From positions 1,032,501 to 1,096,500 of the forward strand of contig NZ_BQYI01000001.1 of assembly GCF_027923405.1 (NCBI RefSeq): 64,000 nucleotides of DNA. The letters run 5' to 3'. Below are positions 1-64,000 of this stretch, in pieces; within the stretch, counting starts at the first letter, position 1, and every line of letters begins with the position of its first letter. The notes below the pieces were generated by a model that was given only the letters and a program-made list of their open reading frames with translations, had not been told where the DNA came from and ran no database searches. This stretch comes from Paenibacillus sp. YYML68. Its GTDB lineage: Bacteria; Bacillota; Bacilli; Paenibacillales; NBRC-103111. A program made the position numbers and the translations under genes.

Positions 1-1650
<1,650 letters not shown>

Positions 1651-1857
1651 AAAAATTATGGGATGTACATCTCATAAAGCTAATATAGAGCATCAGCGTG
1701 CTTGAGTTTCGTATCCAGTTTTCAAGGTGCAATAGCCTTGAGTTTTAAGCTGCATGTCCTTTTCAAGGTTGGATATTTTATTGTCGAATCTCGAAGAAGT
1801 GATGTCAGCATAAAAATCTAATGCTTTCGAAGTAGTTTTGCTTTGCAAAACTTTGAG
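1651..1857 (+). other. 23S-5S internal transcribed spacer
   Basis: A spacer of about 207 bases separates 23S and 5S rRNA. It is AT-rich, has no tRNA and no convincing ORF. It contains imperfect complementary pieces (ATCCAGTTTTCAAGG near 1710 and TTTTCAAGGTTGGAT near 1760) of the kind that form processing stems in rRNA precursors. I see no other gene in it. Confidence 0.7.
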
Positions 1858-1975
1858 GTTTGGTGATGATGGCGGAAGGGAACCACGCGTACCCATCCCG
1901 AACACGACCGTTAAGCCTTCCAGCGCCGATGGTACTTGGACCGCAGGGTCCCGGGAGAGTAGGACGTCGCCAAGC
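1858..1975 (+). rRNA. rrf: 5S ribosomal RNA
   Basis: A 5S rRNA of about 117 nt. The diagnostic loop region (CCATCCCGAACACGACCGTT near 1902) and the complementary ends (TTTGGTGATGATGGCGG at the 5' end, CGTCGCCAAGC at the 3' end) are intact. It closes the rRNA operon and is followed at once by a terminator. No tRNA genes follow it. Confidence 0.96.
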
Positions 1976-2022
1976 AAAAAAAAGAGTCTTTTTGGATAAA
2001 ACCAAAAAGACTCTTTTTTGTA
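1976..2022. terminator. Bidirectional intrinsic terminator of the rRNA operon and the convergent chemoreceptor operon
   Basis: A near-perfect stem (AAAGAGTCTTTTTGG, loop ATAAAA, CCAAAAAGACTCTTT) lies between the 5S gene and the 3' end of the minus-strand chemoreceptor gene. It has a T run on the plus side and, because of the A run at 1976-1983, an equally good T run on the minus side, so it can stop transcription from both directions. Confidence 0.9.
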
Positions 2023-2102
2023 TCTCATTCGAGCTATACCTCTGAAGCGAGTTGATGGACGTTATTTCGTCACCAGCTCAGTTCATGAAGCTTGTGAGCG
2101 TT

Positions 2103-3656
2103 CTAGCCTTTTGCAGCTAATGGGCTCGTTTGTGGAGACCAGTTTGTTAATTGATTCAGCTCATTAATAATGTCCTCCAGCTGCTTGGAGCTGGCCACCA
2201 GCTTATTAACCTGATCTTTCTGGAAGTTAATGTCCTTTGTCATATCAGACAGCTGACCGCTTGATTTCTCTGTAATCATAGATATGGACATAATCTTATG
2301 ATAGATAGCGCTGAAGCTAGATTCAACATCATAGAAGAGCTCGTCAATTTCCTTCGTTTGAGTGGCAGCTTTAGACGTTTCGACCAATATGGTTTTGAAT
2401 TTACCGCCTGCATCTTGACCGATGGATTTCCCTTGAAGGGCGGTTTTTTGCCCAATTCTAACTTGCTCCGTTACAAGCTCTGTCTGTTCCTGAATGAACT
2501 CGAGTATAGCCGTAATTTCGGCTGAGGATTGCTGGGAGCGGTTAGCCAGCTTGCGTATTTCGTGGGCGACAACCGCGAAGCCCGTTCCATGTTCACCTGC
2601 GCGAGCTGCTTCAATCGATGCATTAAGAGATAAGAGATTCGTCTGCTCGGAGATATCGCGAATGGTAGAGATCATGTGACTGATCTTATCATTTTGCTCG
2701 TCAAGCATTTCCAGAAGCTTAACAGTGCTCGTAATCATTTGAGCCAGCTCGTCGATTTCACTGAGCAATTGATTGACTTTGACATCGCCTTCATCGGTAA
2801 CATTTGAGATTTCGACGGAAAGCTCACGAATGGTCTTGAATCGGTCTGCGACTAGCTGCACATTGTGATTGGTCGATTCAATGGATTGATTCGTTTCAAT
2901 AATCTCCGTAGCCTGCCTGTTGAAGGCGCCAGACATAACCCCGAATCGATCCGCAATATGTGCGGAGGACTCGTCTGTTTTACGTACCGTATCTTGAAGC
3001 AAACTATAAAATTGGGTGAGGATTTCGAGCGATTTTTTAACTTGATGTAAAATTTCATTGCTCTTACGTTGATTGTCTTGAGCGAGCTTCTCGCTATTCA
3101 ATACATCCTTAATAATCTTCCGTCCGATCAAGCAAACGGAGATGCCACTTAAGCCACACATTAGATACAGGCAGTTGATGACAATCAGGTCTATGAGCTC
3201 ATACGTAAGAAAATAAGGATTGTACGTAAAGTGGATGGCCATACCAGCCATGCCGTACACGATAGAGAAGCACATGATTCTTGTGTGAAGATAGGGCAAT
3301 GAAAATAACAACGTCATAAAAAAGGTCAGCCAAGCCATAGTTGAAGGAATGAACCAGATGACGATAAAGCTGAGTACAAAGGAAAACGCATTAAGTAAAA
3401 ACTTGCCGACGGGCTTCTGATGGACGAGCCTGAAAAGGATATAGGTCATGACGCTCAAGGTGATCATCGTAATGTAGAAAGAAATGAACTGCTGCAGGTC
3501 CACCAGCTCAAGCATGTAGAAGATCACAAAGATAGGAAAGCAGCTCATGACCCCCATGCCGATCAGAGTGTAGGTCAGCAGCTTGGAGCTGAGACGTTCA
3601 TAGATGTCGAGCAGCGTAGTTGGTACATTGGAACTGGCTATAGTGGCTGTGGTCAT
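2103..3656 (-). CDS. Methyl-accepting chemotaxis protein with an all-membrane N-terminus
   Basis: Chemoreceptor of 517 aa. Residues about 25-180 hold five or six hydrophobic segments with very short loops. There is no sizeable extracellular ligand domain and no recognisable HAMP domain. The C-terminal half is a long coiled-coil signalling domain with the conserved CheA/CheW-binding hairpin ([19 protein letters not shown], roughly residues 330-385). It should signal to CheA and the flagellar motor, and the membrane part probably senses either a membrane-borne stimulus or the redox/energy state. The start is supported by GGGAGGT five bases before the ATG. It is the last gene of a minus-strand operon, 22 bp after a carboxymuconolactone decarboxylase-family gene, so it may be co-expressed with a catabolic function. 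The ligand is unknown. Confidence 0.92.
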
Positions 3657-3678
3657 GAAGGACCTCCCGGTGTGATAA

Positions 3679-4077
3679 TTAACGTAGGGCGTATTCTTTG
3701 GTTAACGAAATATTACGCTCTTGGAAAAACTTCATCGCTACGGCAAGCGCTCCGCAGCCCTTAGGGAATCCGGCATACGCGGTACAGTGCATAATGACCT
3801 CGACAATCTCTTCTGGAGTCAATCCCACATTCAATGCCGCATTCAGATGGAAGGGCAGCTGCCCCTCGGCTCCTTGTGTAATCAAGGAAGACAGAGTCAG
3901 CAGATTCCTCTGCTTCAGATCAAGCTGGGTACGAGAGTACACATCGCCAAAGCCGAATTCAATGATCATATGATAGAAATCGGGACTGAAGCGCTTGATG
4001 CTATCCAGAGGGTCTGTTCCTTGTCCGCCCGATAATTTGCGCAACGTCTCCATTCCACGGTCAAAACGTGTGTTCAT
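3679..4077 (-). CDS. Carboxymuconolactone decarboxylase-family (AhpD-like) protein
   Basis: A 132-aa all-helical protein of the CMD family. The typical segment [20 protein letters not shown] (about residues 85-105) carries the conserved E-x(6)-H-x(3)-Y-A-G-F-P pattern. It lacks the CxxC pair of peroxidase-type AhpD proteins, so it fits the gamma-carboxymuconolactone decarboxylase-like branch. The true substrate of such short stand-alone members is often not a muconolactone. The gene lies 17 bp after the TPP-dependent enzyme and 22 bp before the chemoreceptor, with its own AAGGAGGG site 11 bases before the ATG. A role beside the TPP enzyme in aromatic or keto-acid metabolism is inference. Confidence 0.88.
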
Positions 4078-4094
4078 ATTCGTATACTCCCTCC

Positions 4095-5744
4095 TTATTT
4101 CAGCTGCACGACTCTGGACAGTGTTGGCGGAACCTCCTTGGGATCCACAATGGCCTCAATAACGACAGGACCATCGGCATTCAAGGAGGATGTGATCGCT
4201 TCTGCCAGTTCATGCTCTGTTGTGCAGCGGAACGATGGGACGCCCATGGATGCGGCAAATTGAGCTACGTCGAGCCTGGTCTCATAGATAGTTCCTACGG
4301 ACCGGCCTGTAGAATAAGACATGCCCTTCTCGACCATATCGAGCTGACCGTTGTTCAGAACGATGAAGATAACGGGAATGTGATGATTCCTTGCTGTGGA
4401 AAACTCAGTGCCGTGCATAAATGTACAGCCATCCCCTGTTAAGCATACGATCGTCCGGTCAGGAGCACCGATCTTCGCTCCGATCGCGAACCCGATCGCA
4501 TGTCCCATCGCACCAAACACGTCATCGAAGAAGAAGGTGCCTGGCTCGTAAATATCAAAATGACGAACTGCATAGAACGTATGACTTCCATCATCCCCGA
4601 ACAGAATCGAATCTTGGGGTAAGAGGGCGCGCATGGTTTTGACCGTTTGTTTGGCTGTAAGAGCTGTTGTAATTGGAGCTTCGCTGGAATCTGGCTCGGT
4701 TAATGTCGCTGCGACTTCCGAGAAGGTTGTACAGTATGGAGGGGTGGCCACTTGGAGTAGTTTCTGTAGGTTGGCTTTTGCATCGCCAAGAACAACCTTG
4801 CTAGGAACGGGAATCGATTTGCCTGTAAAGGTTACATCACAATCGAAGTGCAGAACAGAGTGTGGGTACATCTCAGGAGTAAAGCCGGCTAGAGACATAT
4901 CGCTGAGCTTCGTACCAATGACGATCATGAGGTCCGTACCGGATCTTAAATAGTGGGACGCATCCTCGGTCCCTCCAAGGCCAAAACCGCCTAAGCTTAG
5001 CGGATGAGTAGAAGGGAAGGCGCCTTTGCCACATGGAGTAGTGATAACAGGAATGTTCCAGCCTTCGGCGACTTGTCGCACTTCTTCATAAGCACCTGCA
5101 ATGCCGACGCCCTTGCCTATAAAAAGAACCGGCTTCTTGGCATTGTTGATCAATGGTACGACGTTCTCAATATCGGACGACACGACAGAAGGAATATCCG
5201 TGGGCAGCGGAATATAGAACGATTCGACCTCTTCCATATAGACATCGTAAGGGATTGAGAGATGAACAGGTCCTCGCTTGCCAGTCATAGCCTGCTCAAT
5301 CGCGTGCCTTAAGTATAGCATAAGTTGCTCCTTACGCTCTATACGTGCGCTGAACAAGGTCACAGGCTCGAACATTCGTGTCAGGTCCGTACCGAATTGG
5401 CTCGAATCTTGCCCTTGGGCTTTGCCTGTAGCTTCAATGGGCTGATGACCCGTAATGAATAGAACCGGCAGATGATATGCTTTGGCCTGCGCGGCTGCTG
5501 TGAGTAGGTTCGTACCGCCTGGACCAGTCGTGCCTACAGCTACACCCAGTGATTGGTGTGTGAGTGCATAGCCGGAAGCCTGATAACCTGCACCAGCTTC
5601 ATGTCGGCTGAGGACGAAGGTCACATTTTCGTTTTCGAGCTCGAACAACAACGGACATACCGCTTTACCCGGTACGCCGAACACATGTGTAATTCCCCAA
5701 CGATTGAAATGCTCTGCTAATAAAGCGGACACTTTCTTCTTCAC
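4095..5744 (-). CDS. Thiamine pyrophosphate-dependent enzyme (acetolactate synthase / pyruvate oxidase-like)
   Basis: A 549-aa enzyme with the three-domain POX/ALS fold. The N-terminal PYR domain has the cofactor-activating glutamate at E49 (SRHEAGAGYQ). A central nucleotide-binding-like domain follows. The C-terminal PP domain has the TPP/Mg motif from GDG (about 437) to NN (464-465). Homologues decarboxylate 2-keto acids such as pyruvate, benzoylformate or sulfopyruvate; sequence alone does not tell which. A partner regulatory subunit (ilvN) is absent, which argues against the biosynthetic enzyme. I choose the GTG at 5744 because AAGGAGG precedes it by eight bases; a longer reading to 5804 has no such site. 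It is first in an operon with a CMD-family gene and a chemoreceptor, and divergent from a zinc dehydrogenase. Confidence 0.88.
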   Translation of the reverse strand: MKKKVSALLAEHFNRWGITHVFGVPGKAVCPLLFELENENVTFVLSRHEAGAGYQASGYALTHQSLGVAVGTTGPGGTNLLTAAAQAKAYHLPVLFITGHQPIEATGKAQGQDSSQFGTDLTRMFEPVTLFSARIERKEQLMLYLRHAIEQAMTGKRGPVHLSIPYDVYMEEVESFYIPLPTDIPSVVSSDIENVVPLINNAKKPVLFIGKGVGIAGAYEEVRQVAEGWNIPVITTPCGKGAFPSTHPLSLGGFGLGGTEDASHYLRSGTDLMIVIGTKLSDMSLAGFTPEMYPHSVLHFDCDVTFTGKSIPVPSKVVLGDAKANLQKLLQVATPPYCTTFSEVAATLTEPDSSEAPITTALTAKQTVKTMRALLPQDSILFGDDGSHTFYAVRHFDIYEPGTFFFDDVFGAMGHAIGFAIGAKIGAPDRTIVCLTGDGCTFMHGTEFSTARNHHIPVIFIVLNNGQLDMVEKGMSYSTGRSVGTIYETRLDVAQFAASMGVPSFRCTTEHELAEAITSSLNADGPVVIEAIVDPKEVPPTLSRVVQLK

Positions 5745-6050
5745 TTTACATTCCTCCTTGGTGGTCGTACATATGCATCTTGGGGATTCGCGATGAACCG
5801 ACAAAATATGAAGTTCCCCCGCCTAGATAAATGGTATTTCAGCACTACGTCTATATTATACTTCAGGAGTATGTCGAATAAGTTTATATGTTTTGTCGAA
5901 TCCATATAAGATATTGTTGTAGTCGTGCATCGTTCGGCTTATATATGTATACATTGGAAATATTAAGGTGTTATTGCTTCTATATCCTGTATCTGAATAC
6001 AACGGCTAGTCGGGTGGCATATTACACGCAAAAACAAGAAGGAGCCTGAC
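5745..6050. promoter_or_regulatory. Divergent intergenic region with a direct repeat of TGTCGAAT
   Basis: About 306 bp of AT-rich DNA between the divergent TPP-enzyme operon and the zinc dehydrogenase, with no gene. TGTCGAAT occurs at 5872-5879 and again at 5894-5901, exactly 22 bp apart (about two helical turns), which suggests a tandem operator for an unknown activator or repressor. Several TATAAT-like boxes are present, but I cannot assign a unique promoter. The strand-neutral layout suggests coordinate control of both transcripts. Confidence 0.45.
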
Positions 6051-7187
6051 ATGAAAGCCGTTACGTATCAAGGGATTCAAAAAATAATGGTCAAGGACGT
6101 ACAGGACCCGATGATCGAGAAGCGCGATGACCTAATCATTAGACTGACGAGCACGGCCATATGCGGCTCTGACCTGCACCTGTATCACGGGATGGTTCCC
6201 AATATGCCCAAGAACTTCGTTATAGGCCATGAGCCGATGGGCATTGTGGAGGAAGTCGGACCTGATGTTACCCATGTGAAAAAAGGTGATCGGGTCATTA
6301 TTCCGTTCAATATTGCGTGCGGCCAATGCTTCTACTGCCAGCATCAGCAGGAGAGTCAATGCGATAATGCGAATCCGAACGGAGAGGTCGGTGCGTACTT
6401 CGGTTATTCGGATACGTTCGGTGGCTATGCTGGGGGGCAGGCTGAATACTTAAGAGTGCCATATGGCAACTTCGTGCCGTTCAAGGTTCCAGAGAGCTGT
6501 GAGCTTGAGGATGAGAAGCTGCTGTTCCTCTCTGACATTATTCCGACCGCCTACTGGGGAGTGGATAACGCAGGCGTCAAGCCGGGGGATACGGTTATTG
6601 TGCTCGGCTGTGGTCCTGTCGGTCTGCTGACACAGAAGTTCGCTTGGATGAAGGGGGCGAAGCGCGTCATCGCGGTCGATTACATCAACTATCGGCTGGA
6701 GCATGCGAAGCGCGTGAACGGGGTTGAGATTGTTAACTTCGAGAAGGAAGCGAACATCGGAAGCTACCTGAAGGAGCTAACAGGCGGCGGCGCCGAGGTC
6801 GTGATCGATTGTGTCGGGATGGATGGGAAGATGACGTTGGTGGAGAAGATCGAGACAGCGCTCATGCTTCAAGGCGGTTCGATGGGAGCGATCCAAATTG
6901 CGTCGCAGGCTGTGAGGAAGACCGGTACGATCCAGCTCATCGGCGTATATGGGCTGCGGTATAATGCGTTTCCGCTAGGAGACTTGTTCGCACGCAACAT
7001 CGTATTGAAGATGGGCCAAGCTCCGGTCATTCACTACATGCCGCACTTGTATGAGCTTATCACGACGAACAAGCTGGACCCGACGGACATTATTACACAT
7101 CGGGCGAGCTTGTCGGATGCGCCGCGGATGTATGAGCTTTTTGACGGGAAGAAGGATGGATGTATTAAGGTTGTATTGAAGCCGTGA
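6051..7187 (+). CDS. Zinc-dependent medium-chain alcohol dehydrogenase (formaldehyde-dehydrogenase-like)
   Basis: A 378-aa MDR-family oxidoreductase. It has the catalytic zinc site (C38, GHE at 59-61), the structural zinc cysteines C90, C93, C96 and C104, and a Rossmann NAD(P) site ([12 protein letters not shown], about 182-193) followed by an acidic D that favours NAD. The length and the insertion with a later dinucleotide-domain loop match the glutathione-independent formaldehyde dehydrogenase / threonine-dehydrogenase-like branch found in Bacillus and Paenibacillus. The substrate is probably a small aldehyde or alcohol and cannot be fixed from sequence. The start follows AAGAAGGAG with normal spacing. 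It is monocistronic and divergent from the TPP enzyme operon, with which it may share a catabolic role. Confidence 0.9.
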
Positions 7188-7203
7188 TAGGTACCTGGTC
7201 TAG

Positions 7204-7242
7204 CTAAAAAAGCAGGCTAGCTGTTATCAGCTAATCTGCTTC
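7204..7242. terminator. Hairpin terminator between convergent genes
   Basis: An imperfect stem (AGCAGGCTAGCTG, loop TTAT, CAGCTAATCTGCT, 7211-7240) sits between the dehydrogenase and the convergent stalk/3D gene. On the minus strand it is followed by a run of six T (7206-7211 complement), a good terminator for the minus gene. On the plus strand the T run is missing, so it would be weak there. Confidence 0.7.
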
Positions 7243-7258
7243 ACTTCACTTAACAAGT

Positions 7259-8086
7259 TTAAGGAGCTAATACGTAAACCTTCACATCTTGAATGCCGAA
7301 GCGCCAAGCTTGATCTCTGGACTGTGGGACGAAGATGTCGACCTTGTTGCCCTTAATCGCACCACCGGTATCGGTAGCTGTACCGAACATGCCGCCGACC
7401 GGTAGCCCTTCATGCGTATAGCCTTCGATATATACTTGACTGCCGAGCGGAATGACAGACGGATCGACAGCGACGGTGCCTAGACTCAACGTGTTACCCA
7501 TATAATCAAGCGCTGCATAACCGCCGTTCTCTAATGGAGTAGCGGTGTAAGCGGACGCCTTAGCTTTGATTACCTTCGTAAACGTGCGGTTATTGATTAG
7601 TGGTCGGTACCACGCCGGAGCGTAATAGCGTCCGTCTGTGCCAAGAATCGCGATTCGGTTCGTCGCATCCCATTGCGTCGTCGCTCCGAAGGTGTCGGAG
7701 ATGAGTCGGAAAGGGACATAGACGCGTCCGTCGACGAGGCGCGGCGCACTCTCGACTTCGGTGGTCTGCTCGTTGACAGAGATGACCTTCTCGCCGGTTG
7801 TCAGCGTCAAGCTTGTCTCTTCGTTCTGAATGGTGACGGTTATTTGTTGACCGTCCATTTGCCATTCAAGGCTATAGCCGAGCTCGTCCACAATTGTACG
7901 TGCTGGCACCTGCAGCTTCGAATTGTCGACGACAACAGGCTTGGCGTCCTGGAATTGAACGAGCTTGTCGTTGATCTGTACTTTAATATCCGTCTGTACT
8001 GCTGCATAGGTGCCAGATGGTGAATATAGAGCAGCAGGCAGCACCAATAAAGCTGCGAGCAGCATTTTTTTCACAGAAGTATGCAA
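7259..8086 (-). CDS. Secreted stalk-domain plus 3D-domain cell-wall protein
   Basis: A 275-aa exported protein. After a signal peptide (VKKMLLAALLVLPAALYS, cleavage near AYA) comes a copper amine oxidase N-terminal-like stalk domain (about 30-150; VPARTIVDELGYSLEW and VPFRLISDTFGATTQWD repeats). The C-terminal 3D domain (about 180-275) carries the three conserved aspartates (AVDPSVIPLGS, TATDTGG, KVDIF). 3D domains have a double-psi beta-barrel fold like MltA/Rpf-type peptidoglycan enzymes, so a wall-remodelling role is likely. I choose the TTG start at 8086 because GGAGGG lies six bases upstream and the signal peptide then begins near the N-terminus; the longer ATG reading at 8194 adds 36 residues that would precede the signal peptide. 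Confidence 0.87.
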   Translation of the reverse strand: MHTSVKKMLLAALLVLPAALYSPSGTYAAVQTDIKVQINDKLVQFQDAKPVVVDNSKLQVPARTIVDELGYSLEWQMDGQQITVTIQNEETSLTLTTGEKVISVNEQTTEVESAPRLVDGRVYVPFRLISDTFGATTQWDATNRIAILGTDGRYYAPAWYRPLINNRTFTKVIKAKASAYTATPLENGGYAALDYMGNTLSLGTVAVDPSVIPLGSQVYIEGYTHEGLPVGGMFGTATDTGGAIKGNKVDIFVPQSRDQAWRFGIQDVKVYVLAP

Positions 8087-8457
8087 TTGTATCCCTCCTA
8101 TATAAGCCTCCGAGGTTAGTTGTCGGGTTCGGGAAGAGGATTTCCCTAGGCCGTCTTGTGCGCAAGGAAGATTCAAGCGCATGTCAACTGCCATTCACCC
8201 CAAGTAAAGAGTCCCCCGTACGAGCAGCATGAAGAAGCCTGTGCGATTCGGCTTAAATGAATTTATCATAAGCGTTCCTTATGAAGCAATACGCAAAAAT
8301 ATCCATGGGTTGAAAATGGAAATGATTATGCCCGTTTATGCTGAAAGACGTGCCTACCTTTACCTGTAATGGTACAATATATAGAAGCAGATCCGCGGAA
8401 GCTCGTGATGGATTAGCAGCATATTTCGCTCAACAGGTGCGGTGAGGAGGTCCAGGG
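8087..8457. promoter_or_regulatory. Divergent intergenic region with the antiporter promoter
   Basis: A gap of 371 bp with no gene on either strand. On the plus strand an extended -10 element (TGG-TACAAT, 8370-8378) lies about 80 bp before the antiporter start. I looked for a ydaO/kimA-type c-di-AMP riboswitch, often found near K+ transport genes, and could not recognise one. Confidence 0.5.
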
Positions 8458-9909
8458 GTGCCATTTACAGTCGATAGCTCGATCTTACTTTTCTCTACAT
8501 TATTAATTGTGGGCGTCATCACCACGAAGTTCTCATCTCGGCTCGGCGTGCCGTCTCTTGTGTTCTTTATTGCAGTGGGCATGGTGCTGAGTAAGTTTAT
8601 TTACTATGACAGCGCCTACCTGACGCAATTGTTCGGAATTGTGGCGTTGATCGTCATTTTGTTCGAAGGCGGACTTCAGACGAAATGGAGCAATGTGAAG
8701 CAGGTGATCGGTCCCTCAGCTACGCTAGCGACAGTGGGCGTGTTGATTACGACCGTCATTATCGGCGTGCTTGCCAAGTACATACTTGGATTGTCTTGGC
8801 TGGAAGGGCTGCTCTTCGGTGCAATCGTCGGGTCCACCGATGCCGCGGCAATATTCGCTGTCCTCGGGAACAAGAACATTCGTCCGAAGCTGACGGCGAC
8901 GCTGGAGGCCGAGTCGGGAACGAATGACCCGATGGCGATCTTCTTGACCATCTCGCTGATCGAATTGATTCAGTACCCGGATGCCAGCTTGATGTCGCTC
9001 ATCTGGGGCTTCGTGTGGCAGATGGGCTTAGGACTTGTGATGGGTGTACTCTTAGGTAAGTTATCTGTATGGATGATTAACAAAATTAATCTCGACTCGT
9101 CAGGGTTGTACCCGGTGCTGTCGATGGCGCTTGCCGTTCTGACCTACAGCGGAACAGCGATGCTCCAAGGAAGCGGCTTACTAGCCGTCTACGTGATGGC
9201 TGTTCTCGTCGGCAACTCGGATCTTACGTATCGGCACTCGATCTTCCGGTTTAACGAAGGCTTCGCTTGGATGATGCAGATTCTGATGTTCATATTACTG
9301 GGGCTGCTCGTGTTCCCGAATCAGCTGCTCTCCGTCATCTGGCAAGGGTTAGGCTTATCGATTCTACTGATGTTCGTAGCAAGGCCAATCGGCGTGTTCG
9401 CAAGTATGATCTTCACGAAATTCAGCCTCAAGGAGATCACGTTCATCTCTTGGGCGGGCTTGCGGGGAGCCGTACCGATTGTACTCGCCACCTATCCGAT
9501 GATCGCAGGAATCGATAACAGCCAGCTGATCTTCAATGTCGTATTCTTCGTCGTTCTCACGTCGGCCTTGGTGCAAGGCTCAACAGTGTCATTATTAGCT
9601 GACAAGCTAGGACTATTAGGTGGTAAAAAAGCGACCGTTCCGCACACTCTGGAGCTCGTATCGATCGGAAGGACGAATGCGGAGATTATCGAGATCGATG
9701 TCGAGGAGAACTCTCCCGTCGAGGGTAAGCAGATCAGACATGCCGAGCTTCCGGAGGAAGCATTAGTGACGGCCATTGTTCGGGATGAAAAAATTATTAC
9801 GCCAAAGGGAATGACCTTCATTCAAACGGGCGACATCCTCTACGTGCTAGTGCCGAAGCATCTGAGAGAGCAAGTGAAGGCGCAGTTTAGTAAGCAGGAA
9901 GAGTCTTAA
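8458..9909 (+). CDS. Cation:proton antiporter (CPA1/NhaP2-CvrA type) with RCK_C domain
   Basis: A 483-aa membrane antiporter. About 12 hydrophobic helices fill residues 1-385, with the hallmark segments GSTDAAAIFAVLG and ESGTNDPMAI of the NhaP/CPA1 exchangers. The C-terminal 90 residues form a TrkA-C/RCK_C domain (ending EEALVTAIVRDEKIITPKG, TGDILYVLVP), typical of K+/H+ antiporters gated by nucleotides such as c-di-AMP. Likely role: K+ (or Na+) efflux in exchange for H+ across the cell membrane. The start is GTG, with GAGGAGG 11 bases upstream. It is followed after 49 bp by a K+ channel gene, giving a potassium-homeostasis operon. Confidence 0.9.
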   Translation: MPFTVDSSILLFSTLLIVGVITTKFSSRLGVPSLVFFIAVGMVLSKFIYYDSAYLTQLFGIVALIVILFEGGLQTKWSNVKQVIGPSATLATVGVLITTVIIGVLAKYILGLSWLEGLLFGAIVGSTDAAAIFAVLGNKNIRPKLTATLEAESGTNDPMAIFLTISLIELIQYPDASLMSLIWGFVWQMGLGLVMGVLLGKLSVWMINKINLDSSGLYPVLSMALAVLTYSGTAMLQGSGLLAVYVMAVLVGNSDLTYRHSIFRFNEGFAWMMQILMFILLGLLVFPNQLLSVIWQGLGLSILLMFVARPIGVFASMIFTKFSLKEITFISWAGLRGAVPIVLATYPMIAGIDNSQLIFNVVFFVVLTSALVQGSTVSLLADKLGLLGGKKATVPHTLELVSIGRTNAEIIEIDVEENSPVEGKQIRHAELPEEALVTAIVRDEKIITPKGMTFIQTGDILYVLVPKHLREQVKAQFSKQEES

Positions 9910-9958
9910 TGAACGTAGCTGGATGAACATGATCATTTCTCAGTAAGGGGGGATACGC

Positions 9959-10984
9959 TTGCACGTTGTGCTGCTTCGATTATCGATTAAGCTGTTAAAA
10001 ATGAAAAGCTCAGCACTCATTGTTGGATGTCTGATCTTTGTGCTAGCTGCTACTACGCTGGCCTATTGGATGGAGCCTGACAACTTTGGCAGCTGGTTCA
10101 ATAGTTTGTATTTCGTGTTGACGACGATGGCGACGGTTGGTTATGGCGATTATTCACCCGAGACAGTTTCAGGTAAAGTGCTTACGATCTTCATTTATAT
10201 ATTCGGCATCGGCTTGCTGAGCTTAGTCATTGGTAAAATTTTGGATGGAGTTGCAGCGTTTCATAGGAAGAGGGAGGCGGGTCATTTGAGATTTCATGGC
10301 AAGCGGCACGTGATCATCGCCAATTGGAGTAAGAAGGCCCAGTATGCGGTGGAGGAGATTATGTCCACAGACCCGACGATCGAGGTCGTTATTATTGATG
10401 AGCTGCCTAAGCATCCATACGATAAGCCGAATGTTCATTTCATCAGCGGAGACCCAAGCTCAATGGAAGTATTGGAAATGGCCGATATTGGCAACGCGCG
10501 GTCCGCGATCATATTCGCGGATTCGAGAATCGACGAGCCTTCGCTCGTAGATGGGAAGTCGTTGCTGCTCGCGTCCACAATCGAGAGCGTAGCTCCCCAT
10601 GTGCATACGACTGTGGAGATTATGCTGGAGAAGCACATTCAGAACTTCAAGCATGTGCATGTCAATGAATTCGTGCTATCCCATGATGCTGTATCTAGAC
10701 TGGCTGTCCGGTCGGCGATGAATGAAGGTAGCGTAGGTGTAATTACACAGCTGCTAAGTCGCCAACGAGGAGCGGACCTGCACCACATACCCGTAAGTCG
10801 CGAATGGAAGACGTACGAGGATGCGTTCTTAGCGTTGCTCCGACAAGGGGCTACATTAATAGCGGATAATCATGATATGAACATTAATAAGAAGCTGAAG
10901 GAGCCGATTCCAGCAGAGGCCAAGCTGTTCGTCATCTGTGATGAGGTAACCTATAAGCGTATTATGGAGGAGACACACTCCTAG
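9959..10984 (+). CDS. Two-TM potassium channel with RCK (TrkA-N) domain, YugO-like
   Basis: A 341-aa K+ channel. One helix (about 18-36), a pore loop with the canonical selectivity filter TVGYGD (59-64) and a second helix (about 75-92) form the minimal channel. A cytoplasmic RCK domain begins at HVIIANWSKKA (about 113). The usual GxGxxG nucleotide motif is replaced there by an N-W-S-K-K type sequence, as in YugO/MthK relatives. YugO in B. subtilis conducts the K+ waves of biofilm signalling; the same role here is inference. Start TTG at 9959, after AAGGGGGGAT. It lies between the antiporter and a helical hypothetical protein with only a 13-bp gap to the latter, so the three genes form an operon. 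Confidence 0.92.
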   Translation: MHVVLLRLSIKLLKMKSSALIVGCLIFVLAATTLAYWMEPDNFGSWFNSLYFVLTTMATVGYGDYSPETVSGKVLTIFIYIFGIGLLSLVIGKILDGVAAFHRKREAGHLRFHGKRHVIIANWSKKAQYAVEEIMSTDPTIEVVIIDELPKHPYDKPNVHFISGDPSSMEVLEMADIGNARSAIIFADSRIDEPSLVDGKSLLLASTIESVAPHVHTTVEIMLEKHIQNFKHVHVNEFVLSHDAVSRLAVRSAMNEGSVGVITQLLSRQRGADLHHIPVSREWKTYEDAFLALLRQGATLIADNHDMNINKKLKEPIPAEAKLFVICDEVTYKRIMEETHS

Positions 10985-10997
10985 GCGGGGGATATTC

Positions 10998-11690
10998 GTG
11001 TATCAACGGGATTATATCGTAAGGATGCTGCAGGATGCGGCGAAGGCGATTCATGAGGTGCTAACGAAGCATCAGCAAGAGGCGCTGCGTCAACGACTGG
11101 CGCTGCTGAACGAAGCAATGAAGCGGCTCGCCGGGCTTGACTCGAAGCTCGTGCGTGGTCTGTCGACGAACGATCTGCTTGCCTTGCTCGCTCAGGGCGG
11201 AGTTGTGGACGTAGGCAAGTCGCTCGTCATCAGCGATATGCAGCAGGTGCGCGCGGCTCTGCTCGTCGAGGCCGGTCTGCAGGAGGAGGCCGCGGCTGAA
11301 GGTGTGAAGTCGCTGGAGCTGCTGCTTGCCGTGCGTCTTCTTGAGGAAGGCAAGGAGTGGCTCAGCGAGATCGACCTGCGCGTGGAGGGAGCGATCACGC
11401 TGCTCGGCCGCGCACCGAGGTCGGCTGAGGTATGGGAGCAGCTCGTGTCGTATTACCGGGAGAATGAGCGCTACGACAAGTGTGAGGATGCACTGTATCA
11501 CGCGTTGGACGGCTGGCTTGAGGGTGGAGAGCAGGAGCGAGGGCAGCAGCTGCTGGAGCTGGGGAGCGCGATGTACACCGGCTGGCTGGAGTTGTCAGAG
11601 GAGCAGCTCCTGCGCGGCGGGCTCAGTCGGGATGAGGTGCTCGCAGGAATGAAAGAGCTTTCCGAAATGAAAGCAGCAGCTGTAAAATGA
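10998..11690 (+). CDS. Helical hypothetical protein (DUF6483-like)
   Basis: A 230-aa soluble, almost entirely helical protein starting with GTG (MYQRDYIVRMLQDAAKAIHEVL). This opening and the overall length resemble proteins annotated as DUF6483 in Bacillota; I make this link from memory and it is not certain. The C-terminal half reads like two tetratricopeptide-type helical hairpins (AEVWEQLVSYYRENERYDK, CEDALYHALDGWLEGGEQERG), which suggests a protein-protein scaffold. There is no signal peptide and no membrane segment. It is the last gene of the antiporter/channel operon, 13 bp after the channel, so it may adjust one of the transporters. Its function is unknown. Confidence 0.75.
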   Translation: MYQRDYIVRMLQDAAKAIHEVLTKHQQEALRQRLALLNEAMKRLAGLDSKLVRGLSTNDLLALLAQGGVVDVGKSLVISDMQQVRAALLVEAGLQEEAAAEGVKSLELLLAVRLLEEGKEWLSEIDLRVEGAITLLGRAPRSAEVWEQLVSYYRENERYDKCEDALYHALDGWLEGGEQERGQQLLELGSAMYTGWLELSEEQLLRGGLSRDEVLAGMKELSEMKAAAVK

Positions 11691-11717
11691 AAGTAAATCA
11701 ACGTGAAATATCGCGGG

Positions 11718-11762
11718 AAATGCGAACTATTTTTTGTGACAAAAACGAGAATGTTCGGATTT
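11718..11762. promoter_or_regulatory. PurR operator: two inverted PurBoxes
   Basis: PurBox 1 on plus (AAATGCGAACTAT, 11718-11730) differs from the consensus AWWWCCGAACWWT at one base. PurBox 2 on minus (AAATCCGAACATT, complement of 11750-11762) matches it exactly. They are inverted and 19 bp apart as 13-mers, 17 bp if 14-mers are counted, which is the spacing known for B. subtilis PurR sites. They lie just upstream of the purE promoter, as in B. subtilis. Confidence 0.88.
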
Positions 11763-11767
11763 GCGAG

Positions 11768-11797
11768 TTGACAGCGCATGTTAATCCCTGCTAAACT
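11768..11797 (+). promoter_or_regulatory. Sigma-A promoter of the pur operon
   Basis: A perfect -35 box TTGACA (11768-11773) is followed after 18 bp by TAAACT (11792-11797). Transcription would start near 11804, about 85 nt before the riboswitch aptamer and immediately downstream of the PurR boxes. The -10 box is only moderately good, so its exact place is less sure than the -35. Confidence 0.65.
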
Positions 11798-11888
11798 GAT
11801 GTAGTGAAAAGCTGGTAAAGAAATTGTAAAGGTGCTTGTACGTAGACCCTTGAAGGGTGCTGCGGGCGGCTACCGTTAACTAAATAAT

Positions 11889-11955
11889 CTCGTATAATGT
11901 CGGGAATATGGCCCGAACGTTTCTACCCGAAAACCTTAAATTTTTGGACTACGAG
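11889..11955 (+). ncRNA. Guanine-class purine riboswitch aptamer
   Basis: A 67-nt aptamer. P1 pairs CTCGTA (11889-11894) with TACGAG (11950-11955). The J1/2 and J2/3 segments TATAAT and the GTTTCTACCC core are conserved, and the two hairpin loops (GGAATATGG region and CCTTAAA) can kiss. The specificity base in the 3' junction (GGACTACGAG) is C, which pairs guanine; adenine riboswitches have T there. It controls the purE operon through the terminator at 12042-12110. Confidence 0.95.
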
Positions 11956-12041
11956 CAAGCTACGAATAGAGAAGGTCAGTACCCTAGGTGCTTGACCTTA
12001 ACTTGCGCTTAAGACCTGAACGATCAGGATTGAGTAACTTG

Positions 12042-12110
12042 TCGTCCTTCGATAGATGATAATGCTGTGTAAGCAGTGCTGAAGTCTATCTCAAGGGCGA
12101 TTTTCATTTG
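12042..12110 (+). terminator. Riboswitch-controlled intrinsic terminator (expression platform)
   Basis: A long stem pairs TCGTCCTT (12042-12049) with AAGGGCGA (12093-12100) and GATAGA (12051-12056) with TCTATC (12085-12090), with a small apical hairpin. TTTTCATTT follows. It lies between the guanine aptamer and purE, where guanine binding would favour termination. Confidence 0.8.
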
Positions 12111-12151
12111 TATACATTATGACGAAACATGTCGATAAACGGAGGATAATC

Positions 12152-12637
12152 ATGTCTGTGCTAGTTGGTGTTATTATGGGCAGCCAGTCGGACTGGGAGA
12201 CGATGAAGCACGCCTGTGACGTGCTGGACGAGCTTGAGGTGCCCTATGAGAAAAGAGTCGTGTCCGCGCATCGGACACCGGATCTGATGTTCCAATACGC
12301 GGAGGCAGCGGTGGAGCGAGGTCTGAAGGTTATTATCGCCGGAGCAGGCGGAGCTGCGCATCTGCCAGGCATGGTGGCGTCGAAGACGGTGCTGCCGGTT
12401 ATTGGCGTGCCGGTCAAGTCGTCGACGCTGAGCGGGATCGACTCGCTGTACTCGATCGTGCAGATGCCAGGCGGCGTGCCGGTCGGCACGATGTCGATCG
12501 GGCAGGCGGGCGCGAAGAACGCGGGCTTGTACGCAGCGCAGCTGCTAGGCGCGTTCGACCCAGAGCTGCAGCAGCGTCTTGTCGAGCGTCGGGCGAAGGT
12601 AGCACAGGATGTTATTGAGAAGAGTGTGCTGGAGTGA
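12152..12637 (+). CDS. purE: N5-carboxyaminoimidazole ribonucleotide mutase PurE
   Basis: A 161-aa PurE, class I. It moves the carboxyl group of N5-CAIR to C4, giving CAIR, in de novo purine synthesis. The fold motif MGSQSDW at the N-terminus, SAHRTPD (about 45), and the [11 protein letters not shown] and GVPV segments are typical. I choose the ATG at 12152 with GGAGG eight bases upstream; a reading from 12119 adds 11 unlikely residues. It is the first gene of the pur operon, and its stop overlaps the start of purK. Confidence 0.97.
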
Positions 12638-13830
12638 TGATGATGCAGCCAGACGCAAAGATAAAGGCTTATGACCCGCAGAAGGTGCTTGCGCCAGGCT
12701 CGACGATTGGAATATTGGGCGGCGGTCAGCTCGGCCGCATGCTGGCGCTCGCCGGACGGGCGATGGGCTATCGGTTCGTCACGCTGGAGCCGACGCCGGA
12801 TGCGCCTTGCGCGCAGGTGGCAGACGAGCAGCTGGAGGCCGCCTACGATGATGTGGAGGCAGCGCGGAGGCTCGCTGAGCTGTCAGACGTCATCACGTAC
12901 GAGTTCGAGAACGTGGATGCGAATGTGACAGCGTTGCTTATGCAAGAGTCTTATGTGCCGCAGGGCAGCACGCTGCTGTATACGACGCAGCATCGGCTGC
13001 GCGAGAAGCGGGCGATTGAGGCGACAGGCGTGAAGGTAGCGCCGTATGCCGAGATCGGCAGCGTCGATGAGCTCCGGGCAGCGGTGGCTCGCTTCGGCAC
13101 GCCATGCGTGCTGAAGACGGCGACAGGCGGCTATGACGGCAAGGGCCAGTGGGTCATTCGAAGCGAAGAGGAGATTGCCGAAGCTTACGAAACGCTCAGT
13201 CAGGCGCGTACGGAGCTCGTGCTTGAACAGTTTATACGCTTCACCAAGGAAATATCCGTCATTGCGGCACGCAGTCCGCGCGGCGAGGTGAAGGTATTCC
13301 CTGCTGCTGAGAACGTGCATGTGAACAACATACTTCATCTGTCGTTCGCACCGGCACGAGTCGATGCGGACGTGCTGGAGCGTGCAGAAGCAATCGCCAA
13401 GATGATCGCCGAAGGGCTCGATGTGATCGGTCTGATCGCCGTCGAGCTGTTCCTGACCGAGGACGGCGAGCTGTTCGTCAACGAGCTGGCGCCGCGGCCG
13501 CACAATTCGGGGCACTACACGATGGAGGCGTGCCGGACGTCGCAGTTCGAGCAGCATGTGCGGGCGATCTGCAACCTGCCGCTCGGCGATCCTGCTCTCA
13601 TGCAGCCGGTCGTCATGGTCAACGTGCTCGGCGAGCATGTGCAGCCGCTGCTTGATTGGATCGTGCAGCCACAGTCGGAGCATGTCGCTGGAGTGACAGC
13701 GAAGCTTCATCTATATGGCAAGCACGAGGCGAAGGAAGGCCGCAAGATGGGGCACGTCAACCTGCTGGCGAACACGCATGAGGATGCCATTCGCTGGATA
13801 GAGGCTTCACATATATGGGACGCTAATTAA
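12634..13830 (+). CDS. purK: 5-(carboxyamino)imidazole ribonucleotide synthase PurK
   Basis: A 398-aa ATP-grasp enzyme that converts AIR, bicarbonate and ATP to N5-CAIR, the substrate of PurE. The N-terminal pre-ATP-grasp domain has [13 protein letters not shown] (about 24-36). The ATP-grasp core contains the [12 protein letters not shown] glycine-rich loop (about 163-174), and the metal-site region reads [12 protein letters not shown] (about 288-299). The first ATG overlaps the purE stop by four bases, so translation is coupled. Two further ATG codons follow directly and could serve as the start. Confidence 0.96.
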
Positions 13831-13860
13831 AGAAAGAGTTAAATAGGAGGCTGCAATACA

Positions 13861-15159
13861 ATGATCGATCGTTATACAAGACCCGAGATGGGCAACATCT
13901 GGACGGAAGAGAACAAGTTCAAGGCATGGCTGGAGGTCGAGCTGCTGTCCTGTGAGGCGTGGGCGGAGCTGGGCGTTATCCCGAAGGAAGACGTTGTCGA
14001 GCTGCGCAAGAACGCAAGCTTCAATATTGAGCGGATCTATGAGATCGAGCAGGAGACGCGTCACGATGTGATCGCCTTCACGCGTGCTGTATCCGAGACG
14101 GTCGGACCCGAGCGTAAGTGGGTGCATTACGGCTTGACATCGACAGACGTTGTCGATACGGCGCTTGGCTACTTGCTGAGACAGGCGAACGAAATTATCG
14201 AGAAGGACATCGTGAGCTTCATCGACATCCTGCGCGATAAGGCCATTGCATACAAGGATACGCCGATGATGGGACGTACGCATGGCGTGCATGCCGAGCC
14301 GACGACGTTCGGCTTGAAGATGGCGCTCTGGTACGAGGAAATGAAGCGGAACCTCGAGCGCTTCCGCCATGCAGCGGACGGTGTACAGTTCGGTAAAATC
14401 TCCGGCGCGGTCGGCACGTACGCGAACATCGATCCATTCGTGGAGCAGTACGTGTGCGATAAGCTCGGCACGAAGGCGGCGCCGATCTCGACGCAGACGC
14501 TGCAGCGTGACCGTCACGCCGAATATATGGCGACGCTGGCGCTCGTTGCGACGTCGCTAGACAAGTTCGCGACGGAGATTCGCGCGTTGCAGAAGAGTGA
14601 GTTCCGCGAGGTGGAGGAGCCGTTCGCGAAGGGTCAGAAGGGCTCGTCGGCGATGCCGCACAAGCGCAACCCGATCGGCTGCGAGAGCATCTCCGGTCTT
14701 GCCCGCGTCATTCGCGGCCACATGATTTCGGCGTACGAGAACGTGACGCTGTGGCATGAGCGCGACATCTCGCACTCGTCGGTGGAGCGGGTCATTTTAC
14801 CAGATGCAACAATCTTGCTGAACTACATGCTCAATCGTCTGGGCAACATCATCAAGAACTTGACCGTGTTCCCTGAGAACATGAAGCGCAACATGCAGTC
14901 GACATATGGTGTGCCGTTCTCCGGCCGTGTCATGACGAAGCTGATCGACAAGGGCTTCAGCCGCGAGCAGGCGTACGACACGGTGCAGCCGCGTGCGATG
15001 CAGGCGTGGGAGGAGCAGCGCTCGTTCCGCGACATCGTGCTGAGCACTTCGGCGATTACAGACGTGCTGAGCGCAGACGAGATCGACGATGCGTTCAACC
15101 CGAGCTGGCATCTGAAGCATGTCGATACGATCTTCAAGCGTCTTGGCTTGAGCGAATAG
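13861..15159 (+). CDS. purB: Adenylosuccinate lyase PurB
   Basis: A 432-aa member of the fumarase/aspartase superfamily. It removes fumarate from SAICAR and, in AMP synthesis, from adenylosuccinate. The three conserved regions are visible: [14 protein letters not shown] (catalytic His, about 138-152), TSTDVVDTA (about 95) and the family signature [10 protein letters not shown] (about 262-271). Translation starts at an ATG after AGGAGG. It follows purK after 30 bp, which differs little from the B. subtilis order. Confidence 0.97.
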
Positions 15160-15172
15160 GAGGCTGGCGCTC

Positions 15173-16066
15173 GTGGGTGAGAAGGAAGCAATCGCAATAT
15201 CCAGCGCACAGTCGTATGTGACGGCTCCGCTGCTGTACAAGGGCAAGGTGCGCGAGCTGTACGACCTCGGTGAGCATTACTTAATCGCGGTTACCGACCG
15301 CATCTCGGCGTTCGACTGGGTGCTGAGCCCGGCGGTGCCGTACAAGGGCAGCGTGCTGAACTCGCTGAGCCGATTCTGGTTCGAGCAGACGGCGTCGATT
15401 CAGCCGAACCACGTTGTGCATACGGATGTGGAGCAGCTCGGAGACATCGTTACGGATCGCGACATCATGAAGGATCGCTTCATGGTGACGAAGAAGGCGG
15501 AGCGCATCGATATCGAGTGCGTGGTGCGCGGCTACATTACCGGCGGCGGCTGGAGACAGTACCAGCAGACCGGCGAGGTGAACGGACATAAGCTGCCTGC
15601 AGGCATGCGTAAGAACGAGAAGTGCCCGCAGCCGATCTTCACGCCAGCGGCGAAGAACGACGTCGGCCACGACGAGGACATCTCGATCGAGCGGATGAAG
15701 GAGCTGGTCGGCGCTGAGCTGACCGAGCAGCTGCAGGAGAAGAGCATTCGGCTGTACGAGTTCGCGCATGCGTTCTGTGCGGAGCGGGGCATTATACTCG
15801 CGGATACGAAATTCGAATTCGGACTTATTGATGGCGAGATTATTCTCATAGACGAAATCTTCACCCCGGACTCCTCGCGCTTCTGGGATCAGAATAAATA
15901 TGAGCTGGACATCGAGATCGACAGCATGGATAAGGAGCCGGTACGCACGTACCTCGCCGGAACGAGCTGGGACAAGAACAGCGAGCCGGACCCGCTGCCG
16001 CAGCAGGTCGTCGAGGAGACGAGCCGCCGCTATCGTGACATTTATAACCGTTTGGTGCAAGGATAG
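15173..16066 (+). CDS. purC: Phosphoribosylaminoimidazole-succinocarboxamide synthase PurC
   Basis: A 297-aa SAICAR synthetase that joins CAIR and aspartate with ATP. The family blocks LLYKGKVRELYDLG (about 21-34), ECVVRGYITGGGW (about 121-133) and LADTKFEFGLIDG with the nearby LIDEIFTPDSSRFW (about 205-235) are intact. At 297 aa it is longer than the roughly 240-aa Bacillus enzyme and closer to the longer type found in yeast and many Paenibacillus. The start is GTG after AGGAGGCTGG, 13 bp after purB. Confidence 0.96.
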   Translation: MGEKEAIAISSAQSYVTAPLLYKGKVRELYDLGEHYLIAVTDRISAFDWVLSPAVPYKGSVLNSLSRFWFEQTASIQPNHVVHTDVEQLGDIVTDRDIMKDRFMVTKKAERIDIECVVRGYITGGGWRQYQQTGEVNGHKLPAGMRKNEKCPQPIFTPAAKNDVGHDEDISIERMKELVGAELTEQLQEKSIRLYEFAHAFCAERGIILADTKFEFGLIDGEIILIDEIFTPDSSRFWDQNKYELDIEIDSMDKEPVRTYLAGTSWDKNSEPDPLPQQVVEETSRRYRDIYNRLVQG

Positions 16067-16103
16067 ATTACAATAAACCATTCCCCGGGAGGCACGGATT
16101 GAG

Positions 16104-16352
16104 ATGTTGAAAGCGACCGTATACGTAACGATTAAGCAAAGCGTACTGGATGTACAAGGAACCGCCGTTCAAGGCGCGCTTCACTCGATGGGCTTCGACG
16201 AAGTTGGCAAGGTGCGTATTGGTAAATACCTGGAGGTCGATCTGAACACGAACGACCGCGCCGCTGCTGAAGAGCGTGTGAAGGCGATGTGCGAGAAGCT
16301 GCTGGCGAACACGGTCATTGAGGACTACCGCTACGAGCTCGTTGAGGCTTAA
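16104..16352 (+). CDS. purS: Phosphoribosylformylglycinamidine synthase subunit PurS
   Basis: An 82-aa small subunit of the three-part FGAM synthase of Gram-positive bacteria. It has the PurS fold, with the segment KQSVLDVQGTAVQGALHSMGF (about 12-32) and the C-terminal TVIEDYRYEL. It bridges PurQ and PurL and helps channel ammonia. The gene begins 37 bp after purC and lies 20 bp before purQ, as expected for stoichiometric expression. Confidence 0.96.
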   Translation: MLKATVYVTIKQSVLDVQGTAVQGALHSMGFDEVGKVRIGKYLEVDLNTNDRAAAEERVKAMCEKLLANTVIEDYRYELVEA

Positions 16353-16372
16353 CATAAAAGGGGGAGCAACGC

Positions 16373-17068
16373 ATGAATTTCGCGGTTCTGGTGTTTCCAG
16401 GCTCGAACTGTGACATCGACTGCTTCAAGGCGGTTGAGGACACGATCGGACAGCCTGTTGAATATGTGTGGCATACAGCTACGGATCTATCCAAGTACGA
16501 CTGCATTCTAGTGCCGGGAGGCTTCTCCTACGGCGACTACTTGCGCTGCGGCGCGATCGCACGGTTCGCTCCTGTCATGAACGCGCTCGTTGAGGCTGCG
16601 GCACAGGGCAAGTACGTGCTTGGCATCTGCAACGGCTTCCAGATCTTGACCGAGGCGGGTCTGCTGCCAGGCGCATTGCTGCGCAATAAGGCGCTCAAGT
16701 TCCGCTGCCACGCGGCGATGCTGGAGGTTGTGAACGCGGACAATCCGTTTACGAAGGAATATAAGCAGGGCGAGCTCATCAACATTCCGATTGCGCACGG
16801 GGAAGGCAGCTACTACTGCGACGACGCGACGCTGGCGGAGCTTAAGGCGAATAACCAAATTATTTTCCGCTATGAAGCGGGCAACAACCCGAACGGCTCG
16901 GTGGACGACATCGCAGGCGTCAGCAACAAGGCAGGCAACGTGGTCGGCATGATGCCGCATCCGGAGCGCGCCATTGCGGACATTCTTGGTTCGGCGGACG
17001 GAGCACGTATGTTTACATCGATCTTGAGCACTTGGAGGGAGAAGCATGGCGCAGCAGCTATCGGCTAA
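16373..17068 (+). CDS. purQ: Phosphoribosylformylglycinamidine synthase, glutaminase subunit PurQ
   Basis: A 231-aa class I glutamine amidotransferase that releases ammonia from glutamine for PurL. The nucleophile cysteine lies in GICNGFQIL (about 83-91) and the catalytic His/Glu pair in MPHPERA (about 197-203). The last 23 bases overlap the start of purL, and the purL ribosome site lies inside purQ, so translation is coupled. Confidence 0.97.
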
Positions 17069-19289
17069 GGAGCCAACGGCTCAACAGATTGAAGAGCAGA
17101 AGATCTATAAGCAGTTCGGCGTATCAGACTCCGAATATGAGAAAATATGCGGGTTCCTCGGTCGCAAGCCGAATTACGTCGAGATTGGCGTATTCAGCGT
17201 CATGTGGTCGGAGCACTGCTCCTATAAGAACTCCAAGGTCGTGCTGAAGAAGTTCCCGACGAGCGGTCCACGCGTCCTGATGGGACCGGGCGAAGGCGCG
17301 GGTATCGTCGATATCGGCGATAACCAGGCGGTCGTGTTCAAGATTGAAAGCCATAACCACCCTTCCGCGGTGGAGCCGTACCAAGGCGCTGCTACAGGCG
17401 TAGGTGGCATTATTCGTGACATCTTCTCGATGGGCGCGCGTCCCGTAGCGGTGCTGAACAGCTTGCGCTTCGGACGTCTGACGAACGATCGGGTGAAATA
17501 TTTGTTCGAGCACGTCGTGTCCGGTATTGCGGGCTACGGCAACTGTATCGGTATCCCGACTGTCGGCGGCGAAATTATGTTCGATGAGAGCTACGAGGGT
17601 AACCCGCTCGTTAACGCAATGTGCGTCGGCTTGATCGATCACGATAAAATTCAAAAGGGTGTCGCGAAGGGCGTCGGCAACCCGGTATTCTACGTAGGTC
17701 CAGCGACAGGCCGCGACGGTATTCACGGCGCGACGTTCGCCTCCGAGGACTTGACGGCGGAATCCGAAGCGAAGCGCTCTGCTGTGCAGGTCGGCGACCC
17801 GTTCATGGAGAAGCTCGTGCTCGAAGCATGTCTCGAGCTGATCGACTCCGGTATCGTCGTCGGTATTCAGGATATGGGCGCCGCAGGTCTGACGTGCTCC
17901 AGCTCCGAGATGGCGAGCAAGGCGGGCAACGGCATGGAGCTGTACCTCGACGAGGTGCCGCAGCGCGAGGAAGGCATGACGCCTTACGAGATGATGCTGT
18001 CCGAGTCGCAGGAGCGGATGCTGTTCGTCGTGAAGCCTGAGCATGAAGAGCAGGCGAAGGCGATCTTCGAGCGTTGGGGACTGCATTGCGCGAAGGTGGG
18101 TAAAGTGACGGACGACGGCAACCTGAAGCTGTACCATCAGGGCGAGCTGGTCGGCGATATGCCGGTGACAGCGCTCGTGGACGAGTGCCCGATGTACCAC
18201 AAGCCTTCGCAGGTGCCGGCTTACTACGAGGCGAACGCATCGGTCGATACGACTCGCTATGCGGAAGTGACGGACCTGCAGGATGCGCTGCTGAAGGTGC
18301 TCGCTTCTCCTACTGTTGCAAGCAAGGAATGGGTATACAACCAGTACGACTACATGGTGCGCACGAGCACAGCCGTTCAGCCGGGCTCTGACGCAGCGGT
18401 TGTAACGATCCGCGGCTCCCGCAAGGCGCTGTCGATGTCGACAGACTGCAACGGACGCTACGTGTACCTCGATCCAGAGGTGGGCGGACGTATTGCGGTC
18501 GCGGAAGCGGCGCGTAACAACGTATGCTCCGGCGCTGAGCCGCTCGCAATTACCGATAACCTGAACTTCGGAAGCCCGGAGAAGCCGGAAATATTCTGGC
18601 AGCTGGAGAAGTCGGTGGACGGTATGGCGGAGGCTTGCCGCGAGCTGAACACGCCGGTTATCGGCGGTAACGTCAGCTTGTACAACGAGAACACGAAGGG
18701 CGCGATCTACCCGACGCCAGTGGTCGGCATGGTCGGCTTGATCCATGATGTGGATCATATTACGACGCAAGGCTTCAAGCGCGAGGGCGACGTTGTGCTG
18801 CTGCTCGGCGATACGAAGGCAGAGCTCGGAGGAAGTGAGTTCCAGTCCGTCATCCACGGCGTAACGGAAGGACGTCCTCCGGCGATCGATCTGGCGGTAG
18901 AGAAAGTATTGCTCGACTCCGTGCTTGGCGCGATCCAGCAAGGTCTGGTCGCTTCGGCGCACGACTTGTCTGACGGCGGTCTTGCTGTAGCGCTCGCAGA
19001 GAGCTGCATGAGCGGTCGTCTTGGCGCGAAGGTGAACGTCGAGACCGCACTGCGTCCAGACTTCGCTCTGTTCAGTGAGAGCCAGTCGCGCATCCTGCTC
19101 AGCGCTTCGCCGGAGAAGGCGGGCGAGCTCGAAGCTCTGCTTCGCGCGAAGGGTGTGCCGGTGCAGGTGCTCGGTACAGTCGGCGGCGACAAGCTGCAGG
19201 TCAGCGTTAACGGAAGCTCGGTCATTGATGCATCTGTCACACAACTAGAAAAGGTCTGGAAGGATGCGATTCCATGTCTGATGAGCTAA
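17046..19289 (+). CDS. purL: Phosphoribosylformylglycinamidine synthase, synthetase subunit PurL
   Basis: A 747-aa small-type PurL. It uses ATP and PurQ ammonia to convert FGAR to FGAM. The AIR-synthase-related modules occur twice: the first has [14 protein letters not shown] (about 49) and [25 protein letters not shown] (about 98-122), with the catalytic His; the second lies near residues 430-600 ([16 protein letters not shown]). The start ATG follows GGAGGGAGAAGC inside purQ. Its final 16 bases overlap the purF start. Confidence 0.97.
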
Positions 19290-20812
19290 TCGTCGCTGGA
19301 CAAGGAGCACAAGTTCGCGTGAAAGGGTCCGGAGCTAGCCATCAGCTCTGGACCGGCAATTTCTACAACGAAGGCATTAACAGCCATGACGGCTTGTTCG
19401 ATAAATTGCGAGAGGAGTGCGGCGTATTCGGCGTGTTCGGTCACGACGATGCCGCCTCTCTCTCGTACTACGGACTGCACGCGCTGCAGCACCGCGGCCA
19501 GGAGAGCTCAGGCATCTGTGTCTCGAACGGTCAGACGTTTAACTACCATCGCGGCATGGGGCTCGTGAAGGAAGTGTTCGACAACGACACGCTCGGCAAG
19601 CTGGTCGGCTCTGTAGCGATCGGTCATGTGCGCTATTCGACGTCGGGCGAGAGCAAGCTGACGAACGCGCAGCCGCTCGTGTTCAAGTACCGCGAGGGCG
19701 ATCTGGCGATCGCGACGAACGGCAACTTGACCAACGCACCCGAGGTGAAAAAGCGTCTCGAGCGCGACGGCTCGATCTTCCAGACGACGAGTGATACCGA
19801 GGTCGTGGCGCACTTGATCGCCCGCTCGAAGCATGACGACATCGTGCAGGCGGTGAAGGATGCGCTCGTGCAGGTGGAAGGCGCCTTCGCTTTCTTGTTC
19901 CTGACGAACGATAAGCTGATCGTTGCGCGCGATCCGCACGGGCTTCGCCCGTTCGTCATGGGTGAGCTCGGCGGCGCGAGCCTGTTCGCGTCCGAGTCCT
20001 GTGCGTTCGACACCGTCGGCGGCCGCTATGTGCGCGACATCGAGCCGGGCGAGCTGCTCGTGCTGGACCGTGCGACTGGCAAGGTGACCGTCGATCGGTT
20101 CGCACCGCTCAAGCAGCGGGCGATCTGCGCGATGGAGTACATCTACTTCGCTCGTCCGGACAGTGATATTGATTCGACGAACATTCATTCGGCTCGTAAG
20201 CGGATGGGTCGTCAGCTGGCGATGGAGGCGTTTGTGGACGCGGATATCGTGACGGGCGTGCCAGATTCCTCCATCTCGGCTGCCATCGGCTATGCCGAGC
20301 AGACGGGTATTCCGTACGAGCTCGGACTGATCAAGAATCGGTATACAGGCCGGACGTTCATCCAGCCGAGCCAAGAGCTGCGCGAGCAGGGCGTGAAGAT
20401 GAAGCTGTCGGCGGTGCGCAGCATCGTCGAGGGCAAGCGCGTCGTCATGATCGACGACTCGATCGTGCGCGGCACGACGTCGCTTCGCATCGTCAACCTG
20501 CTTCGTGAAGCAGGTGCGACTGAGGTACACGTGCGCATCAGCTCGCCGCCGTTCGCGAATCCGTGCTTCTACGGCATCGATACGCCGAGCCGGCAGGAGC
20601 TGATCGCCGCAGTGAAGTCGGTCGAGGAGATTCGTCAGGCGATTAATGCGGACTCGCTCCATTTCTTGACGAAGGACGGACTGCTTACGGCCATCGGCCG
20701 CGAGGGCGATGAGTACAACCGCGGTCACTGTACAGCTTGCTTCGACAACCAGTACCCGACAGCGGTGCCGGATGAGGCAGCTGCGATGATGGCTTGCGGC
20801 GGGTGCGATTAA
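19274..20812 (+). CDS. purF: Amidophosphoribosyltransferase PurF
   Basis: A 512-aa enzyme for the first committed step, PRPP plus glutamine to phosphoribosylamine. The N-terminal glutaminase domain starts at the Cys in EECGVFG, and the PRTase domain has the PRPP loop [14 protein letters not shown] (about 391-404). HCTACF near the C-terminus supplies two ligands of the oxygen-sensitive 4Fe-4S cluster known from B. subtilis PurF. The Cys nucleophile is residue 49 in this reading, so the propeptide to be removed is unusually long (11 residues in B. subtilis). An in-frame GTG at about 19319 after AAGGAG could be an alternative start. Confidence 0.95.
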
Positions 20813-20846
20813 GCGACTACAAGGACACATGTACACGATGAGGATT

Positions 20847-20886
20847 GGCGGTCGCCGCCGAATGGCTGGCCGCCTTCCCTTTTTAT
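20847..20886 (+). terminator. Internal hairpin and T tract between purF and purM
   Basis: GGCGGTCGCC and GGCTGGCCGCC form a GC-rich imperfect stem (20847-20874) followed by TTCCCTTTTTAT, in the 123-bp gap between purF and purM. It looks like an intrinsic terminator inside the operon. It could attenuate the distal genes (purMNHD) or act as a processing/stability element. Confidence 0.55.
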
Positions 20887-20935
20887 AGGAACCATAAGGT
20901 TATATATAGAAGTCACTCATAAGGAGGAATCCGCA

Positions 20936-21976
20936 ATGTCCGATGCATATAAACAAGCCGGAGTCGATATCGCGGCCGGTAATGAAGCGGTAGAACGGAT
21001 GAAGAAGCATGTGAAGACAACGTACCGCCCCGAGGTGCTGACGGAGCTCGGCGGCTTCGGTGCGTTATTTGGCTTGAATAAGGATAAGTATGAGGAGCCT
21101 GTGCTCGTGTCCGGTACGGACGGCGTCGGCACGAAGCTGAAGATCGCGTTCGCGATGGACAAGCATGACACGATCGGCATCGACGCAGTGGCGATGTGCG
21201 TGAACGATATTATCGTACAAGGCGCAGAGCCGCTGTTCTTCCTCGATTACCTCGCGTGCGACCGCGTCATCCCGGAGAAGATCGAGGCGATCGTCAAGGG
21301 CATCAGCGACGGCTGTGTGCAGGCAGGCGCGGCGCTCATCGGCGGCGAGACGGCTGAGATGCCGGGTATGTACAGCGAAGGCGAGTACGATATTGCTGGC
21401 TTCACAGTCGGTATTGTGGATAAAAAGAAAATCATCGACGGCAGCACGATCCAGCCGGGCGATGTGGTGCTCGGTCTGGCGTCGAGCGGCGTGCACAGCA
21501 ACGGCTTCTCGCTCGTGCGCAAGCTGCTGCTCGAGCAGAAGGGCTACACGCTCCACGATACGATCGAGGAGCTGGGAGGCCGTCTGGGCGACGTGCTGCT
21601 CGCGCCGACGAAGATCTATGTGAAGCCTGTGCTGGCTGCGCTGCAGGAGGTTCCGCTGAAGGGACTGGCACACATTACAGGCGGCGGCTTCCTCGAGAAC
21701 ATTCCGCGCTGCTTGCCAGACGGTGTGAACGTCGAGATCGACTACGGCTCCTGGCCGATTCTGCCGATCTTCGAGCTGATGCAGCGTGAGGGTGCGATTA
21801 CGAACAATGACATGTTCCGCACGTTCAACATGGGTATCGGCATGGTCGTGATCGTCGCAGAGGAGCATGCAGCACGCGCTGCGGAGCTGTTCGAGGCGAA
21901 TGGCGAGAAGGCGTACACGCTCGGTCGTGTGACGGAAGGCACGAAGGTCGTTACATTCACTGGAGCGGAAGTATGA
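20936..21976 (+). CDS. purM: Phosphoribosylformylglycinamidine cyclo-ligase PurM
   Basis: A 346-aa AIR synthetase that closes the imidazole ring of FGAM with ATP. The conserved glycine-rich opening ([17 protein letters not shown], about 58-74), [14 protein letters not shown] (about 134-147) and [13 protein letters not shown] (about 244-256) are present. The start follows AAGGAGG nine bases upstream. It ends with a four-base ATGA overlap with purN. Confidence 0.97.
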
Positions 21977-22608
21977 GCTTGAACGATAGAAGCCCGTTCC
22001 GCATCGCTGTGTTCGCTTCCGGTTCAGGAAGCAACTTCCAGGCGCTTGTGGACGCGGTGAAGGAGGGGCGGCTCGATGCTCGCATCGAGCTGTTAGTCTG
22101 TGATAAGCCCGAGGCGAAGGTCGTCGAGCGGGCGCATGCGGCAGGCGTTGCCGTCCATGCGTTCCGTCCGAAGGATTACGCCTCGCGTGAGGCGTATGAA
22201 GCGGAGATCGTCGAGCTGCTGAACGCGAAGCAGATCGATCTTGTCGTGATGGCTGGCTATATGCGGCTGATCACGAGCGTCTTGGTGGAGCCGTACTATG
22301 GACGGCTCATTAACGTGCATCCGTCGCTGCTGCCTGCCTTCCCTGGCATCAATGCGGTGAAGCAGGCGCTTGACTACGGCGTCAAGGTGACGGGCGTGAC
22401 GGTGCATTATGTGGATGGCGGCATGGATACGGGGCCGATTATTGCCCAGCAGTCGCTTGCACTTGTGCCTGGCGATACGGAGGAGACGGTCGCGGAGCGG
22501 GTACACCGGATCGAGCATGAGCTGTATCCGAAGGTGGTCGGATGGATTCGTGACGGCAAGGTGCGATTGAACGGCAGACAGGTGGAGCTTAGTGAGGCTG
22601 CGCTGTAA
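21973..22608 (+). CDS. purN: Phosphoribosylglycinamide formyltransferase PurN
   Basis: A 211-aa folate-dependent GAR transformylase. The N-terminal [12 protein letters not shown] binds the nucleotide, and the catalytic region has MAGYMRLIT (about 92-100) followed by [12 protein letters not shown] (Asn, His) and the Asp in [13 protein letters not shown] (about 145-157). The start overlaps the purM stop. Confidence 0.97.
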
Positions 22609-22679
22609 GGGTTGAATGTTGTGGATGGATTGTCCACTTATATAGAAGTCTAGCAACTTGAAGGAGGAACAGTTACATC

Positions 22680-24221
22680 ATGGCTATTCGTAGAGCGTTA
22701 ATTAGTGTATCGGATAAGAGCGGCATTGTGGAATTCGCCAAGGAGCTGTCGAAGCTCGGCGTAGAAATCATCTCGACGGGCGGGACGCATTCGTTGCTGC
22801 AGCAGAACGACGTGCCGGTAGTCGGAATCTCGGAGGTTACGGGCTTCCCGGAAATTCTCGATGGACGCGTGAAGACGCTCCACCCGGCTGTACATAGCGG
22901 CCTCTTGGCGATTCGCGACAGCGAGGAGCACCAAGCAGCGATGAAGGAGCTCGGACTGGACTATATTGATCTGGTGATCGTAAATCTGTATCCGTTCGCG
23001 GCGACGATCGCGAAGCCGGATGTGACGTATGAGGACGCGATCGAGAACATCGATATCGGCGGACCGACGATGCTGCGCTCGGCGGCGAAGAACCATGCGT
23101 TCGTTACGGTCGTGGTGGATGCAGCGGACTATGCAGCAGTACTCGAGGAGATCAAGGCTGGCGGCGATACGACGCTCGAGACGCGCAAGCGTCTGACGGC
23201 GAAGGTGTTCCGTCATACAGCGGCTTACGACGCACTCATTGCGGACTACATGACGAAGCAGACGGGCGAGCCGCTTCCGGAGAAGCTGACGGTGACGTAT
23301 GAGAAGGTCCAGGACTTGCGCTACGGCGAGAATCCGCACCAGAAGGCGGCGTTCTACCGCAAGCCGCTGGCACCTGCGGGCAACATTACGACAGCGGAGC
23401 AGCTGCACGGCAAGGAGCTGTCCTACAATAACATCAACGATGCGAATACGGCGCTGCAGATCGTGAAGGAGTTCAACGAGCCAGCTGTTGTCGCAGTTAA
23501 GCATATGAATCCTTGCGGCGTCGGCATCGGTACCGACATTCACGAGGCGTACCAGAAGGCGTATGCGGCTGATCCTGTGTCGATCTTCGGCGGCATTGTC
23601 GCGGCGAACCGGACGGTAGGCAAGGAGACGGCGCAGCTGATGAGCGAAATTTTCCTCGAGATCATCATCGCTCCGGATTACACGGCTGAGGCGCTCGACA
23701 TTCTGAAGCAGAAGAAGAACATCCGTCTGCTCCAGATCGGCGCGATCAGCGGCGAGAAGAAGGCGGAGCCGTTCATTACGTCTGTCGAGGGCGGTATGCT
23801 CGTGCAAGACAGCGACGCTTACCAGCTGACTGAGGCAGACCTGAAGGTCGTCACAGAGCGCCAGCCGACAGAAGCGGAGCTGAAGCAGCTGCTGTTCGCA
23901 TGGAAGGTCGTGAAGCACGTGAAGTCGAACGCTATTGCGCTCGCGGCAGACGATATGACGATCGGCGTAGGCGCAGGCCAGATGAACCGTGTCGGTGCGG
24001 CGAAGATCGCGATCGAGCAAGCAGGCGAGAAGGCGAAGGGCGCGGTGCTGGCGTCTGATGCGTTCTTCCCGATGGGCGATACGCTGGAGCTAGCGGCGAA
24101 GGCGGGCATTACGGCGGTCATTCAGCCGGGCGGCTCGATCAAGGACGAGGAATCGATTCGTGTGGCGAACGAGAACGGCATCGCGATGGTGATGACAGGC
24201 GTCCGTCATTTCAAACATTAA
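22680..24221 (+). CDS. purH: Bifunctional AICAR formyltransferase / IMP cyclohydrolase PurH
   Basis: A 513-aa two-domain enzyme for the last two steps to IMP. The N-terminal IMP cyclohydrolase domain (1-200) shows [20 protein letters not shown] and the [15 protein letters not shown] segment. The C-terminal AICAR transformylase domain has [11 protein letters not shown] (about 271-281), with the catalytic Lys-His. The start follows AAGGAGG nine bases upstream. It lies 71 bp after purN. Confidence 0.97.
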
Positions 24222-24243
24222 GAGCGAGAGGGGAACGAAGCCT

Positions 24244-25503
24244 GTGCGTATCTTGGTTGTAGGCGGCGGCGGCCGTGAGCATGCAATATGTTGGGCGCTG
24301 AAGAAGAGCCCGAAGGTAAGGGAGCTGTACTGTGCGCCGGGTAACGGCGGCATCGCTGCGGTCGCAGAGTGCGTGCCGATCGCAGTCAATCAGTTCGAGG
24401 AGCTGGCGCAGTTCGCGGTCGATCATACGATCGACCTCCTCGTGATCGGACCGGACGATCCGTTGTCCGAGGGCATCGTGGATGTGCTCGAAGCACGCGG
24501 TCTTGCCGTATTCGGACCGAGACAGAACGCGGCGATTATCGAAGCGAGCAAGGTGTTCACGAAGGAGCTCTTTAAGAAATATAACATCCCGACGGCGGCG
24601 TACGAGTCGTTCGATGCGTACGAGCCAGCGCGGGCGTATCTCGATCAACTGAAGCCTCCTTACGTCATCAAGGCGGACGGACTGGCAGCGGGCAAGGGTG
24701 TCATTATCGCCCAGTCGATTGAGGAGGCGGAGAAGGCCTTGTACGACATTATGGTCGTGAAGGTGTTCGGCGATTCGGGCAATCAGGTCGTGATCGAGGA
24801 GTTCCTGACGGGTCAAGAGATGTCGATTCTCTCCTTCGTCGATGGCGAGGTTGTACGTCCGATGGTGCCAGCGCAGGATCATAAGGCGGTGTTCGACGGC
24901 GATCAAGGCCCGAACACAGGCGGCATGGGTACATATACACCGCTGCCGCACATCCCGCAGTCGATCATCGATGAGGCGATCGAGACGATTATCAAGCCGA
25001 CGGCGAAGGCGATGGTTGCCGAGGGCCGTCCGTTCCGCGGCGTTCTGTTCGCGGGGCTGATGATTACAGCTGACGGTCCGAAGACGATCGAGTTCAACGC
25101 TCGCTTCGGCGACCCGGAGACGCAGGTCGTGCTGCCGCGGCTGAAGACGGACCTGCTGGACATTTTCCTCGCGACGGTGAACGGCCGATTGGATCAGATG
25201 GACATCCAGTGGAGCGAAGAGGCGGCAGTATGCGTCATTCTCGCTTCACCGGGCTACCCAGCGAGCTACCCGAAGGGCTTGCCGATTGAAGGCCTTGACG
25301 ACGCGGGCGATGCGCTCGTGTTCCATGCAGGCACAGTGCTGAAGGACGGCGGCTACGTGACGAGCGGCGGCCGCGTGCTCGGCATTACCGGCCTTGGCGC
25401 GGACATCGCGGAAGCGCGCGCGAAGGCATATGCCGCGGCGGATCGCATTCGCTTCGAGGGCAAGCATTATCGGACTGATATTGCGAAGAAGGCGCTGATG
25501 TAG
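24244..25503 (+). CDS. purD: Phosphoribosylamine-glycine ligase PurD
   Basis: A 419-aa ATP-grasp enzyme that ligates glycine to phosphoribosylamine. The N-terminal VGGGGREHAI (about 5-14), the ATP loop KADGLAAGKGV (about 143-153) and the family signature RFGDPETQVVLPRL (about 286-299) are all intact. The start is GTG after GAGAGGGGAACG. It is the last gene of the operon and is followed by a strong terminator. Confidence 0.97.
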   Translation: MRILVVGGGGREHAICWALKKSPKVRELYCAPGNGGIAAVAECVPIAVNQFEELAQFAVDHTIDLLVIGPDDPLSEGIVDVLEARGLAVFGPRQNAAIIEASKVFTKELFKKYNIPTAAYESFDAYEPARAYLDQLKPPYVIKADGLAAGKGVIIAQSIEEAEKALYDIMVVKVFGDSGNQVVIEEFLTGQEMSILSFVDGEVVRPMVPAQDHKAVFDGDQGPNTGGMGTYTPLPHIPQSIIDEAIETIIKPTAKAMVAEGRPFRGVLFAGLMITADGPKTIEFNARFGDPETQVVLPRLKTDLLDIFLATVNGRLDQMDIQWSEEAAVCVILASPGYPASYPKGLPIEGLDDAGDALVFHAGTVLKDGGYVTSGGRVLGITGLGADIAEARAKAYAAADRIRFEGKHYRTDIAKKALM

Positions 25504-25574
25504 GGGTTGAGCGTTAGAGGCTGCAGGCTCTTGCAGCAGTTGCTTAAGCTAACCGGAACAGCTTGAATAGACGA

Positions 25575-25624
25575 ATAGCCCCCTGACAACGATCCGGTCG
25601 GATTGTTAACAGGGGGCTATTTTA
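25575..25624 (+). terminator. Intrinsic terminator of the pur operon
   Basis: ATAGCCCCCTG (25575-25585) pairs perfectly with CAGGGGGCTAT (25610-25620). An inner stem is made of ACAACGATCC and GGATTGT. TTTATT follows. It ends the 13-kb pur transcript 70 bp after purD. Confidence 0.93.
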
Positions 25625-25729
25625 TTCGGATTAGGGAGATAGCTGGAAGCAGGCTTAAGCCGAATAAGGAATACTTCATGTACGGTTTGATGAGAAGGCG
25701 CAGAAAGTTATCGGCCCATCACTCTAGTG

Positions 25730-25755
25730 TGTTATAATATTGTAATCGTCGATGA
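25730..25755 (+). promoter_or_regulatory. Extended -10 promoter and half operator before the LacI gene
   Basis: TGT-TATAAT (25730-25738) is an extended -10 box without a clear -35. Directly downstream lies TGTAATCG (25741-25748), the left half of the palindrome found three times further on, with a poor right half. Weak autorepression by the regulator is plausible. Confidence 0.5.
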
Positions 25756-25782
25756 GTTATATGATGAAAGTGGGAATCTGGA

Positions 25783-26796
25783 GTGGACACAAAGATAAAA
25801 GATGTCGCTAAAATGGCAGGCGTCTCCGTAGCAACTGTCTCCAGAGTATTAAACGGCAGTGAGTTAGTTACGGAGAAAACAAGGCGTAAAGTTCAAGAAG
25901 CGATCGATCAAATGAACTACCACCCTAATGCTACTGCAAAATACTTGCGATCCAAGAGAACGATGACGATTGGAGTTATCGTCTCCGATATTAACGTTTC
26001 TTACTATGCGGAAATCGTTAAAGGTATTGAGAACATGGCTTATTCCAGGAAATATAAGGTTATTATTTGTGATGCTCAGAACCAACAGGAGAGAGAGTTA
26101 GGATATCTAGAACTTTTGCTGAACCGTACGGTGGATGCAATGATTCTCATTACACCTATGGTTTCAGATGAAATCATAAACGATTTTTCTAATAAGGATT
26201 ATCATATCGGCGTCATTGGCAGGTTTATCGATAGCCGTAAGGTTCCATGTATGTTTACGGATAATGTGAAATTTTCGAGAGAAGTGGTGCAGCATTTGAT
26301 TGATAGGGGGCATCGGGATATTGCCTTTTTGAGCGGTTATCCTGATTCATTAGATAGTTACGAAAGATTAGAGGGCTACATGAAGGCACTTCGGGAGCAT
26401 CAGATTGCATTCAAGCCAGAGCTGATTGAGAATGGCAATTTTAATGAGGACGGCGGATATCAAGCCTTTAAACGATTGATAAACAAAACGGTTTCATTTA
26501 GCGCCATTTATTCAGCAAACGATGAAATGGCTTTAGGCGTATACCGTGCTTGTGCTGAACTTGGAATCCAAATTCCAAACGATATGGCAGTTGTCGGGGT
26601 CGATAATAACAGAATCACCAAGTACATTCATCCTCAAATGAGTACGGTGAACCAGCCTAAATATACAATGGGGGCGTTGCTTACAGAGAAAATTATTGAT
26701 CAACTAAATGAAGATGAATTTGATGATCAAAGAGTATTTAAGGTTGAATCTGAATTAATTATAAGGGAATCCTCTAACTTTAGCCGCATAACCTAA
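25783..26796 (+). CDS. LacI-family transcriptional regulator (full length)
   Basis: A 337-aa LacI/GalR repressor. The N-terminal helix-turn-helix (KDVAKMAGVSVATVSRVLNG, residues about 6-25) and hinge region (YHPNATAKYLRSKRT) are complete, and a periplasmic-binding-protein-like sugar domain follows (about 62-330). The start is GTG; the reading begins exactly where LacI proteins usually begin, although the ribosome site is weak. It precedes a second, HTH-less paralogue and a sugar ABC transporter, and the palindromes at 26833, 27787 and 27879 are its likely operators. The effector should be an oligosaccharide imported by the adjacent transporter; identity unknown. Confidence 0.93.
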   Translation: MDTKIKDVAKMAGVSVATVSRVLNGSELVTEKTRRKVQEAIDQMNYHPNATAKYLRSKRTMTIGVIVSDINVSYYAEIVKGIENMAYSRKYKVIICDAQNQQERELGYLELLLNRTVDAMILITPMVSDEIINDFSNKDYHIGVIGRFIDSRKVPCMFTDNVKFSREVVQHLIDRGHRDIAFLSGYPDSLDSYERLEGYMKALREHQIAFKPELIENGNFNEDGGYQAFKRLINKTVSFSAIYSANDEMALGVYRACAELGIQIPNDMAVVGVDNNRITKYIHPQMSTVNQPKYTMGALLTEKIIDQLNEDEFDDQRVFKVESELIIRESSNFSRIT

Positions 26797-26832
26797 TCTT
26801 TGCTTAAGTTAGTCCTCTTTTTTTGTTTGATA

Positions 26833-26846
26833 AGTAATCGATTACA
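26833..26846. promoter_or_regulatory. LacI-type operator 1
   Basis: AGTAATCGATTACA is a palindrome with GTAATCGATTAC as perfect core (26834-26845). It lies 26 bp upstream of the ATG of the HTH-less LacI paralogue, so the full-length regulator probably controls its own partner. Confidence 0.75.
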
Positions 26847-26871
26847 ATTTGCTTGAAAGGGAGGCGAAGTC

Positions 26872-27780
26872 ATGAGAGTGATAAAAGGAATGGATGCGTT
26901 GGGGTATGATCCTAATGCATCAGTTGAAAATCTAGGCTCCCAAAAGTCAATAACAATTGGAGTCATTGTACCGGACATCGACATCAACGTTTTTACTTTT
27001 ACTGATTTTATCAAAGGCGTAGAACGGGCTTCACAAATGTATAACTTTAACATTCTTATTTGCGCTGCGAGCAATAATATTGATAAAGAGATGAAATACT
27101 TGGAATTATTGAGGACTCATACGGTAGATGCTATGATTTTGCTACATCCAACCATCAAAAATGATAAAATTATTCAGCTTAATGATGAGGGTTATCATGT
27201 TGTAGTTGTAGGGTCGGTCATTGAACACGCTTGTATTCCTTGTTGTATTACGAATAATTTAGAATTCTCTCAAAGGGTCGTTACCCATTTTGCTGAGCAA
27301 GGCCATCGAGAGATCGCATTTATTAATGGGTCATTATCAACAAGTGAAAGTATGGATCGTTTAGAAGGGTATATTCAAGGATTAAAGGTAAATCGACTCC
27401 CCTTTTACCCAGAACTAATTGAGCATGGCGATTATAATGAGGAAAAAGGCTATCAAGCATTCATAAGACTAATCAACAAAACTCCCAGACCAACGGCCAT
27501 CTATACAGCGAATGATGAAATGGCCCTGGGTGTGTACAAAGCTTGTAAGGAGTTGGGCTTAAGGATCCCTGAAGACATCTCCGTTATGGGAGTAGACGAC
27601 AACAGGATCGGGAGGTATATAGAGCCGCCTTTAAGTTCAGTGAAACCACCTAATACAGAATTAGGGTATTTAGCTGCGGAAATGATCATGTGCTTGGTGA
27701 ACAAAAAGGATATAAATAACAGAATAGTTACCATTGAGTCAACGATGTTATTTCGTAAATCATCAATGAAATTCGTTTAA
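26872..27780 (+). CDS. LacI-like sugar-binding protein lacking the DNA-binding domain
   Basis: A 302-aa cytoplasmic paralogue of the preceding LacI regulator. It begins at MRVIKGMDALGYDPNASVEN, which corresponds to the last helix and hinge of a LacI protein, so the first roughly 40-45 residues with the helix-turn-helix are missing. The effector domain is full length and matches its neighbour closely (TANDEMALGVYKACKELGLRIPEDI, GVDDNRIGRYIEPPLSSV). GGGAGG eight bases before the ATG and a LacI-type operator just upstream show this is a designed start; no HTH-coding sequence is visible upstream in any frame. It could form heterodimers that weaken DNA binding, or act as an effector sensor. A recent deletion is the alternative. 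Confidence 0.88.
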   Translation: MRVIKGMDALGYDPNASVENLGSQKSITIGVIVPDIDINVFTFTDFIKGVERASQMYNFNILICAASNNIDKEMKYLELLRTHTVDAMILLHPTIKNDKIIQLNDEGYHVVVVGSVIEHACIPCCITNNLEFSQRVVTHFAEQGHREIAFINGSLSTSESMDRLEGYIQGLKVNRLPFYPELIEHGDYNEEKGYQAFIRLINKTPRPTAIYTANDEMALGVYKACKELGLRIPEDISVMGVDDNRIGRYIEPPLSSVKPPNTELGYLAAEMIMCLVNKKDINNRIVTIESTMLFRKSSMKFV

Positions 27781-27785
27781 ACATG

Positions 27786-27814
27786 TTGTAATCGATTACA
27801 GTCGATGTTATAAT
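27786..27814 (+). promoter_or_regulatory. Promoter of the sugar ABC operon with overlapping LacI-type operator 2
   Basis: -35 TTGTAA (27786-27791) and -10 TATAAT (27809-27814) are 17 bp apart. The perfect palindrome TGTAATCGATTACA (27787-27800) covers the -35 box, so a bound repressor would exclude RNA polymerase. Confidence 0.82.
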
Positions 27815-27878
27815 CTGAGATGTGAAAAGGTTGAAGAACACCTAACTAACCAGGTTTGAAACAATGTTGCATCAAAAA

Positions 27879-27892
27879 TGTAATCGATTACA
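27879..27892. promoter_or_regulatory. LacI-type operator 3
   Basis: A second perfect TGTAATCGATTACA, centred 92 bp downstream of operator 2 and inside the transcribed leader of the solute-binding protein gene. Two perfect sites this far apart can support looping by a tetramer or act as a roadblock. Confidence 0.8.
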
Positions 27893-27922
27893 GCGATTCA
27901 TATTCATTGGGAGGTAATGCGA

Positions 27923-29206
27923 GTGAGAAAAACAATGACGTTCATGTTAGCTTCGGCTTTAATGGTTGTTACTGCTGCTTGTGGCGGAAGTAACATTGGT
28001 GACAAAAACAATAACAATGTGGTAAATGAAGCGAATGCTGATGGTAACAATGCGGAGAAGGTTAAGCCGCAAACTCTTTCTTTCTGGGTTTATGAGCCAG
28101 AAACGAAAGAGCGCAAGGATGTTCTGGTGAAACTGCTTAAGAAGTATGAAGAAACAACAGGTCATACCATTAAAACAACTTTTGTACCAAAGGATGATTT
28201 TAATACAAAATTAAACAGTGCCATTGCTGTGGGGCGAAATCCGGATGTTTCGTATCTAGACCAGCCGCTGGTACCTAAGTTTGCGAGAGACGGTGTGCTT
28301 CTTGAGGTGGAACAATTCGCAAACGGAGCAAAGGGTATTAATAAGGCGGAGTATTATCAAGGAGCCTTAGGAACGGTGATGGTTGGTGGCAAGCTGTATG
28401 GTTTGCCGATGAACCAAACGACAGTTGCGTTATTCTATAATAAAGATCTGATGCCAACCCCTCCGAAGACTTGGGAAGAATGGATTAAGATGTCCAAGGA
28501 TGTATACAAAGCGAATAAAGTCGCAGCATTTGAAGGTCTTGGTACAGGTGGTTGGGGCGCTTGGCTGTTGCCTGCATTAGTACATAGCGGCGGCGGTACG
28601 ATGGTATCCAAGGATGAGAAGACTGCGACTTTTGGTGACGATAAGGGCATAGCTGCAATTCAACTAGTCAATGAATTGCTCAAGTATTCCGACAAATCTG
28701 TCAGAGAAAGTAACAACGCATTCGGTAACGGTTTGATTGCAACGAAAATCAGTGGACCTTGGGAGATGGGCGGATTCAAAACGAATTTCCCGAACCTGAA
28801 ATACGGTGTAGCTTTAATCCCGCATAAAGAAGGGGAGCAATCTTTCTCAAATATTGGTGGTGACGATCTTGTCATCTATAAAAATACGAATTCGCCGGAA
28901 GCTGCTTGGGACTTCATCAAGTTTTTAACAAACGATGAAAACTCTGTAATAATGGCTGACGTAACAGGCAACTTCCCAGTTCGTTTGAAAGCTGCTCAAG
29001 ATCCGAAATTCGCAAACGATCCGGATCTAAGTGTATTTTTGAAACAAATGGAAACAGCAGTGGCACGACCGACGATCACAGAATGGCTAAAGATAAATGA
29101 TGAGATTATCGGTAAAGCATTGGAAAAAGTGTTTATTGGTGGCGGAGACCCAGCGGAGATCATTAAGAAGGCTTCAGATGATGCAACGAAGGTTATCAAT
29201 CAATAA
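27923..29206 (+). CDS. Sugar ABC transporter solute-binding lipoprotein
   Basis: A 427-aa family 1 extracellular binding protein. The lipobox VTAAC places the lipid-modified Cys at residue 20. The mature part has the typical DVSYLDQPLVPKFARDGVL and GLPMNQTTVALFYNKDLM segments of MalE/UgpB-like oligosaccharide binders. GTG at 27923, eight bases after GGAGG, is preferred; an ATG two codons upstream is too near the ribosome site. It is the first gene of the import operon. No ATPase gene lies in the cluster, so a shared MsmX-type ATPase elsewhere is expected. Confidence 0.93.
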   Translation: MRKTMTFMLASALMVVTAACGGSNIGDKNNNNVVNEANADGNNAEKVKPQTLSFWVYEPETKERKDVLVKLLKKYEETTGHTIKTTFVPKDDFNTKLNSAIAVGRNPDVSYLDQPLVPKFARDGVLLEVEQFANGAKGINKAEYYQGALGTVMVGGKLYGLPMNQTTVALFYNKDLMPTPPKTWEEWIKMSKDVYKANKVAAFEGLGTGGWGAWLLPALVHSGGGTMVSKDEKTATFGDDKGIAAIQLVNELLKYSDKSVRESNNAFGNGLIATKISGPWEMGGFKTNFPNLKYGVALIPHKEGEQSFSNIGGDDLVIYKNTNSPEAAWDFIKFLTNDENSVIMADVTGNFPVRLKAAQDPKFANDPDLSVFLKQMETAVARPTITEWLKINDEIIGKALEKVFIGGGDPAEIIKKASDDATKVINQ

Positions 29207-29226
29207 CCTTTCGTGTTTTGAAGAGA

Positions 29227-29253
29227 GGGGGAATCGAGTAGATTCCCCCTTTA
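29227..29253 (+). terminator. Intercistronic hairpin after the binding-protein gene
   Basis: GGGGGAATC, loop GAGTA, GATTCCCCC, then TTTAT. A perfect 9-bp stem between the binding-protein gene and the first permease. Such stems commonly stabilise the upstream mRNA and partly terminate transcription so that the binding protein is made in excess. Confidence 0.75.
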
Positions 29254-29277
29254 TCTAAATAAAGATTGGGTGATTTT

Positions 29278-30210
29278 ATGCTAAACGTACAGAAGCCGAA
29301 GAGAAAAAGTTTTCTGTCATGGATTAGAAGTGAATCAGGGGCGGGAGTCATATTTATCGCTCCGCTGTTGATCTACTTTTTGGTTTTTCAAATATTCCCC
29401 ATATTACTCTCGTTTGGTGTTAGTTTTACAGAATGGAATTTAAGAACGTCACCCGAATGGGTAGGGTTGGATAATTATCAAAACTTACTGTTTGATGATG
29501 TTCGATATCCAGACTTTTGGCCATCTCTCCTCGTTACTCTGAAATACATTGTATATAGTGTACCGTTAGGTATTTTTATCGCTCTTGTATTGTCAGCCAT
29601 GCTCAACTCGAATGTTAAAGGTGAAGGTTTCTTTAAAGTAGCTTATTATATACCAAATGTTACCGCGGCGGTAGCTGTAGCGGCAATGTGGGTATTTCTC
29701 CTAGATCCCAGAATTGGCTTAGTCAATCAATTTCTTTCAGCCATCCCTGGGTTAGAGCAGTATTCTACTACCTCTTGGTTAAACAATGAGAGTACAGCTC
29801 TTCCCGCATTAGGGGTAATGGCTATTTGGGGCGGATTAGGGTATAACGTACTGATTATTCTTGCTAGTATGAAAGGAATTCCGGAAGATTTGTACGAAGC
29901 GGCTAGGATCGATGGTGCGAACACAGCGCAGCGGTTCTTGCGGATTACTCTTCCGATGATACAGCCTACCATCTTCTTTTTGATTGTAACGGGTTTGATT
30001 GCATCTTTTCAGGCATTTGATCAAATGTACTTAATGACCAAAGGCGGGCCTAATGGCTCTACAACAACGTATTTGTTCAGCTTATACAACCATGCGTTTA
30101 AGTACTTCGAGATGGGAACTGCAGCTGCAATGTCCTACATACTGCTTCTCGTGATTCTTGTAGTTACATGGCTGAACTTTAAATTCATACCTCAACGTCT
30201 TGATGAATAG
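29278..30210 (+). CDS. Sugar ABC transporter permease (MalF/UgpA type)
   Basis: A 310-aa membrane permease with six hydrophobic segments. The conserved EAA loop EDLYEAARIDGANTAQRFL (about 200-220), which contacts the ATPase, and the following LPMIQPTIFFL are present. The first 30 residues are cytoplasmic and basic. The ATG at 29278 is preferred over an upstream TTG at 29266; the ribosome site is weak in either case. It pairs with the next gene to form the channel. Confidence 0.93.
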   Translation: MLNVQKPKRKSFLSWIRSESGAGVIFIAPLLIYFLVFQIFPILLSFGVSFTEWNLRTSPEWVGLDNYQNLLFDDVRYPDFWPSLLVTLKYIVYSVPLGIFIALVLSAMLNSNVKGEGFFKVAYYIPNVTAAVAVAAMWVFLLDPRIGLVNQFLSAIPGLEQYSTTSWLNNESTALPALGVMAIWGGLGYNVLIILASMKGIPEDLYEAARIDGANTAQRFLRITLPMIQPTIFFLIVTGLIASFQAFDQMYLMTKGGPNGSTTTYLFSLYNHAFKYFEMGTAAAMSYILLLVILVVTWLNFKFIPQRLDE

Positions 30211-30225
30211 GGAGGAGTCGAAAAA

Positions 30226-31077
30226 ATGGGTGGAAAGAAAATAGAACGTATCCTCACCTACTTGATCTTATGCTTATTTGTTGTAGTGTTAGTGTTTCCC
30301 TTTATCTGGCTTTTGTCATCATCTTTTAAGGATAGTAGAGGTATTTTCTCGCCTGAATTTTCATTGATCCCGAGGGATATGGATACAGGTGAAATCTCTT
30401 TCAGCCTAGATAACTACAAAGCTGCTTTTGAGCACATGGACTTCGCTGTATTATTCATGAATACTTTCTTGGTAGCCACTATCAATACCGTTGCGAATAC
30501 ATTTCTTAATTCTTTAGCGGGATATAGCTTCGCCAGACTTCGTTTCAAAGGCAGAGACTTGATGTTCAAATTAATTTTGACCTCTATGATGATCCCGGGC
30601 ACGGTACTGCTTGTGCCAAACATGATTATTATTAACGAATTAGGTCTCTATGATCATCTAGGTGCACTGATTCTTCCTTTTATGATGTCTGTATATAACA
30701 TTTTCCTTATGAGGCAGCATTTCTTAACCTTGCCTAGGGAGTTAGAGGAATCAGGAATTGTTGATGGAGCGAGCTGGTATACGGTGTTCCTCAAAATTGC
30801 GCTTCCACTAGCCCGTCCGATTCTAGTGACACTGGGCATCTTCACTTTCATGTGGAATTATAATAACTTCCTCTGGCCGCTTGTTGTTATTAATAGCCCT
30901 GAGAATTATACGATTGCACTAGGGCTAGGAGCACTTCTCTCTACACTGAAGCAAGCGGAGAATTATCCGATTATGATCGCTACTTCTGTTATTGTAGCTG
31001 TTCCACTTATTATCATCTTTATGTTCCTCCAGAAGCACATCATGAAGGGAATAAGTGCCGGTGGAGTAAAGGGCTAA
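30226..31077 (+). CDS. Sugar ABC transporter permease (MalG/UgpE type)
   Basis: A 283-aa second permease with six transmembrane segments. The EAA loop reads PRELEESGIVDGASWYTVFLKIALPLARP (about 168-196). The start ATG follows GGGAGGAG. It lies 15 bp after the first permease, so both are translated from the same mRNA. The C-terminus (QKHIMKGISAGGVKG) is the standard end for this family. Confidence 0.94.
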   Translation: MGGKKIERILTYLILCLFVVVLVFPFIWLLSSSFKDSRGIFSPEFSLIPRDMDTGEISFSLDNYKAAFEHMDFAVLFMNTFLVATINTVANTFLNSLAGYSFARLRFKGRDLMFKLILTSMMIPGTVLLVPNMIIINELGLYDHLGALILPFMMSVYNIFLMRQHFLTLPRELEESGIVDGASWYTVFLKIALPLARPILVTLGIFTFMWNYNNFLWPLVVINSPENYTIALGLGALLSTLKQAENYPIMIATSVIVAVPLIIIFMFLQKHIMKGISAGGVKG

Positions 31078-31167
31078 TACCAAAATGAGAGGCTTCGTTA
31101 ATTTTTAAGTGGAATATCATGTAATACACGGACGAGAATGATGACAACAGCAGTTGGAGGGGTGCAA

Positions 31168-33525
31168 ATGGAGACGCACATTAACCAAAATCCGCTAGAG
31201 AGCGAACTCAAGGGACCGTATCTTCAAACGACACTTTCATTGAAGAAGATCAACAGCATGGCTGTTCCGTTTCAGAACGGTATCCCCTTACCAACCTTTG
31301 AGCCTCAAGAGAGAGAGATTCTTCCGCTAAACGGGAATTGGGACAAAATCCGGTTTCAAGCTGATCATGATATAACGATGTCTTCAAGAGACCTGGCATG
31401 GTTGAATAAAATTGAAGAACTAGAATGTAAGTACCTTAAAGAAGATTCCGATGATTGGAAGGGGCATACCATTCCATTGCCAGAGAACCATTTGACTGGC
31501 AAAGAACAGGCGAATTCTGCCGAAACGTATGAGGATGGTGTCTGGTATAAAAGGATATTTGATGTTTTCAAGAAGGAAGGGAAGGTTTACACCCTTAAAG
31601 CGTTAGGAATCAGTTATGTTGCCGATGTTTGGCTGAATGGGAAGTGGGTGGGATTCCATGAAGGCGGATTCACGCCTTTTGCTTTGGACTTGTCTCCTTT
31701 TCTTCATGATGGCAAAAATGAAATTCGGATACGAGTTGATAATCCGCCTTGGGGAAGTAGAACCGAAGTAATTCCTGCATTAGCATCTACCGATTTTTTG
31801 AATTACACTGGAATCATTCATGATTTGTACATCGAAGTGTCGAATTGTGTACTTATAGCTAGGACAGATGTGGTGCCTTTGGATACAAAAGGTACGCTTC
31901 AGGTCAAGGTTGTTGTGGAGAACCGAAGCAATAAAAAGCAAGCTGTCCGACTAGATGGAGAAATTTATGAAGCTAATCCCAATTCCCCTAACTTTCTGAG
32001 TTCCCCCAGCGCAGCAGAAATTATTGGTGACAAAGCGAGTATAAGTGGCGATATTTTACAATATATGGATTTAACTCCTCTAGAAGTAAGGGCTATCTCC
32101 TATGAAGTACAGGTGGATAAACCGAAACTATGGTCTATAGGTAAACCGAACCTTTATGTAGCAAAGCTATTACTCGTAGACTTGGAGGATTCAAATATAA
32201 CGGATAGGTACTATACTCAATTCGGTATTCGAACCTTGGGTACTGCGAAGAACCAGATCATGATGAATGACTCCGCAGTATTTCTAGCGGGGATAGCAAG
32301 GCACGAAGAATGGCCTGAATATGGCAGAACGGCAACATGGGATCGTATTCGAAGTGATCTCCAACAAATTCAACAGTTAAATGCCAATATGGTAAGAACG
32401 GGTCATTATCCGAATCATGTGTACACGTATTTGTTATTAGACAGATTAGGGCTTGCGGCAATGAGTGAGATTCCGTTATGGCAATTTGAGACCGTCCATT
32501 ATGAAGCACAGGAAGAACGTAAATTTGCTGACCAAATGTGGAGAGAGATGGTTTTCTCACAATATAACAGACCTTCCGTCATTATGTGGAGCACACAGAA
32601 TGAATCCAAGGATGTCTATTTAAGATTGAAATACAATACACGACTGGTTGAAGATCTGCACAAGTATTATGACGACGGCCGATTAATAACACAAAGCGCT
32701 GCAGCTGATCAGCCTGGTTTTGATGATCCATCCATGGAACCACTGGATGTTGCAGGCTGGACGATGTATTTTGGTGTTTTCCATGGAAGCACTTATTATG
32801 AAGGCACTCGATTGTTTCTAGAGAAGGCCCATCGTGCGTTTCCGGATAAACCGATATTGAACACGGAGTATGGAAACTGGACGGGTGAGCTCAATCTAGA
32901 ATCAGATAAGCAGATTGAGACTTATCAAGCTACACTGCAGGCTTTGATGGAGAAATCGACGGTATCAAGTAAAGGTAATCTCAATCAAGATGGCTATGTA
33001 GCAGGAATTGACTTTTGGATTATGTACAACTGGTACGTGAACCATAATAACTGGATTGATACGTTCGGTATTTATCATATGAATCGTTCCTCGAAAAAAC
33101 CAATAGCATGCTTAATCCAAGCAGATTATCAAGCGTTTACAAGCAGTAATCATGGCTTTGCTCTAAACGTAGAGCCGACTGAAGATGTAGGATTATACAT
33201 ACAAGATGAATTGTCAGTAACAACTCAGTTGACGTTAGACTTGAAGGAGCCTATGAATGTAACACAATTTGATTATATTCAAATTGTTCTGATTAGTGAT
33301 CAACTAATCGGCGGCTTAGATGTGGACATCAAAGATGAATCAGGCGGTACATGGTCATATTGTTCATATGATATTGTGACGCAGACTTGGTACCCTGTGT
33401 ATGTTCCATTGTATAGAGCGGAGGGAATTGAGCTGCAAGCAATAAAGTCTATCCATATTCATAGCAGGAATGAGATCGCTCTTAGCTTCAAATCGATTAA
33501 GGCAACAGTTGCAGGGACAAAATAG
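31168..33525 (+). CDS. Glycoside hydrolase family 2 enzyme
   Basis: A 785-aa GH2-type beta-glycosidase without signal peptide, so cytoplasmic. The N-terminal jelly-roll sugar-binding domain (YKRIFDV, VADVWLNGKWVGFHEGGFTPF), an immunoglobulin-like domain and the TIM barrel are in order. The acid/base is E479 (STQNES) and the nucleophile E567 (LNTEYG). A C-terminal beta domain of about 130 aa follows. Known GH2 activities include beta-galactosidase, beta-glucuronidase and beta-mannosidase; which applies here is not visible. ATG at 31168 has GGAGGGG eight bases upstream; an earlier ATG at 31138 has none. As the only cytoplasmic hydrolase of the cluster it should process the imported oligosaccharides. 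Confidence 0.9.
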   Translation: METHINQNPLESELKGPYLQTTLSLKKINSMAVPFQNGIPLPTFEPQEREILPLNGNWDKIRFQADHDITMSSRDLAWLNKIEELECKYLKEDSDDWKGHTIPLPENHLTGKEQANSAETYEDGVWYKRIFDVFKKEGKVYTLKALGISYVADVWLNGKWVGFHEGGFTPFALDLSPFLHDGKNEIRIRVDNPPWGSRTEVIPALASTDFLNYTGIIHDLYIEVSNCVLIARTDVVPLDTKGTLQVKVVVENRSNKKQAVRLDGEIYEANPNSPNFLSSPSAAEIIGDKASISGDILQYMDLTPLEVRAISYEVQVDKPKLWSIGKPNLYVAKLLLVDLEDSNITDRYYTQFGIRTLGTAKNQIMMNDSAVFLAGIARHEEWPEYGRTATWDRIRSDLQQIQQLNANMVRTGHYPNHVYTYLLLDRLGLAAMSEIPLWQFETVHYEAQEERKFADQMWREMVFSQYNRPSVIMWSTQNESKDVYLRLKYNTRLVEDLHKYYDDGRLITQSAAADQPGFDDPSMEPLDVAGWTMYFGVFHGSTYYEGTRLFLEKAHRAFPDKPILNTEYGNWTGELNLESDKQIETYQATLQALMEKSTVSSKGNLNQDGYVAGIDFWIMYNWYVNHNNWIDTFGIYHMNRSSKKPIACLIQADYQAFTSSNHGFALNVEPTEDVGLYIQDELSVTTQLTLDLKEPMNVTQFDYIQIVLISDQLIGGLDVDIKDESGGTWSYCSYDIVTQTWYPVYVPLYRAEGIELQAIKSIHIHSRNEIALSFKSIKATVAGTK

Positions 33526-33587
33526 TTGGATGTCTGACCCTTCAGTCCCGAGCCCCTTATTCAAATAAAATGACAAGAGGTGAGAAC

Positions 33588-36500
33588 ATGAGGAGAAAAC
33601 GAAGCTGGATCAGTGTCGTATTAGCCATATTGGTAGTCGTATCACTGTTCCCAAGTATTGTAGCTCCTACGGCATCAGCTGCAGGAGAGCGTGTTAGCGT
33701 ATGGTTGACGACGGGAGACAAGAATAAACTGCTCAGTTCAGAAGCTGACTTAACGTTCGGCCCGGATCCTACACCACTAGAGTATACCATTAATATTGAT
33801 GAGAATGTAACGTACCAGCAAATGGACGGGTTCGGTGCTTCCATGACTGATTCATCGGCATGGGTACTATTTCATGCGTTAGATGAGTCCAAGAGAGTAG
33901 AAGTCATGAAGCAACTATTTGATCCAGTGGATGGAGCGGGATTTAGCTACATTCGCGTACCCTTGGGTGCAAGTGACTTTGCTCTTAGCCATTATACTTA
34001 TAATGATGTACCTGAAGGAGAAAGTGATCCGAATTTAGAACGATTCTCTATTGATCATGACAAAGCATACATTATTCCTCTTCTTAAACAAGCTCTTCAG
34101 TTCAATCCAAGTCTGAAATTTATGGGAACCCCATGGAGTGCTCCGGCTTGGATGAAAGAGAATCAATCCTTGTTTAAGGGCAAGCTGAAACCGGAGAATT
34201 ATGCTGTATATGCGCAATATTTTGTGAAAACGATTCAAGCTTATGAACAAGAAGGTATTACATTTGATGCGGTAACATTACAGAATGAGCCTCATTACGA
34301 ACCAAGTAACTATGCAGGGATGAGAATGGAGCCGGAAGATCAAGCTGCATTTGCTAAACATTTGGGACCTGCTTTCGAAGCAGCGAATATGGATACGAAA
34401 ATTATCATCTGGGATCATAACTGGAATGAATCAGGCTATCCAATTGAGGTCTTGAACGATGCAGAGGCGAAGCGATATATAGCAGGGTCAGCATTCCATG
34501 GTTATGCAGGCTCTGTGGAGAGCCAATCTTTCGTCCATGACCAACATCCTGATAAAGGTATTTACTTTACTGAGAGCTCAGGTGGAGCATTTGCTCCAAT
34601 CTTCGGGGACAATTTGATCTGGGACGTTCAAAATCTAATCATCGGAGCTACTAGACATTGGGCCAAAACATCGTTGAAGTGGAATCTGGCATTAGATCAA
34701 AATCATGGTCCATTTATAGGCGGGTGTGAGGACTGCAGAGGCGTAGTTACGGTGAATACAGACACAGAAGAAGTCACTTACAATGAAGAATATTACGCTT
34801 TTGCACATGCAAGCAAATTCGTGGTCCCAGGAGCGGTAAGGATTAAGTCTAATACTTATGGCGCTGGAAGCATTGAGGACGTAGCGTTCAAAAATCCCGA
34901 TGGCTCCAAAGTGTTAATCGTTTTAAACTCCTCCAAGGAATCCAAGCTGTTCAAGGTGCGCTGGGGTGGACAGAGCTTCAACTATGAACTTCCGGCTGGT
35001 GCTGTTGCTACATTCAAGTGGAACGGTATGTCTGAGGCAGCAGCAATGATCTCGCCATACAGCATCGTTGAAGCCGAAGATTATAGCGAAATGAATGGAA
35101 TCACTACTGATATAAGCACTGATACGGCAGGTGGCAAGTTCGTTGGCCAGACCAATGATGGTGATTATATCGCATTTGATAATGTTGAATTCGTAGATGG
35201 AACTGCCAGTCTCAAAGTTAGAGTTGCATCTGAGCAGGATGCCCGTATTGAGTTCAGGCTGAATCGTGCTGACGGCCCTGTGGTGGGTAGTGTAGATGTC
35301 GCGAATACAGGCGGTTGGCAGGCATGGAAGACCAGGACTGCCCCAGTTGAAGGAGCAAGTGGAACCCATAAGCTGTATCTGGTTTTTAAGGGAAGCGTTA
35401 ACCTAAATTGGTTTCAATTTAGTAAAGACTATTACCAGGATAGTCTGAATTATTTGTCTTATAATGGTGGTTTTGAGGAAGGAGCCTTGGATTCATGGAG
35501 TGGATGGAATCCAGAAGGGCAGGCGTCAGCCCATAAGATAGATGGTAGTGAGCCAAGAAGCGGCCATTATAAGCTTACTCATTGGGCAGCGGACGCTTAT
35601 CAACAATCAACGTACCGTACCGTGAAGGTACCTAATGGAACGTATAAAGCATCAGTATGGCTTCGCAAAGGTAACGGAATTCAAACTCGATTAGAAGTGG
35701 AAAATTATGGAGGCCCCGATTTAACCGCTGAGGCGAGTACTGAATTCATTGGATCCTGGGTGCAATTGAATATCGAAGATATTCGAGTGACGAACGGGCA
35801 AGTAGAGATTGGCGTGTATTCGAATTCTCCAGCAGGTGAATGGGCGACATTCGACGATTTCGGGTTAAGTCCGGTTACTACGAAGGCACCAGCTGTCACA
35901 ACGTCAGCCGAATCGCCTGCTAGTCCACAGAATCTTACGGCCAATATTGAGGGAGACAACAACATTCAATTGACATGGGATCCGGTAGTCAGTGCTGGCG
36001 GCTATAAGATTTACCGCTCTGTGAAAAATATCACAGAAGCTACAGTTGTAAACTCAGTGTATGTAGACTTAGCAGAATTAAGTATCACATCATCGGCTTC
36101 TACTAGTTATCGAGATTATGGGTTACAGGGTAATAAAACATATTATTATGTCATTACCGCTTATAATAGCAACGGAGAATCCAATGTCTCCAACTCCGTG
36201 TACGGAACAACCGGAACTGGAGTAGATGCAGTTGCTCCGGCTAAACCAGTAGGTCTGCGTGCTATGACAGGAAATGAGCAGATCCAATTGTACTGGGAGC
36301 ATAATCTAGAAAAAGATTTCTTGAAGTATAACATTTACATGAATGAAGCAAGAATTGCATCTGTAGATCCTGTCACTGAGACACAATATATTGTGAAGAA
36401 TCTGGTTCCCGGGATAGCCTATCAGTTTGCAGTGAGTGCTGTAGATAAGACGGGGAATGAATCCATTCTTAATGATTCTGTAACAGCGTCTCCAAATGCA

Positions 36501-39113
36501 TCTGGAGTTAAGGTACCCTTTGCCAATCTGGATTTTGAATCGAATTCGCTGGAAGGCTGGTCAGAATGGCATCCGGATGGCCAAGGCATTGCACACTTCG
36601 TTGATAATGACAATCCAAGAGGAGCCTACAAGCTCACCCACTGGGGACCGACAGATTACTTGCAATCCACCTATCGTACGTTAGAAGTTCCTAACGGAAT
36701 ATATAAAGTTCAGGTATGGGTGCGCACAGGTGGAGGGCAGAATGCCTTCAGATTAGAAGTGAAGAACTACGGCGGTGATCAGCTTACCAAGGACATGAGA
36801 AGTGCTGACGGAGGAACATGGACACCGTTCGCCATTGATAATGTACGAGTAACCAATGGTCAATTAGAGGTTGGTGTATTCTCTGATGCCAAGGCGGGCA
36901 ATTGGTCGGCAATTGATGACTTTGAAATTTATAGCTATGCTCCATCTGTACCTGCGGGTCTAAAAGGAATCGGAGGCCATCAAAGCGCAACCTTGCAGTG
37001 GACTGGAAATACTGAACATGACATTGCGTCGTATCATATTTATCAGAATGGCAATTTCCTTAACAAGGTTACAAGCCGTACTACAACCATATCAGGTCTT
37101 AATAATGGAGAATTATATCGTTATTCCATAAGTGCTCTAGACAGCGAAGGCAATGAATCTATGAAGAGTGCAGAGATTGAGATAGTTCCTAACCCACCTG
37201 TAGAAGGCGCGAATCTAGGCTTTGAACTCGGTGATACAACAGGCTGGGGCGGATGGAATCCTAATGGTAATGCGCATTATGTAGATCAAGACGGACCTAG
37301 GACAGGATCACACAAGCTTACGCATTGGGCAGCTAGTGATTATATGCAGACAACATATCAAACGATTAAGTTAGATAACGGGTCATATCAGGTTTCGACT
37401 TGGGTTAGAACAGGTGGGGGGCAAAATGCGCTCCGAATGGAATTGAAAAAATTCGGCAGTTCAGGGCAAACGGTCGATTTAAAAAGTGCATCTTCCACCG
37501 AGTGGACGCTGTTCCTAAGTGAACCGATTGAGGTCACAACAAACGAACTTGAGATCGGGCTTTTCTCAGACGGGAAATCCGGTAACTGGACAGGATTCGA
37601 TGATGTGCAAATTATGAAGCTACCGGGAAACGCTGCCCCAGTCTGGGATTCTGTAGAACCTCAAACGGTAGTAGTGGGTCATGAATTGACATTCACCGTG
37701 ACAGCTAACGACGTAGACGGTGATTCCATGACCTATACAGCACTGAACTTGCCGCAAGGTGCAAGCTTTGATTCGGTGAAGAAAGAGTTCAGATGGATAG
37801 CAGCAGTTCAAGGCGAGCATACTGTTATATTTATTGTAACCGACCAGCACGGACAAAGCTCTGAGCTAGAAGTGAAGATAACTGTGCAAGCGGGTCCGGT
37901 AGTAGACAGCGGTAACGGGAATGCCGACGGAGGTACAAGTGACGATGATGGAAGCGTCGTAGATGAAGTTGAACAACAGAATGGAGGGGACATAATCGTA
38001 TGGAATGAAAATTCGCTTCGCAGCCAGGCGGAGAAAGGCAAAGTCGTCGTTACTGTTGGCGGAGTAAGAGGCAAGAAGGAAGTCGTACTTCCAGTACAAG
38101 CTGCAGAGATCATTGGGCTGCGTCCAATAACAGTCCAATCTAATGATATTGCAGTTGAGATTCCAAGCTCAGTACTAAGCGGTCTTCAACAATCACTGAT
38201 TGAGAAGGAAGCGGAAGGTGCGACGATTCGATTCACACTTGAGCTTGTTGGAGTCGAGCAAGCGCAGCAGCTTCTCTCAAGAGCCGAAGGACAGAGCGGT
38301 GCGACACTTACAGCTGCAGGAAATATTTATAGCTTTGAACTGTTCGCAGTAACGGCTAGTGGCAAGATCCATGAGTTAACAGAGTTCGAAGAACCGATTG
38401 TACTGACGTTTCATGTTGATCCTAACACGAATCTTGATCTGCTGGGTGTGTATTACTTGGACGTGAATGGCGACGTGGAGTATGTTGGCGGCAAAATCGA
38501 GAATGGGAGAATGGTTGTCAAGATCCATCACTTCAGTAAGTATGCTGTGCTGGAATTCACTAAATCGTTCAACGATCTAAGTGATTCACACTGGGCTATA
38601 GATGCCATTCAAGTGCTTGCGGCTAAGCATATCGTTACCGGTAAAACAAGCAGCATGTTTGATCCGTCCGGCCGTGTGACACGTGCTGAGTTTGCGGCGA
38701 TGATCGTGAGATCGCTTGGCATAGACACTGAAGGCAACTCTACAAGCCGATTTAGCGATGTGGAAGCAAGCGCTTGGTATAACGCCTATGTTGTTGCAGC
38801 CTCAGATGCGGGCATCGTGATCGGTTCAAGCGCGTCTCATTTCGAACCTGAGGCTCTGATTACAAGGGAAGAAATAGCGATAATGCTCGTCAGAGCCTTG
38901 GAGCTGCATTCGGGACAACAGCTGAATACGGCAACGCCAGCATCATTTGAGGATCATACGGCAATCAGCAAATGGGCCGTATCTGCGGTGAATACGGCAG
39001 TTGAGCTGAAGCTTCTCCAAGGTGACGAAGTAGGCTTCCGACCCCAGGATACAGCAACACGCGCCGAAAGTGCACAAGTGGTCTACAACTTATTAGGGCG
39101 CATGAAACATTAA
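33588..39113 (+). CDS. Giant secreted SLH-anchored GH30 glycosidase with repeated carbohydrate-binding modules
   Basis: A 1841-aa surface enzyme. Order: signal peptide (1-30); GH30 catalytic domain and side beta-domain (about 40-480) with MDGFGASMTDSSAW, acid/base E234 (LQNEP) and nucleophile E329 (YFTESSGG); CBM6-like module (about 487-615, starting YSIVEAEDYSEMNG); a repeated jelly-roll-like module of about 140 aa at 621, 978 and 1207; fibronectin type III domains near 778, 883 and 1120; a cadherin-like Ig domain (about 1349-1435); a linker and beta region; and three SLH repeats (1661, 1722, 1785) that anchor it to the wall. Its GH30 subtype resembles beta-1,6-glucanase/glucosylceramidase-like enzymes rather than xylanases. 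RBS AAGAGGTGAGAAC precedes the ATG at 33588. Confidence 0.93.
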   Translation: MRRKRSWISVVLAILVVVSLFPSIVAPTASAAGERVSVWLTTGDKNKLLSSEADLTFGPDPTPLEYTINIDENVTYQQMDGFGASMTDSSAWVLFHALDESKRVEVMKQLFDPVDGAGFSYIRVPLGASDFALSHYTYNDVPEGESDPNLERFSIDHDKAYIIPLLKQALQFNPSLKFMGTPWSAPAWMKENQSLFKGKLKPENYAVYAQYFVKTIQAYEQEGITFDAVTLQNEPHYEPSNYAGMRMEPEDQAAFAKHLGPAFEAANMDTKIIIWDHNWNESGYPIEVLNDAEAKRYIAGSAFHGYAGSVESQSFVHDQHPDKGIYFTESSGGAFAPIFGDNLIWDVQNLIIGATRHWAKTSLKWNLALDQNHGPFIGGCEDCRGVVTVNTDTEEVTYNEEYYAFAHASKFVVPGAVRIKSNTYGAGSIEDVAFKNPDGSKVLIVLNSSKESKLFKVRWGGQSFNYELPAGAVATFKWNGMSEAAAMISPYSIVEAEDYSEMNGITTDISTDTAGGKFVGQTNDGDYIAFDNVEFVDGTASLKVRVASEQDARIEFRLNRADGPVVGSVDVANTGGWQAWKTRTAPVEGASGTHKLYLVFKGSVNLNWFQFSKDYYQDSLNYLSYNGGFEEGALDSWSGWNPEGQASAHKIDGSEPRSGHYKLTHWAADAYQQSTYRTVKVPNGTYKASVWLRKGNGIQTRLEVENYGGPDLTAEASTEFIGSWVQLNIEDIRVTNGQVEIGVYSNSPAGEWATFDDFGLSPVTTKAPAVTTSAESPASPQNLTANIEGDNNIQLTWDPVVSAGGYKIYRSVKNITEATVVNSVYVDLAELSITSSASTSYRDYGLQGNKTYYYVITAYNSNGESNVSNSVYGTTGTGVDAVAPAKPVGLRAMTGNEQIQLYWEHNLEKDFLKYNIYMNEARIASVDPVTETQYIVKNLVPGIAYQFAVSAVDKTGNESILNDSVTASPNASGVKVPFANLDFESNSLEGWSEWHPDGQGIAHFVDNDNPRGAYKLTHWGPTDYLQSTYRTLEVPNGIYKVQVWVRTGGGQNAFRLEVKNYGGDQLTKDMRSADGGTWTPFAIDNVRVTNGQLEVGVFSDAKAGNWSAIDDFEIYSYAPSVPAGLKGIGGHQSATLQWTGNTEHDIASYHIYQNGNFLNKVTSRTTTISGLNNGELYRYSISALDSEGNESMKSAEIEIVPNPPVEGANLGFELGDTTGWGGWNPNGNAHYVDQDGPRTGSHKLTHWAASDYMQTTYQTIKLDNGSYQVSTWVRTGGGQNALRMELKKFGSSGQTVDLKSASSTEWTLFLSEPIEVTTNELEIGLFSDGKSGNWTGFDDVQIMKLPGNAAPVWDSVEPQTVVVGHELTFTVTANDVDGDSMTYTALNLPQGASFDSVKKEFRWIAAVQGEHTVIFIVTDQHGQSSELEVKITVQAGPVVDSGNGNADGGTSDDDGSVVDEVEQQNGGDIIVWNENSLRSQAEKGKVVVTVGGVRGKKEVVLPVQAAEIIGLRPITVQSNDIAVEIPSSVLSGLQQSLIEKEAEGATIRFTLELVGVEQAQQLLSRAEGQSGATLTAAGNIYSFELFAVTASGKIHELTEFEEPIVLTFHVDPNTNLDLLGVYYLDVNGDVEYVGGKIENGRMVVKIHHFSKYAVLEFTKSFNDLSDSHWAIDAIQVLAAKHIVTGKTSSMFDPSGRVTRAEFAAMIVRSLGIDTEGNSTSRFSDVEASAWYNAYVVAASDAGIVIGSSASHFEPEALITREEIAIMLVRALELHSGQQLNTATPASFEDHTAISKWAVSAVNTAVELKLLQGDEVGFRPQDTATRAESAQVVYNLLGRMKH

Positions 39114-39176
39114 TGTCAATGGAAAGCTGATGGGTTTGAAGCCGACCGAGCAGATTCTTCAGGTTTTGCTCAGATC

Positions 39177-39198
39177 AAAGGAGGTGATACAGATGTAA
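39177..39198 (+). promoter_or_regulatory. Perfect Shine-Dalgarno followed by ATG-TAA (STAB-SD-like element)
   Basis: AAAGGAGGTGAT (39177-39188) is a full 12-base complement to the 3' end of 16S rRNA. ATG TAA (39193-39198) follows at ideal spacing: a start codon with an immediate stop, about 70 bp before the second GH30 gene. Such non-coding Shine-Dalgarno sites stabilise mRNA in Bacillus (the STAB-SD of cry3A). An alternative is a relic of a deleted gene. Confidence 0.5.
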
Positions 39199-39264
39199 CT
39201 GTAAATCTTCTCATGCAATGCTTGGTAATTGCCTTAGTTTATTAAAAAACGAAAGGATCGTGAA

Positions 39265-41187
39265 ATGATGACCAAAAGGAAACCGATTGTCGGCATTACT
39301 GCTTTAGCACTGGTGTTATCGATTGGGGGAGCATCGATTCCTGCTTCTACTCATGCAACTGGAGAATCTGTTCAGGTATGGCTTAGCAATCCAAATAACA
39401 ATACTTGGTTAGCTCGGCAAGCAGATGTAAGCTTCGCAAACACTAGCGCAAATGCAGATTACACGATCACGGTAAATAGCGGTACAACCTATCAAACGAT
39501 GGACGGTTTCGGAGCATCTCTGACAGACGCGTCAGCTTGGCTTCTGTTCAACCAACTTACAGCAGCTAAACGTATGGAAGTGATGAGCAACCTGTTCGGA
39601 CCGTCCGGCATTAACATTAGTGCTCTTCGACAGCCGATTGGGGCCAGTGACTTCAACTGGGAAGCTTGGACGTATAACGATACAACCAACAATGTGGATG
39701 ATATGAACTTATCCGGGTTCTCCTTGTGGAGAGAAGACGCTTATATCCGCCCGATGCTGGATCAAGCATACAATGTGAATAAAGGCCGTATCAAAATTTT
39801 CGCTGCGCCGTGGAGTCCTCCAGCTTGGATGAAAACAGTAAAAAACTTATATGGCAACAGTGGTGGAACCCTACGCACGGATGCCTACAACGCTTATGCT
39901 GATTATTTAGTGAAATACCTTCAGCAGTACAGCGCGAAAGGAACGCCGGTATACGCGATCTCCGTTCAGAACGAACCTAAGTTCGCTCCTAATTGGCCGG
40001 GTATGCTAATGTCGACAACGGAACAAATCAACTTTATCAATGTGCTTGGACCAAAGTTACAACAGAACAACTTGACCACCAAGATTATGGCTTATGACCA
40101 CAACTATGATGATATCAACTATCCTGCCACCGTCTTGGGATCTAGTGCTTCAACACATGTGAGCGGGAGTGCGTTCCACTATTATTCTGCTCTCACCCAT
40201 TCGAACCTAACAACGCTTCATAACCAGTATCCGAACAAAGATATTTGGTTCACAGAAGGCGGAAGCGGCACATGGATTGGTGGCGGTACGAATAAAGGAA
40301 TGTTCCAGGATCTGATGATGCATACGATCCGCTTCCCGAGAAACTGGGCGAAGTCCTATATTATGTGGAATATCGCCTTGGATCAGAATAGCGGTCCGGC
40401 CCTGCACGGAATTGACGCTACCAACCGCGGGCTGCTTACCATTCGCTCCGATACTACAGACAACGTGACCTATAACCCGCAGTACTATGGGCTTGGCCAT
40501 AGCAGTAAATTCGTAGATCCCGGCGCGTACCGTGTCAATTCGAATACATTCCAGGATAATATGGAAAGTGTCGCGTACCGCAATCCGGATGGCTCCATTG
40601 CGCTCATCCTATCTAATCGCTTAACAAGCGCGAAAACAGTCAAGATTCAGTGGGGCTCCCAGTCATTCACTTATCAGGTGCCGGCAGAAGGGGCAATTAC
40701 GTTCAAATGGGTAGCAGGGAACAGTGGTGGTGGCAGTCAATATCTTGAACCAGCAGTTGGGCAAACGTACCGCATCCTAGCCAAATCGAGCGATAAGGCA
40801 GTAGATGTAGCAGGCGTATCTACTGCAGACGGGGCTAACGTACACCAATGGGAGTATGTTGGCGGCAACAATCAGAAGTGGACTTTGAGAGATGCGGGAG
40901 GTGGATATTACAATATTGTAAACGTAAACAGCGATAAGGGGCTTGATGTAGCAAATGCATCCTCTGCAGATGGAGGGAACGTTCAGCAATGGACAGTGAT
41001 CGGAAGCGGGGGATACAATCAACAGTGGCAGATTATATCCGCTGGGAACGGCTACTATCGAATTGTGAATAGGAGCAGCGGAAAAGTGCTGGCCATCGCG
41101 GACAATTCTACAGCAAATGGCGGTAATGTGCACCAGTGGACCAATAATGGAGCGGACAATCAATTATTCTACTTCCAGGCTCCTTGA
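39265..41187 (+). CDS. Secreted GH30 glycosidase with ricin-type lectin domain
   Basis: A 640-aa exported enzyme. A signal peptide (1-31) precedes the GH30 barrel and beta-domain (about 40-485), with YQTMDGFGASLTDASAW, acid/base E237 (VQNEP) and nucleophile E331 (WFTEGGSG). After a Gly/Ser linker a ricin-B-type beta-trefoil (CBM13-like, about 497-640) shows three repeats ending Q-x-W (HQWEYVGGNNQKWTL, QQWTVIGSGGYNQQWQI, HQWTNNGADNQLFYF). It is the paralogue of the giant upstream enzyme but is free or lectin-bound rather than SLH-anchored. Start ATG 39265 follows AAAGGATCGTGAA; a second ATG follows directly. Confidence 0.94.
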   Translation: MMTKRKPIVGITALALVLSIGGASIPASTHATGESVQVWLSNPNNNTWLARQADVSFANTSANADYTITVNSGTTYQTMDGFGASLTDASAWLLFNQLTAAKRMEVMSNLFGPSGINISALRQPIGASDFNWEAWTYNDTTNNVDDMNLSGFSLWREDAYIRPMLDQAYNVNKGRIKIFAAPWSPPAWMKTVKNLYGNSGGTLRTDAYNAYADYLVKYLQQYSAKGTPVYAISVQNEPKFAPNWPGMLMSTTEQINFINVLGPKLQQNNLTTKIMAYDHNYDDINYPATVLGSSASTHVSGSAFHYYSALTHSNLTTLHNQYPNKDIWFTEGGSGTWIGGGTNKGMFQDLMMHTIRFPRNWAKSYIMWNIALDQNSGPALHGIDATNRGLLTIRSDTTDNVTYNPQYYGLGHSSKFVDPGAYRVNSNTFQDNMESVAYRNPDGSIALILSNRLTSAKTVKIQWGSQSFTYQVPAEGAITFKWVAGNSGGGSQYLEPAVGQTYRILAKSSDKAVDVAGVSTADGANVHQWEYVGGNNQKWTLRDAGGGYYNIVNVNSDKGLDVANASSADGGNVQQWTVIGSGGYNQQWQIISAGNGYYRIVNRSSGKVLAIADNSTANGGNVHQWTNNGADNQLFYFQAP

Positions 41188-41451
41188 TCAATAACGAGAA
41201 TAATTAGCTTAACTCTTGCAAATGGACACCTAAAACAACACAAACAGGCAGACGAGTTGAGCTGTTGCTCGGCAACTGTTATGCGCTGAGCCTCAATTCG
41301 TCAAGAAGTTCGGCCAAAGGTCAGTTGGCTAGAGCTAGCTGATACACGTAGACGACAGTTTGGTCGAATATATTGGTAAATCGTGGCACTTCATCAACAA
41401 TCCGTGTGTATTGTTGATGAAGTGCTAGTTTTTTAACTGGGGTACCGAGTT
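41188..41451 (+). other. Untranslated region after the second GH30 gene, with a structured 52-nt segment
   Basis: No gene lies here. GACGAGTTGAG (41251-41261) can pair with CTCAATTCGTC (41292-41302) over 11 bp, with one G-U. Between them GTTGC-TCG-GCAAC makes an inner hairpin. No T run follows this structure, so it is not a simple terminator. The terminator at 41386-41434 lies downstream. A 42-codon plus-strand reading (41452-41580) has no convincing ribosome site and I do not call it. Confidence 0.5.
41386..41435 (+). terminator. Intrinsic terminator of the carbohydrate operon
   Basis: A perfect 16-bp stem, GCACTTCATCAACAAT (41386-41401) and ATTGTTGATGAAGTGC (41410-41425), with an 8-nt loop and TAGTTTTTT after it. 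It ends transcription from the GH30 side, 200 bp after the last gene. Confidence 0.93.
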
Positions 41452-41574
41452 ATGCAGGTATCGTGGAAAGACGAGCGTTTTCGCGAAGTTGTGCAGTGTC
41501 TAGGGACATTCTCCATTATAGATTTGGTGAAAAACTTAAAAGGTAATGAATCTACCGTTGAGTGTATGCAACAC

Positions 41575-41958
41575 CTATAATCGGTTAAACTCCTGAAACT
41601 GTTCATACGTGTATAGCCTATATCCATCATCAAGTACGGTCGTTGCATATCTTCTCATGAACCGCTTGCAGAACTTACGAGCTAGTTGAACACTTCTGCT
41701 GTGAGAGCTCAGATCGACAGCCACGATACGTTTAACCTGTATACCGGCTTCCTCCAATAGCTTAGCTTCATCTTCATCATAATGCTGCTCAATTTTATCT
41801 ACCACCCTGTAATAAATCCAGATTACTGGCCCGTGTCTTCTCCCGATGATACCTTGATTACGCGAATGATCAATAACACCACCTGCTGCTAGTACTACAT
41901 CATATACCTCTTCCCTGCTTACTTCGTGAGCTGTAGCCAGCTCTACTAATCGTCCCAT
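41575..41958 (-). CDS. Hypothetical protein
   Basis: A reading frame of 127 aa on the minus strand that I do not recognise. It is mixed alpha/beta, charged and soluble, with GRRHGPVIWIYYRVVDKIEQHY in the middle and a Lys/Arg-rich segment (LARKFCKRFMRRY) near the C-terminus. AAGGAG lies 12 bases before the ATG at 41958, slightly far; a TTG at 41970 is directly next to it. It stands alone between the carbohydrate island and the nuclease-like gene and has no visible partner. It could be a phage- or plasmid-derived remnant. Confidence 0.5.
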   Translation of the reverse strand: MGRLVELATAHEVSREEVYDVVLAAGGVIDHSRNQGIIGRRHGPVIWIYYRVVDKIEQHYDEDEAKLLEEAGIQVKRIVAVDLSSHSRSVQLARKFCKRFMRRYATTVLDDGYRLYTYEQFQEFNRL

Positions 41959-42158
41959 ACTATGTAGCAACTCCTTGTCATTCTAGCAATCCCGACTTCA
42001 TCAGGTGCAACAATTGGCGTTAGGTCTTCAAGCTCATGAACATCATATTCCAAGTGCAGGGCAAGCTGCTAATCTTGCCTTCCTTCACAATTCATAGCGT
42101 GTGGCTGTGTCAATCCCCCCCTTCACCAAACATTTAAAATCTCTTAACATTGAACCAA

Positions 42159-42186
42159 TTGATTCCCGATCATATGAAGCTATACT
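42159..42186 (+). promoter_or_regulatory. Sigma-A-like promoter of the nuclease-like gene
   Basis: TTGATT (42159-42164) and TATACT (42181-42186) are 16 bp apart, about 43 bp before the ATG at 42229. The rest of the 41959-42228 gap is AT-rich and holds nothing else that I can identify. Confidence 0.6.
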
Positions 42187-42228
42187 GAGATAGGGTCAAA
42201 TTTCATACTTTTGGAGGAATGAACACGA

Positions 42229-45200
42229 ATGAGAACTATGCTTCTCAGAAAATGGTCCTGCATCGTCATGGCCATGGTCCTGGCTATGTCCGGATTGTTC
42301 GGGTATGCGCCTAGTACCACAGTCGCAGCAAGTGCAGATGGTACCTTGACCGTAGCAGAAGTAATTGCTGCGAACAACAACAACAGCGTCAGCACCGTAG
42401 AAGGCTTCATCGTTGGACATGCGACTGGCTCGATGTCAGCGAACTTCAAGCCAAGCTTCAGCAACGACTTCAACATCCTCATCGCCGACAAGAGCGGCGA
42501 GCAAGACAAGAGCAAGCTCGTCAACATTCAATTGTCGACAACAGCCGACCGCAACACGTTCGGATTGAAGACGAATCCGACCATTATCGGCAAGAAAGTG
42601 AAAGTAACAGGTACGTTAACCGCGTACAACTCGTTCCCGGGCGTCAAGTCGATCAAGTCGATCGCATTCGTGAGCGATACCCCGCCTCCTGAGCCTGGCA
42701 TCGTCTCGATCTCCAGCGCCAAGAGTGCAACAGGTACAGTCAAAATCGCCGGAATCGTAACTGCAGACAATGCTGCGATTGGCGGCGGCAAGCTGTCGAC
42801 GTTCGTCCAGGACGCGACAGGCGGCATTAACATCTTCAGTCAGTCCACAGCCGGCTTCCCCGACCTGAAGGAAGGCGATCAGGTTGAGGTGACAGGCTCC
42901 ATTACCTCCTACAAGGGCTTAACCGAAATTGTTCCTACCTCCATCATTGTACAAGCCAGCAACCAGACGCTCCCAGCTCCAATCAGCCTGACCGTAGCAG
43001 ACCTGCAAAGTGCAGCTACAGCAGAAGCCTATGAAGGCCAACTCGTTAAGCTTACCGCTTACTTCAAGACCGTTCCGGCCACACCAGCGGGCGGCGGTTA
43101 CAATATTCAAGCTGTAGACGCGCAATATGCGCCAACGACTGTACGCGTTGTAGACGGCTCGATCAACATGTCCGGCATTCAGCAGGACAAGTGGTACGAT
43201 GTCGTCGGTATTCTCGGACAATACGATTCGTATCAGGTCATTCCGCGTAAAAATGCGGATCTCGTCCTCTCGGCGAATCAACCGCCGCTCTATCCGACGA
43301 ATCCGACCGAGTATGAAGCTACGGTTGAGCGCATCGTAGACGGCGATACAATCGTCCTCACCAGCTCAGTGCTCGGTGCGACTAATGTTCGCTTCTTGAA
43401 CATCGATACACCGGAATCCGATGACTATATTCGTCTTAATGGCGGCGTTAAGACGCCTGCGGACCAGAATCATCTGGATTATGGTCTTGCTGCGAAGCAA
43501 TACATGGGCACACTGCTGCAACCAGGTGACCAGGTCGTGCTGAAGGTAGGCGCAGAGGCGATCGACAGCTACGGCCGCCTGCTTGCCCAAGTTGTACGTA
43601 AGTCGGATGGACTTAATGTCAACCTGGAAATGGTAAACAAGGGCCACGCCGTCACGTACTTCATTTGGCCGATTGGCACAGTTGAAGAGTACAATATGTA
43701 TCAAGCTGCCGTGAAGACGGCGAAGGATCAAGGTCTCGGTATCTGGTCCGCTACGAACCCGCTTCAAGAGCTTCCATTCGTCTTCCGCGCTCGCTTGTCC
43801 GGAGCTGGATTGACACGTCCTGTTGGACATTCCGATACGAAGGTGTATGTAGACAAGGAGCAATGGGCAACCGTTCCTGTAGAGAAGCGTATCTTCTTCA
43901 ACACGGAGCAAGACGCAATCTCGAACGGCTATGTCAAGTTCGGTCAAGTTCAACCGACACCGCTTCCGGACGGTACAGGTAAGAAGGTATTGTTCGACAA
44001 TACCCATGGACAGACAGCCGGTGCAGCGGACTGGGTCATTGACGGCGCGTTCTCCGACTTCGCGGACGGTCTGCGTGGAGCAGGCTTCACCGTAGAGTCG
44101 CTCGAGCGCACGATCCCTTACACGTTCGGTGAGCAAGCGATCACACTGGAGAAGCTTCAGGGCTACGATGTATTCGTCATCGCTGAGGCGAACATTCCAT
44201 TCAAGACGTCCGAGCAAGCCGCAATGGTTCAATATGTACAAGGCGGCGGCAGTATCTTCTTCATCTCCGACCACTACAATGCCGACCGTAACAAAAACCG
44301 TTGGGACAGCTCCGAGGCGATGAACGGCTACCGTCGCGGCGCGTGGACGAATCCGGCGAAAGGCATGTCGGCTGAGGAAGCAAGCTCCCCGGCGATGCAG
44401 GACGTTGTGAGCAGCGACTGGCTCGCTCAGAACTTCGGCGTACGCTTCCGCTTCAACTCGCTCGGCGATGTCGACCATATGACCGACGTCGTAGCTCCGA
44501 ACCAGACGTTCGGCATTACGCAGGATGTAGGCTCGCTCTCGATGCATGCGGGCTCCACGCTCGCGATTATTGACCCGGCGAAGGCCAAAGGTCTTGTCTA
44601 CCCACCGGCGCCTGTCTCCAAATGGGCGCATGCAGTAGACAGCGGTGTATACAACGGCGGCGGACGTGCAGAAGGTCCATATGCAGCCGTAGCGAAGCTC
44701 GGCGCAGGTAAGGCTGCCTTTATTGGCGATTCGTCCCCGGTTGAGGATGCGACGCCGAAATATTTGCGCGAAGAGAACGGCTCGAAGAAGACGACGTATA
44801 ACGGCTTCAAGGCTGAAGCTGACAATGATACGTTCCTGGTACAAACGGTAAGATGGCTGGCTCATCGCGAGAACTACTCCAGCTTGACTCAAGTTGCAGG
44901 TCTGCAGCTGGATCAGCCGACGCAGCTTCATGCGTACGAGCAGCCTGCTCAGACGACGGAGCCACAGCCAGAGCCATGGGCTGCACCAAGCGCAGGCTAC
45001 AAGTGGTACGACCCGTCAACGTTCAAGTCGGGCTCGTATGGCTCCTCCCAGCAGCCACCCGTGCAAGCGCAATATTCCTTCTTGCACCAGAGCACATTGC
45101 CGAACGCGGTTGAATTCCAGATTCGCGTGAAGGCGGACAAGCTTCTTCCAGGCCAGACAGTATCGGGTCTGTCTGCAGGCATTTATTTGCCAGGCGGCAC

Positions 45201-46614
45201 TCAAGTGGCCAAGATTCGTAACGAGGATGGAACGTGGCCTTCCAGCTACGGCTACAGCTCGAGCTTCTCGATTACAGCTGACGCACTAGGCCGCGGCTAT
45301 AAGGACCTTACGGTACAGATGAATCCGTCTGCCAGCGGTGCAGCAAGTCTGCGACTGAAGGCGAACGGCAATAACGAAGTGACGAATGCTGTCACGATCG
45401 GCAATGTTCCTGCAGAGCCGCTGCCGGCGGACAAGCCTCCAGTGCCGGAGAAGACGTCGATTGCGAACGTTCGTCTCCAGCCTGACGATGCGGTCGTAAC
45501 AGTAGAAGGCATCATTACGTCGGAGCCAGGTGCATTCGGCAGCCAGGCGTTCTACATGCAGGATGACACAGCCGGCATCTATGTGTACCAAGCGACAGCT
45601 GGCTTCCGCGCAGGGGATAAGATCAAGATCTCTGCGAAGAAGACGACGTATAACAATGAGCTGGAGCTGATCGATCCGATCGTAATCGAGAAGGTCGGAA
45701 CAGCACCGATTCCAGCAGCGATCGTACAGACTGAGCTGAATGAGAGCAACCAAGGCGAGCTCGTCAAGCTGGAGAAGGTTACGATTCAGAATTATATCAC
45801 TGCGACTCCGGCAGGCTCCTTCGAGTTCGACGTCATTAGCAGCACGGGTTCGACGCATGTTCGTGTCGATGCGCGTACAGGCATCAGCATGACCGAATTC
45901 CAGAGCAAGTATCCAGCTGGCGCGGTTGTGAATATTACAGGGATCTCGGCTATCTTCAAGACGACGTACCAGCTGAAGCCGCTCGCGATGTCAGCGGTAG
46001 AGCCAGCGACGATCATGTCCAAGGCTCCGTCAGCATCCAGCATCGCAGTCGTGAACCACAAGCTGCCGATGGTTGACGAGATCTCGGTATCGGATGTAAC
46101 GCCGGGCGATGTTATCAAGGTGTACGATGCACCTGCAGCAGGCTCCCTGCTCGGGTCAGCATCTGCAGACAGCAGCTCGACAACCGTGACGATGCACGTC
46201 TATCAGCTTGGTCAAGCGGCAGGCACGATCTATGTGACGGTGACAAGTAGCGGCATGGTCGAGAGCGAGCGTACAGCGAAGGCTTACGATGCTGAGCCTG
46301 CAGATCAGCTTGCACCTGTGACGAAGTATCGCATGGATCCAATCTTCGCGAAGTCGAAGTCCGGGGCGCAATATGTGTCTGGCTTCAACATCTCGCTCAA
46401 GGCTGAGGACAACGCAGGCGGGTCTGGTGTGAAGACGACACAGTACCGTATCAATGGCGGCGCGTGGAAGACGTATACAGGTCCATTCACCGCTACAGCT
46501 GGCACGACGCAGACCGTCGAATATTACAGTGAAGACAACGCAGGAAATGTGGAGAATCCAGTCAATAAGATGGACTTCATGAAGGGTACATTCACTGGCG
46601 CAGGTTCTTATTAA
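42229..46614 (+). CDS. Large secreted multidomain nuclease-like protein (DUF6359, OB folds, SNase)
   Basis: A 1461-aa exported protein. Signal peptide (1-32); DUF6359-like domain (about 36-140, TVAEVIAANNNNSVSTVEGFIVG); OB-fold of the YhcR type (about 150-245) and a second near 255-345; thermonuclease-like SNase domain (about 361-507: VERIVDGDTIVL, NIDTPESDDY, DSYGRLLAQV); a class I amidotransferase/DUF4350-like region (about 586-880, DVFVIAEANIPF); more OB folds (about 1075-1265); a C-terminal Ig-like/chitobiase-like domain ending in EYYSEDNAGN. Like B. subtilis YhcR it probably degrades extracellular nucleic acid. There is no SLH or LPXTG anchor. GGAGG lies 10 bases before the ATG. A 51-aa lasso-like peptide gene follows after 30 bp. 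Confidence 0.88.
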   Translation: MRTMLLRKWSCIVMAMVLAMSGLFGYAPSTTVAASADGTLTVAEVIAANNNNSVSTVEGFIVGHATGSMSANFKPSFSNDFNILIADKSGEQDKSKLVNIQLSTTADRNTFGLKTNPTIIGKKVKVTGTLTAYNSFPGVKSIKSIAFVSDTPPPEPGIVSISSAKSATGTVKIAGIVTADNAAIGGGKLSTFVQDATGGINIFSQSTAGFPDLKEGDQVEVTGSITSYKGLTEIVPTSIIVQASNQTLPAPISLTVADLQSAATAEAYEGQLVKLTAYFKTVPATPAGGGYNIQAVDAQYAPTTVRVVDGSINMSGIQQDKWYDVVGILGQYDSYQVIPRKNADLVLSANQPPLYPTNPTEYEATVERIVDGDTIVLTSSVLGATNVRFLNIDTPESDDYIRLNGGVKTPADQNHLDYGLAAKQYMGTLLQPGDQVVLKVGAEAIDSYGRLLAQVVRKSDGLNVNLEMVNKGHAVTYFIWPIGTVEEYNMYQAAVKTAKDQGLGIWSATNPLQELPFVFRARLSGAGLTRPVGHSDTKVYVDKEQWATVPVEKRIFFNTEQDAISNGYVKFGQVQPTPLPDGTGKKVLFDNTHGQTAGAADWVIDGAFSDFADGLRGAGFTVESLERTIPYTFGEQAITLEKLQGYDVFVIAEANIPFKTSEQAAMVQYVQGGGSIFFISDHYNADRNKNRWDSSEAMNGYRRGAWTNPAKGMSAEEASSPAMQDVVSSDWLAQNFGVRFRFNSLGDVDHMTDVVAPNQTFGITQDVGSLSMHAGSTLAIIDPAKAKGLVYPPAPVSKWAHAVDSGVYNGGGRAEGPYAAVAKLGAGKAAFIGDSSPVEDATPKYLREENGSKKTTYNGFKAEADNDTFLVQTVRWLAHRENYSSLTQVAGLQLDQPTQLHAYEQPAQTTEPQPEPWAAPSAGYKWYDPSTFKSGSYGSSQQPPVQAQYSFLHQSTLPNAVEFQIRVKADKLLPGQTVSGLSAGIYLPGGTQVAKIRNEDGTWPSSYGYSSSFSITADALGRGYKDLTVQMNPSASGAASLRLKANGNNEVTNAVTIGNVPAEPLPADKPPVPEKTSIANVRLQPDDAVVTVEGIITSEPGAFGSQAFYMQDDTAGIYVYQATAGFRAGDKIKISAKKTTYNNELELIDPIVIEKVGTAPIPAAIVQTELNESNQGELVKLEKVTIQNYITATPAGSFEFDVISSTGSTHVRVDARTGISMTEFQSKYPAGAVVNITGISAIFKTTYQLKPLAMSAVEPATIMSKAPSASSIAVVNHKLPMVDEISVSDVTPGDVIKVYDAPAAGSLLGSASADSSSTTVTMHVYQLGQAAGTIYVTVTSSGMVESERTAKAYDAEPADQLAPVTKYRMDPIFAKSKSGAQYVSGFNISLKAEDNAGGSGVKTTQYRINGGAWKTYTGPFTATAGTTQTVEYYSEDNAGNVENPVNKMDFMKGTFTGAGSY

Positions 46615-46644
46615 TACGAACTAACGATAAAGGAGTCGATTACG

Positions 46645-46800
46645 ATGAACAAGCAACAGCCAATCAGAGCCGTCGAGCAGACGAAGAAAGCATGGGTACA
46701 GCCTGAAATTAGTGAGCTGGGCGTAGAGTATACCGAATACTGGAGCTTCCAGTATGACAGCACAACAGGCTTCTGGAAGACGGTTTGGATCGATAGCTAG
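46645..46800 (+). CDS. Small peptide with a lasso-peptide-like leader (putative RiPP precursor)
   Basis: A 51-aa peptide too short for routine gene calling. AAGGAG lies nine bases before the ATG. Residues 17-30 read WVQPEISELGVEYT, which fits the lasso leader pattern Y/W-xx-P-x-L/I-xxx-G-...-T that is recognised by RRE (PqqD-like) proteins; the leader threonine T30 would be the -2 residue. The remaining segment is aromatic-rich (YWSFQYDSTTGFWKTVW) with an Asp at position 7 of the putative core, the usual ring-closing place. Against it: the first core residue would be Tyr, not Gly, and no B, C or D maturation genes are present in the window. It is likely co-transcribed with the large nuclease-like gene. 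Confidence 0.72.
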   Translation: MNKQQPIRAVEQTKKAWVQPEISELGVEYTEYWSFQYDSTTGFWKTVWIDS

Positions 46801-46824
46801 TATCAGGTCCTATTTGGACGCAAC

Positions 46825-46862
46825 AAGCAGGCTCTCCTTTCCATAAGGGGAGCCTGCTTACT
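46825..46862. terminator. Hairpin between the small peptide gene and the convergent cyclase
   Basis: AAGCAGGCTCTCC and GGGGAGCCTGCTT form a stem with one interior mismatch around a TTTCCATAA loop. It lies between convergent genes. T runs are short on both sides, so it is a moderate bidirectional terminator. Confidence 0.65.
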
Positions 46863-46910
46863 TCATATAGGGATTACATATATGCTCGTATCCGGATTAC
46901 GTTGCAATCA

Positions 46911-47762
46911 TTAAGGTACGCTCATCACCGTATCGCAGCTAAGCTTCATCTCCTTCTTATTCGCATACATACGGTTCTCGGCCTCGCTGAACAGCTTGGA
47001 GAAGTGCGGCTCCTTGCCGGGGCTGCTGGTAGCAGAGCCGATAGCCATATAGATGGGAATATCGTCGTCCATCGTATTGCGCATCGCTTCGCGGATGCGG
47101 CCAATGACCGATTCTGCATCTGCCTCGGTCGTACTCGGGAGCAGCAGGATGAACTCGTCTCCACCGACACGGAACAGCTCGTCGTGCTTGCGGCACTCTG
47201 CTTGAATCATTCTGGCGGCCTTCACGATCAGCTGATCACCAACCAGATGTCCTCTTACATCATTAGTCACCTTCAAATTATTAACGTCCATGACGACGAT
47301 GGAGAGCGGGTACGACGATTGATCAAGACCTGACAGCTGATTCTCGAGATATGCACGGTTGTACAAGCCCGTTAACGTGTCATGATAGCTAAGGTAGGAT
47401 AGACGCTGCATAAGCGTCTCCTTCTCCCGAAGTGCAACGATAAATCCGATCACGATGAGAATAAATCCGACCGTAATCGGAGCGCTCTCGAACGTAATCT
47501 TGTACCATCTAGTCATCTCAATCCTTTCAAACTGGCTGACAGCGTCGTGAAATGCGCCAATGGTGTATAGCAGCGAGCCATAGAGCAGGAAACGTTGCCT
47601 CGTACCATATACATGGATAAACAGGCCAGTGGAAAATACAAACAGAAGCCACTTCGGGATAGCATCTTCCACGTCCAGCTCCCATTGGTACAGCCCTGAG
47701 ATGATGAGTAGCAGGATGCACAAAAAAGCTACTGCGCCTGTAGCTGTTAACTTCAGCTTCAT
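46911..47762 (-). CDS. Membrane-bound diguanylate cyclase
   Basis: A 283-aa cyclase. Five or so hydrophobic segments lie in residues 1-118. The GGDEF domain (about 122-283) has the intact active site RVGGDEF (GGDEF at 200-204) and an inhibitory I-site RKHD (191-194) exactly five residues before it, so the enzyme should make c-di-GMP and be product-inhibited. The membrane part has no known sensor domain. I choose ATG 47762, eight bases after AGGGGG, rather than the GTG three codons upstream. It is monocistronic and faces the peptide gene. Confidence 0.9.
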   Translation of the reverse strand: MKLKLTATGAVAFLCILLLIISGLYQWELDVEDAIPKWLLFVFSTGLFIHVYGTRQRFLLYGSLLYTIGAFHDAVSQFERIEMTRWYKITFESAPITVGFILIVIGFIVALREKETLMQRLSYLSYHDTLTGLYNRAYLENQLSGLDQSSYPLSIVVMDVNNLKVTNDVRGHLVGDQLIVKAARMIQAECRKHDELFRVGGDEFILLLPSTTEADAESVIGRIREAMRNTMDDDIPIYMAIGSATSSPGKEPHFSKLFSEAENRMYANKKEMKLSCDTVMSVP

Positions 47763-47925
47763 AGGATACACCCCCTGTTAGGCATAAGATCCTATATCGA
47801 AATCGGTATGTGAATTTGATGTGATATAATTCTACACGATTCGCCATAATCTCTTAACAGTTAATATACCATCAGGGGTGAGCCGTATCCATATATTTTT
47901 ATTAATATCTCCAAACAGCTAAACA

Positions 47926-47958
47926 CCCGCCCCAAGCCATAGCGGCTGAAGCGGGAGA
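47926..47958 (-). terminator. Hairpin after the stalk-domain protein gene
   Basis: On the minus strand CCCGCTTCAGCC and GGCTTGGGGCGGG form an imperfect stem, followed by TGTTTAGCTGTTT. It lies directly after the stop codon of the stalk-domain protein at 47971. Confidence 0.55.
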
Positions 47959-47970
47959 ACACAATCTTCA

Positions 47971-49518
47971 TTATTCGTGAATCAGCAGCTCATGGTCATA
48001 CCACAGCACGGACGTATTGTCCGAATAGTTGGCGAGGTCATTGTTCTTGCGAATTAAGTACAGCTTCCCGTCAACCGACCTGTAGAACGGCCAATGTCCG
48101 GGATCATCGGGAATGGTTCGAATTTCGGCGGCGAGCGGATCGAGCGCTTCCACTCTTGTTAACTGAAGGCTGGTATCCACCAAGTAGAAGCCAGGCGAAT
48201 AAGGCAGCGTCTCCTGCTCAAGTCTCGGCCAAGAATGATACATATAAATCAACAGCTTGCCCTCAGCGTCCAGCAAGCTCTGGATGCGTGGATTGTATGC
48301 GCCCGGCACGATCACATCGGCTCCAGTCATCAGATCGTTCACGTGACGCAGCTCGCCTTCCGCAGTCACGAGCGCCACTTGACGGCTGCCGGGAATGACC
48401 GTACTCTTTCGCATAATCATGCCGTTCGACACAAGCCAGTAGCTGCCATCTGCATTCGGAATAACACGGTCAGGCGGCTGAGGGAACTGAGGCATAGGAC
48501 GAGCCTGGTCGTTCTCCAGCATATAGGAATAATGAGTGGTCATGCGTTGTCCCACGTTGTAAGCTACAACCTTGGTGATCGACAAGTAAGAACGCGATGC
48601 CCCCAGACGGAATAATTGACCCTTCAGCTCTGCGATTTGCGGGTGGCCAGCATCGTTCGGGTTCACCGTAATGTCGCTCTTCTCCAGCAGCTTCAGCTCG
48701 TTATAATACAGACCGTCCGCCCGTTCAATCAGCTCAATCTCTTCTCCGCTGTACCCCTTGAACTCTTCCTGCAACCGACCACGTAGACCATCGGCTTCCT
48801 CGGCTGAGATCCATACGGGTGCTTCCTCCATCGACTTGCTTACCTTAAGCCCGCCCTGCTCTTTATTCGTAATGAATGTCGGGGTCACGTACAGGTACTG
48901 CTCATCGTCATAAAAGATACGCTCCAGCACCTGCTGCTGCCCGCCGATAATCTCTAGTCCGTCGTTGCCCCGCCAGCGCAATGCAAGCCCAAGCTTGTCG
49001 TGCGCGTACGTCCACGTGAGCGGCATGTACGTCACCCCGTTCCAGACGAGGAACGGATACGGCTCACGTCCATTGTCTATAGAGGAGTCGTTAATCTGGA
49101 TGGCGAACGCTGGAAGAGCAGCTCTGTACTTCTGCTTCGCGCTATGCGAGCCCGCCAGCTCAAGAGGATACTGCTCCTTACGCCAGTCTGCCCAGAGACC
49201 GTTTAGTTGAATGTGCTCCTTATGAATCGATAAGCCACCTTGATCGAACTTGAGCTGCAAGCCCAGCGTTCGAGTGATGCCGAAGGTCAGCGGCACGTAC
49301 GTAATGTCCTTGTAGACGAAGAACGGGTACGTCAGGCGATGATTATCGACCGCTTTTCCATTGATCATCACGGAAAAGGTGGGCAGTGTCACATTGTTCT
49401 GCACGGCAGCAGCGGCGCTACTAGGTATCGCAGGCATGCAGGTGAACAGCAGGGTGATGAGAGACAGTATAATGAGAGACAGTATGATGAAGCTTCGATT
49501 CCATAGCAATGCGATCAC
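47971..49518 (-). CDS. Secreted stalk-domain (copper amine oxidase N-like) protein
   Basis: A 515-aa protein of unknown function. A long hydrophobic N-terminus (FIILSLIILSLITLLFTCMP) acts as signal peptide or anchor. Two divergent stalk units follow (about 45-110 and 125-195), each with the PFFVYKDITYVPLTF / PFLVWNGVTYMPLTW pattern. The C-terminal 250 residues look like beta-propeller-type repeats, with a typical closing GKLYLIRKNNDLANY. There is no catalytic motif. It is probably an extracellular structural or sensor-like protein. Start: GTG at 49518 or TTG at about 49509; AAGGA lies near both. Confidence 0.78.
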   Translation of the reverse strand: MIALLWNRSFIILSLIILSLITLLFTCMPAIPSSAAAAVQNNVTLPTFSVMINGKAVDNHRLTYPFFVYKDITYVPLTFGITRTLGLQLKFDQGGLSIHKEHIQLNGLWADWRKEQYPLELAGSHSAKQKYRAALPAFAIQINDSSIDNGREPYPFLVWNGVTYMPLTWTYAHDKLGLALRWRGNDGLEIIGGQQQVLERIFYDDEQYLYVTPTFITNKEQGGLKVSKSMEEAPVWISAEEADGLRGRLQEEFKGYSGEEIELIERADGLYYNELKLLEKSDITVNPNDAGHPQIAELKGQLFRLGASRSYLSITKVVAYNVGQRMTTHYSYMLENDQARPMPQFPQPPDRVIPNADGSYWLVSNGMIMRKSTVIPGSRQVALVTAEGELRHVNDLMTGADVIVPGAYNPRIQSLLDAEGKLLIYMYHSWPRLEQETLPYSPGFYLVDTSLQLTRVEALDPLAAEIRTIPDDPGHWPFYRSVDGKLYLIRKNNDLANYSDNTSVLWYDHELLIHE

Positions 49519-49718
49519 ATCCTTCTTATGGTTAATTCTTCTACGTTAGACTCCATATCCTGAAGAAGGTTGCGTATGAAGTTAATTCCACTTGGCGCAG
49601 GAGCGGTTCAACCTCATTTACAAAATCTTCTTATTCTCTTAATCTCGCTCTTACAAAATATGACTACGATAGACAAGATCAAACATATTGAGCAATCGAT
49701 ACTAGGGGGAGCAAGAGA

Positions 49719-51179
49719 ATGAACAAGAAGTGGATGATGAGCGCCGCAGCGCTGCTGGCGTTGACGACAGGAACTAGCGCGGTAACCGCAGCTAATGTGC
49801 AAGGAACAACCGCAGAGACGGTGAAATATTCGAATAACGGACAAGCTGTAGCTCCTTCCGCTGCAGCTGTTAATATTGATGGCAGCCTCTACTTGCCGGT
49901 GCGCGCCTTCGGCGAAGCGACGGGCAAGTTCGTCGATTGGGACGAGTTCCGCGGTACCGTATCGCTGACAGATAAGCCCGAGCTGACGGGCAAGTACAAG
50001 CTGACGGCTCCGAATTTGGCAGAAGGGATCAAGATGGGCGTTGGCTCGTCGCTGATTCATCTGCCTGGCGACCCGGACAACGTATTCTACACGACGGCGG
50101 ACCGTGGTCCGAACGGTGAAGTGACGGTGAACGGCAAGACGGTTCGTACGTTCCCGCTCGCTGAATACACCCCAACAATTTACAAGATCGAGATTAACAA
50201 GGGTGAGATCAAGATTCTCGAGCAGACGCCTCTGAAGGTTAATGGCGTGAACCCGACGACAGGCAAGGCGAACATTACAGGTCTTCCGAACATTAAGGGT
50301 CGTGACGAAGCTCCGTTCGATGCCAAGGGTGAGAAGGAATTGGCTTACGACCCATACGGTCTGGACGTTGAGGGCATCGCATATAACGCTGCAGACGATA
50401 CGTTCTGGCTGTCTGACGAGTACGGACCGTCGATCGTACACGTGAAGCGCGACGGTACCATCATCGAGCGTATCGTGCCGAAGGGCTGGGCAGCGCAGGT
50501 TGCAACTCCGCTCGTACCGGCTCGCGAGACGCTGCCGGAGGCGTACAACAAGCTTCGCATGAACCGCGGCGCTGAGTCGGTAAGCATTACGCCGGATGGC
50601 AAGTACATGTTCATGGCGATGCAGAGCCCGCTGCGCAACCCGGATAAGGCGACGGACAACTCCCGCCAAATCCGCATCGTGAAGTTCGATCTGAAGACGC
50701 TGGAAGCGCAGGCAGAGTTCGTCTATGTGACAGAGAATGCGAAGTCGTTCAAGGATCTGATTCAAGCGGACATCGTTCTGTCGGATATGATCGCACTGGA
50801 CGAGAATACGCTGCTGATCGACGAGCGTGACAAGTATGCGGGCGACAAGGCACAGCTGAAGCGCATCTATGCGATCGACCTGACGGATGCTACGAACGTG
50901 CTCGGCAAGTATGACACAGCTGCGAACGGCGGCAAGACATTGGAGCAGATGAGTGCGGCGGATCTGAAGGCTGCATCCATTATGCCTGTAGCGAAGCGCA
51001 CGATCGTTGATTTCGTTGAGTTGAAGTTCCCGTATGAGAAGATCGAAGGCTTGACGCTTGTAGGCGACGACACGCTCGTGATCGTGAACGACAACGACTT
51101 CGGCGTAGGCAGCGACTTGGCTGAGAATGGCACCGAGCTGTGGACGGTGAAGCTGCCACAGCCGATTGTGAAGCAGTAA
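49719..51179 (+). CDS. Secreted phytase-like (esterase-like activity of phytase) protein with stalk domain
   Basis: A 486-aa exported protein. Signal peptide (1-25), then a stalk-type unit (about 35-88, INIDGSLYLPVRAFGEATGK-like), then a six-bladed phytase-like propeller (about 95-486) with GLDVEGIAYNAADDTFWLSDEYG (about 211-233) and a C-terminal EGLTLVGDDTLVIVNDNDFGVG. The domain corresponds to the esterase-like activity of phytase family. The substrate is probably a phosphoester or lactone and is not known. AGGGGG lies before the ATG. It is monocistronic, divergent from the neighbouring stalk protein. Confidence 0.88.
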   Translation: MNKKWMMSAAALLALTTGTSAVTAANVQGTTAETVKYSNNGQAVAPSAAAVNIDGSLYLPVRAFGEATGKFVDWDEFRGTVSLTDKPELTGKYKLTAPNLAEGIKMGVGSSLIHLPGDPDNVFYTTADRGPNGEVTVNGKTVRTFPLAEYTPTIYKIEINKGEIKILEQTPLKVNGVNPTTGKANITGLPNIKGRDEAPFDAKGEKELAYDPYGLDVEGIAYNAADDTFWLSDEYGPSIVHVKRDGTIIERIVPKGWAAQVATPLVPARETLPEAYNKLRMNRGAESVSITPDGKYMFMAMQSPLRNPDKATDNSRQIRIVKFDLKTLEAQAEFVYVTENAKSFKDLIQADIVLSDMIALDENTLLIDERDKYAGDKAQLKRIYAIDLTDATNVLGKYDTAANGGKTLEQMSAADLKAASIMPVAKRTIVDFVELKFPYEKIEGLTLVGDDTLVIVNDNDFGVGSDLAENGTELWTVKLPQPIVKQ

Positions 51180-51182
51180 TTG

Positions 51183-51219
51183 AAAAAAAAAAGCAGCCAG
51201 CCTACTTGCGGCCGCTGCC
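51183..51219 (-). terminator. Terminator of the small membrane peptide gene
   Basis: On the minus strand GGCAGCGGCC and GGCTGGCTGC form a stem with small bulges, followed by a run of ten T (complement of the A run at 51183-51192). The stem includes the last codons of the 45-aa ORF. It also lies just after the plus-strand phytase-like gene, where the T run would be missing. Confidence 0.8.
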
Positions 51220-51339
51220 CTTGATGACGATACGACTCCAGCTGCGGTATACCGCATAACCGGCAAGCACGGCGCCGAGCACGAGTAAACCCGACAGCCA
51301 GTAAGTCGACATGTAATATGCGATTGTCTCCAAGACCAT
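51202..51339 (-). CDS. Small single-span membrane protein (45 aa)
   Basis: A 45-aa ORF below usual length limits. Its middle is a clear transmembrane helix (WLSGLLVLGAVLAGYAVY, residues about 14-31) and its C-terminus is basic (RSWSRIVIKGSGRK), so an outside-to-inside orientation is likely. AAGGAGG lies four to five bases before the ATG, and a strong terminator follows. The ribosome site and start codon lie in one arm of an inverted repeat (51338-51393). The function is unknown. Confidence 0.75.
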   Translation of the reverse strand: MVLETIAYYMSTYWLSGLLVLGAVLAGYAVYRSWSRIVIKGSGRK

Positions 51340-51393
51340 AAGCCCTCCTTCCCGGAATAAGCTAATCATAGCTTACCCGAGAGGAGGGCTTAT
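51338..51393 (-). promoter_or_regulatory. Inverted repeat covering the ribosome site of the small membrane protein
   Basis: ATAAGCCCTCCT (51338-51349) and AGGAGGGCTTAT (51382-51393) are perfect 12-bp arms, with an inner 6-bp stem TAAGCT/AGCTTA. On the minus strand the inner arm holds AAGGAGGGCTTAT(G), that is the ribosome site and start codon. The folded leader would block translation. On plus the same element is followed by TTTAAT, a weak terminator. Confidence 0.65.
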
Positions 51394-51482
51394 TTAATCC
51401 GAGTCGGATGAGGCGTGTAGCGGCCGCACATCGTTATGATGTCGTTACGAGCCGAGCTAGCTAAGATCGTGCAACGGCGAAT

Positions 51483-52322
51483 TCAGCTGAAGCGCGCTGC
51501 TGGAGCCGATTCGGGCTGCACAGCCTGCGGCTGCTTGCCCCTGCCCTTGCCGAACGGGACAACCATGGGACTACCGAATAGTGGATCCTCCATAATGCGG
51601 CAGTCGAGGTCGAATACTTGCCGAATGAGCTGCTCGTTCACGATGTGCTCGGGCTGCCCCTCCGCATACACCTTGCCGTTCTTAATTGCCACGATGTTGT
51701 GGGCATAACGGCAGGCAAGGTTAATATCGTGCAGCACCATGACGATCGTCCGCTGCTCGTATTCGTTCAGCTCATGCAGCAGATCCAGCACCTCGATCTG
51801 ATGCGCGAGATCGAGATAGGTGGTCGGCTCGTCGAGCAGAATGGTCGGCGTTCCTTGGGCGAGCGTCATCGCGATCCATGCCCGCTGCCGCTGGCCACCG
51901 GACAGTGAGTCGACGGTGCGGTCGGCGAGCGCGGCCATGTTCGTCAGCTCCAGAGCGCGCCGAACCATCGTCTCGTCCTCGCGTGACCATTGCTGCAGCC
52001 AGCTCTGGTATGGATACCGCCCCTGCTTCACCAACTGCAGCACGGTCAGCCCTTCGGGTGCCGCTGGTCCCTGCGGCAGGATGGCCATTCGCCGAGCGAT
52101 CTCCTTCGTCGGGAGCGATGCGATGTCGCTGCCGTCCAGTACGACCTGTCCGCTCTGCGGCTTCAGCAGCCGCGCGAGCGAGCGCAGCAGCGTCGACTTG
52201 CCGCAGCCGTTGCTGCCGATGAAGACGGTGATTTGGCCCTTGGGGAGGCTGAGGCTTAAGTCTTGGAATATGCGCGTCTCTCCATAGCTGAGGCACAGGT
52301 CGTTCGATTGCAGGGCGTACAT
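51483..52322 (-). CDS. Ferric siderophore ABC transporter ATP-binding protein (FhuC/FecE type)
   Basis: A 279-aa ABC ATPase. Walker [10 protein letters not shown] (36-44), signature LSGGQRQRA, Walker [13 protein letters not shown] and the switch His in MVLHDINLA are all in place, in the arrangement of the iron-siderophore importers. The best start is ATG 52322, nine bases after AAGGAG; an ATG two codons upstream is too close. It is the last of three minus-strand genes, 96 bp after the second permease, and completes the importer with the divergent binding protein. Confidence 0.94.
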
Positions 52323-52418
52323 CGTCATCGACTCCTTCGAGTTGGGTAGATTCATGGCTGGGGTATCGGCGTGATATGGACAAAGTCGAGCTTCTCACGC
52401 AACAGTGGAACGATAGCT

Positions 52419-53468
52419 CTACCGTCTCTGACTGCGATAGAGCAGGAACACGAACAGCGGCGCGCCGACGCTCGCTGTGAATACGCCCGCCGGTATGTCA
52501 AGCGGCGGGACGAGCATGCGCCCGGCCAGATCGGCCAGCAGCAGCAGGATAGCGCCGATCAGCGCCGACACAGGCAGCAGCGCGCCAAAGGACGGCCCGA
52601 CAAGCCGTCGCGCCATATGCGGCGCCATGAGGCCAATGAAGCTGATCGCGCCGCCGAAGGCGATCGCGGCGCCGCCCAGCGCCACGCTCAGCAGCAGGAG
52701 CAGGAACCGCTGCCGCTGGACGGTGCTGCCGACGCTGCGGGCGACGTCCTCGCCCAACTCCTGGACGTTGATGTGCCGCGCATAGACGAGCAGGAGAGGC
52801 AGCAGGGCGGCGACCCAAGGGAGCAGAGGCTGTACAGCCTTTTCCCAGGAGACGCCGTATATGCTTCCGGTCATGAACGTCAACGAATGATTCGCCAGCA
52901 CGGCGGGGCCGGTAATCATCATCATATAGGAGAGGGCGTTCAAGGCCGCTGTGACAGCGATGCCGATCATGACGAGGCGCAGTGGAGACGCACCCTTCTT
53001 CCAGGCGAGCATATAGATGAGCAGCGTGGCAGCGACCGCACCCGTGATCGCCCACAGCGGCAGCCAATGAATGCTTAGCTTATCGGCGAAGAAGAAGAAG
53101 AACGACACCGCGCCGAGCACCGCGCCGCCAGTAATGCCGATATTGTCAGGAGACGTCAGCGGATTGCGGATGACGCCTTGCAGAATCGCTCCTGACACCG
53201 CCAGCGAAGCGCCGATCAGCACAGCGGTCACGACACGCGGCAGACGGAGGGAGCGTATGATCAGCTCATGCGTCTCTGCCCCGTAGCCGAAGATCGAGCG
53301 AATGACGTCGAGAGGCGCAACGAAGATGCTGCCGATTCCCGTGCATAGAATCATGACAATCAAGGTGCTGGTGAAGAGCAGCAGCGTAAGGAGCAGCGCC
53401 TTCCTCGCTATCAGGAAGGAGAAGAACAAGCCGCGCAGCGTGATATAGCGGTTAGTCAAGCTGTTCAT
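52419..53468 (-). CDS. FecCD-family siderophore permease (second subunit)
   Basis: A 349-aa BtuC/FecD-type permease of about ten transmembrane helices. LRLPRVVTAVLIGASLAVSGAILQGVIRNPLTSPDNIGITGGA (about 75-117) and LAGGAAIAFGG-type loops with FIGLMAPHMARRLVG (about 275) are family hallmarks. The start ATG at 53468 overlaps the stop of the preceding permease by four bases. The longer reading to 53633 is an Arg-rich shadow of the neighbour gene. Confidence 0.94.
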   Translation of the reverse strand: MNSLTNRYITLRGLFFSFLIARKALLLTLLLFTSTLIVMILCTGIGSIFVAPLDVIRSIFGYGAETHELIIRSLRLPRVVTAVLIGASLAVSGAILQGVIRNPLTSPDNIGITGGAVLGAVSFFFFFADKLSIHWLPLWAITGAVAATLLIYMLAWKKGASPLRLVMIGIAVTAALNALSYMMMITGPAVLANHSLTFMTGSIYGVSWEKAVQPLLPWVAALLPLLLVYARHINVQELGEDVARSVGSTVQRQRFLLLLLSVALGGAAIAFGGAISFIGLMAPHMARRLVGPSFGALLPVSALIGAILLLLADLAGRMLVPPLDIPAGVFTASVGAPLFVFLLYRSQRR

Positions 53469-54475
53469 CCGAGTTGTCCCCCCTTGCGCGCGATATAGAC
53501 GACGAACGGCACGCCCATCAACGCGGTCGTCACACCGACGTGCACCTCGGTCGGCATCGCGATGTAGCGAGCGCCGACGTCTGCGGCGACGAGCAGCAGC
53601 GCGCCGAGCACTGCGCAGTACGGCAGCACCCACCGGTAGTCGACCCCGACGAGAAACCGTACGATATGAGGAATGATGACGCCGATGAACAGAATCGGTC
53701 CTGCGACAGCAACAGAGCCGCCTGCAAGGAGCACAATGACGAGCGCGGCAGCCGCCTTGATCAATATCGTGCGTTGACCGAGCCCCTTGGCGACGTCGTC
53801 GCCCATCGTGAGCACATTCATATGTGGTGACAGCAGCATGGCGCCCACGAAGGCGATCGCCATGTAGGGCAGCACCGCTTCGAGCATCTCCATCGTTCGC
53901 CCAGATACGGAGCCGACGAGCCAGAACAGCACCTGATCGAATGCCTTGCCGCTGGAGAGCAGAATGCCCTGCGTGAGCGAGAAGAAGAACGCGGCGATCG
54001 CAGAGCCCGCGAGCGTAATCTTGATCGGCGTCATGCCGTCACGTCCGAACGAGCCGAGCATGTAGACGATACCAGCGCTCACCGCAGCGCCGAGGAAGGC
54101 GATCCACGTGAACGTCGTCAAGCCGGATACGTCGAAGAAGGCGACGGACAGCACGATCGCGAACGAGGCACCAGCGTTTACGCCGAACAAGCTCGGCGAT
54201 GCGAGCGGATTGCGGGTAATCGCCTGCATGAGCGCCCCTGCAACAGCAAGGCTGCCTCCGACTGCAGCGGCAATGAGTGCTCGAGGCACACGTGCCGTGC
54301 GGATGATGATATGATCATTCGTTTCCGTATAGGCGGTGAATGAAGTGACAACGCGGTCCCATGAATAGTAAGCGACCCCGTATTGCACGCTGGCCAGCAT
54401 TGCGAATGCCAGCAGTGCGATCGCGACGAGCAAGCCTGCCAAGCGCAGTACAGTAGGAGTGAAGTATGAAGGCAT
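53465..54475 (-). CDS. FecCD-family siderophore permease (first subunit)
   Basis: A 336-aa permease partner of the next gene. It shows RTARVPRALIAAAVGGSLAVAGALMQ (about 58-84), NPLASPSLFGVNAGA and the conserved GPILFIGVIIPHIVRFLVG near residue 265, the ATPase-contact region. Two different FecCD genes form a heterodimeric channel for a ferric siderophore. Its leader contains a promoter and a 5' hairpin. It is divergent from the binding protein gene. Confidence 0.94.
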   Translation of the reverse strand: MPSYFTPTVLRLAGLLVAIALLAFAMLASVQYGVAYYSWDRVVTSFTAYTETNDHIIIRTARVPRALIAAAVGGSLAVAGALMQAITRNPLASPSLFGVNAGASFAIVLSVAFFDVSGLTTFTWIAFLGAAVSAGIVYMLGSFGRDGMTPIKITLAGSAIAAFFFSLTQGILLSSGKAFDQVLFWLVGSVSGRTMEMLEAVLPYMAIAFVGAMLLSPHMNVLTMGDDVAKGLGQRTILIKAAAALVIVLLAGGSVAVAGPILFIGVIIPHIVRFLVGVDYRWVLPYCAVLGALLLVAADVGARYIAMPTEVHVGVTTALMGVPFVVYIARKGGQLG

Positions 54476-54554
54476 CTGTTTACGTCCTGCTTCCTGTTAT
54501 AGCGTGATGTGCGACTTCGATGGTAGAGGCTACCACTAGCGAGGTCGTGACAAA

Positions 54555-54574
54555 TAGCAGGCTTAGGCCTGCTA
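54555..54574 (-). other. Hairpin at the 5' end of the permease mRNA
   Basis: TAGCAGGC, loop TTAG, GCCTGCTA is a perfect 8-bp stem. It sits at about +3 to +23 of the minus transcript if that starts near 54577. Stem-loops right at the 5' end protect Bacillus mRNAs from decay, so it may stabilise the importer mRNA. Confidence 0.55.
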
Positions 54575-54583
54575 CGTTTATCC

Positions 54584-54612
54584 ATTGTAGGAGATGAGGT
54601 AGTAGAAGTCAA
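54584..54612 (-). promoter_or_regulatory. Promoter of the siderophore permease operon
   Basis: On minus, TTGACT (complement of 54607-54612) and TACAAT (complement of 54584-54589) are 17 bp apart. A Fur box lies directly upstream (54619-54633), so iron repression of this promoter is likely. Confidence 0.75.
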
Positions 54613-54618
54613 TGAATT

Positions 54619-54633
54619 TGAGAATCATTATCA
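54619..54633. promoter_or_regulatory. Fur box 1
   Basis: TGAGAATCATTATCA matches the 7-1-7 Fur consensus TGATAATNATTATCA with one mismatch. It lies between the two divergent promoters, 6 bp from the minus -35 and 9 bp from the plus -35, so one bound Fur dimer can cover both. Confidence 0.85.
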
Positions 54634-54642
54634 AAAAAAGGT

Positions 54643-54671
54643 TTGACAATCGTACACTGAGCGAGTAGGAT
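54643..54671 (+). promoter_or_regulatory. Promoter of the siderophore binding protein gene
   Basis: TTGACA (54643-54648) and TAGGAT (54666-54671) are 17 bp apart, flanked by Fur boxes 1 and 2. Transcription would start near 54678. Confidence 0.7.
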
Positions 54672-54689
54672 AGGTGATGGTCATCCGAG

Positions 54690-54704
54690 TGATAATCATT
54701 ATCA
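54690..54704. promoter_or_regulatory. Fur box 2
   Basis: TGATAATCATTATCA is a perfect 7-1-7 Fur box. It lies just downstream of the plus transcription start, where bound Fur-Fe would block elongation. Confidence 0.92.
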
Positions 54705-54748
54705 CTGAGAAAGTATCGGTACATACATCAATCAGGGGGTACGGAAAC

Positions 54749-55750
54749 ATGAAATCGTGGAGCTTCAAATGGAATAGCTCAGCTGCAATGGCTCTTATTC
54801 TAATGATCGGGCTGCTGCTCAGCGCCTGCGGGGCGAAGGATAACGGTGCGACGGGGTCGAGCCCGGCTGCAGATGCGAAGAAGGAGCCAGCCGCAGCGGC
54901 CGATGCGACGCGCAAGGTGAAGCATGCGATGGGCGAGACGGACGTTCCCGCGAATCCGAAGCGTGTCGTCGTCTTGACGAACGAAGGTACGGAAGCGGTG
55001 CTGTCGCTGGGCATCAAGCCGGTCGGTGCGGTGAAGTCGTTCACTGTAAGCCAGTGGTACGATCATATTAAGGCAGACATGGAAGGCGTCGTGGAGCTCG
55101 GTCAAGAGTCGCAGCCGAACCTCGAGCAGATCGCGGCGTTGAAGCCGGACCTCATTCTCGGCAACAAGCTGCGTCAGGAGAAAATATACGAGCAGCTGAA
55201 GGCGATCGCCCCTACGGTGTTCTCCGAGACGCTGCGCGGCGAGTGGAAGAACAACTACAGTCTGTATGCAGAGGCTCTAGGCAAGAAGGAAGAGGGCGAC
55301 AAGGTTATCGCGGCATTCGACAAGCGGATTGAGGACTTCAAGTCCAAGGCCGGCGACAAGCTGCAGCAGAAAGTATCGGTTGTACGCTTCATGGCGGGCA
55401 AGACAAGAATTTACTTAGCAGACACCTTCACAGGCGTCATCTTCAACCAGATCGGCATCGCGCGCCCGACAGTGAACAGCAAGAACACGTTCGCGGAGGA
55501 GATCACGAAGGAGCGTCTGCCTGAGGCCGATGGCGACATCATTCTGTACTTCACGTACGAGACAGGCGATAACAAGGCGAATCAGCAGGAGCAGGAATGG
55601 CTGAACGATCCACTGTGGAAAAACTTGAACGGCGTAAAGAGCGGCAATGTGCACAAGGTCGACGATGCGATCTGGAACACAGCCGGCGGCGTGAAGGCAG
55701 CGAATTTGCTGTTGGATGGTCTGTACAACATTTACGGTATTCAACCTTAA
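54749..55750 (+). CDS. Iron-siderophore ABC transporter binding lipoprotein
   Basis: A 333-aa class III binding protein. Lipobox LLSAC puts the lipid-Cys at residue 27. The mature domain has the NPKRVVVLTNEGTEAVLSLGIKPVGA opening (about 65-90), the QPNLEQIAALKPDLILGNK segment and a single long backbone helix, as in FhuD/FecB/BtuF. The start ATG at 54749 is used because Fur box 2 lies within the longer reading from 54674. It is the extracellular receptor for the divergent permease/ATPase genes. The ligand is presumably a hydroxamate, catecholate or carboxylate siderophore. Confidence 0.94.
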   Translation: MKSWSFKWNSSAAMALILMIGLLLSACGAKDNGATGSSPAADAKKEPAAAADATRKVKHAMGETDVPANPKRVVVLTNEGTEAVLSLGIKPVGAVKSFTVSQWYDHIKADMEGVVELGQESQPNLEQIAALKPDLILGNKLRQEKIYEQLKAIAPTVFSETLRGEWKNNYSLYAEALGKKEEGDKVIAAFDKRIEDFKSKAGDKLQQKVSVVRFMAGKTRIYLADTFTGVIFNQIGIARPTVNSKNTFAEEITKERLPEADGDIILYFTYETGDNKANQQEQEWLNDPLWKNLNGVKSGNVHKVDDAIWNTAGGVKAANLLLDGLYNIYGIQP

Positions 55751-55798
55751 TAGAAGGCTCGCAACCGACACGGCTGCGTGCTCGAAGCAGGCTTCATG

Positions 55799-55828
55799 GC
55801 GTCTCCCCGTTTGGGGAGGCGCTTTTTG
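55799..55828 (+). terminator. Terminator of the binding protein gene
   Basis: GCGTCTCCCC, loop GTTT, GGGGAGGCGC followed by TTTTT. A strong hairpin 49 bp after the stop codon. Confidence 0.93.
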
Positions 55829-55934
55829 CGTACAATGTACAAGCCAGGCATGCTGTCTTGCATAGTTGCGGACACAGTTATGCACAATAGGATGGGCTAT
55901 CAAGACGACCCGACTACAGAGGAGGCTTATCCAC

Positions 55935-56285
55935 ATGTACATGATGAACAACAACGCGGTCACGCAGCAGGTTAACCAGGCACAGCAGATGATTCAGCAA
56001 TTGATCCAGCAGACGCACATGGCTAGCCAAAACTATGAGAGAATGCTGCAGCAGCAGCAGCAAAACGCACAGCAGCTCGAAATGATCGCTCAGCGTGAGC
56101 GTCAAGCGGCGCAGGTCATCCAAACGGCGCTGCAGGGCCACCAGTCGGCGGTACATCAAATGCAGCAGCTTGCGCACATGTGCAGCCAGCTGGAGCGTAC
56201 CGTTGCCCAAATGGCAACGTTCCAGATGAACATGATTGGCGCGCAGCAGCCGAATGCGTTCGTGCGCAGCGGAATGTACCAATAA
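55935..56285 (+). CDS. Gln/Met-rich helical small protein
   Basis: A 116-aa protein I do not recognise by name. It is rich in Gln and Met (QQLIQQTHMASQNYERMLQQ) and would form a long coiled coil through residues 15-100; two Cys or fewer are present. AGGAGG lies nine bases before the ATG at 55935; the reading from 55866 is a poorer start. Proteins of this look are common near sporulation and germination genes, and a germination operon lies 1 kb downstream, but a coat or spore role is only a guess. A terminator follows directly. Confidence 0.75.
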   Translation: MYMMNNNAVTQQVNQAQQMIQQLIQQTHMASQNYERMLQQQQQNAQQLEMIAQRERQAAQVIQTALQGHQSAVHQMQQLAHMCSQLERTVAQMATFQMNMIGAQQPNAFVRSGMYQ

Positions 56286-56316
56286 TTCCAGCTTACCCGT
56301 GCTCGTGTACAGAATG

Positions 56317-56345
56317 AAAAGACAGCCTAGGCTGTCTTTTTTTAA
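56317..56345 (+). terminator. Terminator of the Gln-rich protein gene
   Basis: AAAAGACAGCC, TA, GGCTGTCTTTT then TTT: a perfect stem with T run 32 bp after the stop. Confidence 0.93.
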
Positions 56346-56349
56346 CGGC

Positions 56350-56975
56350 GTGCCCAGCTAAGCACACATCTTCTAGCCGGTGCAGGTCCGGTCGCGGGAG
56401 GGGCAAAGCCCCCACGTAGCTAGGATATATGCGTATGGCGAAATCTGTGTGTAGAAGCGTATTGACAAAAGTACCTGTTAGAGACAGGGCGAGCGACATA
56501 TCAGGCCGTAACATAAAGTGAATCCTGCCGCGTCGTCAAAGAGGCCTCGCAAGAGGAAAGAGAGGAAGCCGAGTCTCGCGTAATGGACGAAGGCCATGGA
56601 AGCTGTTCAGAACTTGGAACGACAGCGAAGAATTCTCCGGCATATGGGGACAAGGCTACTTCGACAACATCAATCAGGAGAAGCTCATGAAGCTGGTCGA
56701 AATGCGAATCAGTGACAGGCGTATTCTGAAATTGGTGAGGAAGTGGTTAGGTGCGGGAGTTGTGGAAGAGGGAAACGTCAGGCGCATCGTCGGATTATGG
56801 ACAGGAGAAGAAGGTTTTGACTTCCTCGGTATGATGGCAAGGCTGGATTGGTACAGTCTTCAACGGTTCGCAAGATGGTATGCCAAAAAGCGCCAACGGT
56901 CTCGATGGATGAGTTCGTTACGCGAAGTGAACTCAATGTCCAAACAATATGGCCTCAAAACGCTTTTGTAATCTG
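56350..56975 (+). mobile_element. Degraded group II intron
   Basis: Starting at GTGCCCAGCTAAG (56350), the sequence looks like the 5' part of a bacterial group II intron: GUGCC end, a CTAGCCGGTGCAGGTCCGG segment typical of domain I, and later GTAACATAAAGTGAATCCTGCC. It then runs into a shortened intron-encoded reverse transcriptase (56687-56971). The catalytic RT core is missing and I could not find an intact domain V, so the element is dead. It inserted just after a transcription terminator, the favoured site of class C-type introns. Boundaries are approximate. Confidence 0.7.
56654..56971 (+). pseudogene. Group II intron reverse transcriptase/maturase remnant
   Basis: The frame reads GYFDNINQEKLMKLVEMRIS, which is the RT segment around the first catalytic aspartate, then RILKLVRKWLGAGVVEEGNV, then jumps to the far C-terminus (FDFLGMMARLDW, RWMSSLREVNSMSKQYGLKTLL). 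About 200 residues in between, including the YxDD motif, are deleted. The upstream N-terminus is also absent or out of frame. It cannot encode a working enzyme. Confidence 0.8.
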
Positions 56976-57059
56976 CATGCACATGAATGACGAACATCGG
57001 AAAGCTGTATGGATGCCCGAGTTGGCTTTTTTTGGTATCCACCTCTAAGTGAAATATGG

Positions 57060-57247
57060 AACAAATAAGTGCTACGATATTGACATCATAGCCTAGTGCT
57101 GTTAGTTGCCTGAAGACACGCTTCACTTTATTATCCTTTGAAACATTCTCTAAATAATCTTCGCCTAGCTCTTGGTAAGGCTTATGACGAAGCAACAAGT
57201 GGTAGATAGTCGTCAACATTTTGTGAGCTACAGCGAGAAGAGGGTGC
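57060..57247 (-). pseudogene. IS110-type transposase C-terminal remnant
   Basis: On minus the frame reads HPLLAVAHKMLTTIYHLLLR, then HKPYQELGEDYLEN and KRVFRQLTALGYDV. This is the usual C-terminal end of IS110/IS1111-family transposases. A stop codon interrupts the frame just upstream (near 57255), and the DEDD-type catalytic part and the rest of the element are missing. The frame continues beyond 57060 to 56860 through unrelated sequence that overlaps the intron remnant. Confidence 0.75.
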
Positions 57248-57328
57248 TGGCATTAGGATAAAACTTCTAAATAAGGGTACAGTATAAAGGCATTCGCTCG
57301 AATATTGAACGGCTACGGAGGAGCTTCG

Positions 57329-58414
57329 ATGAACTTGGGTAAGCTGTCTATGCTTCAAATCGCTTTCGTTGTGATGCTGTCTTCGGGAATGACGAATCAC
57401 GTGGTGCTGATCCCCCTGCTGCTGGATAAGGCCGGGAGGGACGCGTGGATTACGGTGATTATAGCCATGGGCTTCACCGTGTTAATGGCCCTCTTGCTGT
57501 ACTATGTATCCAGAGGTATCGGCCAGCAAGGTCTGATGGATTGGGCTCTTGCTCAATACGGGAGACTCTTTACAAGGCTGCTCGCAGCAGCAGCATTGAT
57601 CTATGTAATCCCGATGGGCTTGACGACGCTGAACAACACGGTGCTGTGGACGGTTGCGGCCTATCTTCCCGAAACGCCCAAAATCGCGATTGCGCTGTTG
57701 GCTATACTTTATTGCGGTCTGGCGGGATATTTTGGAATCCGCTGTATTGCGCTTTCATCCTGCATTTTTTTACCTCTCGTTGTGTTGCTAGGATACTTCG
57801 TCATGAGTGCTAACTTCCAATATAAAGATTATTGGCAGCTGATGCCAATGCTTGAATACGGCTGGGAAAGAGTGTGGGGCGCTGTGCCGACTGCGTTAAG
57901 CGGCTTCGCTGAGGTGGTTATGCTGTTATTTCTGCAGCACTATGTGAAGAACGGGACCTACAAGCTGTCATACATTCTTAGTCTCTCCCTGCTCTTGGCC
58001 GGACTGACCATAGGTCCTCTTCTCGGAAGCATTGCCATCTTCGGTCCAGAGGAGGCGGCAGCCCAGCGGTATCCGGCGTATGAGCAGTGGAGAATCGTGA
58101 AAATCGGCCGATTCATAGAGCATGTCGACTTTCTATCCATCTACCAGTGGCTGTCCGGCGCCTTTATACGGGTATCCTTGACGGTTACGATTGCACTGGA
58201 TCTGCTTAGTGTATGGAACATTCGAAGAGAAGTTGCTGCCCTAATCATCAGCTCCATCTACTTCGTGTATTCGGGTCTGCTGCCCATATTCGATGTCGAG
58301 AACTATCGATGGCAGGCCTTCATTGAGAACGGGGTTAGCGCTGCCTACAGTATAGGCTTCTTGCTGCTCCTTGCCTTCATGACCATGAGACAGAGAGCGG
58401 GGAGGAATGTGTGA
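57329..58414 (+). CDS. Spore germination permease, GerAB/GerKB type
   Basis: A 361-aa integral membrane protein with ten hydrophobic segments, from the GerAB/ArcD/ProY branch of amino acid transporters. It starts LGKLSMLQIAFVVMLSSGMTNHVVLIP, typical of the family. It is the germinant-binding B subunit of an inner-membrane Ger receptor; the ligand (amino acid, sugar or nucleoside) cannot be read from sequence. The start at 57329 has GGAGG seven bases upstream. The stop TGA overlaps the next start. Confidence 0.92.
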   Translation: MNLGKLSMLQIAFVVMLSSGMTNHVVLIPLLLDKAGRDAWITVIIAMGFTVLMALLLYYVSRGIGQQGLMDWALAQYGRLFTRLLAAAALIYVIPMGLTTLNNTVLWTVAAYLPETPKIAIALLAILYCGLAGYFGIRCIALSSCIFLPLVVLLGYFVMSANFQYKDYWQLMPMLEYGWERVWGAVPTALSGFAEVVMLLFLQHYVKNGTYKLSYILSLSLLLAGLTIGPLLGSIAIFGPEEAAAQRYPAYEQWRIVKIGRFIEHVDFLSIYQWLSGAFIRVSLTVTIALDLLSVWNIRREVAALIISSIYFVYSGLLPIFDVENYRWQAFIENGVSAAYSIGFLLLLAFMTMRQRAGRNV

Positions 58415-59862
58415 TGGATAATCCCGCCAGTTGCCTGGAGGATATAATAAGCCGTTATCAAGACTGTGCCGATGTTGTCATCGAAACGTATTCCTGCAAG
58501 CGCAACGAGCGACCAGGTGAGATCACGCTCGTCTATTGCTCCGGCTTGTGTGATTCGGGGAGATGGGTACAGCAGCTACTGGAGGCCGTTCAGTCTGAAC
58601 ATGAGCTGGAGGAAAGCTATTTGCAGTTGGATCGCATTCAAGCGGGAGTAAGCCTCGGACAGCTGGACGAGGAGGTGTTCTCGGGCAAGCTGCTGGTCTA
58701 TGACAGTATTAGCGGCCGACTCTACGCGCATTCCAGCTATTCACCGCCTACTCGCAATCCGGATGAGTCCAACTTCGAGGTGTCCATTCGCGGACCGAAG
58801 GATGGGTTCGTCGAGGATGTGGATACGAACGTGGCACTCGTCCGGAAGCGGTTGAAGACGGCGACGCTTCGTGTGGAGAACTACAGCATCGGCTCCCGCA
58901 GCCAAACCCGTGTTGCCTTGCTGTACGTAAGGGATATTGCGAATCGGGAGCTTATCGACAAGGTCCAGCATCGACTGAATCACATTTCGCTGGATGGCAT
59001 TATCTCATCGACACAATTATCCGAGATCATATCGGATTCTTCGTATTCACTATTCCCGCTTATGGCCTTCACAGGCAGACCGGATTTTGCAGTGGAAAGT
59101 GTGCTGAATGGACGCTTCGTCCTGCTGCTGGACGGTAATCCCTCAGCAGTGATCGGACCAGCCGATCTGCTGTTCATCATGAAGACGGCTGAAGATTCCC
59201 ACTTCATGTATATCGCTATTTCATTCGCCCGTTGGCTGCGGCTATGCGGATTTATGATGACGACGATCTTACCGGCGATGTACATCGCCATCGTGAGCTT
59301 TCATCCGGACCAGTTGCCGTTCCAATTCATGGCCTCGGTAACGATGAGTCGGTTAGGGCTGCCGCTGTCGGCAACGATGGAGATGCTGCTTCTGCTTTTT
59401 CTCCTCGAGTTGTTCCGCGAGGCGGGCGTACGCTTGCCGTCCTCCATCGGACAAACGTTAACCGTGGTCGGTGGACTGATTGTGGGCGATGCCTCCATCC
59501 GTGCGGGACTTGTGTCTCCCTCGATGGTTGTGGTCGGTGCGGTGACTGCGGTCTCGGGCTTCACTTTGGGCAATCAGGCGCTGCTGGGTGCTGCTACGAT
59601 TATCCGGTTGGTGCTGTATTTATTTTCAGCATCGCTGGGCTTGTTCGGATTTTTCACTGGTATATTCTTACTAGTGCTGTACATGTCATGGTTGACCTCA
59701 TTCGGTCTTCCTTATCTTAATCCTATTTCGAACCCGCTGTCTGGAGACTTGGTTCAGTCTCTCTTGCGTCTGCCGTGGATATCTAAGCGGAAGCGGCCGT
59801 CGGGTCTTCAGCTTCAGGATCAGGACAGACAGGCGGATAGTCAACGTAGACAGAAGGAGTGA
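58411..59862 (+). CDS. Spore germination protein, GerAA/GerKA type
   Basis: A 483-aa A subunit. An N-terminal soluble domain (about 1-250) with the ISGRLYAHSSYSPPTRNPDESNFEVSIRGPKDGFVEDVDTNVALVRKR-type segment common to GerA proteins precedes about five membrane helices (260-450). Residues FEVSIRGPKDGFVED and NVALVRKRL are strongly conserved in the family. GTG 58411 overlaps the previous stop, and ATG 58414 could also serve; GGAGGA lies before both. It forms the receptor with the flanking B and C subunits. It is first to last coupled with its neighbours. Confidence 0.94.
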   Translation: MMDNPASCLEDIISRYQDCADVVIETYSCKRNERPGEITLVYCSGLCDSGRWVQQLLEAVQSEHELEESYLQLDRIQAGVSLGQLDEEVFSGKLLVYDSISGRLYAHSSYSPPTRNPDESNFEVSIRGPKDGFVEDVDTNVALVRKRLKTATLRVENYSIGSRSQTRVALLYVRDIANRELIDKVQHRLNHISLDGIISSTQLSEIISDSSYSLFPLMAFTGRPDFAVESVLNGRFVLLLDGNPSAVIGPADLLFIMKTAEDSHFMYIAISFARWLRLCGFMMTTILPAMYIAIVSFHPDQLPFQFMASVTMSRLGLPLSATMEMLLLLFLLELFREAGVRLPSSIGQTLTVVGGLIVGDASIRAGLVSPSMVVVGAVTAVSGFTLGNQALLGAATIIRLVLYLFSASLGLFGFFTGIFLLVLYMSWLTSFGLPYLNPISNPLSGDLVQSLLRLPWISKRKRPSGLQLQDQDRQADSQRRQKE

Positions 59863-59871
59863 TCGAGTCTG

Positions 59872-61020
59872 ATGCGTACGCTGCGGGCGATATTGGCCGT
59901 CCTGCTGCTTCTACTGCCTTTGACCGGCTGTTGGAGCGACAAAGAGGTGCAGGATCTGAACTACACGATTGCGATGGGCGTTGACTATGTGAAGGATGAG
60001 TATGTCGTCTATGTGCAGTTTCTTGATTTTATTACAGTAGCGAAAGTTGAAGGGGGGCAGTCTCAGAGCAGCAAGGTATGGGTCGGACATGCGAGTGACC
60101 CTGATCTGACTATGGCGATTGCGAAGCTGTATCAATCGTCGCAGCAGCGCGTCTACTGGGATCATATGGGGGCGCTTGTATTCACCGGCCGACTCATGGA
60201 GCACGGCTATAAGGAGGTGATCGATGTGGTGAATCGATATCGGGAATCAAGGTATAACATATGGGTGTATGGCACGAACGAGGAGATGGAGGGAATCTTG
60301 TCGGCTACGGCCTTCTTCGGGCTGTCTTCTGTGAATTCGATACTGATTGAGCCTACTGAAGCGTATAAGCAGTACTCCTCTATTCGTCCGATACAATGGT
60401 ATGAGGTGATTCGCGACAGTCAAGAGGCGAGCACCACGACCATAATCCCTTCGCTTGCGCTTAAAGAACGGACGTGGGAGGAGAACAAGAAGCCTCAGAA
60501 GATGCTGTACATGGACGGAGCCCATGTGTACAGCAACGATACGTATCGGGGTAAGCTGACATCTGCTCAATTACAAGGAATTCAATGGCAGGAGAAGAAG
60601 ATGGAACGATTTCCACTTGTCATACGGAAGGGAGGAAGGACACAGGGTGTGTTCATGCTGCAGAAGCCAGTTAAGAAGGTCATTCCATACTGGGAAGGAC
60701 AGACAATCAAGTTCCGAATGGAAGTGAAGCTGGGAGCGGTTATACAGGAGGTGGGCAACGAGGCGGTGTCGATCGAAGAGCTTGAGCAATTGGCATCGGA
60801 GGAGGTACGACGCCAGCTAAGGCAAGCTTACGTACGCGGTGTCGGAAGGGGAATGGATTTGTTCAGGCTTCGCGAGATTCTATATCGCAATTACAATGGG
60901 TGGTGGAAGGAGCAAGTGCAGCAACATGGGGTGCAGTTTTTGAATGAAGCTTCACTCGATTCAATACATGTAACGGTTGACATTATTCATAAAGGTAGGT
61001 ATATGGCTGATGAATCATAG
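59872..61020 (+). CDS. Spore germination lipoprotein, Ger(x)C family
   Basis: A 382-aa lipoprotein. Signal and lipobox LLPLTGC set Cys20 as the lipid site, followed by the invariant W-S-D-K/R-E-V start (WSDKEVQDLNY). The three-domain GerC fold is expected, with a C-terminal half of alternating helices and strands (VRRQLRQAYVRGVGRGMDLF). It sits in the spore inner membrane facing outward. The gene order is B-A-C here, while many Bacillus operons have A-B-C or A-C-B. GAGTGATCGAGTCTG precedes the ATG. Confidence 0.93.
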   Translation: MRTLRAILAVLLLLLPLTGCWSDKEVQDLNYTIAMGVDYVKDEYVVYVQFLDFITVAKVEGGQSQSSKVWVGHASDPDLTMAIAKLYQSSQQRVYWDHMGALVFTGRLMEHGYKEVIDVVNRYRESRYNIWVYGTNEEMEGILSATAFFGLSSVNSILIEPTEAYKQYSSIRPIQWYEVIRDSQEASTTTIIPSLALKERTWEENKKPQKMLYMDGAHVYSNDTYRGKLTSAQLQGIQWQEKKMERFPLVIRKGGRTQGVFMLQKPVKKVIPYWEGQTIKFRMEVKLGAVIQEVGNEAVSIEELEQLASEEVRRQLRQAYVRGVGRGMDLFRLREILYRNYNGWWKEQVQQHGVQFLNEASLDSIHVTVDIIHKGRYMADES

Positions 61021-61058
61021 CCCGATCGATCGGCTGTCGAGCACAGGGAATGATGTGC

Positions 61059-61087
61059 TTGACAGTCTCATCTGTAATAAATATAAT
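61059..61087 (+). promoter_or_regulatory. Strong sigma-A promoter before the Rrf2 gene
   Basis: TTGACA (61059-61064) and TATAAT (61082-61087) are both perfect and exactly 17 bp apart. Transcription starts about 30 bp before the ATG at 61123. An Rrf2 regulator often represses its own promoter; no clear palindrome is visible between -10 and start. Confidence 0.9.
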
Positions 61088-61122
61088 AACAGTAAGCTCG
61101 AGGCGGGAGGTCGATTGAACGG

Positions 61123-61554
61123 ATGAACAGCGAATTTACGATTGCGGTGCACAGTCTTGTACTGCTGGCCTATCGTCCTGATCATTCGGCAACGAGCGAG
61201 CTGATTGCGGGCAACGTCTCCACGCATCCGGCCCGTGTCCGCAAGGTGATGAGCGTTCTGAAGAAGTGCGGCTATGTCGCCACGAAGGAAGGCGCGGGCG
61301 GCGGCTACACGCTGTCCTGTGATCCAACTGAAGTGACACTTGGTGAGATCTATCGCGCGACGTCGATCGGCTCGATCAAGCCGGGCTGGTGCTCAGGGTC
61401 CGAGGAGGGCGACTGCATGATCGCCTGCAACATGACCGAGGTGATGGACGGCATCTTCTCGGAAGCGGAGGAGCGTATGCTGACCTTTCTTGAGCAGATG
61501 AAGATTGCGGAGGTTCTGGAGCGTGTACGCGTGGTTCAGAAGGAGCGGGTGTAG
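61123..61554 (+). CDS. Rrf2-family transcriptional regulator
   Basis: A 143-aa winged-helix regulator. The N-terminus (MNSEFTIAVHSLVLLAYRP) and recognition-helix region (HPARVRKVMSVLKKCGYV) are typical. The GAGGGYTL wing is conserved. Three cysteines C90, C98 and C102 lie in the C-terminal half with spacing C-x7-C-x3-C, resembling the iron-sulfur ligands of NsrR/IscR-like members, so redox or NO sensing is possible. It has an ideal promoter of its own and lies immediately upstream of trxA, which suggests redox control of that region. Targets are unknown. Confidence 0.9.
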   Translation: MNSEFTIAVHSLVLLAYRPDHSATSELIAGNVSTHPARVRKVMSVLKKCGYVATKEGAGGGYTLSCDPTEVTLGEIYRATSIGSIKPGWCSGSEEGDCMIACNMTEVMDGIFSEAEERMLTFLEQMKIAEVLERVRVVQKERV

Positions 61555-61566
61555 TTTGTTTTTAGT

Positions 61567-61595
61567 CTAACTGTCACTTTTTCTGTAACAGTTAG
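61567..61595. promoter_or_regulatory. Inverted repeat between the Rrf2 gene and trxA
   Basis: CTAACTGTCAC (61567-61577) and GTAACAGTTAG (61585-61595) are arms with 10 of 11 matches, 7-nt loop. No T run follows on plus. It may be an operator for the Rrf2 regulator upstream of trxA, or a terminator remnant. Confidence 0.5.
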
Positions 61596-61655
61596 GGAGG
61601 CGGAGCGGTTTTATAGTTTAGGAGCCTGTTAATTCAGAATAGGAGTGAGTATATT

Positions 61656-61970
61656 ATGGCCATTGTGAATGTGAAGGATAGCGAATTTAAGCAGACGGTA
61701 GGTCAAGGTGTTGTTCTGGTCGACTTCTGGGCGCCTTGGTGCGGTCCGTGCAAAATGATCGCTCCTGTGCTGGAGGAGCTGAGCGGCAAGCTGGGCGACT
61801 CGGTGACGATCGCTAAGGTGAACGTGGATGATAATCCCGAGACAGCTGGCGCATACGGTGTCATGAGCATTCCGACGCTGAAGCTGTTCAAGGATGGCGT
61901 CGATGTCGGCACACAGGTAGGCTTCCGTCCGGCTGCTGAGCTGGAGGCTTGGGTGAAGTCGCAGCTGTAA
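61656..61970 (+). CDS. trxA: Thioredoxin
   Basis: A 104-aa thioredoxin. The redox centre WCGPC has cysteines 29 and 32, preceded by VLVDFWAPW, and the cis-proline lies in MSIPTLKLF (about 70-78). It is of the standard length and soluble. It reduces disulfides in cytoplasmic proteins with electrons from thioredoxin reductase. GGAGTGAG precedes the ATG. It follows an Rrf2-type regulator and an inverted repeat. Confidence 0.97.
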   Translation: MAIVNVKDSEFKQTVGQGVVLVDFWAPWCGPCKMIAPVLEELSGKLGDSVTIAKVNVDDNPETAGAYGVMSIPTLKLFKDGVDVGTQVGFRPAAELEAWVKSQL

Positions 61971-61995
61971 GCTTTGATATCTTGTAATTGTAAGC

Positions 61996-62025
61996 AGCCT
62001 CTGCACAAGTGCAGGGGCTATTTCC
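61996..62025 (+). terminator. Terminator of trxA
   Basis: AGCCTCTGCA, loop CAAG, TGCAGGGGCT (62010-62019) with one G-U pair, followed by ATTTCC. A stable hairpin with a short T run. Confidence 0.7.
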
Positions 62026-62177
62026 AGCTTCAGCGTCGTAAATGTATAGATAGGGCAGGAAATCGGCTGTCCGATAGGGAAGACAATAGGGCGGCCTGTA
62101 TAAGAAGCCGGGGAATAGGGATGGATTGGAAGGCTAAAGCTAGAGTCAATACATTTCCCGGGAGGAGGAGACGGTGC

Positions 62178-62948
62178 ATGCTGCCTACGATATTCGTCGC
62201 GCATGGACTGCCGACGCTGGCTATGGAGCATAGCCGGTATACGAGCATGCTGCAAACGCTCGGGGCTACGCTTCCGAGGCCCGATGCGATCGTCATCATT
62301 AGCGCGCATTGGCAGACGATACGGCCGCATGTTGGAGCGCCGATTCGGTTCCGAGCGATCCACGATTACTTCGGATATCCGGAGGAGCTGTACCGACTGG
62401 AATATGAGGCAAGCGGTGATATCGCCCTCGCTCTGCAGATTAATAAGCAGCTCGAGCTGGAAGGGATTCACGCGGAGCTTGATGATGAGCGCGGTCTCGA
62501 TCATGGCGCATGGAGCGTGCTCAAGTGGATGTATCCGCGCGGTGACGTGCCGATCGTCAGCATGTCGGTCTGTCCGTCCCGCGTGCCGGAGGAGCATTAT
62601 CGGATCGGCAGAGCTATTGCGGCCCTGCGTCAGCGCAATGTATTGGTTATCGGAAGCGGAGGCACGGTACATAATTTGGAGCAGCTCGCTTGGAGCGATG
62701 AGACTGTCACCAGCTGGGCGCTCACATTCGATCAGTGGCTGCAGGATCGGCTGGAGACGTGGGACATCGATCGCTTGTTCCATTACCAGGACGAGGCGCC
62801 GTGTGCGGCGGAGGCGATGCCAACTCGCGACCATCTTGCACCGCTGTTGATTGCGATGGGAGCCGCTCACGAGGGCAAGAAGGCGAAGCTGCTGCATCGC
62901 CAGTACCAGAACGGATGCTTGTCGCTCAGCTGTTGGATGTTCGGTTAG
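62178..62948 (+). CDS. DODA-type extradiol ring-cleavage dioxygenase
   Basis: A 256-aa member of the class III (LigB-like) dioxygenase family related to plant 4,5-DOPA dioxygenase and E. coli YgiD. MLPTIFVAHGLPTLAMEH carries the first metal His, ISAHWQTIRPHV the second conserved His, and LDHGAWSVLKWMYP (about 113-126) the active-site region; GSGGTVHNLEQL the last. A divalent metal (Zn or Fe) is expected. The natural substrate in bacteria is unknown. I choose ATG 62178 with GGAGGAGGAG upstream; the reading from 61974 would extend into the trxA terminator. Confidence 0.9.
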   Translation: MLPTIFVAHGLPTLAMEHSRYTSMLQTLGATLPRPDAIVIISAHWQTIRPHVGAPIRFRAIHDYFGYPEELYRLEYEASGDIALALQINKQLELEGIHAELDDERGLDHGAWSVLKWMYPRGDVPIVSMSVCPSRVPEEHYRIGRAIAALRQRNVLVIGSGGTVHNLEQLAWSDETVTSWALTFDQWLQDRLETWDIDRLFHYQDEAPCAAEAMPTRDHLAPLLIAMGAAHEGKKAKLLHRQYQNGCLSLSCWMFG

Positions 62949-63010
62949 AGGGTAGTGGGCCAGTTCATTCAGTAGAGGCACGGCTATCATTTCAGGACGA
63001 GGTGATCAGA

Positions 63011-64000
63011 ATGAAGCAAGGATGGAGGCTGTTGTGGCCACACAGAGGCGGTCGTACGAAGTTGCAGGATCGGCGAGGACGATACGTCTGGCTTGGGTGC
63101 GGGTTGGCTGTATTATTGGCGAGCTGCAATAGTGGCGGCACCGACCCCGGCAGCGGCCCGGCCCGTGAGCAGCCTGTCGAGAGCGTCTTCAAGCAGCAGC
63201 CTGCGGATGCGCAAGCGCCGAAGCCGATACAGCCTGCGTATACGGCTCCGTTGACGGGAGCCGCGATGGATGCACCGAATACGTCGCGCCCGTTCATGGT
63301 CGTCGTCAACAATGCGCCGCAGGCGAGGCCCCAGAGCGGGCTGTCACAAGCGGATATCGTGTACGAGGTGCTGGCCGAAGGCGAGATTACGCGGCTGATC
63401 GGCTTGTTCCAGAGCAGCTCATTCGAAGGACCGGTCGGTCCGGTGCGCAGCATACGGCCTTATTTTATAAGCATAGGACAAGGATATAAGGCGATTCATG
63501 TACATGCGGGTGGCAGTCCGGACGGCTACAGCTTGCTTGCCGATGAGCGTCTTGCGCATCTGGACGAAATTACGAATGCGGGGGCGTTGTTCTGGCGGGA
63601 CAAGGCCCGCAAGGCGCCGCATAACCTGTATACGAGCCTTAGCCAGCTGAAGGAAGGCGCAGCTAAGCGAGGTCTAAGTCAGGAAGTGGCGGCTGATCCG
63701 GTCTATACGTTCGTACAGAAGGACAGCGATGCGCAGGAGGCGATGAGTGCTCAGCAGGTGGAGGCGACGAAGCTTGAGGTGACGTTCCTCGTGCAGTCTT
63801 ATCGCGTGTCGTATACGTATGAGGATGCAACGCATCTATACAAGCGGGCGATTAATGAGCAGCCGCACGTCGACTTGAACACAGGCGAGGCGCTGTCCGC
63901 GGCGAACGTCGTCGTCCTCGGTACGAAGCATCGCGTGCTGGATCGTGAAGGGCGGCGAGACGTCACGCTGATCGGCTCTGGTCCAGCCGTACTGTTCCAG
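63011..64000 (+). CDS. DUF3048 (YerB-like) lipoprotein, cut by the window end
   Basis: The open frame begins at ATG 63011 after AGGTGATCAG and runs to the last base, 330 codons without a stop. The lipobox LLASC puts Cys39 at the lipid site. The mature domain starts with RPFMVVVNNAPQARPQSGLSQADIVYEVLAEGEITRL and VGPVRSIRPYF, which is the core of DUF3048/YerB proteins. It is a surface lipoprotein of unknown role; the C-terminal end lies outside the window. Confidence 0.9.
   Translation, partial: MKQGWRLLWPHRGGRTKLQDRRGRYVWLGCGLAVLLASCNSGGTDPGSGPAREQPVESVFKQQPADAQAPKPIQPAYTAPLTGAAMDAPNTSRPFMVVVNNAPQARPQSGLSQADIVYEVLAEGEITRLIGLFQSSSFEGPVGPVRSIRPYFISIGQGYKAIHVHAGGSPDGYSLLADERLAHLDEITNAGALFWRDKARKAPHNLYTSLSQLKEGAAKRGLSQEVAADPVYTFVQKDSDAQEAMSAQQVEATKLEVTFLVQSYRVSYTYEDATHLYKRAINEQPHVDLNTGEALSAANVVVLGTKHRVLDREGRRDVTLIGSGPAVLFQ

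Follow-up and report, generated by a model that had tools for sequence, protein, structure and literature searches.

A conserved 51-residue RiPP-precursor-like peptide with a paeninodin-type leader is encoded beside a secreted multidomain protein in Paenibacillus sp. YYML68

The window, i.e. the whole 64 kb stretch of DNA that was analysed, belongs to a single 5.09 Mb contig of Paenibacillus sp. YYML68 and carries on its forward strand a RiPP-precursor-like ORF of 51 aa (46645..46800, ATG start, stop codon included), the product of which is MNKQQPIRAVEQTKKAWVQPEISELGVEYTEYWSFQYDSTTGFWKTVWIDS. As proposed in an initial annotation of this DNA, the ORF is served by a good ribosome-binding site (AAGGAG, 46630..46635, + strand), located 9 nt 5' of the ATG, and lies behind a giant gene for a secreted, nuclease-like protein, with 30 nt between the stop codon of the latter and the start of the ORF. 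This upstream gene (42229..46614, + strand) encodes a 1461-aa protein with a signal-peptide-like start, DUF6359, SNase and DUF5689 domains, a C-terminal OmpL47-type domain and a tail; the SNase region (residues 353-510) was also matched by the PADLOC candidate model SNc+LTD at 39 bits. On the 3' side of the peptide gene, RNA folding predicted a stem-loop (46825..46859, + strand; −27.2 kcal/mol, z −5.3, equalled by 0 of 200 shuffles), which possibly represents the end of the transcript. The hairpin terminator that had been suggested at this position corresponds to a strong stem-loop, while its T-run is poor and it is absent from the output of a consensus terminator scan. Elsewhere in the window (33570-41187), two neighbouring GH30 glycosidases are encoded, one of 1847 aa with CBM6, fn3 and SLH domains, whereas its neighbour contains a lectin domain of the ricin type.

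The 51-aa gene is a real, conserved coding sequence. An alignment of the window peptide with its six closest relatives, the latter derived from four other genus codes, revealed nine residues that are invariant in 7/7 sequences (W17, P20, T30, Y32, W33, F35, F43, V47 and W48), and dN was lower than dS in the eight informative pairs among nine compared pairs of relatives, the ninth pair being identical. Short ORFs matching the peptide from residues 8-11 to 48-50 were present in 6 of the 103 other genomes of the family; a seventh match (G041) sits in a 2050-codon frame and was judged to be due to chance. The 24 other genomes of the window's genus yielded no convincing relative, two weak matches there also being judged chance. 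The weak matches discarded in this way lie in L003, L004 and L012, inside long frames of 602, 597 and 2050 codons, respectively. The single peptide yielded no match when used as a query against the genome contigs and plasmids collections or in a PHROGs search, and a Pfam Apo-CIII assignment was rejected (13.6 bits against a cut-off of 34.1). Profiles built from the seven sequences, and then from 15 broader relatives, were run on 392 genomes of the order, where they matched at least 100 genomes at E 0.01 and at least 61 at E 1e-5. Many of the weaker matches span the leader only, and several of those inspected represent ordinary lasso precursors. In one genome (G222), the peptide frame is broken by a stop codon towards its N-terminal end.

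The leader is taken to comprise residues 1-31 (46645..46737, + strand), with cleavage after E31 predicted from paeninodin numbering (PMC13381572); W17, P20, I22 and T30 would then occupy positions −15, −12, −10 and −2. The lasso-type leader pattern recognized in the initial annotation was retrieved as far as W17, P20 and T30 are concerned, while its Gly residue proved not to be conserved. The distance from W to T was exactly 13 residues in all 33 distinct WxxP-class peptides, window included, collected by a pattern that required W, P and a T 12-16 residues after W; 32 of these peptides were retrieved by this pattern and one, from genome G147, was missed by it. Ser is the terminal residue in all 33. 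W-15 of the precursor PbaA is described to bind the RRE (PMC13381572) and the C-terminal Ser to be the phosphorylation target of PadeK (PMC13381572, PMC9266682). Since the fixed W-T spacing and the terminal Ser are marks of paeninodin-type precursors, the leader of the window peptide was read as paeninodin-type. When 14 aligned members were compared with the NCBIfam paeninodin model NF033524, 13 gave a match at E≤1, the best having an E-value of 2.2e-9; the window peptide itself gave none. For 13 WxxP genomes, comparison of the leader with that of the lasso cluster in the same genome gave 97 identities versus 92.4 in shuffled pairings (p 0.12); judged by these identities, the leader is not tuned to the cluster of its own genome within the WxxP class.

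As the initial annotation had stated, no B, C or D gene was seen among the ORFs listed for the window, and a whole-genome search for B2 returned matches only outside it. Lasso-type enzymes, a search for which had been advised, are indeed encoded elsewhere in the genome, at about 205-215 kb from the peptide gene on the same contig. They include B1, a paeninodin-type RRE (G000:C1:874341-874637; 89 bits, cut-off 80), a B2 protease (PF13471; G000:C1 868155-868676; 97 bits, cut-off 33), a cyclase relative that scores below the cut-off of its model NF033535, and two HprK-like genes with matches far below model cut-offs. The locus (G000:C1, 864-875 kb) encompasses an HprK-like gene, an LppB-like RRE, a transporter, an IVFETA precursor, B2, the cyclase relative and the second HprK-like gene, with the paeninodin-type RRE and two WxxP precursors on the opposite strand. 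These two precursors, which contain the segments AKTEYGSSITPNID and LDTAHGHPISKHVD, are arranged in tandem beside the RRE (G000:C1:874700-875100; L020 ~1221-1640, minus strand). With T-2 as reference, their cores have an acid at position 10, which becomes position 9 if Gly is taken as the first core residue. B1 matched PDB 9x90 at 67 bits and, as counted by eye, keeps the position of Gly42 of PbaB1, a residue reported to mark WxxP-reading RREs (PMC13381572). The LppB-like RRE matched 9x8z at 66 bits, with the positions of Asn33 and Asp70 of LppB also kept by eye. Molecule names and residue numbering indicate that 9x90 probably corresponds to PbaB1 and 9x8z to LppB, the codes themselves being absent from the available text of PMC13381572.

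B2 was identified in 43 of 44 WxxP-class genomes versus at least 188 of 348 others (p 5e-10), so that lasso enzymes do occur in genomes that carry the peptide, as the initial annotation would predict; the B2 calls for this wider order sample agree with those of a fully scored 80-genome set where compared. The single WxxP-class genome in which B2 was not found (G132) is 81% complete. Within the window's family, the corresponding numbers are 7/7 versus 38/97 (p 0.002, assuming that all 104 family genomes are in the order sample), and in the window's genus B2 was detected in 2 of 24 genomes searched (24 of 25, G007 being left out), the window's genome being one of them. The association partly reflects lineage, because all 32 g35 genomes searched have B2, with or without the peptide module. 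In 12 WxxP genomes the lasso locus was inspected, and each locus was shown to hold B2 and a precursor that has a leader of this type and Ser as its last residue. The cyclase was an unbroken ORF in 11 of these loci and interrupted in one, and an RRE was recognized in 10 by motif and in an eleventh (G047) by a weak profile match. Two WxxP genomes tested later both harbour B2 and a paeninodin-type locus. The window peptide thus shares with the paeninodin family (PadeA, NF033524; PbaA and PbaB1 of PMC13381572; the RRE of PDB 9x90) the WxxPxL leader, W-15, T-2 and C-terminal Ser, and its genome contains the RRE and B2 of that class together with HprK-like genes. Unlike paeninodin genes, its gene lies far from the enzymes rather than being clustered with B1, B2 and cyclase, and its family is distinguished by the lack of a conserved ring acid, a conserved aromatic core and a paired secreted partner. 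No description of remote precursors of this kind was found in searches of the open-licence PMC literature. Among the explanations originally offered, that of an orphan precursor processed in trans agrees best with the presence of remote enzymes, with the processing itself being putative.

The predicted core of 20 aa, YWSFQYDSTTGFWKTVWIDS (46738..46797, + strand), is aromatic, as noted initially for the segment after T30 (Y32, W33, F35, F43 and W48 are among the invariant residues), and ends in Ser. Turn motifs such as YNPETGFW or YDSTTGFW occur in the cores, and the turn appears to resemble that of chignolin. Among 32 distinct WxxP peptides, four have Cys in place of both Trp33 and Trp48, and none has it in place of one alone (p 3e-5, a value that ignores kinship and is based on few independent events); a Cys pair is also present in seven of the eight peptides of a second leader class (YxxP, described below). 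The joint replacement suggests a cross-strand pair able to form a disulfide, and thereby a hairpin located outside the cytoplasm, although this fold is predicted from sequence. The Tyr noted before as the first core residue is invariant in the close set (7/7) and varies across the wider family.

Such a core bears directly on whether the product is a true orphan lasso peptide, from which the leader would be removed and in which a remote cyclase would form a macrolactam at Asp7. Asp7, to which the initial annotation had drawn attention, is present in the window core, and an acid at positions 7-9 is found in all nine distinct cores starting with YW or YC and in the single core starting with FC; the paeninodin-type leader and the cyclase relative (354 bits to NF033535, cut-off 525) also favour this reading. 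Across the class, however, Asp or Glu occurs at positions 7-9 in only 11 of 33 distinct cores and at positions 7-10 in 12, against 9 and 14, respectively, of 14 cluster precursors inspected. The acid-bearing group has Tyr or Phe as its first residue, and a similar core is found on an LPP leader in genomes without B2, LPPs being described as linear in PMC13381572. As the ring acid and the leader Gly are not conserved, a lasso product, as initially envisaged, is decidedly unlikely, and the peptide was not filed as a lasso peptide.

The C-terminal OmpL47-type domain and tail of the secreted partner (46294..46611, + strand) comprise 106 residues, of which 27-89 matched NF047446 with 64.3 bits, and the last 14 residues, MDFMKGTFTGAGSY (46570-46611, + strand), form a tail of conserved residues (consensus MDFxxGxFxGAGx[FY]) that lies beyond the domain match. 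The partner resembles the OmpL47-type beta-barrel domain proteins in this C-terminal domain and differs from them in carrying, after the domain, a conserved tail that lies outside the model and is paired with a peptide gene. The upstream parts of the partners are diverse and include SNase, PKD with F5/8 and laminin-G, RCC1 repeats and carboxypeptidase-regulatory repeats. An SLH domain was found by Pfam scan in 0 of 15 distinct partners, in contrast to a GH30 enzyme in the window, which has three SLH stretches, and an LPxTG-like motif in the last 120 residues was found in 0 of 20 partners. In a pattern-based scan of the genomes of 84,980 species, tail-reaching matches were obtained at no fewer than 29 loci, all from Paenibacillus or Cohnella.

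With a profile built from the 54 C-terminal residues of the partners (threshold E 1e-15), at least 50 places were detected in at least 46 of the 392 order genomes, and in 49 of the 50 places found a peptide adjoins the tail (42 WxxP and 7 YxxP). For 43 tails a profile-found peptide was located on the same strand, either after the tail (n=13; 24-80 nt between matches) or before the partner gene (n=30; 725-1139 nt between matches, with the partner ORF intervening); six of the remaining seven tails have a peptide with a different leader directly after them, which together with the 43 gives the 49 paired tails. Both gene orders were thus observed, always on the same strand, while the chance of a peptide lying near a tail is roughly 6e-5 per tail (mean genome taken as 6.7 Mb). 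The single tail without a neighbouring peptide (G290) is itself changed (GLEMY). Conversely, three further genomes (G120, G132 and G172) have a WxxP peptide and no tail at E 1e-15. In the first two, the neighbour of the peptide is a more distant tail protein, and in G172 (L132 8829-9038), which belongs to a genus where the pair is usual, no tail-protein gene was seen near the WxxP hairpin peptide, possibly reflecting recent loss of the partner. At 6 of the 50 places (G042, G047, G390, G219 and, twice, G017), the tail lies in a frame of only 121-310 codons, indicative of an interrupted partner gene or assembly errors, and the peptide gene is present. It is from this gene pairing that we infer a partnership between peptide and tail. 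The same pairing could also be expected if the peptide were a small protein outside the RiPP class whose likeness to a RiPP leader is superficial, such as a chaperone of the partner or a factor in its assembly, and the core is conserved across genera, in contrast to most RiPP cores, which are not.

The second leader class is informative in this respect. Eight distinct peptides combine a YxxP..FET|xxS leader with a similar core (e.g. HWEFxxxPSGFWQRVCVKD) and end in Asp or Glu, not Ser. The pattern used for YxxP peptides asked for Ser3, and a looser pattern did not, yet its seven distinct hairpin peptides all have Ser3, as does the eighth (L175). According to PMC13381572, the LPP leader is cut after FET and phosphorylation takes place on core Ser3 by LppK. 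The likely phosphoacceptor thus follows the leader, being the C-terminal Ser in the WxxP class and Ser3 in the FET class, in parallel with PadeK and LppK. The YxxPxVLxHQxIxFETxxS leader of LPP is not found in the window peptide, which has WxxP. An LppB-like RRE was detected in all four sampled YxxP genomes (E 3e-28 or better) and, at E below 1e-20, in 4/4 of these versus 18/75 other family genomes (p 0.005; sample of 79 family genomes, most of genus g17 left out), while B2 was found in none of the four; these genomes are few and related. All four LPP-type loci hold a precursor with the same leader. The genome of L175, tested later, has an LppB-like RRE (7e-18), an HprK-like gene recognized by position and length, and B2 in addition; neither a precursor nor a signal peptidase was seen beside this RRE. 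The YxxP peptides share the LPP leader and occur with an LppB-like RRE, the kind matched by PDB 9x8z, in the four sampled genomes and the later one. They differ from LPP precursors, described in PMC13381572 as residing in the cluster and having highly variable C termini, in being remote, in their fixed core pattern and in their paired secreted protein.

A tree of 25 tails (without L175 and L167 (=L128), the g35 tails being represented by three rows) needs two leader changes, and a single change suffices in 0% of 200 bootstrap trees; the strongly supported branches taken alone do not force two changes. In Cohnella faecalis (L228, G394:C23:105000-122000), an LppB-like RRE lies in a sugar-nucleotide locus with no precursor seen nearby, and its substrate may be the YxxP hairpin peptide encoded at a distance. 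At L140 and L143, FETAQSWN LPP-type precursors with long Gly/Asn/Pro-rich cores adjoin paeninodin clusters, in line with the LPP study of 2026.

For a plain protein, the leader spacing kept in 33/33 peptides and a leader class and phosphoacceptor Ser that change with the machinery are unexpected, and the Cys-for-Trp33/Trp48 pair (4/32) fits an extracytoplasmic disulfide, yet there is no evident signal peptide; a non-RiPP protein is therefore unlikely. A role as decoy or regulator, in which the peptide is co-transcribed with the secreted protein and titrates either the RRE or the kinase of the paeninodin/LPP pathway, would agree with the conserved leader spacing and motif and with the lack of dedicated enzymes seen nearby. 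Such a decoy would have no need for a conserved aromatic core, a coupled Trp/Cys pair or a paired tail domain, and is highly improbable.

The explanation that we consider probable is that the peptide is processed in trans to a non-lasso hairpin RiPP with a phosphorylated Ser, which partners the tail of the secreted protein. The C-terminal Ser (the phosphorylation site of paeninodins), the tail pairing and the second leader class, on which this proposal draws, were absent from the initial annotation. The gene would encode a RiPP precursor for which the maturation enzymes are encoded elsewhere in the genome. Its WxxPxI leader would be bound by the paeninodin-type RRE B1, Ser51 at the C-terminus would probably be phosphorylated by an HprK-like kinase, and the B2 protease would cut after E31, so that up to leader removal the peptide should work like a paeninodin precursor. 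The remaining aromatic hairpin of 20 aa would be exported rather than threaded into a lasso, and would act together with the secreted product of the upstream gene, the likeliest mode being attachment to its MDFxxGxFxGAGxY tail. Taken together, the data suggest that the peptide and the secreted protein with the matching tail constitute a new two-part surface or secretion system.

A more far-reaching proposal, which is tentative and on balance doubtful, holds that the exported hairpin RiPP serves as a sortase-independent surface adaptor that clasps the tail, with a phosphorylated and perhaps glycosylated Ser tying the complex to capsule or exopolysaccharide. The locus in which the RiPP enzymes are encoded would also produce this polymer, and the leader would be a plug-in part, swapped to suit the RRE of the host. 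PMC13381572 describes the roles of paeninodins and LPPs as unknown and notes that they are often located in capsule loci. The finding that peptides with paeninodin or LPP leaders are tied gene-for-gene to secreted multidomain proteins provides a testable handle on the purpose of these pathways. The data further suggest that two RRE systems have exchanged leader modules, with the core and the partner remaining fixed, and that RiPP mining confined to the neighbourhoods of the enzymes misses substrates.
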